Positions 1 through 33,341 of a stretch of DNA of 33,341 bases are shown piece by piece; position 1 is the first letter of the stretch, and every line of letters starts with the position of its first letter. The DNA comes from Candidatus Roizmanbacteria bacterium GW2011_GWA2_35_19 (lineage in GTDB: Bacteria > Patescibacteriota > Microgenomatia > UBA1406 > GWC2-37-13): positions 1 to 33,341 of the forward strand of contig LBQC01000017.1 in the NCBI GenBank assembly GCA_000990565.1. Direction: 5' to 3'. The notes under the pieces are model-generated. The model ran no database searches and was not told the origin of the DNA. It saw nothing but the letters and a program-made list of their open reading frames with translations. The translations under genes and the position numbers were made by a program.

Positions 1-1
1 C

Positions 2-118
2 CGTTTACCAAGACTAAATGAATTTAAAAATTGGCAAAGAAAAACAATACTGTCTCAAATTTTCAAAGTACCGCAAACAAAAACTAGCAGAATTCAATTT
101 TATACGAAGAATATATAA
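2..118 (+). CDS. C-terminal end of a truncated CDS (…RLPRLNEFKNWQRKTILSQIFKVPQTKTSRIQFYTKNI*), product unknown
   Basis: Open frame from the window edge to TAA at 116-118, convergent with the next gene; only 38 codons visible. Confidence 0.3.
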   Translation, partial: RLPRLNEFKNWQRKTILSQIFKVPQTKTSRIQFYTKNI

Positions 119-134
119 AAATCAACAACAATAA

Positions 135-1190
135 TTATCTTATTATCAACTTCTCTAATTGTTCTTCGTTAGCTCCTAATTTCATGAGCCCCGAGACGGT
201 TGCCCACTCGGAATTTGGGTTAATAATAACATCAATTTTTATGTCTTCTGCGATGAATTTATCAAGCCCTGGAATTTTAGAGAGGCCTCCAGTTAAAATG
301 ATCCCTCTTTGTAATACTTCATCAACAATTTCAGGAGGTGAGGATTCAATAAGCTCTTTTATACTATCAACGATTGAATTAAAAGAGGTAAGGAGTGCTT
401 CTTTAATATCTGAGCTTTTTACTCTGACAGTTTTAGGTAAGCCTGACTCAAGTGACTTTCCGCGGATTGTTAAAATTTTCTCTTCGTTGGTAAAATTCAG
501 CAGAGAGATTTTTAAATTCTCGCAACTGGCGTCTCCCAAAATTATTCCATATTTCAAATAAATGTAGTTATAAATAATTTTATTCATATGATCACCCGCA
601 TTCTTTAAAGTTTTTTGAGATACAATTCCACCGCTACCAACTATTGAAAGCTCGATCAATCCTCCGCCCAAATCAGCAATAAGCGTTGGCTGGTGAGAAA
701 AAACGTTTAAGTCACATCCCGCGGCTGTTGCAAGGGGTTTTTCGACCAGAATTACTTGTGACATACCGATTTTATAAAGCGCCTCTTCAACCGCTTTTTG
801 CTCAATTTCAGTCGCATTACTTGGTACTGATGCGATCCCCCTAAGGGTTGGCTTTATCCAATTATTTGAAAAATACAAATACGCAGACCGCTCAAGGAAT
901 TTTGATAACAAGGCAACTTCAGCGTCAAAATCAGAAATAACGCCAGCGACGACTGGTCTAATAATTTTTATAAAATCCGGGGTCTTGCCGACGATTGATT
1001 TAGCTTCCTGTCCAAAAAATAGGTATTCTTTAACTTTTTGATTTATTCCAAGATATGTTGCCTCACGCAAAATTACGCCCTTATCTCTTATTGCAATTTT
1101 TGTGACCGAGGTACCAAGGTCGAAGTAAATTTCGAAATTATGCAAAAAAGGAAGCTTGATTTTTTTGATCACATCAATTAAATTTATCAT
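135..1190 (-). CDS. mreB: MreB-like actin-family rod-shape protein
   Basis: FDLGTSVTKIAIRDKGV, RPVVAGVISDFD, LVEKPLATAAG, IADLGGG, GIILTGGLSKIPGLD match MreB/Hsp70-actin motifs; ATG at 1190 preferred over TTG at 1202. Confidence 0.8.
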   Translation of the reverse strand: MINLIDVIKKIKLPFLHNFEIYFDLGTSVTKIAIRDKGVILREATYLGINQKVKEYLFFGQEAKSIVGKTPDFIKIIRPVVAGVISDFDAEVALLSKFLERSAYLYFSNNWIKPTLRGIASVPSNATEIEQKAVEEALYKIGMSQVILVEKPLATAAGCDLNVFSHQPTLIADLGGGLIELSIVGSGGIVSQKTLKNAGDHMNKIIYNYIYLKYGIILGDASCENLKISLLNFTNEEKILTIRGKSLESGLPKTVRVKSSDIKEALLTSFNSIVDSIKELIESSPPEIVDEVLQRGIILTGGLSKIPGLDKFIAEDIKIDVIINPNSEWATVSGLMKLGANEEQLEKLIIR

Positions 1191-1191
1191 T

Positions 1192-3318
1192 ATGTTTGAC
1201 AAAGTTATAAAGTACTTATATTACTCTCTTTTTCTTTTCACGCCTCTTATCATGATTCCGGTTACTTCAGAGCTTTTTGAATTTAACAAAATGTTATTTA
1301 TCTATTTATTTACTTCACTTATCGTGTTTTTTTGGGTTCTAAAATCAATCGTTAATAAAAAAATTATACTCAAAAAATCTTCCCTAGACATACCAATAGG
1401 ATTGTTTTTATTAAGTCTCGTAGCCTCTTACTTTTTTTCGATCGATAAATCAACTTCTTTTTTTGGTTACTATGGTCGATTCAACGGAGGCTTAATTTCA
1501 ATTATAAGTTATATTCTTTTATATTACGGGTTTATTTCAAATTCAATCAATATAAACGGTCTTTTAAAGACATCGCTTCTCTCCTCTTTATTGGTTATGC
1601 TTTGGGGGATTCCTGGAAGATTAGGTCATGACATGACTTGTTTTGTAATCACGAAACAGTTTAACAATTCATGCTGGTCAAAAGAGACTAATATATTTGA
1701 TCCCGCTGCCCGGATGTTTTCAACAATTGGTCAGCCTAACTGGCTAGGAGCATTCCTCGCAATTAATTTTTTCATCGCCCTATATTTTTTTATTAAGAAT
1801 TTAAAAAATACTAAATACTTTATACTGAATACTCTATACTTAGCCCTCAATTTCTCCTGCATTTTATTCTCCCGATCCCGCTCGGCCTTTGGAGCAGTCC
1901 TCGTCGGCCTACTCATTTATTCAATCTATCACTACATTTTTATTAAAAAGGGATTTAGGAAAGCATTAATTACTTTGTTGGTAATTACAGTTTTCCCAAT
2001 TTTATTTTTTAAAACAGGAATCGATAAAATAGACAACTTGTTATCAATGTCAAATCTCAAATCACAAATAACAAATGAATATCAAATCACAAATAAAAAA
2101 AATCAAAACAAAACTGTCTTAGATAATTCAGATACTAATTTAGGAGTGACGGACTCTTTAGATATCAGAAAAATTGTCTGGAAGGGAGCAATTGATCTTG
2201 GATTTAAATACCCGTTATTTGGGACGGGGCTTGAAACTTTTGCATTTAGTTATTATTTTGTAAGGCCAGTTGCTCATAATTTAACGAGCGAATGGGACTA
2301 TCTTTATAACAAAGCCCATAATGAGTATCTAAACTATTTTGCAACAACAGGCTTTACAGGCCTCATCGCGTACATGGTACTTATAGGAGGTTTTTTATTT
2401 TATGCCTTTAAAATATCAAATATCAAATATCAAATATCAAATAAATATCAAAATCCAAAATCTAAAAAAGATTACCAAAAAAGTGATTTATTAAAGGAAA
2501 AATTAAACAAGCAGTTGCTTGTAGTAACTTTAAGTCTTGCGTACTTAACGATTCTGATTACTAACTTCGTTGGTTTTTCGACAACGACAATTAATTTATT
2601 TTTCTACTTAATTCCGGCAATTATTTTTACCCAATTCGCAAGTAACGATGAAAAAAACTCTAAATTTGATTTTCATGAATTAAACAGGATGCAATGGCTT
2701 TTGATTATTTTTTATACCGTCTTTGAGATTTATATCATATTTTCGATTTCTGTATATTTTATGGCTGACTATTATTATGCAAGGGCAATTGGGTATTCGA
2801 ATCCAAAAGTTAATGATTTTCAAAAAGCGGCTGGTCTTTATGAAAAAGCAATCAATCTTCGGCGAGAGACGGCGTATGAGGACAAATTTTCGTATTCCTT
2901 GGCGTATCTCTCAGGAATTGCATCGTATCAAAAAAATCCTGACTTGGCCAAAAAATTTATGGAAGCGTCTGAATTTTACAATTTGAAAAGTCTAAAGAGC
3001 TCGCCTAAAAATGCATTATATTGGAAAACCCGAGCTAAAAATAAATATTTGTTTTATTTAGTAGACCTAAATCAGAATGAGCTTGAAATGGGAATTGAAG
3101 CGTTAATGAAAGCGCAAGCGCTCTCGCCTACTGACCCAAAAATTCCATACAGTCTTGCTGTATTTTACTCAATTATGGCTGACGCTCAAAAAAACATTAA
3201 GGATAAGAATTTGTATATTGCAAAATCATTTGAGTCAGTAGACGAAGCATTAAATCTTAAACCTAATTTTCAAGACGCAATCGATCTTAAAGCTCAACTT
3301 CAAGCTAAATATGAATAA
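1192..3318 (+). CDS. O-antigen ligase (Wzy/WaaL-like) polytopic membrane protein with C-terminal TPR-like region
   Basis: Multiple TM helices, FSTIGQPNWLGAFLA, SRSRSAFGA, GTGLETFAF…KAHNEYLNYFATTG motifs typical of the O-antigen ligase family; C-terminal helical repeats. Confidence 0.8.
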   Translation: MFDKVIKYLYYSLFLFTPLIMIPVTSELFEFNKMLFIYLFTSLIVFFWVLKSIVNKKIILKKSSLDIPIGLFLLSLVASYFFSIDKSTSFFGYYGRFNGGLISIISYILLYYGFISNSININGLLKTSLLSSLLVMLWGIPGRLGHDMTCFVITKQFNNSCWSKETNIFDPAARMFSTIGQPNWLGAFLAINFFIALYFFIKNLKNTKYFILNTLYLALNFSCILFSRSRSAFGAVLVGLLIYSIYHYIFIKKGFRKALITLLVITVFPILFFKTGIDKIDNLLSMSNLKSQITNEYQITNKKNQNKTVLDNSDTNLGVTDSLDIRKIVWKGAIDLGFKYPLFGTGLETFAFSYYFVRPVAHNLTSEWDYLYNKAHNEYLNYFATTGFTGLIAYMVLIGGFLFYAFKISNIKYQISNKYQNPKSKKDYQKSDLLKEKLNKQLLVVTLSLAYLTILITNFVGFSTTTINLFFYLIPAIIFTQFASNDEKNSKFDFHELNRMQWLLIIFYTVFEIYIIFSISVYFMADYYYARAIGYSNPKVNDFQKAAGLYEKAINLRRETAYEDKFSYSLAYLSGIASYQKNPDLAKKFMEASEFYNLKSLKSSPKNALYWKTRAKNKYLFYLVDLNQNELEMGIEALMKAQALSPTDPKIPYSLAVFYSIMADAQKNIKDKNLYIAKSFESVDEALNLKPNFQDAIDLKAQLQAKYE
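1806..1840. repeat. 7-bp tandem array (5 x NNATACT) inside the O-antigen ligase gene
   Basis: AAATACT AAATACT TTATACT GAATACT CTATACT. Confidence 0.85.
2049..2100. repeat. degenerate 7-bp-periodic array (AAATCAC/AAATAAC words) inside the O-antigen ligase gene
   Basis: caaatctcaaatcacaaataacaaatg…aaatcacaaataaaa. Confidence 0.65.
2413..2451. repeat. 7-bp tandem array (ATATCAA)4 plus a fifth separated copy inside the O-antigen ligase gene
   Basis: Four perfect copies at 2413-2440, another at 2445-2451. Confidence 0.9.
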
Positions 3319-3819
3319 TTAAGGACTTTCATTAGTGCTTGATGTCCCCCATACACATTGATATGCAGTTCCGGCTTGATCTTTACAAGTATTTGTACAA
3401 GGATAGATGATGGTCATATTAAGTGGGCTTATATAGGGTAAAATTTGTTGTTTATTTTCAAGGCAGGCGTACAGTCGATAATATGTCCCACCAGTCTCAA
3501 CTTCATATCCATAACTTAGTCCGGTAATTGGGTCGCCGGGGATTTTTTGCATGTATATTTTAGTTGAGTCTGGGTCGGTAAGTGGTTCATTAACAGTAAG
3601 TTCAGCCGGGTATGCTCGTTTATCTTCATAATACATCTCAAGTGCGCGCTTAATCTGCTCAAGATCCCCTTTTCGCCGGGCGTCTCTACCCTTTTTAAGA
3701 GAAGTAATAAAATTACCAGAAATTAAGGCAGCAAGGATCCCTAGGATAACAATGACAATAATTAATTCAATTAAAGTAAACCCCTTCGGCGAGCTCAGGG
3801 CAAGCCCTTTCTTTTTCAT
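3319..3819 (-). CDS. type IV prepilin-like protein (class III signal MKKKGLALSSPKG|FTLIELIIV)
   Basis: FTLIELIIVIVILGILAALI N-terminal helix and pilin-type body; start at the internal ATG. Confidence 0.85.
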   Translation of the reverse strand: MKKKGLALSSPKGFTLIELIIVIVILGILAALISGNFITSLKKGRDARRKGDLEQIKRALEMYYEDKRAYPAELTVNEPLTDPDSTKIYMQKIPGDPITGLSYGYEVETGGTYYRLYACLENKQQILPYISPLNMTIIYPCTNTCKDQAGTAYQCVWGTSSTNESP

Positions 3820-3847
3820 ATTATAAATATAATACATTTTATAAAAA

Positions 3848-3873
3848 AAGGAGGCAGCATTCGCCGCCTCCTT
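3848..3873 (-). terminator. intrinsic terminator downstream of the 3890-4417 pilin gene
   Basis: Minus strand AAGGAGGC…GCCTCCTT stem followed by a T7 tract. Confidence 0.8.
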
Positions 3874-3889
3874 ATTAATTATGTTTGAC

Positions 3890-4417
3890 TTACTTTACGC
3901 ACCAAAAACATGTGGCCAGGTTGCCAACCGCACAAACAGTTTCAACCCCTGATGCGTCATATTTGCTATTAGGATCTGCTAAAAATGACTTTGAGGTTGG
4001 TCTGTAACACACTGCTACTGTTGCCGTTGCGTCATCTCCTGTGACGAATATCTTTGCCAAAGTTGCATCACCTGCTAAATCCTCGAAGTCTGATTTTAGT
4101 TCACCGGTTGTAATAACTTCTGCAATAGTATTTGGTAATAATGATATTTGTGTCCCAGCAGGAGCGGCTGTGTCTCTAAACGTTGCACAACTGCCATCTG
4201 CAGCTAGCTCAGAACACCAAGGCATCATATTTTTTATACCATAGTATCGAATAATTGCACCTTGAACTTCAGACACTGTGTTTCTTACGCCAGTATCTGT
4301 ACCCTTTTTCAATTGCTCAAAAGGGTCAAGCGCGGCAAGTAGCCCGACTGCAAGAGCACCAAGCAATGCGATCACAATTAGAAGCTCAATAAGAGTGAAA
4401 CCCTTGAAGTTTTTCAT
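3890..4417 (-). CDS. type IV prepilin-like protein
   Basis: MKNFKGFTLIELLIVIALLGALAVGLLAALDP class III signal peptide. Confidence 0.88.
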   Translation of the reverse strand: MKNFKGFTLIELLIVIALLGALAVGLLAALDPFEQLKKGTDTGVRNTVSEVQGAIIRYYGIKNMMPWCSELAADGSCATFRDTAAPAGTQISLLPNTIAEVITTGELKSDFEDLAGDATLAKIFVTGDDATATVAVCYRPTSKSFLADPNSKYDASGVETVCAVGNLATCFWCVK

Positions 4418-4426
4418 ATAATTTAA

Positions 4427-4477
4427 ATATAAGATATTTCTTTTATGTTTGTCAAGAGGTAATTAATCTGTTATACT
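4427..4477. promoter_or_regulatory. divergent sigma70-like promoters sharing one -35 box (TTGTCAA)
   Basis: + : TTGTCA(4449-4454)-17-TATACT(4472-4477); - : TTGACA(4455-4450)-17-TTATAT(4432-4427). Confidence 0.6.
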
Positions 4478-4502
4478 TTTCTCTAATTTATAAATTAAAA
4501 GT

Positions 4503-4541
4503 AACTAGTAACTAATCACTAGTCACTAGTCACTAGTCACT
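4503..4541. repeat. 7-bp tandem array (CACTAGT)n in the rpmF leader
   Basis: Three perfect CACTAGT copies at 4517-4537 plus partial/degenerate flanking units. Confidence 0.9.
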
Positions 4542-4547
4542 TGTCGT

Positions 4548-4697
4548 ATGGCTCCACTACCAAAACGTAAATTTTCGACCCGAAGGACTGGCAAAAGAAA
4601 TGGATCTAATGCAAAGTCACTGCCAAAATTGGTTAAATGTAAAAATTGCAGTAAAACCAAGCTCCCCCACAGGATGTGTAAGTATTGTAATAAATAG
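4548..4697 (+). CDS. rpmF: 50S ribosomal protein L32
   Basis: MAPLPKRKFSTRRTGKRNGSNAKSLPKLVKCKNCSKTKLPHRMCKYCNK* with paired CxxC-type zinc motifs; missed by the ORF track because of length. Confidence 0.9.
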   Translation: MAPLPKRKFSTRRTGKRNGSNAKSLPKLVKCKNCSKTKLPHRMCKYCNK

Positions 4698-4778
4698 ACG
4701 GTAGATAGTAGAAGATTGGGGATGGTTATTTGAGGATGGAACCATCCTCCATTTACTAATTTCTATCGTCTAAAAAAT

Positions 4779-5129
4779 ATGGATCCTCGACACAACGCCC
4801 GGGTAAAAATTGTTCAAGAACTTTTTTCTTTAGGTTTTGCAAAGCAAAATAAACTCGATGCTAAAACAACGCTTATTGTTAAAAATCAACAAACAATAGA
4901 AGAAGCGATTAAGAAGCACGCACCAAAATTTCCAATCGATAAAATTGCAAAAGTAGATCTTGCCATATTGAGTTTGGCTGTATATGAGCTCATAATAGAA
5001 AAAAAAGAGCCGCCAAAAGTGATTATAAATGAGGCCGTAGATCTTGCGCGCGAAATGGGAAGTAATAAAGCTTATGCATTTGTAAATGCGGTTTTAGGAA
5101 AGATTTATAATGAATCAATTAAGTCTTAA
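4779..5129 (+). CDS. nusB: transcription antitermination protein NusB
   Basis: RHNARVKIVQELFSLGF … PPKVIINEAVDLAREMGSNKAYAFVNAVLGKI. Confidence 0.93.
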   Translation: MDPRHNARVKIVQELFSLGFAKQNKLDAKTTLIVKNQQTIEEAIKKHAPKFPIDKIAKVDLAILSLAVYELIIEKKEPPKVIINEAVDLAREMGSNKAYAFVNAVLGKIYNESIKS

Positions 5130-5835
5130 AAATCTTATGACAAACAAATTTACGCCTCTTGAGAAAAAAATAAACATAACTTTTAAAAATAGGGATCTAT
5201 TAGAAAATGTGTTTATTCATAGATCTTATCTTAATGAGCACAAAAGTTTTAAGCTTCCTTCAAATGAAAGGCTCGAATTCTTAGGTGACAGTGTTTTATC
5301 CCTCATAACCTCAGTTTATCTATTTAAAAATTATCCTAAGCTCAAAGAGGGAGACTATACTGAGATAAAGTCGGCGATAGTTAAAACGGAGAGCTTAGCG
5401 GAGGCGTCCGCAAATTTAGGATTAAACGAGTATCTGATGCTTTCCCGCGGCGAAATAAAAGGTGGAGGTAAAGATAACCACAATATGTTAGCGGATTGTT
5501 TCGAAGCGCTGATAGGGGCTATATTTTTAGACCAGAGTTTTGAAAAAGCCTATAAATTTGTGTGCGATTTTTTATTTAAAGACAAGCTTGATTATATTGT
5601 TAAAAACGATCTCTATTTATCAGCAAAGAGCAAATTGCAGGAAATAATTCAGGGAAGATATAAGATGACGCCAACTTACAAAGTACTTGAGGAGAAAGGG
5701 CCTGAGCACAAGAGGGTTTTTAAGATAGGGGTTTACTTTAATAATAAGCGCTTAGGACTAGGGGTTGCTATGTCAAAAAAAGAAGCTGAGGAGAAAGCGG
5801 CCAATAATGCTTTTGAAAATTTAGATTCGCTATGA
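5110..5835 (+). CDS. rnc: ribonuclease III
   Basis: NERLEFLGDSVLSL signature, DCFEALIGAIFLD, C-terminal dsRBD; start may be the ATG at 5137. Confidence 0.95.
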   Translation: MNQLSLKNLMTNKFTPLEKKINITFKNRDLLENVFIHRSYLNEHKSFKLPSNERLEFLGDSVLSLITSVYLFKNYPKLKEGDYTEIKSAIVKTESLAEASANLGLNEYLMLSRGEIKGGGKDNHNMLADCFEALIGAIFLDQSFEKAYKFVCDFLFKDKLDYIVKNDLYLSAKSKLQEIIQGRYKMTPTYKVLEEKGPEHKRVFKIGVYFNNKRLGLGVAMSKKEAEEKAANNAFENLDSL

Positions 5836-5849
5836 TATCATGAACTCTT

Positions 5850-6101
5850 ATGGCAACAACATTAAGACTATTTAAAATTGGAAAAAAAGGCTATCACACA
5901 TTTAAAATTGTGGCCGTCGATCGTAGATATAAAGCAGATGGCGACTATATTGAGGCACTCGGAGCCTATAATCCAAACGTTGATCCAGTAGCCTTTGAGC
6001 TCAAAAAAGAAAGATTTGAATATTGGACTAATAAAGGAGCAATAATTTCAGAAGGTCTCGGAAAACTTCTTAAAAATAAAGACATTAAAAAAAAGCTTTA
6101 A
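5850..6101 (+). CDS. rpsP: 30S ribosomal protein S16
   Basis: LRLFKIGKKGYHTFKIVAVDRRYKADGDYIEALGAYNP. Confidence 0.95.
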   Translation: MATTLRLFKIGKKGYHTFKIVAVDRRYKADGDYIEALGAYNPNVDPVAFELKKERFEYWTNKGAIISEGLGKLLKNKDIKKKL

Positions 6102-6784
6102 AAAGGATTTGATTTCCTTGGATATGAGGTATCTACTACTTCTTCACCTGAATCTTTGTAAGAATATTCAACCTTTTCTTTAAGTTTTGTTATTTCTTCA
6201 ATTGTTTTTTCATCTACATCAAATTTACTTCCATAATCAAGGGTATTTTTTTTATTATAAAATGATAAATCAATTTTTATTTCCCCAGAAATCTGTGGAT
6301 TTAATTCGATCTTATCAGAAGTAATTAGTCTATCCCCAAAATAATTATATTTTTCCAAAAAGTTCATAAAAGTAGTTGTATCACCTGATCCTGTGATTGA
6401 AAGCCTTAATTTTGTTGAGGTAGATTTATTCATATCAATAGTGTATGAAGTGACTATAAATCCTGTTTTTTGTGAAAGCTTATCAAGTGAATAAATTATA
6501 GAAAAATAATCTTCAGAGTTAGGGATTAAGCTATTTAAAAAATGAATGTTTTCTTCTAAAACTTCAGAGGATGGGACTTTAGTATTAAGAAGATCATATT
6601 TTGTTTGAAGTTCCTGTACTTCGGCCGTTAATACTAAATTTTTTTGCTTCATACTAAGGTTTTTATCAATACCAATCTTTAAAACAACTCCAATTAAGAT
6701 AATCAAAATTACGTTAGTGGCAATATAAAGAACGTTTTTTTTAACAAGTTGAAATATATAAGGCTTAACTCTTTTTTTACTCAT
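6098..6784 (-). CDS. PilO-like type IV pilus assembly protein
   Basis: N-terminal TM, coiled coil, ferredoxin-like tail; third position of a pilM-N-O order. Confidence 0.65.
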   Translation of the reverse strand: MSKKRVKPYIFQLVKKNVLYIATNVILIILIGVVLKIGIDKNLSMKQKNLVLTAEVQELQTKYDLLNTKVPSSEVLEENIHFLNSLIPNSEDYFSIIYSLDKLSQKTGFIVTSYTIDMNKSTSTKLRLSITGSGDTTTFMNFLEKYNYFGDRLITSDKIELNPQISGEIKIDLSFYNKKNTLDYGSKFDVDEKTIEEITKLKEKVEYSYKDSGEEVVDTSYPRKSNPF

Positions 6785-7361
6785 AATCGCCCTCCTTTAA
6801 TTGAATAAATTTTCCAATAAAACTTAATTCATAGTTTTCTTTCTTTTCAACATTACCGATAACGGAAAAGCTTTTTAAAGATATATTTTCAAAATTTTTT
6901 ATAAAAGTTTCAGACTCAATAAACTTAAAAAAGTTTACCAGTTGAGGAAATCCAGTAAACGCAATTGTAAAAGCTACTTTTCGATCTTTATTTATTTCAA
7001 ATGATTCAAGATTGGAAGATTCAGTACTTTCTTTCAAAGCGGAAGTTAGCAATTTGTAGTATGGTGCCGAGAAAGCATCATCTTTCAAGAAAGTCTTTAA
7101 GTCGGCATATTTTTTTTGCATGTAAAAAATTTTAGCCTCATCGCCTTTTTTTTCCTGTAAGGCGGTTAAATAAAATTTTTTTTGATCTGTCAATCTATTA
7201 AAAACCTTATTTTCATTATTTAGAATTATAAAAAAACTCACAAATATAACTAAGAAGATAAAAATTAAAATAAAAATAAGTATTTTTAAAGAATAAAAAA
7301 AACCTTCATATTTTTGATAGTCTTCACGACTGATTATTAAATTTATCTTTGTTTTTTGCAT
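6777..7361 (-). CDS. PilN-like type IV pilus assembly protein
   Basis: Bitopic protein between PilM- and PilO-like genes; overlaps the downstream gene. Confidence 0.65.
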   Translation of the reverse strand: MQKTKINLIISREDYQKYEGFFYSLKILIFILIFIFLVIFVSFFIILNNENKVFNRLTDQKKFYLTALQEKKGDEAKIFYMQKKYADLKTFLKDDAFSAPYYKLLTSALKESTESSNLESFEINKDRKVAFTIAFTGFPQLVNFFKFIESETFIKNFENISLKSFSVIGNVEKKENYELSFIGKFIQLKEGDYE

Positions 7362-7365
7362 GAGT

Positions 7366-8379
7366 TTATCTTAAATTACCTCCAAAGCTAGAAGCATACA
7401 AAGAAAGCTCAAATTTAGCTGCATCAGCGGTTGGAGTTTTTATTATAAACGGATAAGGATCAAGTATTTTAGTTGGAATTCCTACGGTCTGAGTCACAAA
7501 GCTACATAAGGCAGGGAACAAAAATATTTGGTTAAAAATATAAATAACAGAAATCTTTTTATCGGCTACAAAGCGCTTGACTTCGGATGTAAATTCGCGG
7601 ATCAACGGACCGGTAATTTTCTCAACTGGATATGTAGAATTACTTTTATTATCGAAAACCCGTAATATTTCTAATGATTTTTTTTCATCAGTATCCGCGT
7701 TAACACTGATCTCTTTCAAAAAAAGATGATAACCTACCGAAAAATTATGACTTTCTTTAATGTTAGAACTAATTGGGTCAAAATAGGCAAGTGTAGTTGA
7801 ATTAAGTCCAAAATTTGCAACCATCACTCCTCCTTGATCGGGTAGGAAAAATTTCTTATTAAATTGGCTTATTAATCTGGATGAGGCGCTTAATTCGTTT
7901 TCTATAGACTCAGGAATAAAGCCCGCATATTCAATGGTGGTTTGAATTTTTTCGATCAATTTTTTGGGCGCCGCCACAATTAAAATCAAAAGCTTCTTTT
8001 CGGTCTTTAATTCTTCTATTATCTCAAGGTCGATATTCGTCTCTTCAATCGGCATAGGAATAAATTGATCAGCTTGATATTTGATTGCTGATACTAACTC
8101 TTTTTCATTTAATTGAGGCATGACAAGTATTTGACTGTATGTAAAACTTCCAGGTACAACCACGTTGACATTTTTTTTTGTAATTTTAAGTGAGTTAACA
8201 AGCTTTTTAATTTCAAGAGCATGCTCTTCAGCGCTTTTTTCAAGATCGGAAATATAAAAACTTGTACCAGTATCGATTTTTCCAAGTGCATTTATCTGAA
8301 GGGTGTCATCAACTTTTTTAGCATCGCTTACTTTAGTATATTTTTCGCCTATATCAATACAAAAATTATTATCAGCCAT
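7366..8379 (-). CDS. pilM: type IV pilus actin-like assembly protein PilM
   Basis: FCIDIGEKYTKV, VVVPGSFTYSQILVMPQLNEKELVSAIKYQADQFIPMPIEETNIDLEII typical of PilM. Confidence 0.88.
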   Translation of the reverse strand: MADNNFCIDIGEKYTKVSDAKKVDDTLQINALGKIDTGTSFYISDLEKSAEEHALEIKKLVNSLKITKKNVNVVVPGSFTYSQILVMPQLNEKELVSAIKYQADQFIPMPIEETNIDLEIIEELKTEKKLLILIVAAPKKLIEKIQTTIEYAGFIPESIENELSASSRLISQFNKKFFLPDQGGVMVANFGLNSTTLAYFDPISSNIKESHNFSVGYHLFLKEISVNADTDEKKSLEILRVFDNKSNSTYPVEKITGPLIREFTSEVKRFVADKKISVIYIFNQIFLFPALCSFVTQTVGIPTKILDPYPFIIKTPTADAAKFELSLYASSFGGNLR

Positions 8380-8385
8380 AATTAC

Positions 8386-8414
8386 AATATAAAGTATTTG
8401 ATGGTGAGTATCAA
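8386..8414 (-). promoter_or_regulatory. probable leaderless promoter of pilM
   Basis: TTGATA(8414-8409)-17-TATATT(8391-8386), then 6 nt, then ATG at 8379. Confidence 0.6.
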
Positions 8415-8426
8415 GTATCTAAAAAA

Positions 8427-8996
8427 TCAATAGTTTCTAAGCTTGATTTTTGTCTGATAATACATGGTCGCCGTCTCTTCAGGGCGTGTTGAGGTACAGC
8501 TTCCAAGGGATGTTTTGTAGCAAATTTCAAATGAAATAGAGACGGTCGGCCCCGAATAGGTCGAAGCCCTTTCACAGCCGATCGAAAAATTCTCAATAAT
8601 TGCATTGCTTGAGTTTAGGTTGACTGAAGAAGCGGTAAAAGAAGAATAGGATGCTATAACGTTTGATGACCAGAGGATACGGAACCAATTATTTTCAGGA
8701 TCAGTGAAGAATATGCGGTCATTAGACGAAGTAAACTCATCGTCTGATATAGCGCAGACCTGATTAATCTCAGTAGGTGGATTAGCAGAATGAATTGTGA
8801 TTGCCCTACTTTTTATTAAATTTGAGATATTGTTTAGGATAAAATCGCCCTCTTTTTTTATTATTGAAAGCCGGTAAATTTTAGTCTGCTCTCTCATTAT
8901 TCCGAAAATAATTACAAAGATTGAAGGGACTACAAGAATTACTACTCCGATTACGACTAACATTTCAATCAGTGTAAATCCAGTCTTTTTTTTCAT
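8427..8996 (-). CDS. prepilin-like (PilW/ComGF-like minor pilin)
   Basis: MKKKTGFTLIEMLVVIGVVILVV class III signal. Confidence 0.85.
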   Translation of the reverse strand: MKKKTGFTLIEMLVVIGVVILVVPSIFVIIFGIMREQTKIYRLSIIKKEGDFILNNISNLIKSRAITIHSANPPTEINQVCAISDDEFTSSNDRIFFTDPENNWFRILWSSNVIASYSSFTASSVNLNSSNAIIENFSIGCERASTYSGPTVSISFEICYKTSLGSCTSTRPEETATMYYQTKIKLRNY

Positions 8997-9000
8997 TTAA

Positions 9001-9450
9001 TTACTCTAAAACTTTCAAAGTCGTATTTATTGGTATTGAAAGCGTGGTTCCGCCTTCAATCCAAGATACCGCCATTGTTACATTGACCTGAGTTACAGGG
9101 TTTCCCACCTGATTAATTAGATTTACTTCCCTCTTAAAAATTGGAGGTATTCCAAGTTCAAAATTTGTTCCACACTCTGTAGCCGTTGACCAATTTAGAC
9201 CAATTAAACAATAGGTTATGCCCGTACCTGTTGCTCCCCGATCTGTGAATTGACCCCAATCATCTTCCTTTTCTGATCGTACCCATTCAAGTCCCTCTTC
9301 GGTGTAATGTGAAGCGAGTATTTTATGTTGGTTGATTTTCATATTTCTTAGTGAATAGGTTGCAATTGCCATGGCCGCAACAAAAAAAAGCGAGAGGATG
9401 GTCACAAAAACCAATACTTCAATCAAAGAAAACCCTAATTTGATCTTCAT
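9001..9450 (-). CDS. prepilin-like (PilV-like minor pilin)
   Basis: MKIKLGFSLIEVLVFVTILSLFFVAAM. Confidence 0.83.
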   Translation of the reverse strand: MKIKLGFSLIEVLVFVTILSLFFVAAMAIATYSLRNMKINQHKILASHYTEEGLEWVRSEKEDDWGQFTDRGATGTGITYCLIGLNWSTATECGTNFELGIPPIFKREVNLINQVGNPVTQVNVTMAVSWIEGGTTLSIPINTTLKVLE

Positions 9451-9468
9451 AAAATTCAATATATAAAA

Positions 9469-9948
9469 TTATAGACAGCTATCGATGTTGCCGGTTTCTA
9501 AAATTCCATTAGTAGTAATAGATATTTCAAGGCATTGATTAAGACTAGAATTCTTTAGCCGGATGGCTCCAATCGCTATATTTGTACCTATTCCTAGAGG
9601 CTTAAAAGTAAAATTTCCTGTTCCTGAAATAACACTAATATTAGTCGGAAAGTTATAGGTTTGGACGTTTTGATAAACACCAGCGCACCCAAACCGAAAA
9701 GAATAGTTATCAGCGTTGATGATTATTTTGTAGCCGGAAAAGTTATCGCAGCTTTGGTACAAGTCAGAAGATATGGCCTTTTTTTTCGCCAGCTCAATCA
9801 CGCTGATCAATTTCTTTACCTCATTTTGTAGTTTAATTTCCTGGCTATACTTATTGTAGTAAGGCAAGCTAATACCTGAAAATATGAGTATAATCGAAAT
9901 CGAGATGAGCAATTCAATTATTGTGAAGCCAAATTTATTTTTCACCAT
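9469..9948 (-). CDS. prepilin-like (GspH/FimT-like)
   Basis: MVKNKFGFTIIELLISISIILIFSGISLPYY. Confidence 0.83.
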   Translation of the reverse strand: MVKNKFGFTIIELLISISIILIFSGISLPYYNKYSQEIKLQNEVKKLISVIELAKKKAISSDLYQSCDNFSGYKIIINADNYSFRFGCAGVYQNVQTYNFPTNISVISGTGNFTFKPLGIGTNIAIGAIRLKNSSLNQCLEISITTNGILETGNIDSCL

Positions 9949-10354
9949 ATGGTCCAGCACAATATGTGCAATTACTGACGCATTGAGTAGCCAGAGATTG
10001 ACATGTTACAGTATCTGTCTCCAAATGGGTTGCCAATGTGTAGTCTGTGCCGTCTGAACTTGTGTAATAATAAGTAAAGGTCGGATTTTTTGGATCACTT
10101 GGTAAAGATTGGATATAAATGGTTGGCGAGGATAAAACGTTTAATGTTGTACCCCAATTTGATCCTACAGGATAAGCATCCTCATTACTTCGATACATCT
10201 CAAGGGCCGCTCTTACTTGCTCAATGTCAGTTTTCCGCTTGGCGTCTCGAGATTGCTTGCTTAACTGAGAATACGAAAGCGAGGCTGCCGCAGCTAAAAG
10301 AGCGATTATTGTTGAAACGACGAGAATTTCAATAAGGGTAAATGACTTTTTCAT
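9935..10354 (-). CDS. type IV prepilin
   Basis: MKKSFTLIEILVVSTIIALLAAAASLSYSQLSKQSRDAKRKTDIEQVRAALEMYRSNEDAYP. Confidence 0.88.
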   Translation of the reverse strand: MKKSFTLIEILVVSTIIALLAAAASLSYSQLSKQSRDAKRKTDIEQVRAALEMYRSNEDAYPVGSNWGTTLNVLSSPTIYIQSLPSDPKNPTFTYYYTSSDGTDYTLATHLETDTVTCQSLATQCVSNCTYCAGPYGEK

Positions 10355-10731
10355 TATTGTTGGTTCGAAATACAATAATTGCTTGGAGTTTCAGATTCAA
10401 GCGTTGTACAAACAGTATAGGCCGCTGTAGAGCAGGGACTACAAGGATAAGGAGTAATTGTCTTAGGGTCATTTGGTACGACAGGCATAATGCCAATAGT
10501 TGGGCTAGCGCAATAAATATTAGTGCCCAGTGAAGCCGGATACTCGTATCCGCATATTGAATAATACTGCTCCATTGCACTTTGAATTGTTTTTAAATCA
10601 CTCTTTCTTTTGGCGTCTCTGGCTTTTTTTTGAACTGTTGAATACGATGAGATTCCAACCGATACTAGGACAGCAATAATTCCTATGACGACCAACATCT
10701 CAAGCAAGGTAAAGCTTTTTTTAATTTTCAT
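10354..10731 (-). CDS. type IV prepilin
   Basis: MKIKKSFTLLEMLVVIGIIAVLVSVGISSYSTVQKKARDAKRKSDLKTIQSAMEQYY; stop overlaps the next ATG (TAATG). Confidence 0.88.
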   Translation of the reverse strand: MKIKKSFTLLEMLVVIGIIAVLVSVGISSYSTVQKKARDAKRKSDLKTIQSAMEQYYSICGYEYPASLGTNIYCASPTIGIMPVVPNDPKTITPYPCSPCSTAAYTVCTTLESETPSNYCISNQQ

Positions 10732-10755
10732 TGAATTTATTTTATTGATTATTAA

Positions 10756-11208
10756 TTAAGGCTCTTTAACTGTATAACAAGGACCTGTAGTACAAGTACT
10801 GCATACTGCACAATCAGATGCTTTATCAGGATCAGCTTCATTTTCCAAGCAAGTGCAAATGGTATAAGTTAAAGCACTGTTATTGACACTGTAATAATAT
10901 TGATTTTCAGAGATTGGATCATCAGGAAACTTATTCATGTAGATGTTGCCAGAGCAACTACCGCTTGACCAACAAGCTCCTGCCGATATCGGAAAACTAT
11001 TACCTGCACCCTGCGAGAGGAAGGCGGGTGGAGATTGATCTTGTTTATACATTTCCAAAGCTTTCTGAATCTGTTTTAAATCTGATTTTCTCTGACTATC
11101 GCGCGCGCGCTCACGAGCACCCATAAAGTTAGGTAGCAACATGGCGGATAAAGAACCAATAATAGCAATGACTACCAACAACTCAATTAAAGTAAAAGCA
11201 CGCTTCAT
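10756..11208 (-). CDS. type IV prepilin with Cys-rich C-terminus
   Basis: [28 protein letters not shown]…; C-terminus [27 protein letters not shown]. Confidence 0.88.
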
Positions 11209-11219
11209 ATAATTTCTAA

Positions 11220-11320
11220 TTTACCTAATTAACCTAAAAAAATATCAAATCCCAATTGGTAATTGGTTATTGTTTAGGTCAATTAGAATAATTAGATCAA
11301 TTAGGTTAATTAATTTATAG
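11220..11320. repeat. AT-rich imperfect inverted repeat between holB and the pilin array
   Basis: taatttacctaattaacctaa … ttaggttaattaattta. Confidence 0.6.
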
Positions 11321-11948
11321 TATATCTTTTCATTATGTAAATCAAGATGTGATCGATTGTTAGCTGCGGGTTAAGATTATTATTAGCAATTAAGGATTTT
11401 AGCCGAATGATTTCTTTAATAATTTCTCCCGATGCGCAATCTAGTAATAATCTTTTTCGAAAAAAATTAATAATCCGGTCAATCAGTAAATCGACACTTT
11501 CTTTGTCTACTTTATTGAATGGTTTTTTGTTAAAAATACTTCTATCTTTTTCTTTTATAAAATTTTCTAACAAGCTTTCCACCTCCCCATCTTCTTTTAA
11601 AGTTTTGCGTGTTAAATTAATTACCTTACATCGTGAAACTACTGTAGGTAGAAGTTTTTCTACAGTATTGGTTGTCAAAATTATCTGTACGTTGGAGGGC
11701 GGCTCCTCAAGAATTTTTAAAAATGCATTTTGAGCTGGAAGTGAAGATATATGAAAATTTGGAAGATAATAAAGCCTTTTCTGACGATAAAAAATCTTGG
11801 TTTCCGAAATTATATTCTTGATCTCGTTTATAGAATATTCAGTTTTTTCAGGAGTTATTTCAAAAAAAATATCATCTTTATTTTTTACAGTTGTTAAAAA
11901 ATCTTTTAACTTTTTATTATCGTTTGTGACGAGAAGTAGTGGGATCAT
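11310..11948 (-). CDS. holB: DNA polymerase III delta' -like subunit
   Basis: LPNFHISSLPAQNAFLKILEEPPSNVQIILTTNTVEKLLPTVVSRCKVINL. Confidence 0.8.
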   Translation of the reverse strand: MIPLLLVTNDNKKLKDFLTTVKNKDDIFFEITPEKTEYSINEIKNIISETKIFYRQKRLYYLPNFHISSLPAQNAFLKILEEPPSNVQIILTTNTVEKLLPTVVSRCKVINLTRKTLKEDGEVESLLENFIKEKDRSIFNKKPFNKVDKESVDLLIDRIINFFRKRLLLDCASGEIIKEIIRLKSLIANNNLNPQLTIDHILIYIMKRYTIN

Positions 11949-11961
11949 ATGATGGTTATGA

Positions 11962-13692
11962 TTGCATTTTATCAAATATCTAACTATATTTAAAATAGAC
12001 AGTAAAAATAAAAAATTGGTGATAAATAATCAAATTACAGACGCAGAATCAGACAGATTTGAAGTAGAAAGTCTTAAAAAAGACATGGGGATTGATAAGT
12101 ATCTATATCAGTATTCAGCTGTACCGAAGATAGAGGTTATAAAGGCCGTTTCCCAAATTTTAGGATTCCCGTATGTAGATTTGGCAAATTCACCTATTGA
12201 TTCTCAAGCGGTTGGTTTTATTCCCGAATCTATTGCCCGAAGATATCAAATTATTCCTTATCAATATAATTTAAAGGAGGGGTCAATATTTTTAGGTACT
12301 ACTGATCCATTAAACACCTCAATAATCGATTTCTTGGAAAAGAAAACGGGAAAAAAAATAATTCTTGCGCTAGCCGAAGCATCTCAAATCAGCAAAATGA
12401 TTGACATGGCTTATAGTCAAGGCCTGTCACCTGAAGTGAGAGATGCTTTAAAGGAATATTCACCGGCTGACTCAATGAAAAAATTAGAGTTAACCCGAGG
12501 ATCAATCCAAGAAGCACCGATCGCTAAAATTGTTTCAACAATTCTTGAGTTTGCAATAAAAAGCCGAGCATCTGATATTCATATTGAGCCAGAAGAAGCA
12601 AGAACCAAGGTCAGATATAGAATAGATGGAATTCTTCATGAGAAGCTTTCCCTCCCGAAATCAATTCACGATGCTCTTATTTCAAGGATAAAAATTCTAT
12701 CTGAAATGAAAATTGATGAAAAACGAGTGCCTCAAGACGGCCGCTTTACTTTTAAAATTCAAGACGAAGAGGTAGATTTAAGAGTCTCTACACTACCAAC
12801 AGTCAATGGTGAAAAAATAGTCATGAGATTACTTAAAAAAACGGGTGGAATTCCAAGTCTTCTTGATTTGGGTCTTAAAGGTCCGCAACTTAAAGATATT
12901 GAAGAGGCAATTACAAAGCCATATGGAATTATACTAATAACAGGTCCAACAGGCTCGGGAAAAACTACGACTCTCTATTCAATTTTATCGAGATTAAATA
13001 AGCCAAGCGTCAACATATCAACTTTGGAGGACCCGGTTGAGTACCAGATTCCAGGTATTAACCAAGTCCAGACTAACCCAGCCGCTGGGCTTACATTTGC
13101 CAATGGTTTAAGAGCGTTTCTTCGCCAAGATCCGAATATAATTTTAGTAGGTGAGGTAAGAGACAGAGAGACGACTCAGCTTGCAATCCAAGCCGCCTTA
13201 ACTGGACACTTGGTTTTCTCTACCCTCCACACAAATGATGCGTCGACGGCAATTCCAAGATTGATAGATTTAGGAGCGGAAAATTTTCTGATTGCCTCAG
13301 TCCTTGCCGCTGTCGTTGCTCAGCGCATTTGCCGCCAGATATGCCCTGACTGTAAAACTTTTTATGAGCCAATAACAAAGGTTCAAGATAATGTCAAGTT
13401 AGTTTTGGGTCCATTGCTCCCCAAGATTTATCAATCTAAGCCAATTAAGTTGGCTCGGGGTACTGGCTGTAATCGTTGTAATCAGACCGGTTATCTTGGT
13501 CGAATTGCAATTTTTGAAGTATTAAAAATAACATCAACTATTAACCGGATGGTGATTCAGTCATCATCAGGCAAGGAGATTGAAGAGCAGGCCCGAAAAG
13601 AAGGATTGATTATGATGAAACAAGATGGATACTTGAAAGTTTTAGACGGAGTCACTACTATTGAAGAAGTGCTTAGAGTCGCAGAAACGTAA
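11962..13692 (+). CDS. pilB: type IV pilus assembly ATPase PilB/GspE; true start probably downstream (e.g. GTG at 12019)
   Basis: RASDIHIEPEEARTKVRYRIDG, GPTGSGKTTTLYSIL, LRQDPNIILVGEVRDRETTQLAIQAALTGHLVFSTLHTNDA, CxxC pairs. Confidence 0.94.
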   Translation: MHFIKYLTIFKIDSKNKKLVINNQITDAESDRFEVESLKKDMGIDKYLYQYSAVPKIEVIKAVSQILGFPYVDLANSPIDSQAVGFIPESIARRYQIIPYQYNLKEGSIFLGTTDPLNTSIIDFLEKKTGKKIILALAEASQISKMIDMAYSQGLSPEVRDALKEYSPADSMKKLELTRGSIQEAPIAKIVSTILEFAIKSRASDIHIEPEEARTKVRYRIDGILHEKLSLPKSIHDALISRIKILSEMKIDEKRVPQDGRFTFKIQDEEVDLRVSTLPTVNGEKIVMRLLKKTGGIPSLLDLGLKGPQLKDIEEAITKPYGIILITGPTGSGKTTTLYSILSRLNKPSVNISTLEDPVEYQIPGINQVQTNPAAGLTFANGLRAFLRQDPNIILVGEVRDRETTQLAIQAALTGHLVFSTLHTNDASTAIPRLIDLGAENFLIASVLAAVVAQRICRQICPDCKTFYEPITKVQDNVKLVLGPLLPKIYQSKPIKLARGTGCNRCNQTGYLGRIAIFEVLKITSTINRMVIQSSSGKEIEEQARKEGLIMMKQDGYLKVLDGVTTIEEVLRVAET

Positions 13693-13795
13693 AAATTCTA
13701 AATACTAAACAGTTTAGTATTTAAGATTTAGTTATTATTTGCCTGCCGGCAGGCTGGGTTGTTAGTAATTAGAATTTAGTATTTGGTATTTTATT
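13693..13795. repeat. composite intergenic element: heptamer array - GCCTGCCGGCAGGC palindrome - inverted heptamer array
   Basis: AAATTCT AAATACT AAACAGT … gcctgccggcaggc … TTAGTAA TTAGAAT TTAGTAT TTGGTAT. Confidence 0.8.
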
Positions 13796-14860
13796 ATGGA
13801 TTTACATAAACTATTACAGTTGGTGATTGATAAAAACGCCTCAGATCTTCATTTGTTGCCAAAATATTATCCAACTATTAGAGTATCTGGCGAGCTTTAT
13901 CAGATGACGACATTGCAGATGGTCGCTGAAGAGGAATCGACAAAAATGCTACTTTCCATTTTAAACGATGAGCAAAAAGAAAGCCTTTTAGCAAATCGGG
14001 AGATGGATATAGCATATGCGTATTCTGATTACCGCTTCAGGATTAACATGTATTTTGCTCAAGGCTCATTATGCGGAAGTTTCAGACTTATTCCGTCACG
14101 GATAAGGACTATAGAGGAACTAAATATTCCAGCGTTTTTAAAACAATGCGTCGATTTTAGGCAAGGCTTAGTCCTTTTAACCGGACCAACTGGAGAAGGT
14201 AAATCTACTACACTTGCGGCCATAATAAATGAGATTAATAATAAATATGCAAAACATATAATTACGGTTGAAGACCCCGTTGAATATGTCTATCCAAAGT
14301 CAAAATCAATCATTTCCCAGCGGGAGCTTCACCAAGATACTCATTCATGGCCAATGGCACTGAAATCTGCCCTCCGTGAGGATCCTGATGTGATTCTGGT
14401 TGGAGAGATGCGAGATTTTGATACGATTTCACTTGCCTTGACTGCTGCCGAAACTGGTCATTTAGTGTTCTCAACCTTACATACTAATTCAGCTCCAGAG
14501 TCTATAGATCGTATTATTGATATTTTTCCGCCTCATCAGCAAAATCAAGTCAAAAATCAACTCTCGACGGTTCTGCGGATGGTTATCACTCAAAGATTAC
14601 TACCAAGGCAAAATAAAATTGATCGAGTTCCTGCGGTTGAAATTTTGGTTAATAATACCGCGGTTGCAACCACAATACGTGAAGGTAAGACATATCTAAT
14701 CAGCAATATTCTTGAGACAACTGAGGGCGAGGGAATGCTGCTTTTTGAAAAACATCTACTTAGTTTACATCGAGCAGGCATGATTACAAAAGAGACAGCG
14801 TATTCATACGCTATAAGACCAAAGGAATTAGAGAGGTTTATTAAGATAAATAGAGTTTAA
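13796..14860 (+). CDS. pilT: type IV pilus retraction ATPase PilT
   Basis: NASDLHLLPKYYPTIRVSGEL, GPTGEGKSTTLAAII, LREDPDVILVGEMRDFDTISLALTAAETGHLVFSTLHTNSAPESIDRIID. Confidence 0.93.
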   Translation: MDLHKLLQLVIDKNASDLHLLPKYYPTIRVSGELYQMTTLQMVAEEESTKMLLSILNDEQKESLLANREMDIAYAYSDYRFRINMYFAQGSLCGSFRLIPSRIRTIEELNIPAFLKQCVDFRQGLVLLTGPTGEGKSTTLAAIINEINNKYAKHIITVEDPVEYVYPKSKSIISQRELHQDTHSWPMALKSALREDPDVILVGEMRDFDTISLALTAAETGHLVFSTLHTNSAPESIDRIIDIFPPHQQNQVKNQLSTVLRMVITQRLLPRQNKIDRVPAVEILVNNTAVATTIREGKTYLISNILETTEGEGMLLFEKHLLSLHRAGMITKETAYSYAIRPKELERFIKINRV

Positions 14861-14991
14861 TAAGAAGTTAGGCAATAGGTTTAGAAGCGAGTTAAAAAAA
14901 TTGAAGCTGGAAGATGGTTTTACCAAATTTCTATTTTCAAATATCTTAACCCGTTTTCAGACCAAGCTTCCAACTTCCAAGTTATAATACT

Positions 14992-16194
14992 ATGTTTTTC
15001 AAATACAAGGCTTTAAAAGGAACAAAAACAGTTGAGCGGCAAATTGAAGCAGCTTCTTCAGCTGCTGTTATTGATTACCTTCAAAAGAATGACTATTTTC
15101 CCATTTCAGTCAAAGAAGTGAAAGAAGAAAGTACTGATTTTTTTGCTTTTCTTAATCAGACAATTACTTTTAATGAAGTAGTTGACTTTACAAGACAAAT
15201 TGCGATCATGCTTAATGCTGGACTTACTCTAATTGACTCACTTGACATATTAAAGAAACAACTGACTAAATTAAGTTTAAAAAAAATGATTAATGATATT
15301 GACTCGTCGATTAAAGCCGGTGAGCCATTTTCATCAGCCCTCAAAAAATATCCAAGCTCTTTTTCCAATCTTTATATTGCTTTAGTTAAATCGGGAGAGG
15401 CCTCTGGGAAACTTGGTGAAATCCTTTTGCGTTTAGCTGATAACTTAGAAAAAGAAAGAGAGTTCAAAAGCCGCCTTAAAGGAGCGCTAGTCTATCCAAT
15501 AATAGTTGTAGTCGCCATGATCGGGGTTATGTTTGTCATGATTACTTTTGTCATTCCCAAACTACTTGGACTTTATGAAGATTTTAATATTGAGCTACCA
15601 TGGACGACTAAACTTTTAATTGCGATCTCATCATTCTCAACTAAATTTTGGCCGCTTATCATTTTAGCGGTTTTTGGAGGTTGGTTTTTTCTTAAAAAAT
15701 ATTTCGCCACAAAAGAAGGCAAAGAACTCTATGATAGCTTTTCTTTGAGAATTCCGGTAATGGGGAAAGTAATCAAAATTTCCTCTCTCGTTGACTCTAC
15801 CCGGACGCTTGCAATCCTTATTGGTGCTGGAGTTTCAATACTTGATGCATTAAATATAATTATCGAAACTACTAACAACGCAGTTTATCAGAAAGCATTT
15901 ATTAACGTCTCCAGAAAAGTCGAGAAAGGTCAGTCACTAGGGGTTTCGCTTGACCAGGAAGGAATATTTCCACCAATATTAGTTCAGATGAGCCAAGTTG
16001 GTGAGCAGACCGGGAACCTTGATGATACCCTTCTTCGACTATCAAAGTATTTTGAGATGGAATCAGAAATTGCCATTAAGGGAATGACGACGATGATCGA
16101 GCCCCTAGTATTAGTCGTCCTTGGCGTTGGAGTTGGGTTCTTAGTACTTTCTGTTATTACTCCTATATATAATTTAACGAGTTCATTTAAATAA
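14992..16194 (+). CDS. pilC: type IV pilus inner-membrane platform protein PilC/GspF
   Basis: FKYKALKGTKTVERQIEA, FTRQIAIMLNAGLTLIDSLDIL, two GspF domains. Confidence 0.93.
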   Translation: MFFKYKALKGTKTVERQIEAASSAAVIDYLQKNDYFPISVKEVKEESTDFFAFLNQTITFNEVVDFTRQIAIMLNAGLTLIDSLDILKKQLTKLSLKKMINDIDSSIKAGEPFSSALKKYPSSFSNLYIALVKSGEASGKLGEILLRLADNLEKEREFKSRLKGALVYPIIVVVAMIGVMFVMITFVIPKLLGLYEDFNIELPWTTKLLIAISSFSTKFWPLIILAVFGGWFFLKKYFATKEGKELYDSFSLRIPVMGKVIKISSLVDSTRTLAILIGAGVSILDALNIIIETTNNAVYQKAFINVSRKVEKGQSLGVSLDQEGIFPPILVQMSQVGEQTGNLDDTLLRLSKYFEMESEIAIKGMTTMIEPLVLVVLGVGVGFLVLSVITPIYNLTSSFK

Positions 16195-16197
16195 AGT

Positions 16198-16228
16198 CAA
16201 AAGTCAAAATTTTGCCTTTTGACTTTTG
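16198..16228. terminator. bidirectional hairpin terminator between convergent pilC and recG
   Basis: caaaagtcaaaa-ttttgcc-ttttgacttttg, 12-bp perfect stem. Confidence 0.6.
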
Positions 16229-16230
16229 AA

Positions 16231-18405
16231 TTAATCTTTCGCAATTCTTTTTCCTTGGTATTTTCCCAATCTCTCTTTAAGAATCCTAAATTGCTTTAAG
16301 TCAAAGTGATTTCCGAAGTATTCGACCGCTTTTTTGGTTTTGGTTATTAATTCGTAGTCGGAAAGAGACGCTATCTTTAAGGTTGAAAAACCATGTTGCT
16401 CCAAACCAAAGATATTACCAGCTCCGCGAATAAGTAAATCCTTTTCAGCAAGTTCATTTCCACTTTGAGTTTTGCTGAAGAAATTTAATCTTTGGGAAAT
16501 TCGAGCATTTTCAATTTCTGAAAATACTAAACAATATGACTGCTTTTCTCCTCGTCCTACCCTTCCGCGAAGTTGATGAAGCTGCGCTAATCCAAATCTT
16601 TCAGCTCCCTCAATCATCATAACAGTTGCATTTGGTATATCAATCCCAACTTCAACAACTGGAGTAGAAACTAAAATATCTATTTTATTATTTTTAAAGT
16701 TGTCCATAATTTTATCTTTTTCAAGAGATTCTAACCTGCCATGTAGTAATCCCAATTTGAAATTAGAAAATATTTTTTTTAAATTTTCAAATTCAACAGT
16801 CGCTGCCTTTATAGCTTTTAAAGTTTCAGACGTCGATTCCTCAATCAATGGGCACACAACAAATACTTGGGATTTTAGATTTAAGATTTTGGATTTTATC
16901 CAGTTATAAGCAGACTGTCTTTTAATTTTTGGAACAAAAAAAGTTTTTACAGGCAGTCTATTTTTTGGCATTTCATCAATCACAGAAAGATCAAGCTCGC
17001 CATAAATAGTCAAAGAAACGGTCCTTGGGATTGGTGTTGCCGTCATTGTTAAGAGGTGAGGATTTTGACCCTTAAGTTTAGCCTCTGCTCTTTGCGCGAC
17101 CCCAAATCTGTGTTGTTCATCAACTATCACTAAGCTAACTTTTTTATAGTTATATTTTTTTGAAATTAATGAGTGAGTGCCGATTATAATATCGGAATTA
17201 AGATCGGGAATTTTTGTAGATCCAGTTATCAAACTTACTTTGGGTTGAGAATTTCTGAAATTATGATGAGAAGACGAAGTCGCCGAAGAAGTAATTTCAC
17301 TTTGTTTGAATAACTGAACTATCGTTTTATAATGTTGCAGAGCAAGGATCTCAGTTGGCGCCATAAATAATGTCTGGTAGCCATTAAGATATGACAAATA
17401 CGCAGCAAGTGCTGCGACGACCGTTTTTCCCGACCCTACCTCTCCCTGAAGCAGCCTATTCATTGGTTTTTTCTTAAGAAGATCCTCCAAAATTTCCAAC
17501 CAAACTCGGTCTTGTGCTTTCGTTAACTCAAATGGCAAGTTACTTTTCAATCGTTTAATCGATTGTAATATTTCATCATTATATTCAAATTTTTTTGTTA
17601 CTTTAACTTTTTCCCACTCTTTTCTTACCATCAAAGATGACAATTGAATCGTGAATAATTCATCAAATGCTAGTCTATTTTTAGCTTTTTCTGCCATTTC
17701 TTGGGAATCTGGGAAGTGAATTTGCTGATAAGCAGCTTCCTCGTTCATCAGATTATTAAAGGATATGATTTTGTCAGGTAATAATTCTTTACCCTTCGTC
17801 AGGCTCAGGGTGACACTATTGTCATGGTGAGCTCGACGAACCATGGCACTTGACAAAACAATAAATATTTTTTCTCTAATTGTCTTTGAGGATAAACCTT
17901 TTTTTTCTGGATAAATTGGAACGATTCGACCAGTATGTTTTAACGAGGTTTTAAAAAGCGAAGAGGCAGACTGCCGATGAGTTTTTTCAAAACCGATCGT
18001 TTCTGAATAAACAATCTCATACTCCAAGGGTTTAAGCGAAAGTTTTTTTCCATATCGCTCAACCACTCCTGCAACACTTAATGTCATGTCCTTTTTAATG
18101 ACTCTTAGCAAATATGGTTGATTGAAAAAGCCAATCTCTATTTCACCCGTACCATCGTTTAGTTTAAATACCTGAAGTTGTAGCCCGGTCCTTGTTATCT
18201 GGAATTTAGAATCGACTATTTTTCCAACTACAGTCACCGTCTCCCCTGGCTGAGCGTTTTCAACTTTTGAAATTACCGAGTAATCTTCATAACGGGAAGG
18301 AAAATAATTTAAGAGATCAAAATAAGTATTTATTCCAAGTGCTTTTAACTTACGAATCGTGATAGAACTGGTTTTAGGAAGAGAGTCAATAGGAGCATCA
18401 GTCAT
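16231..18405 (-). CDS. recG: ATP-dependent DNA helicase RecG
   Basis: MNRLLQGEVGSGKTVVAALAAYLSY, VDEQHRFGVAQR, TATPIPRT, QLRGRVGRG; start at internal ATG (MTDAPIDSL). Confidence 0.94.
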   Translation of the reverse strand: MTDAPIDSLPKTSSITIRKLKALGINTYFDLLNYFPSRYEDYSVISKVENAQPGETVTVVGKIVDSKFQITRTGLQLQVFKLNDGTGEIEIGFFNQPYLLRVIKKDMTLSVAGVVERYGKKLSLKPLEYEIVYSETIGFEKTHRQSASSLFKTSLKHTGRIVPIYPEKKGLSSKTIREKIFIVLSSAMVRRAHHDNSVTLSLTKGKELLPDKIISFNNLMNEEAAYQQIHFPDSQEMAEKAKNRLAFDELFTIQLSSLMVRKEWEKVKVTKKFEYNDEILQSIKRLKSNLPFELTKAQDRVWLEILEDLLKKKPMNRLLQGEVGSGKTVVAALAAYLSYLNGYQTLFMAPTEILALQHYKTIVQLFKQSEITSSATSSSHHNFRNSQPKVSLITGSTKIPDLNSDIIIGTHSLISKKYNYKKVSLVIVDEQHRFGVAQRAEAKLKGQNPHLLTMTATPIPRTVSLTIYGELDLSVIDEMPKNRLPVKTFFVPKIKRQSAYNWIKSKILNLKSQVFVVCPLIEESTSETLKAIKAATVEFENLKKIFSNFKLGLLHGRLESLEKDKIMDNFKNNKIDILVSTPVVEVGIDIPNATVMMIEGAERFGLAQLHQLRGRVGRGEKQSYCLVFSEIENARISQRLNFFSKTQSGNELAEKDLLIRGAGNIFGLEQHGFSTLKIASLSDYELITKTKKAVEYFGNHFDLKQFRILKERLGKYQGKRIAKD
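16869..16896. repeat. 7-bp tandem array (4 x NNGATTT) inside recG
   Basis: GGGATTT TAGATTT AAGATTT TGGATTT. Confidence 0.85.
17792..17842. repeat. GC-rich imperfect inverted repeat inserted in frame in recG
   Basis: cccttcgtcaggctcagggtgaca-ctat-tgtcatggtgagctcgacgaacc, encodes VRRAHHDNSVTLSLTKG. Confidence 0.75.
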
Positions 18406-18411
18406 AATTTC

Positions 18412-18541
18412 AAATGACAAATAACAAATCTACAAATCAAACTCAAATAACAAATGTTAAATTATTAAACATTTATAATCTACTATTTATTATTCGATAT
18501 TTATTATTCAATTGTTATTTAATATTTGTTATTTGTTATTA
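18412..18541. repeat. MITE-like element: (AAATAAC)n heptamers and inverted (GTTATTT)n
   Basis: caaatgacaaataacaaatc… and …aatatttgttatttgttatt reverse-complementary ends. Confidence 0.7.
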
Positions 18542-18649
18542 CTTTAAAAATAAAGGTGCCATTGACGTCAAAATAAGCAAAACCGAAGACACGATCACAA
18601 TTACTTTCCAGATACTATCTCTTTTTACCTTTTTTCCAAATATCTTCAT
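18539..18649 (-). CDS. 36-aa single-TM small protein (MKIFGKKVKRDSIWKVIVIVSSVLLILTSMAPLFLK)
   Basis: ATG…TAA frame with basic N-terminus and one hydrophobic helix; too short for the ORF track. Confidence 0.55.
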   Translation of the reverse strand: MKIFGKKVKRDSIWKVIVIVSSVLLILTSMAPLFLK

Positions 18650-18651
18650 AT

Positions 18652-18677
18652 GTTTTAATTATTTAATTAATTAAAGC
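18652..18677. repeat. AT-rich hairpin repeat (variant of GCTTTAATTATTTAATTAATTAAAGC)
   Basis: gttttaattatttaattaattaaagc, 5 nt past the thermonuclease stop. Confidence 0.7.
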
Positions 18678-18681
18678 AAGG

Positions 18682-19371
18682 CTACGGGCAATCTTTCGAT
18701 TTTCTAAATCCTGCTTCCTCAGCTTCATCTTCCGTACAAAACCAACGGTCGCTCGTTCCTGGCTTAATCGTAATTTTATCATAGTTAAAACAATCAGGAG
18801 TGTGATAAATTCTTGAATTGGAAGCCTCACGGTAATTTCCCTTTATTATACAACCTTCTTTTTTTGTCTCGCAATATGAAGACCAGACTCCTCGACCTGC
18901 AAGCTTTGCTTTATCTTGAATTTGTTCTAATATGAGAGAGCTTTTAGTCATCGTCACTCCTTTGAAATAAACGGCCAATCCTTCTTCCAGCATTAATTCA
19001 TTTACTGATAAATTAGAAACATACAAATACGCCAAAGTTCTTCCAAAATTATCTTTACCGATTCTTTCGACTGAAATTATTTTATTTAATACAAGATCCT
19101 CAAGTCGGGACTTAGCGTCAATTCCAAGACATCCTTTGGGGTACTCTGGAGAATTAATTTCATATAGCCGTATTCTCTCCCCGCCTTCAACATCCAAAGT
19201 GTCTCCGTCAATCACCCGAATTACATTTGCTTTTAGTAATTTATTTTTAGCTTTACTAAAAAAGCCGTTTTTCGAAATATGATAAATATTAAATAAGATT
19301 GAAATAAACAATAAAACAAGTATCCAAAAAAAACTTAATGAAAATCTTTTTTCAAAACGATTTATTTTCAT
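18682..19371 (-). CDS. membrane-anchored thermonuclease (SNase-like) with C-terminal Cys-rich domain
   Basis: VIRVIDGDTLDVEGGERIRLYEINSPE, FGRTLAYLYV; HTPDCFNYDKITIKPGTSDRWFCTEDEAEEAGFRKSKDCP tail. Confidence 0.9.
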   Translation of the reverse strand: MKINRFEKRFSLSFFWILVLLFISILFNIYHISKNGFFSKAKNKLLKANVIRVIDGDTLDVEGGERIRLYEINSPEYPKGCLGIDAKSRLEDLVLNKIISVERIGKDNFGRTLAYLYVSNLSVNELMLEEGLAVYFKGVTMTKSSLILEQIQDKAKLAGRGVWSSYCETKKEGCIIKGNYREASNSRIYHTPDCFNYDKITIKPGTSDRWFCTEDEAEEAGFRKSKDCP

Positions 19372-19400
19372 TATTAATTTTTATTATATTACATTTTCCC

Positions 19401-19426
19401 GCTTTAATTATTTAATTAATTAAAGC
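19401..19426. repeat. AT-rich hairpin repeat GCTTTAATTATTTAATTAATTAAAGC
   Basis: 10-bp perfect stem; 30-nt identity (with preceding tccc) to 30896-30925. Confidence 0.8.
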
Positions 19427-19433
19427 AGAGAAT

Positions 19434-19871
19434 TTACATTCCGTAGTTTTTTTCCCTGTCCCTTTCAAATTTGTTTTTCCAGGCAGTTTTCCAATCAACA
19501 CGGTATGCACCCGGTGGATAAATAGAATTATGTATATCTTTCAGGAATCCTTTTATTTTTTCATTTCTTAACATACTTCTAAAACTAGGAACAATTCCTT
19601 GGCTTTTCTCCATGAGGAGTGAAAATTTAGCGACCGTGGCTGAGGAAACTTTTAGGACCTCACAAATATTCCTATGTTCAATTTTTTTAAGTAGCAGGTA
19701 AATAATTGCAATCCTTTTGGCGATCATTATCCTTTCAACCGTAGATAGTAAATCGACAATTACTTTTCTAAATTCCTCCTTATCTTCAGTGTTCCCGACG
19801 ATTTCAAAAAAAAGATCAAAAAGTTTCCCCAGTTTTTCTTCACTCAATGGGTATTGTGATATTCTCGCCAT
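19434..19871 (-). CDS. TrpR/YerC/YecD-family DNA-binding protein
   Basis: KRIAIIYLLLKKIEHRNICEVLKVSSATVAKFSLLME helix-turn-helix of the TrpR family. Confidence 0.75.
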   Translation of the reverse strand: MARISQYPLSEEKLGKLFDLFFEIVGNTEDKEEFRKVIVDLLSTVERIMIAKRIAIIYLLLKKIEHRNICEVLKVSSATVAKFSLLMEKSQGIVPSFRSMLRNEKIKGFLKDIHNSIYPPGAYRVDWKTAWKNKFERDREKNYGM

Positions 19872-19876
19872 ACATC

Positions 19877-19892
19877 AATTATTTAAATAATT
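19877..19892. repeat. 16-nt perfect palindrome aattatttaaataatt overlapping the probable -10 of the TrpR-like gene
   Basis: Read directly. Confidence 0.6.
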
Positions 19893-19976
19893 AAAGCGAA
19901 GTCAATAGACTATATGCTACAAACGGTCGACATTGGCTCATATTAACAATAGATTTACTTCGATATACCAATTTAT

Positions 19977-21011
19977 TTATCGATCTCGGTTTACCGGAGT
20001 TGGCGTTAAGGTTGACTTAGGAGTAATAGTTGGAGTGATCCAATCTGGAGGCTTACCGGCAAAAGTTCCTTGACCTGGTTTTATCCCTGTTACTTTTTGA
20101 ATCCATGGTAAATATTCATATACATTCTTGTAGAAAGCCTTATAATTAGTCAAATCCGATATAAAATCACCACCCACACTGATTCCGGTTAAATAATATT
20201 TTCCGCTTTGATAAAAGAATAATGGTCCGCCAGAGTCTCCACTATTTACAATTTGACCAGTATCGTTATAAAAACTCATTAAATATGTTTTGTAGAATTT
20301 ATCACTATTTAGAGAGACTACATTTTTAGAAAACTCCTTTATTATAACTTTACCTTGTTGCAAAACATCAGGAGACGTATTTTTTAAGTCCGTGCTTCCC
20401 CATCCTAAAATTAAACCATTTTTATTCAAAATGTTTTTATAAGTATTTTGATCAATTAACGATAAATATGGTAGGTTAATATTCTCAGTTAATTCAATAA
20501 GTCCAATATCATTAGCATCAAACTCACACAACTAACCTTCTTTACATTCAGAAATTACTTTTACAATTTCCTGTGGCTCTATTAAGTAGGTGTTTTTTAC
20601 TTTTGGAAAAATTAATGAAACATTTTTTTTATTATTGTTATCACTTAGTTTATACAAATTTAAAACTACGCGTAAATTATATGGACTTACCTTATATTTC
20701 ATTTCTACATCAAATGTTAAGCAATGTCGGGCTGTGATTATCCATTTCGGTGAAATTAAAGCCCCACCGCAGTATACTCTAGAAATTCCAAAACTAGCAT
20801 TGTGTTGGATATACACCATAAAAGGCCATTCGCCGGGATCTGCTGGGTGTCCTCCAATTATTGGCTGCACAGTCTCCGCTTTTGTAATTGTAGTTTTTTG
20901 GTTGCTGTTAATTTTGATTGCTACTATGAAGAATAAAAAAATTGTGATAAATAAAATTGCTGCAAAGAAAATCTGTTTTGAAAAACAAAATTTATCAACG
21001 AATTTAGACAT
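19977..21011 (-). pseudogene. secreted trypsin-like (S1) serine protease interrupted by in-frame TAG at 20532-20534
   Basis: IIGGHPADPGEWPFM, WIITARHC (His), DANDIGLIEL (Asp), NSGDSGGPLF (Ser); the two ORFs abut in the same frame. Confidence 0.8.
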
Positions 21012-21017
21012 AAATAA

Positions 21018-21058
21018 ATTATAGCAGTATATCTTTGATATTTGATCTTTGGTATAAT
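21018..21058. promoter_or_regulatory. divergent extended -10 promoters, each 6 nt from an ATG
   Basis: - : TGC-TATAAT(21023-21018)-6 nt-ATG(21011); + : TGG-TATAAT(21053-21058)-6 nt-ATG(21065). Confidence 0.6.
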
Positions 21059-21064
21059 TGGGAG

Positions 21065-23526
21065 ATGTATCAATCGCGTCGCTTACGCTTCCGGTCCCAA
21101 TATTTAAAGCAAAGACTACTTTATTTTTTCCTCATTGGCGCGACTGCTTTTATAGTCCTTGGATTTATTTTTTCATTTTTAATTTTTGCTTGGTATGCAA
21201 AAGATCTTCCTTCCCCTGCTAAACTTTCTCAATCATCCGGTAATTCAACCGTATTTCAGGATCGTGATGGTAAAGTGCTTTATGAAATGTATAAAGATAA
21301 AAATCGAGTGCCTGTCACATTTGAGGAAATACCTGATTATCTAAAGCAGGCAACGATTGCGACTGAAGATAAGAATTTTTATAAACATCAGGGCATATCC
21401 CAGTTTGGAATTATAAGAGCCGTGTTTAATATGCTTGCAGGCCGCGGTCTTCAGAGTGGATCGACAATTACTCAGCAACTTATAAAAAACGCCCTTCTTA
21501 CATCCCGCCAAACAATTACTCGAAAAATTCAAGAAATGATTTTAGCTATCGAAGTCGAAAGGCGATATAAAAAAGATGAAATTCTCCTCATGTATCTTAA
21601 TGAATCTCCATATGGCGGATCTTTTTGGGGGATCGGTACGGCCGCTAAAGGATATTTTGATAAAAACCCAAAAGATTTAAATTTGCTTGAAAGTGCATTT
21701 CTTGCAGGACTTCCTCAGAGTCCTTCGCGCTATTCGCCCTTTATTGGGAAAGAAGGCGCTTGGAAATCCCGAACAACCGATGTCTTACGTCGAATGCGAG
21801 AAGATAAATATATAACTTCTGCTCAAGAAAAAAAAGCTTTAGCAGATATAAAAAATCTCACCTTTTCGAAAATCAGAATGCCAATAAATGCGCCCCACTT
21901 TGTTTTCTATACCAAAGATAATATTGTTGCGGAATATGGTGAAAAAATAATTGATCAGGGAATAAAAGTAAAGACGACGCTTTCTGCTAAAGTCCAGGAA
22001 ATGGTCGAGAAAATAGTCCGCGAAGAAATTGAAAAATTAAAAGATTATAATGCGACCAATGCAGCAGTTGTAGTCCTTGACACAAAAACCGGTGAGATTC
22101 TTTCAATGGTCGGATCATATGACTACAATGACGAAAAATTCGGAAAGTTTAATGCGGCTCTAGGTCTTCGTCAGCCCGGATCAGCGATCAAGCCGATTAC
22201 TTATGCGACTGCTTTTGAAAAAGGCTACACACCAGCGACCGTCCTCATGGATGTCTCGACTGAGTTTGGTAATTCAACTACAGAAAAGCCATATACTCCT
22301 GTTAACTATGACGGGAAGTTTCGTGGTCCTATGCAAGTCAGGTTTGCTCTTGGAAATTCAGAGAATATACCGGCAGTAAAAATTCTCGCCATGGTCGGTA
22401 TCCGTGATTTTCTTCAGAAAGCGTCAGATATGGGTTTAAGCCAATTTGCCCCAACTGATAAAAATCTCAATCGCTTCGGTCTTGCGGTTACCTTGGGTGG
22501 TGGCGAGACGACGCTACTTGACCTGACCTCCGCCTTTTCTGTATTTGCCTCAGGCGGTCTTAAAAGGGAAGTTTCATCAATTGCTGAAATTCGAGATTTT
22601 AAAAATAAGTCAATCTACAAAAAGGTACGAATTAAAGAAAAATCAGTTCTAACACCCGAGGTTTCATTTTTGGTTTCCCATATACTCTCAGACAACAATG
22701 CCCGCCTTGAAGTCTTTGGTCCAAATTCTTATCTTAATATTCCGGGTAAAACGGTCGCTGTCAAAACAGGTACTACCGATGATAAGAGGGATAACTGGGC
22801 GGTTGGATACACTAAGGGCGTGACAGTCGGCGTCTGGGCTGGGAATAATGACAATTCACCGATGAATGCCAAGATTGCATCAGGTGCAACCGGCGCCTCT
22901 TCTATTTTTTATAGAGTTATAAGAGAGCTTCTGAAAACCTACGACGATGGGATAATTGAAAAACCGGACAAGGTAAAAGCGGTCACGATCGATTCCTATT
23001 TAGGTGGAATACCGAAAGAAAAACTGGTAACTTTGAAGAAAAAGAATTCTTGGTTTTTACAGAAGATGACCCGGTCTCGACTGACGGTAAAAACCGTTGG
23101 CAGGAGGCGATAGATAACTGGCTTAAGGACCAAAAAGATGACAAATATCATCCCCCTACCGAGGTGTCAGACGCATCTGCTGACAGCGTTGTTGTCTCAA
23201 TAAAAAATCCTCAAGGACAAACAACAATATCGTCAGGTAATGTAAATATTAAGGTGAAAATAACCAGCGTTAAGAAGCTGAAAAATGTGAAAATTAAACT
23301 TAACGGAAGTGAGATAAAAAACTATAATGAAGATAAAAGAGAGGTTGATGAAACAATTTCAATCACAACTGATGGGGTCTATGAGCTACAAGTAAGTGCA
23401 GTCAATGAAGATGATAAGACCGGAGAATCCACCATCAAATTCGGAGTCAATAAACCATGGGATTATGTTACTCCTCTCTCCGCGACTCCTACTCCAATCT
23501 TTTCCCCCACCCCAACGCCTATCTAA
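21065..23526 (+). CDS. penicillin-binding protein 1A (transglycosylase/transpeptidase), frameshifted near 23035-23050, with Pro/Thr-rich C-terminus
   Basis: ATEDKNFYKHQGI, GSTITQQLIKN, RQPGSAIKPITYA, VKTGTTDDKRDNWAVGYT; frame 23050-23526 continues …FEEKEFLVFTEDDPVSTDGKNRWQEAIDNWL. Confidence 0.9.
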
Positions 23527-23538
23527 AATCGATTAATG

Positions 23539-25446
23539 TTAATTCAATTTTTCAAGTTCTTTTTTTGCTTCTTCCTCGGTTATGTTTCTCTCTGGAGATG
23601 AATAATAAAAACGAAGTGTTAGCCTGTTTTTATATAAAGTCAAAACTTCGATATTTTGCAGTAGTTTAGATTGTTGTGCCACCTTCAAAATGACCTCGTA
23701 GGTCAGACGCGGCGAGAGGTCAAAGGTCTTATCGAGCTTAATCACCGCGTATGGATGAATGTGTATATAATCAGGAACTACTCGGGAATTTTCAATAAAC
23801 AACTTTAAATCAATTTCGATCATATATATTCCATCTTTTTCTTGGATAGAATCTTTATCAAAAATTGACTTGGAAATATTTAATTCTCGACATAATCCTT
23901 CAACTATTCCTTTCAGGTCCAAATAATCTGTGCTTACCGCAATTCCGAGTCTATATATTTCATCAGGCAAATCGCCTTTTTTTGGTAAATAAACTTTGGC
24001 AATTTCAAAGAATTTAAGAATTTCTTTACGACCAGAATTATCTTTAATATTTTTATATAGTGATGGGAGCAAGCTAATCCTTAAAAACTCTATATCCGTC
24101 GAAATACTATTTGAAAGTCGGAGGTGATCTTCAATTTTAAGTCCCGAGTCTAAAATTAAGTTTTTCGAAATCATTGAATAATTAATTACTTCATTAAGAC
24201 CCAGATGTTTAAGAAATAATTTAGTTTTATTTTGAAAAACAAAAAGATCTTCCATATCCTTTGGCTGATCTACAAATACTGATGGTTGTAATACTGAGGG
24301 GATATTGTGATATCCATAAATTCTTGCGACCTCTTCAACTAAATCCTCGGGAATTGAAATATCATATTTTCGATATGATGGCGCTTCGACACTAATTACA
24401 TTTTCACGATCGTGAAGGAGATAATTTATTTTGAAACCCAGACTTTCTAAAATTTGATTTATTTTTTTTCTATCAATCTTTATTCCAATAAGTTTGTCAA
24501 ATAAATCATATTTCATCACTAATTTCTTTCCTTTGAAAGGGGCTGGATAAATATCATATATATTAGAAGCAATTTTTCCTCCAGCATATTTTTGAAGGAG
24601 CTCTACTCCGTAAGCAGTAGTTGCTTCGACTCTTTCCTCATCAAGCCCTTTTTCAAAATAAGTGGCCGCGACCGTCCTCACTCCGGTTGTCATGACGGTC
24701 TTCCTTATTTTTTCTTTGTTATATGTTTGGACAAAAAGAAGAACTCTTCTAGTTGAATTTGAAATGGCTGAATTGGCTCCCCCCATAACTCCACAAAGAT
24801 CAATTATCGTGCCCGTCCCATTCTCAATCACAATGTCTCCACCTGGTAAAGTTACTTCCTTATCATCAAGAGTGATAATTTTTTCTCCTTTTTTAGACTC
24901 CCTCATAGTCATTACCCCATCTTTTATTTTGTTAAAATCAAAAGTGTGGACAGGCTGGCCAAGTGCAAGCATTAAATAGTTTGATATATCAACAACATTA
25001 TTGATAGATTTAATTCCTGATGCAACTAGTCTCTCTGTTATAAATTTAGGCGAGGGTCCAATTTTAATATTGTCAATTACAACTGCAGTAAATCGAGAGC
25101 AAAGATCAGGATTAAGAATTTTTACTTTTAAAAAATCTTGAGGAGGAATCGGAGATGACGACGAAAAGATTTGGTTAAATTTATATTTAACTAACGGATT
25201 TGTTTTTAATTTGGCTTTTTTTCCAAACATTGGTAAAATTGCGACTGCTTCTTGAGCGATACCTAAAACAGAAGCATAATCGATTCGATTTGAAATTATT
25301 TCTATATCATAAACATAGTCGTCTCCTACTTTATTAACCGATTCTATTGATGGTCCGCAAAGAGACAGATAATCGCGGATTTCATTCGGGGTAGCGTCCG
25401 TATCTAAATATTCCAATAGCCAGTTATGAGTTATTTTGATATTCAT
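23539..25446 (-). CDS. pheT: phenylalanine--tRNA ligase beta subunit, short form
   Basis: MNIKITHNWLLEYLDTDATPNEIRDYLSLCGPSIESV, NVVDISNYLMLALGQPVHTFD, PEDLVEEVARIYGYHNIPS. Confidence 0.93.
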   Translation of the reverse strand: MNIKITHNWLLEYLDTDATPNEIRDYLSLCGPSIESVNKVGDDYVYDIEIISNRIDYASVLGIAQEAVAILPMFGKKAKLKTNPLVKYKFNQIFSSSSPIPPQDFLKVKILNPDLCSRFTAVVIDNIKIGPSPKFITERLVASGIKSINNVVDISNYLMLALGQPVHTFDFNKIKDGVMTMRESKKGEKIITLDDKEVTLPGGDIVIENGTGTIIDLCGVMGGANSAISNSTRRVLLFVQTYNKEKIRKTVMTTGVRTVAATYFEKGLDEERVEATTAYGVELLQKYAGGKIASNIYDIYPAPFKGKKLVMKYDLFDKLIGIKIDRKKINQILESLGFKINYLLHDRENVISVEAPSYRKYDISIPEDLVEEVARIYGYHNIPSVLQPSVFVDQPKDMEDLFVFQNKTKLFLKHLGLNEVINYSMISKNLILDSGLKIEDHLRLSNSISTDIEFLRISLLPSLYKNIKDNSGRKEILKFFEIAKVYLPKKGDLPDEIYRLGIAVSTDYLDLKGIVEGLCRELNISKSIFDKDSIQEKDGIYMIEIDLKLFIENSRVVPDYIHIHPYAVIKLDKTFDLSPRLTYEVILKVAQQSKLLQNIEVLTLYKNRLTLRFYYSSPERNITEEEAKKELEKLN

Positions 25447-25583
25447 ATATTTTAATTTTCAATTTTCAGTTCTCAATTTTCATTGAATTTTCAATGAATC
25501 AGTTTTCAAACTGTAAATTGTCTAAATGAAAATTTATTGAAAAATGCCTGCCTGCCGGCAGGTAAATTGATAATTGAAAATTG
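25447..25583. repeat. composite intergenic element: (TTTTCAA)n heptamers - CCTGCCTGCCGGCAGG - inverted (AATTGAA)n heptamers
   Basis: tttaattttcaattttcagttctcaattttc … tgcctgcctgccggcaggtaaattgataattgaaaattg. Confidence 0.8.
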
Positions 25584-26530
25584 CTAGAACTGTTCCAGGA
25601 AACGAATGTCTCCTGAATAATAATTTCTAATATCATCAAGTCCATATTTCATCATAATTACGCGCTCTATACCGAATCCAAAAGCCCAACCAGAGTATTT
25701 TTTTGGGTCAATCCCGCCATCTTTCAAAACATTAGGGTGGACCATACCAGTCCCACCAAGTTCAAGCCATCCAGACTTGCAGACTTTACATCGGACACCC
25801 TCAGGGTGACCATTCTGCCTCTGGTCACCCTGAGGGTGTCCAGAAAAGCCAGTTCCCTTGCAAACAGTGCAGGTAATATCAACCTCAAATGAAGGTTCGG
25901 TAAGCCTTCAAATTGGTGAAACATCGGGGTGTGGGTGGCATCCCAGTTTGGCCGATAGCACTTGGAAATATTAATCATTCTAATTGGTGGCTGACCCACT
26001 CTTTTCATTTCTCTATTCTGGCCGTTTGAAGTATGAGGAGTTAAGACCATTCGGTCAAATTTTGGGTGGGCAGGAGCATTAATATATGATGTTTCAAAAT
26101 CATCTCTCGCTGGGTGGCCTTTTGGCATATTTAAAGACCCAAAAGCTCCCCATTCCCAGTCAACTTCTGGGTATGAAACTCTAATAAAACCGATTTTCTC
26201 AAAAATTTTGGTAATTTCTTCGACAGCTAAAGAAACAATGTGCAAGCTACCCCTCGGATAGATTTTACCAGGAAGTGTTGAGTCAAAGAATTCATCTGTT
26301 GTTTTACCCCTTAATTCTTTTCTCCTTACTTCGATTAATCGAAGTACATCGTTTTTAATCTTATTTACTTTTTGGCCATACTCGCGTTTTTCTTCGTTAG
26401 GAGTGTCTTTGATAGCCGAAAGTAACTTATTTATTTCACCATTACGGCCTAAATACTTTATTTCAAGTTGATTAATTTCTAGTAATGATTTAGAACCATT
26501 AATTTCAGTTTTATATTTTTTGGAATCCAT
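25584..26530 (-). pseudogene. pheS: phenylalanine--tRNA ligase alpha subunit, internal deletion plus frameshift near 25901
   Basis: N-terminal part to [11 protein letters not shown] in one frame; [18 protein letters not shown]…[48 protein letters not shown] in another; intervening catalytic segment absent. Confidence 0.85.
25793..25841. repeat. perfect 20-bp-arm inverted repeat inside pheS
   Basis: ggacaccctcagggtgacca-ttctgcctc-tggtcaccctgagggtgtcc. Confidence 0.9.
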
Positions 26531-26541
26531 AGTATGTTGAA

Positions 26542-26592
26542 ATTATAAAACAAAAAAGTATTATTGACAATCAATAATCTTTTAAGTTATCA
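26542..26592. promoter_or_regulatory. divergent promoters of pheS (-) and 26600 gene (+) sharing one -35 box TTGACAA
   Basis: - : TTGTCA(26570-26565)-17-TATAAT(26547-26542); + : TTGACA(26564-26569)-17-TTATCA(26587-26592). Confidence 0.6.
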
Positions 26593-26599
26593 TTTATTA

Positions 26600-28018
26600 A
26601 TGAATGAAAATAAGTTCTGTATTTCAAAAAGAAGTATAGGGATCCTGTTTATATTTGTTTTTTTGCTCATTTTTATTTTCGGCATAAATATAATTGTTAA
26701 AACAAGATATTTACGGAATTCAAAAGCCGTAGAGGCTTCATCTACTGCCTACTCAAGTTTTAATACTGATACAGAAGTTAAAACCGTCACAACTTCATCA
26801 ATGTTTAAAAAATTTAAATATAACTTATTTAAAGGGAGACTAGACAGACAAAATCAGTACTTTTTTATGGCAAAAATCATTGCATATATAAAGCCAGTGT
26901 CGCAATCTACATCACTAAGTATTATAAATTCTCTTTATAGTAATTTTTACTATTTAAACAAAACTTCATCCGATGCATTTAATAATTTAATAAACAAAAA
27001 TTATAAATTACCAAAAAATATAAGTAATTTATTATTTTCAACGGTCCTCATTGAAAAAACTGATTGCGATAGTTTTTGGTATTGGTTATTTCATATCAAG
27101 TCTTGCTATTGTCAAGGACTAATGACAATCAATCCTCCATGGTTTTGCACATCTGATGCAGGACTCATTCCTGATCCGGTAGCTGAGGCACAAAAAATAG
27201 CATTAAATAACGTATATTTCGGAGGACCATCTATTGATCCGAAACTAGTAAAAATCGTAAACGACTCTTTTAAAATATTCAACTTACTCAAGACGATTTC
27301 AGCACTAACAGGGACTGGAAATACTTCTGATCCTGGTGAAAATTTGTTAGGATTTGATACATCAACTTTGTCTTCAACAGAAAGAAACGACCTAATAGAT
27401 ACACTAGTTACTCAAGCTAATAGTCAGCAAATTCCGATTGAAGTAGAAATAGGATTTGGATCGGGTGACTTTTATAACGTTTGCCAAGAAAATTTTCTCT
27501 GCCTTAAATTTGACTTAAAAGCTGATGCTTTAAGCCAATACACTGTCGATCCAAATGCTAATTATGGTATTTCTTACTATTTTCACGATGATTTCTATTC
27601 AACTGCCGTACATTCAGCTGATAGAATATTTTTAGTATCACCATATCCTCATGATCCAAATCCAATTTTAAACGATCCTTATTTGTACAATACTAATACA
27701 GTTAATTTAATTAAAAATTCTTCAACAAAAATAAAAGTAGGTGGGTATGTATTTGTTTTATTAGATCCGTATTATAATGCTGATTTTTCTACACCTCCAC
27801 CATCAGGTTTTGACAACGAACAAATTCTTAACAAAATTAGATCAGATTATGCAGGGAATTTAGATTACACAGTCGATAGCTTTCGACTTGGAAAAATACC
27901 AAGTCAATATAAAGGGATGAATATACCATGGTTATCAGACCCAAAATCTAGATTTTTTGATAAAATGGACACTTTTTTTAAAGATGTATGGGTCCTAGTG
28001 ATTAAAAGAGTTGAATAA
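26600..28018 (+). CDS. membrane-anchored hypothetical protein with SAM-methyltransferase-like C-terminal domain
   Basis: N-terminal TM anchor; C-terminal VEIGFGSGDFYNV (motif I-like), ADRIFLVSPYPHDP, TKIKVGGYVFVLLDPYY. Confidence 0.55.
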   Translation: MNENKFCISKRSIGILFIFVFLLIFIFGINIIVKTRYLRNSKAVEASSTAYSSFNTDTEVKTVTTSSMFKKFKYNLFKGRLDRQNQYFFMAKIIAYIKPVSQSTSLSIINSLYSNFYYLNKTSSDAFNNLINKNYKLPKNISNLLFSTVLIEKTDCDSFWYWLFHIKSCYCQGLMTINPPWFCTSDAGLIPDPVAEAQKIALNNVYFGGPSIDPKLVKIVNDSFKIFNLLKTISALTGTGNTSDPGENLLGFDTSTLSSTERNDLIDTLVTQANSQQIPIEVEIGFGSGDFYNVCQENFLCLKFDLKADALSQYTVDPNANYGISYYFHDDFYSTAVHSADRIFLVSPYPHDPNPILNDPYLYNTNTVNLIKNSSTKIKVGGYVFVLLDPYYNADFSTPPPSGFDNEQILNKIRSDYAGNLDYTVDSFRLGKIPSQYKGMNIPWLSDPKSRFFDKMDTFFKDVWVLVIKRVE

Positions 28019-28019
28019 A

Positions 28020-28361
28020 TTAACTTACCTTTTCGACGATTTTTTTGAAGACTTCTGGGTGTTCAACTACGATCTGAGAAAGGACTTTTCTATCTAATTC
28101 GATTTTTTTCGTTGACAAAAGATTAATAAATTTTGAGTATGTTAAGCCAAGCTCTCTTAATGCAGCGTTAAGTCTAATAATCCAGAGTGTCCTAAAATCT
28201 CTTTTTTTAAGTTTTCGACCGGCAAAGGCATATTCTCCAGCGTGAAGGACAGCCTCTTTGGCTTTTTTAAACTGCTTGTGGCGCGTCATCCAATAACCGC
28301 TCGCCAGCTTCAATACTTTTTTATGTTTTCTTCTTGTATCTACTCCTGATTTGACTCTCAT
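28020..28361 (-). CDS. rplT: 50S ribosomal protein L20
   Basis: MRVKSGVDTRRKHKKVLKLASGYWMTRHKQFKKAKEAVLHAGEYAFAGRKLKKRDFRTLWIIRLNAALRELGLTYSKFI. Confidence 0.95.
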   Translation of the reverse strand: MRVKSGVDTRRKHKKVLKLASGYWMTRHKQFKKAKEAVLHAGEYAFAGRKLKKRDFRTLWIIRLNAALRELGLTYSKFINLLSTKKIELDRKVLSQIVVEHPEVFKKIVEKVS

Positions 28362-28370
28362 ATTATTTAA

Positions 28371-28458
28371 AAATTCTAAATACTAAATTCTAAGATCCAA
28401 ATAAACCTTAAATTCTAAATCATAAACAATAGGAAGTTTAGTATTTTGAATTTTCTTA
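28371..28458. repeat. long heptamer-periodic array with inverted symmetry, overlapping the 3' end of rpmI
   Basis: AAATTCT AAATACT AAATTCT AAGATCC AAATAAA (cctt) AAATTCT AAATCAT AAACAAT AGGAAGT TTAGTAT TTTGAAT TTTCTTA. Confidence 0.85.
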
Positions 28459-28558
28459 AATGGCGAAATCCCTGCCCTCGATGGAGGATTTCGCCAGTAC
28501 CGGTTACTTTAAACCTCTTAACCGCTGATTTTCTAGATTTTTGCTTTGTTTTCGCCAT
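28415..28558 (-). CDS. rpmI: 50S ribosomal protein L35 with atypical C-terminus
   Basis: MAKTKQKSRKSAVKRFKVTGTGEILHRGQGFRHLRKFKILNFLLFMI*, between infC and rplT; AGGAG upstream of ATG. Confidence 0.85.
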   Translation of the reverse strand: MAKTKQKSRKSAVKRFKVTGTGEILHRGQGFRHLRKFKILNFLLFMI

Positions 28559-28574
28559 TATTACTTCTCCTGTC

Positions 28575-28616
28575 ATTCCCGCGAGCCAAAGGCTTCCCTT
28601 TGGGAAAGGCGGGAAT
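28575..28616. repeat. ATTCCCGC…GCGGGAAT inverted repeat between infC and rpmI
   Basis: attcccgcgagccaaaggcttccctttgggaaaggcgggaat. Confidence 0.75.
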
Positions 28617-28681
28617 CCAAATATTATAACATAAAGACTTTTAGATTTTAAACTAGATCTTAAATCTTTAATAAGTAGACA

Positions 28682-29218
28682 TCATTTTCTTTTTGCAACT
28701 ACAGCCCTGATCACTCTTCCCTCAAGGCGCGGGGGCTTTGATACATTGACTTCTCCGAGGCTTCCTATATATTTGTTCATCAAGTCAAATGCCATCGGTT
28801 TTTTCATTACTTCTCGGCCTTTAAGAAGCATATTCACTCGCACTTGGTAGCCTTCTTTTAGGAACTCCTTACCTTTATTTTCAAGACGTTCAAGGTCAGC
28901 TACTCCGATAAATAAAGACAAAGATATATCCTTAGACCCGCTTTTCTTAATCCCCTTTTTTGCCTCTTTTTCCTTCTTCTCTTCTTGATAAAGGAATTTT
29001 TTAAAATCTATAAGTTTTGCAACTGGGGGTTTAGCGTGTTGGGCAATCAAAACAAGGTCGACATACTTTTCTTGAGCTAATCTTAATGCTTCTTGTTTCG
29101 AAATTACTCCTATTTGAGCGCCTTTATCATCTATAACACGCAAAGTAGGCGCTTCAATACGGTAATTTGTAATGTAATACTTCCTTGGTTTGTAGCTTGG
29201 TCTATGAAAACTTCTCAA
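28682..29218 (-). CDS. infC: translation initiation factor IF-3
   Basis: YYITNYRIEAPTLRVIDDKGAQIGVISKQEALRLAQEKYVDLVLIAQHAKPPVAKLIDFKKFLYQ. Confidence 0.95.
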   Translation of the reverse strand: MRSFHRPSYKPRKYYITNYRIEAPTLRVIDDKGAQIGVISKQEALRLAQEKYVDLVLIAQHAKPPVAKLIDFKKFLYQEEKKEKEAKKGIKKSGSKDISLSLFIGVADLERLENKGKEFLKEGYQVRVNMLLKGREVMKKPMAFDLMNKYIGSLGEVNVSKPPRLEGRVIRAVVAKRK

Positions 29219-30850
29219 TTTCTTCTTTTAATTTTAAAATAAATTCACTAACTGCTAATTGTCCTAAATCCTTTCCCTCTCTGGTTCTTACACTGACTTT
29301 ATAGACTTTATGGACTTTATAACTTTCGACTTCCTTATCTCCAATTATAACGAGATAAGGAACCTTTTGCAACGTTGCTTCTCTGATTTTTGCCCCCAGG
29401 GTTTTATTATCCGAATTTAACTCAGCTCTGATTCCTGCTAATTTTAACTCTGCCAAAACCTTAAGACTGAAATCTTTTTGTTTCTCAGAAATTGGTAAAA
29501 CAGCCACCTGAACCGGCGAAAGCCAAAGCGGGAAAGCACCGGCATAATGCTCGATCAAAAATGCCATTGTTCGCTCAAAGGCGCCAAGCGAAGCCCGGTG
29601 AATAACGACCGGCTCTTCTTCCTGACTTTCTTTGTTGATGAACTTAAGCCCAAATCGTTTAGGCATAACAAAATCGTACTGAACAGTAAATGCCGTGTCT
29701 TCTTTTCCGTTTACATTCTTCATTTGGACGTCAATTTTAGGACCATAAAAGGCTGCTTCATTTTCCGCTTCGTAATAAGGCACAGCCTGATTTTTCAGAA
29801 CCTTACGTAAAACATTCTCAGCATAATCCCACATTTTATCGTCCTTATAATATTTTTTAGAATCAGTTCTTGACCCGAGTGATAGTCTAAAGCGGAAATC
29901 AGTACCGGCCTTTAATCCAAAAGCTTTATTTATATAGCTTATAAGGTCAAGGACTTTATTAATTTCGCTTTCGGCCATTTTTTTAGGAGTTATGATATGG
30001 GCATCGCTTAGCAGAAATGTCCTGACCCTTATTAATCCAGTTAGTTCTCCGCTTTTTTCATATCTAAACTGTGGAGAAATCTCGGCGTACCTAATTGGCA
30101 TTTCGTGGTACGAATGAGGTTGAGTTTTATATAGGGCAAAATGATGAGGGCATGTCATTGGTCTCAAAATCAGCTCTTCATCATCTACAATCATCGGTGG
30201 ATACATTGTGTCTTTGTAATAAGGATAATGACCCGATGTCCGATATAGATCAACTTTAGCAATTGGAGGTGTTGAAACATGCTCATAATCCCGCTTTAAT
30301 TCTTCATCGACTATAAATCTTTCAAGAATTCTTTTAATCGTTGCGCCTTTACCAGTTAAAAGTGGTAATCCTTTTCCGACCATATCTGAGAAAGCAAAAA
30401 GTCCGAGATCTTTTCCAAGTTTCCTGTGATCTCTTTTTTTGGCCTCCTCAAGTCTTTTCAGATGTTCTTCCAATTCTTCTTTTGTCCCATCTTGCAGAGA
30501 TCTAAAAAGTCCCCAGGATCATTAGTCTGCAATTTTTTTCCTTCTTTCGCAAATTTTTCGGCCATTTCAACCTTATATTTATTATCTTTGAATAACTTTT
30601 TTGCTTCTTGCAGAGTTATTTCTTTGAATGAAAATTTTTGCCACTTTGGAAGAATCTCCCTCATTTTAGCTTCAATTTTAGGAAAATCCGCTTCAGAAAT
30701 ATTCCATTTACCCATATCGAAGTCCTGGTAAAAACCGTTTTCGATCGAAGGTCCAATTGCATTTAGTGCCCCTGGGTATAATTGTTTTACGGCGTGAGCG
30801 AGCAAATGTGCGCATGAATGTCTTAAATTATCCAAATTTTTATTTTCCAT
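29202..30850 (-). pseudogene. thrS: threonine--tRNA ligase (TGS-less), internal deletion plus frameshift near 30470-30495
   Basis: MENKNLDNLRHSCAHLLAHAVKQLYPGALNAIGPSIENGFYQDF…DFLDLCK | TKEELEEHLKRLEEAKKRDHRKLGKDLGLFAFSD…; segment between FLDLC and TKEEL absent. Confidence 0.88.
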
Positions 30851-30899
30851 ATTTGTTTAATTATATAATTTTTAATAACAAAAAACTGATATTTCTCCC

Positions 30900-30925
30900 G
30901 CTTTAATTATTTAATTAATTAAAGC
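30900..30925. repeat. AT-rich hairpin repeat GCTTTAATTATTTAATTAATTAAAGC overlapping the creatininase stop codon
   Basis: Identical to 19401-19426. Confidence 0.8.
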
Positions 30926-31740
30926 GATTTAATATTAGCAATTGGCCCTTTGTATTTTTTCAACCAACTTATAAAGTCTACCAAAACGTTTACCATATAA
31001 TCATGGTACTCTTTCCCTTTCTTCGGTGAGGCCTTTGAGGAATTGGAAAAAGATCCATCAGGAGCAAACGCTTTTTGTTCGTAACTATTCCAGGGGATAT
31101 CGATTACTTCTCCCGACTTTCCAAAAAGATCATACTGTGAATACTTCGAAAAAATCTTTTCATAATCTATTCCTTTTTTGGTCAATTTATCCTTTTTTAT
31201 TAAATGAGGATATTTATACCAAATATGAGACACTTCAAGTTCTCCCACGTGATGTTCTATATTATCCTTAATCTTTGAGGCGATTCCTTTAGCAATTTTC
31301 ATCGGATCGGCTATTGCAAAGAATACCTGAGGTAACTTGAATTCATGCAAATTTTTAACAGCAGAAAGGAGCGCTGGCAAGTTGGCACTTTTATGACCAT
31401 TGATTATGAGTATTTTTTTTACTCCGTTTCTAGCTAAGCTTTCGCTGATATCTTCAATGACGGATATAAGTGTTGAGGTTTTAAGTGACATAGTTCCGGC
31501 AAATCCAAGATGATGGCTTGAGTCTCCATACCATAAAGGCGGAGCAACAAGTACTCCGGTTTTTTTGGCCACATCCTCAGCTAATGCAATCGCGGCATAA
31601 CTATCAAGGCCCAAAGGACCAGTCAGTCCGTGTTCCTCTGTACTGCCAACTGGCAATATAATGATATTTTCTTTCTTGAGATAATTATTAACATCCTCCC
31701 AAGAAAGCTCATTGATCCAAACTGATTTTAGTTTATTCAT
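30919..31740 (-). CDS. creatininase-family amidohydrolase (MftE-like superfamily)
   Basis: ILPVGSTEEHGLTGPLGLDSYAAIALAEDVA, YGDSSHHLGFAGTMSL, ILIINGHKSANLPAL, HHVGELEVSHIW metal-ligand motifs. Confidence 0.88.
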   Translation of the reverse strand: MNKLKSVWINELSWEDVNNYLKKENIIILPVGSTEEHGLTGPLGLDSYAAIALAEDVAKKTGVLVAPPLWYGDSSHHLGFAGTMSLKTSTLISVIEDISESLARNGVKKILIINGHKSANLPALLSAVKNLHEFKLPQVFFAIADPMKIAKGIASKIKDNIEHHVGELEVSHIWYKYPHLIKKDKLTKKGIDYEKIFSKYSQYDLFGKSGEVIDIPWNSYEQKAFAPDGSFSNSSKASPKKGKEYHDYMVNVLVDFISWLKKYKGPIANIKSL

Positions 31741-31756
31741 ATATAAAAATTAATTT

Positions 31757-32548
31757 TTAATCATCTCTAAACCATGGTGGTGGTAAGATCATATTTCTAT
31801 TTAATTCGCGACTTTTATGACCGCCATGATGTCTTGTGTCATACCAATACATTTGAGCAATAGATTGTGGAAAAGTGTGTTCGGCTAATTCTCTTGATCC
31901 GTTAATAATAAATAAGAAGTCCCGCCAGTCAGGAATAAAAATTTGATCTTCAAGTTTTCGCATTAAGAAATAATAAAAAGCATTTAGAATACCATTAGAC
32001 TCATCATCTTCAATAGATACATCTGATTTATTGTGTCTTCCAGCCTGTTTTATTAAATCGCCTCTTATTTGATTAGGGATACGCATCCATTCATCAAATT
32101 CTACACCTTGTTTATGGTATAGTTGTTTTGAAGCCTCTGTCCAGGTAGGTAAAATCAATCTTTTTTCTTTATATAGATCTGATAATAAAACCCAATTAAA
32201 ACCCTTCGATGTTCCTTCATTTTGCATTAAATCCAAATATCCATGATCAGGCATACTGTTTGACAACCCATGAATATCCGCTCCAATTAGTGAAACTTCC
32301 ACACCAAATGGATAATTTTTAAGTAATTCATTTTGAACTTGTGCATATCTAGCCAGTAAAGCAATATCGCTTTTCCCTAAGTGATTTTTTCCACCTTGTC
32401 CAATAAATCCTGCTATTTGGATAGGTAATCCTTTTGAATGATTTTTCAAAATAGCACGTTCAAAAAGATTTCTATCATTAATACCTCCCTTTGTGACAAA
32501 AGGAATAATCCTATCTACGGTTTTTTGTAGACTAAATTCTGCATTCAT
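31757..32548 (-). CDS. conserved-looking hypothetical enzyme (IQIAGFIGQGGKNHLGKSDIALL, VSLIGADIHGLSNSMPDHGY); possible remote isonitrile-synthase-like similarity, unverified
   Basis: Long ORF with AAAGGAGGT Shine-Dalgarno 8 nt before ATG 32548. Confidence 0.75.
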   Translation of the reverse strand: MNAEFSLQKTVDRIIPFVTKGGINDRNLFERAILKNHSKGLPIQIAGFIGQGGKNHLGKSDIALLARYAQVQNELLKNYPFGVEVSLIGADIHGLSNSMPDHGYLDLMQNEGTSKGFNWVLLSDLYKEKRLILPTWTEASKQLYHKQGVEFDEWMRIPNQIRGDLIKQAGRHNKSDVSIEDDESNGILNAFYYFLMRKLEDQIFIPDWRDFLFIINGSRELAEHTFPQSIAQMYWYDTRHHGGHKSRELNRNMILPPPWFRDD

Positions 32549-32604
32549 ATTTTTCACCTCCTTTCCATAAAACGCCCTCCTTCGCTAAAGCTTCGAAGGG
32601 CAAA

Positions 32605-32629
32605 GAAAAACCCCGCTCTGGGCGGGGTT
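32605..32629 (-). terminator. intrinsic terminator between the 21-aa leader ORF and the downstream operon
   Basis: Minus strand AACCCCGC-CCAGA-GCGGGGTT TTTC. Confidence 0.85.
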
Positions 32630-32653
32630 GATTTTTTAAATTTTTAATCCATT

Positions 32654-32719
32654 CTAACCACCGCCCAAAGTCATAGGGGTTGTGGTAGTACAAACATTAT
32701 TATGATAATTTTTATCCAT
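32654..32719 (-). CDS. 21-aa leader/precursor peptide MDKNYHNNVCTTTTPMTLGGG
   Basis: ATG-TAG frame with GGAGGG upstream; Thr codons ACT ACC ACA ACC; followed by terminator with antiterminator complementarity. Confidence 0.55.
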   Translation of the reverse strand: MDKNYHNNVCTTTTPMTLGGG

Positions 32720-32721
32720 AT

Positions 32722-32748
32722 AAAAACAAAATCCCTCCTTTCGGAGGG
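32722..32748 (-). terminator. terminator-like hairpin CCCTCC-GAAA-GGAGGG then T-rich; also sequesters the leader Shine-Dalgarno
   Basis: Perfect 6-bp stem with GAAA loop, then ATTTTGTTTTT. Confidence 0.5.
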
Positions 32749-32759
32749 GTAAATTTTAC

Positions 32760-32789
32760 AAAAAAAACACCCTCCGTCAGGCGGGAGTG
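32760..32789 (-). terminator. hairpin CACTCCCG-CCTGA-CGGAGGGTG followed by T8
   Basis: 8-bp stem with one bulge, TTTTTTTT tract. Confidence 0.7.
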
Positions 32790-32824
32790 GTGCAAGCGCA
32801 AATTAAGATTCTTTCTATTTTCAT
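32777..32824 (-). CDS. 15-aa possible leader peptide MKIERILICACTTPA
   Basis: ATG 7 nt after TATAAT; stop codon lies in the terminator stem. Confidence 0.3.
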   Translation of the reverse strand: MKIERILICACTTPA

Positions 32825-32831
32825 AATTTTG

Positions 32832-32859
32832 ATTATATCACCAATTTTTATAAAATCAA
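32832..32859 (-). promoter_or_regulatory. promoter of the leader region
   Basis: TTGATT(32859-32854)-16-TGA.TATAAT(32837-32832), extended -10. Confidence 0.55.
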
Positions 32860-33188
32860 ACGTTGATTGGAAAAACTTTTTCCTCAAGTTTTCCGATCCG
32901 TTTATTGTGATCGTTAATAGAATTATCATCGGTTTTAAGCTGATCTAATACTTTATCTATTTTATCACTTAATTTTTCGTCGACCTTATCAATCTTATCA
33001 ATTAATTTCACCTCAACCTTATCAATCTTGTCACTTAATTTTTCGTTGACTTCCTTTATATAAGAATTACTTGCTGTGAATAAACCAACCATTTCTTTTA
33101 TGAGAATTTTATTATTTTTAACTAAAGCGCCACTTATAGCTTTGCTGACTGTGCCAGAAATATATTTTTTATCATCTTTTGTAAGCAT
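32856..33188 (-). CDS. coiled-coil hypothetical protein with 11-residue repeats
   Basis: EKLSDKIDKVE VKLIDKIDKVD EKLSDKIDKVL hendecad repeats. Confidence 0.7.
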   Translation of the reverse strand: MLTKDDKKYISGTVSKAISGALVKNNKILIKEMVGLFTASNSYIKEVNEKLSDKIDKVEVKLIDKIDKVDEKLSDKIDKVLDQLKTDDNSINDHNKRIGKLEEKVFPINV

Positions 33189-33194
33189 GGCTTA

Positions 33195-33223
33195 ATTCTA
33201 ATTCTTACGGTTTCTCTTGTCAA
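33195..33223 (-). promoter_or_regulatory. leaderless-type promoter of the coiled-coil gene
   Basis: TTGACA(33223-33218)-17-TAGAAT(33200-33195)-6 nt-ATG(33188). Confidence 0.65.
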
Positions 33224-33341
33224 ATTTATTTATACGGAATTCTGAGCAGAGGTCAGCGGATGGTATACACTTTTTAGGATTTAACTATAGCGGATACCGT
33301 GACGAGTGTCTAAAATTATTCGATCTAGAATATTACAAGTT

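Follow-up and report, generated by a model that had tools for sequence, protein, structure and literature searches.

Predicted tandem attenuators with threonine and cysteine codons ahead of a thrS gene run in Candidatus Roizmanbacteria

Transcription attenuation of the trp and thr type is classical. In the E. coli thr and trp leaders (RF00506, Thr_leader, and RF00513, Trp_leader), an ORF with a codon run is combined with four mutually exclusive segments and a terminator with a U-tract. By its sequence, the Candidatus Roizmanbacteria locus described here appears to be built in the same way. Unlike the E. coli leaders, its attenuators are stacked and the mRNA of its first leader is predicted to be leaderless. 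The genes behind them are an aminoacyl-tRNA synthetase gene and a pair made up of an unknown gene (X) and a creatininase-family gene, and not a threonine biosynthetic operon as in E. coli thr.

Streptomyces lividans has leaderless attenuator leader peptides before leuS, trpS, thrS and other genes (PMC8079986). The likeness to our locus lies in the leaderless peptides and in their place before aminoacyl-tRNA synthetase genes, including thrL before thrS. In S. lividans thrL (MKRVRPFLETTPGFVPAR), however, there are two Thr codons and a clear terminator is lacking (PMC8079986), whereas the Roizmanbacteria leaders mostly count 3 to 7 Thr codons, and both their terminator and their antiterminator are conserved. 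Salmonella mgtCBR is preceded by the tandem attenuators mgtM and mgtP, by which ATP and proline are sensed (PMC3641672). There too, one leader carries two short ORFs with an attenuator each, and one of them reads Pro codons. In contrast to mgtCBR, the Roizmanbacteria locus has Thr and Cys codons at both stages, and the ribosome-binding site of leader 2 is putatively provided by segment 4 of stage 1. In actinobacterial cys operons and at B. longum cbs, leader peptides with runs of Cys codons stand ahead of cysteine genes, as in the present family, but no terminator was found there (PMC1262725). Cys codons of the Roizmanbacteria type lie in complete attenuators, for example before cystathionine-beta-synthase-like and cystathionine-lyase-family genes. 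A literature search on attenuation in CPR bacteria (Patescibacteria), incomplete in its coverage, found nothing. The kind of mechanism is known; a CPR-wide attenuator system and a relay reading cysteine and threonine look new.

The DNA analysed (the window) is the 33,341-nt contig LBQC01000017.1 of Candidatus Roizmanbacteria bacterium GW2011_GWA2_35_19. The original prediction, made from the letters alone, placed one threonine attenuator on its minus strand. We consider it very likely that the gene run X-creatininase-thrS-infC is controlled by two serial transcription attenuators of the ribosome-mediated kind; there are no RNA or expression data. Both attenuators stand ahead of this run, whose genes share one orientation and are separated by short gaps, with rplT and pheS/pheT further on. 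The genes are as follows.

32557..32562, minus strand: Shine-Dalgarno sequence AGGAGG of gene X (from the sequence)
31757..32548, minus strand: gene X, with a predicted Rossmann fold like that of class-I aminoacyl-tRNA synthetases and PvcA (from the predicted structure)
30919..31740, minus strand: creatininase-family amidohydrolase gene (PF02633, 3e-56)
29202..30850, minus strand: thrS, broken by a 121-bp deletion and a frameshift (from relatives, aligned to L038)
28682..29218, minus strand: infC, the next gene of the same run (by homology)

Thus thrS does lie downstream in the same orientation, behind an unknown enzyme and a creatininase as originally described, and it is this gene that carries the lesion. 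The damage may be an assembly error or real; a genome search found no second thrS. In pheS, the C-terminal part appears to continue in another frame (window 25724-25800), and the pheS and thrS frame changes together suggest indel errors in the contig. Upstream of pheS, a neighbouring divergent ORF leaves only 33 bp for a possible Phe leader.

The reported element is the second of the two attenuators. Its 21-aa leader ORF, Thr codons and segments were all found where they had been placed on the minus strand. The pairing of segments 1 and 2 at 8 of 10 positions, and that of segments 2 and 3 through 10 bp and one bulged T, also read as described.

32719-32602, minus strand: attenuator 2, the reported element, second of two tandem attenuators
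32654..32719, minus strand: leader peptide 2, MDKNYHNNVCTTTTPMTLGGG and stop codon, the reported ORF (from the sequence and relatives)
32678..32689, minus strand: four consecutive Thr codons ACT ACC ACA ACC, within segment 1 (from the sequence)
32656..32666, minus strand: segment 2, GGGCGGTGGTT, Gly codons to stop (from the sequence and folding)
32620..32629, minus strand: segment 3, AACCCCGCCC (from folding and the comparison of type II units)
32609..32616, minus strand: segment 4, GCGGGGTT (from the terminator)
32602..32608, minus strand: U-rich tract of terminator 2, TTTCTTT after segment 4 (from the sequence)

With RNAfold, the energies of attenuator 2 are -12.1 kcal/mol for 1:2, -15.9 kcal/mol for 2:3 (segments alone) and about -14 kcal/mol for 3:4. 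A covariance model built without the reported element matched it in the window with 33.6 bits (E 4.7e-6). By inspection, attenuator 2 has no obvious promoter of its own and sits behind terminator 1. Between terminator 2 and gene X there is a further hairpin, GCCCTTCG...CGAAGGAGGGC followed by GTTTT (window 32601-32574), whose core CTTCGCTAAAGCTTCG was not found in the relatives' loci that were fetched.

The original picture was incomplete in that it missed a complete attenuator just upstream, the inferred part of Cys codons in the signal and the predicted leaderless start of the first leader. The upstream attenuator has the following parts.

32859-32722, minus strand: attenuator 1 with its promoter, a complete attenuator just upstream of the reported element
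32854..32859, minus strand: -35 box TTGATT, with a 16-nt spacer to the -10 box
32832..32837, minus strand: -10 box TATAAT, with the ATG of leader 1 7 nt further on
32777..32824, minus strand: leader peptide 1, MKIERILICACTTPA and stop codon, with Cys-Ala-Cys-Thr-Thr (from the sequence and relatives)
32784..32791, minus strand: segment 1, ACCACTCC, in the Thr codons (from folding)
32768..32775, minus strand: segment 2, GGAGGGTG, right after the stop codon (from folding and comparison)
32743..32749, minus strand: segment 3, CCCCTCC (from folding and covariation)
32733..32738, minus strand: segment 4, GGAGGG, the sole Shine-Dalgarno-like sequence upstream of leader 2
32722..32732, minus strand: U-rich tract of terminator 1 (from the sequence)

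The counterparts of leader 1 in relatives contain ICTCTTTL, SCTCTTFL, NCTTTTPQ, NNTTTTAS and NCTCTTRL. Transcription would begin on the A of the leader-1 ATG or on a neighbouring nucleotide, about 7 nt past the -10 box, and the mRNA is therefore predicted to be leaderless. Among 34 leaders examined, 30 have a -10-like hexamer before the start codon. In 24 of these 30 the hexamer matches at 5 or more of 6 positions, the median gap to the start codon is 7 nt, and one has a Shine-Dalgarno sequence. Only 2.2% of control ATGs reached the median promoter score. In-frame start codons were picked by promoter score, which somewhat favours the result. The second leaders of X loci were left out of this test; by eye, they show no arrangement of -10 box and start codon like that of the first leaders. 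In the window, the Shine-Dalgarno spacing of leader 2 is long, about 13 nt.

A small coiled-coil-like protein ORF (110 aa, window 33188-32856) ends just upstream of attenuator 1. A similar ORF elsewhere (L062:7895-8239) has the C-terminus ...KVFITTTSS, and an attenuator match (G034:C32:8216-8292) falls on its 3′ end. The C-terminus of an ordinary protein may thus serve as a leader.

In the proposed mechanism, stalling, termination, read-through, the response to cysteine, the relay and the extension of the transcript to thrS are inferred. A ribosome would translate the Cys-Ala-Cys-Thr-Thr stretch of leader 1. If charged tRNA-Thr or tRNA-Cys were scarce, it would stall on the Thr or Cys codons and cover segment 1; segments 2 and 3 would then pair and block terminator 3:4. 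If the tRNAs were charged, the ribosome would reach the stop codon and cover segment 2, and terminator 3:4 would end transcription. On a read-through transcript, the same decision would be repeated at leader 2 (Cys-Thr-Thr-Thr-Thr) ahead of gene X. Since segment 4 of terminator 1 is the only Shine-Dalgarno-like sequence of leader 2, we infer that antitermination would be needed to expose it. The same feature upstream of second leaders is the basis of the relay idea.

To compare the locus with relatives, we distinguished type I units, in which segment 2 begins at or just after the stop codon, from type II units, in which it lies within the last codons. All six Roizmanbacteria X loci found have the tandem pair, and in most of them Cys codons accompany the Thr codons. 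At those of five genomes (G016, G002, G070, G009 and G041), a type I leader is followed by a type II leader, as in the window. Daviesbacteria (L105) and Chisholmbacteria (L114) likewise have X-creatininase-thrS in this order with Cys/Thr leaders. Among named relatives, contigs of Candidatus Roizmanbacteria come closest to the X-creatininase pair; the contig search with X alone found no relative, and relatives were found with the creatininase as the query.

The gene thrS was found in 71 of 73 genomes of the family. Short ORFs with Thr runs lie directly upstream of it in many relatives (for example MKKEIKFTTTTIS, MKNNIVITTTTDSC and MNKYILINTTTTFSC), and many thrS and hisS genes of the family have no such leader. 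A class-wide model search found Thr leaders in several further families; some of them stand immediately ahead of thrS. Of 234 terminators at thrS or X loci, 39 have a Thr-rich short ORF ahead of them; Leu, which ranks second among the amino acids, has 11. The loci were picked only for thrS or X, so that the enrichment holds inside chosen loci and not genome-wide.

Genes of the epimerase family (threonine-dehydrogenase-like) and of the aminotransferase fold (KBL-like) precede thrS at L053, L066, L061, L085 and L062, and at L053 and L066 they are themselves preceded by Thr leaders. One idea for why threonine scarcity should raise such genes is their reverse use to make threonine. Further tandem attenuators, with TTT+TTTTT or YYY+YYYY, were seen at L163, L185 and L190. 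The TTT+TTTTT tandem precedes a 325-aa protein of unknown family, and the YYY+YYYY tandems precede proteins of 354 to 375 aa. The 325-aa and 354-aa proteins have no Pfam match (the 375-aa one was not scanned).

Folding was computed in two ribosome states, by an equilibrium model that ignores kinetics. For a 15-nt footprint, the median terminator probability is 0.04 with the ribosome stalled on the codon run and 0.98 with the ribosome at the stop codon. In the window it rises from 0.02 to 1.00 in attenuator 1 and from 0.00 to 0.97 in attenuator 2. At this footprint, 31 of 40 units switch (change >0.5) and 9 do not; between 9 and 18 nt, the number of switching units ranges from 24 to 35. Under the same treatment, only 15 of 100 other terminators change (Fisher p 3e-12). 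In the untranslated RNA of both window elements, the terminator is not favoured.

The 2:3 helix is better than its shuffles (p<0.05) in 31 of 40 units, as against 9 of 101 other terminators. In an alignment of 31 type I units, the double-change cells number 28 for 2:3 (11.9 in shuffles) and 9 for 3:4 (2.6 in shuffles). The covariation score of either helix was reached by none of 500 shuffles, and slid controls scored lower. Column-wise covariation of 1:2 shows no excess over the control, and the fixed-column 2:3 count of the eight type II units shows none over shuffles. Because the alignments shift by one base between rows, per-sequence folding was used for both. It gives a z below -1 for 2:3 in 39 of 40 units, on which the support for type II 2:3 rests, and for 1:2 in 35 of 40, a moderate support. 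Median energies over the 40 units are -14.8 (1:2), -14.6 (2:3) and -11.4 kcal/mol (3:4). The alternation of 1:2, 2:3 and 3:4 that was originally claimed is thus supported by 2:3 and 3:4 helices that are conserved and covary in relatives; for 1:2, the comparison with homologs did not rise above the control column by column.

These data bear on a simpler form of attenuation without antiterminator, in which a stalled ribosome only blocks nearby terminators. Several first leaders have a T-run behind the 1:2 hairpin, whose 5′ arm contains the Thr codons, and this hairpin could itself terminate. In attenuator 1 of the window it is GGAGGGTGTTTTTTTT, and T-runs also follow segment 2 at L037, L053, L066, L070 and L075. 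However, such a T-run is absent from many units, and mere blocking has no need of 2:3, which nevertheless has the strongest covariation and beats its shuffles in the proportion given above. We regard this form as improbable.

A further reading takes the hairpins for ordinary tandem intrinsic terminators behind the upstream gene of 110 aa and the poly-Thr ORF for a product of chance. The end of the 110-aa ORF (33188-32856) just upstream and the succession of several terminator-like hairpins would fit. Against this stand the conserved leaders, the cognate codon runs elsewhere, the covariation and the promoter directly before leader 1. Conservation, covariation and promoter largely refute this explanation, and we give it next to no weight.

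Translational control of gene X, or arrest by the nascent peptide, instead of transcription termination would agree with leaders that look translated and lie near gene X. Every unit, however, has a GC-rich hairpin with a U-tract at its end, upstream of the ribosome-binding site, and the peptide is not conserved outside the codon run, which argues against arrest by a specific peptide. Control of this sort seems very improbable. Nothing in the window reaches an Rfam gathering score. No T-box match was obtained at that score in the window, and none is listed up to E 10 in 32560-32900; a T-box riboswitch was rejected on this ground. Below threshold, the reported element has Trp_leader (28.3 bits) and Thr_leader (23.7 bits) among its best matches, both on the correct strand; the gathering scores are 41 and, for RF00506, 55.

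The tandem attenuators show several of the features asked of an attenuator: a leader ORF with a codon run, a 3:4 terminator ahead of a structural gene, a compensated 2:3 helix that excludes 3:4, and a downstream gene in the metabolism of the sensed amino acid (thrS in many relatives, other cognate genes elsewhere). At the level of sequence, the leaders, the conserved 2:3 and 3:4 helices with compensatory changes, the position of the promoter and the match of codon runs to genes are shown.

The match extends to other amino acids. Covariance model R1 was trained on type I Thr/Cys units only. In the family it recovers the second element of the window, which was outside the training set, and further loci. 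Runs of His codons stand before hisS in 7 of 8 such loci, one of them in the window's own genome (L191; leader ...KFVFHHHLH, G000:C29:7425-7499). HHH precedes a gene for a CntK-like histidine racemase (L170) and a related gene (L184), and HHH or HH precedes genes of the Asp/Glu-racemase family (L165; L169 by eye). The other runs are QQQQ before gatC (L167), IIISII before ilvE in the window's own genome (L194; leader IIISIITTPLGG, G000:C8:24579-24655), CCC before a cystathionine-lyase/synthase-family gene (L186) and a PLP enzyme gene (L164), YYY before a gene of the tyrosine phenol-lyase/tryptophanase family (L177, L178) and MMM before a gene for (R)-SAM hydrolase (L193). The genes behind non-Thr runs are mostly ones for the amino acid encoded by the run. 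Free replacement of the Thr codons would have refuted the original prediction and was not seen; they are retained before thrS, and His, Gln, Tyr, Ile, Met or Cys codons take their place before other genes.

Only representative downstream genes were named by family searches; other hisS genes were recognised by eye or in a later hisS search. For several R1 matches, no downstream gene is annotated or a clear run is missing (for example L179, L182 and L198), and some matches are weak. When hisS was used as a wider test, His leaders were upstream in only about 7 of 30 loci. At some other hisS loci, the leader precedes a racemase gene located ahead of hisS. In genomes G021 and G068, hisS lies on the same strand behind racemase-type genes with His leaders. 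The codon run supports the CntK-like gene as a histidine racemase, and such a run may predict the substrate of a racemase.

Cys codons may hint at the role of the genes before thrS. A leader with CTCTT (L062) precedes a cystathionine-beta-synthase-like gene and a cystathionine-lyase-family gene. Behind them come a gene of the NAD-dependent epimerase family, taken to be threonine-dehydrogenase-like, one of the aminotransferase fold, taken to be KBL-like, and then thrS. At L196, a leader with ICTCTSS precedes a frameshifted ORF that by eye looks like a ParB-like serine kinase (SerK/SbnI type), and the locus also carries a cysteine-synthase-like ORF behind this leader. ATC hydrolase has a role in making cysteine. 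At one X-creatininase locus, L118, the leader is of the Cys-only kind (MNRIISQTICCLCCEPSELGCF...) and a neighbouring gene encodes ATC hydrolase (PF14196, E 1.1e-15), which suggests that the X-creatininase pair probably serves cysteine supply. The reaction of X is unknown. Its product has 266 aa, and the predicted structure has a pLDDT of 79 and a pTM of 0.79. The protein gave nothing significant against Pfam, NCBIfam and PDB sequences. The model has structural similarity to class-I tyrosyl-tRNA synthetases and to PvcA and PIsnA, which are isonitrile synthases (E 2e-5 to 1e-3, TM 0.35-0.59), and one member of the X family has a weak DIT1_PvcA match (E 0.022).

A wider proposal joins these observations: a shared scaffold on leaderless CPR transcripts, a serial Cys/Thr relay, and X-creatininase as an unknown route of cysteine supply. 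By the first part, Roizmanbacteria and related CPR lineages would sense amino acids largely in this way, with the codon run suited to the genes that follow. By the second, the 3′ arm of terminator 1 would be the ribosome-binding site of leader 2, and the supply of cysteine and threonine would be read twice before expression. We hold this combined proposal to be possible and put it forward tentatively, with somewhat more doubt than belief.

Gene regulation in CPR bacteria is almost unknown. An attenuator common to families and readable by its codons would tell from the run which amino acid the downstream genes answer to. The attenuators also lead one to expect that, in CPR bacteria, translation of leaderless mRNA is tightly coupled to its transcription.
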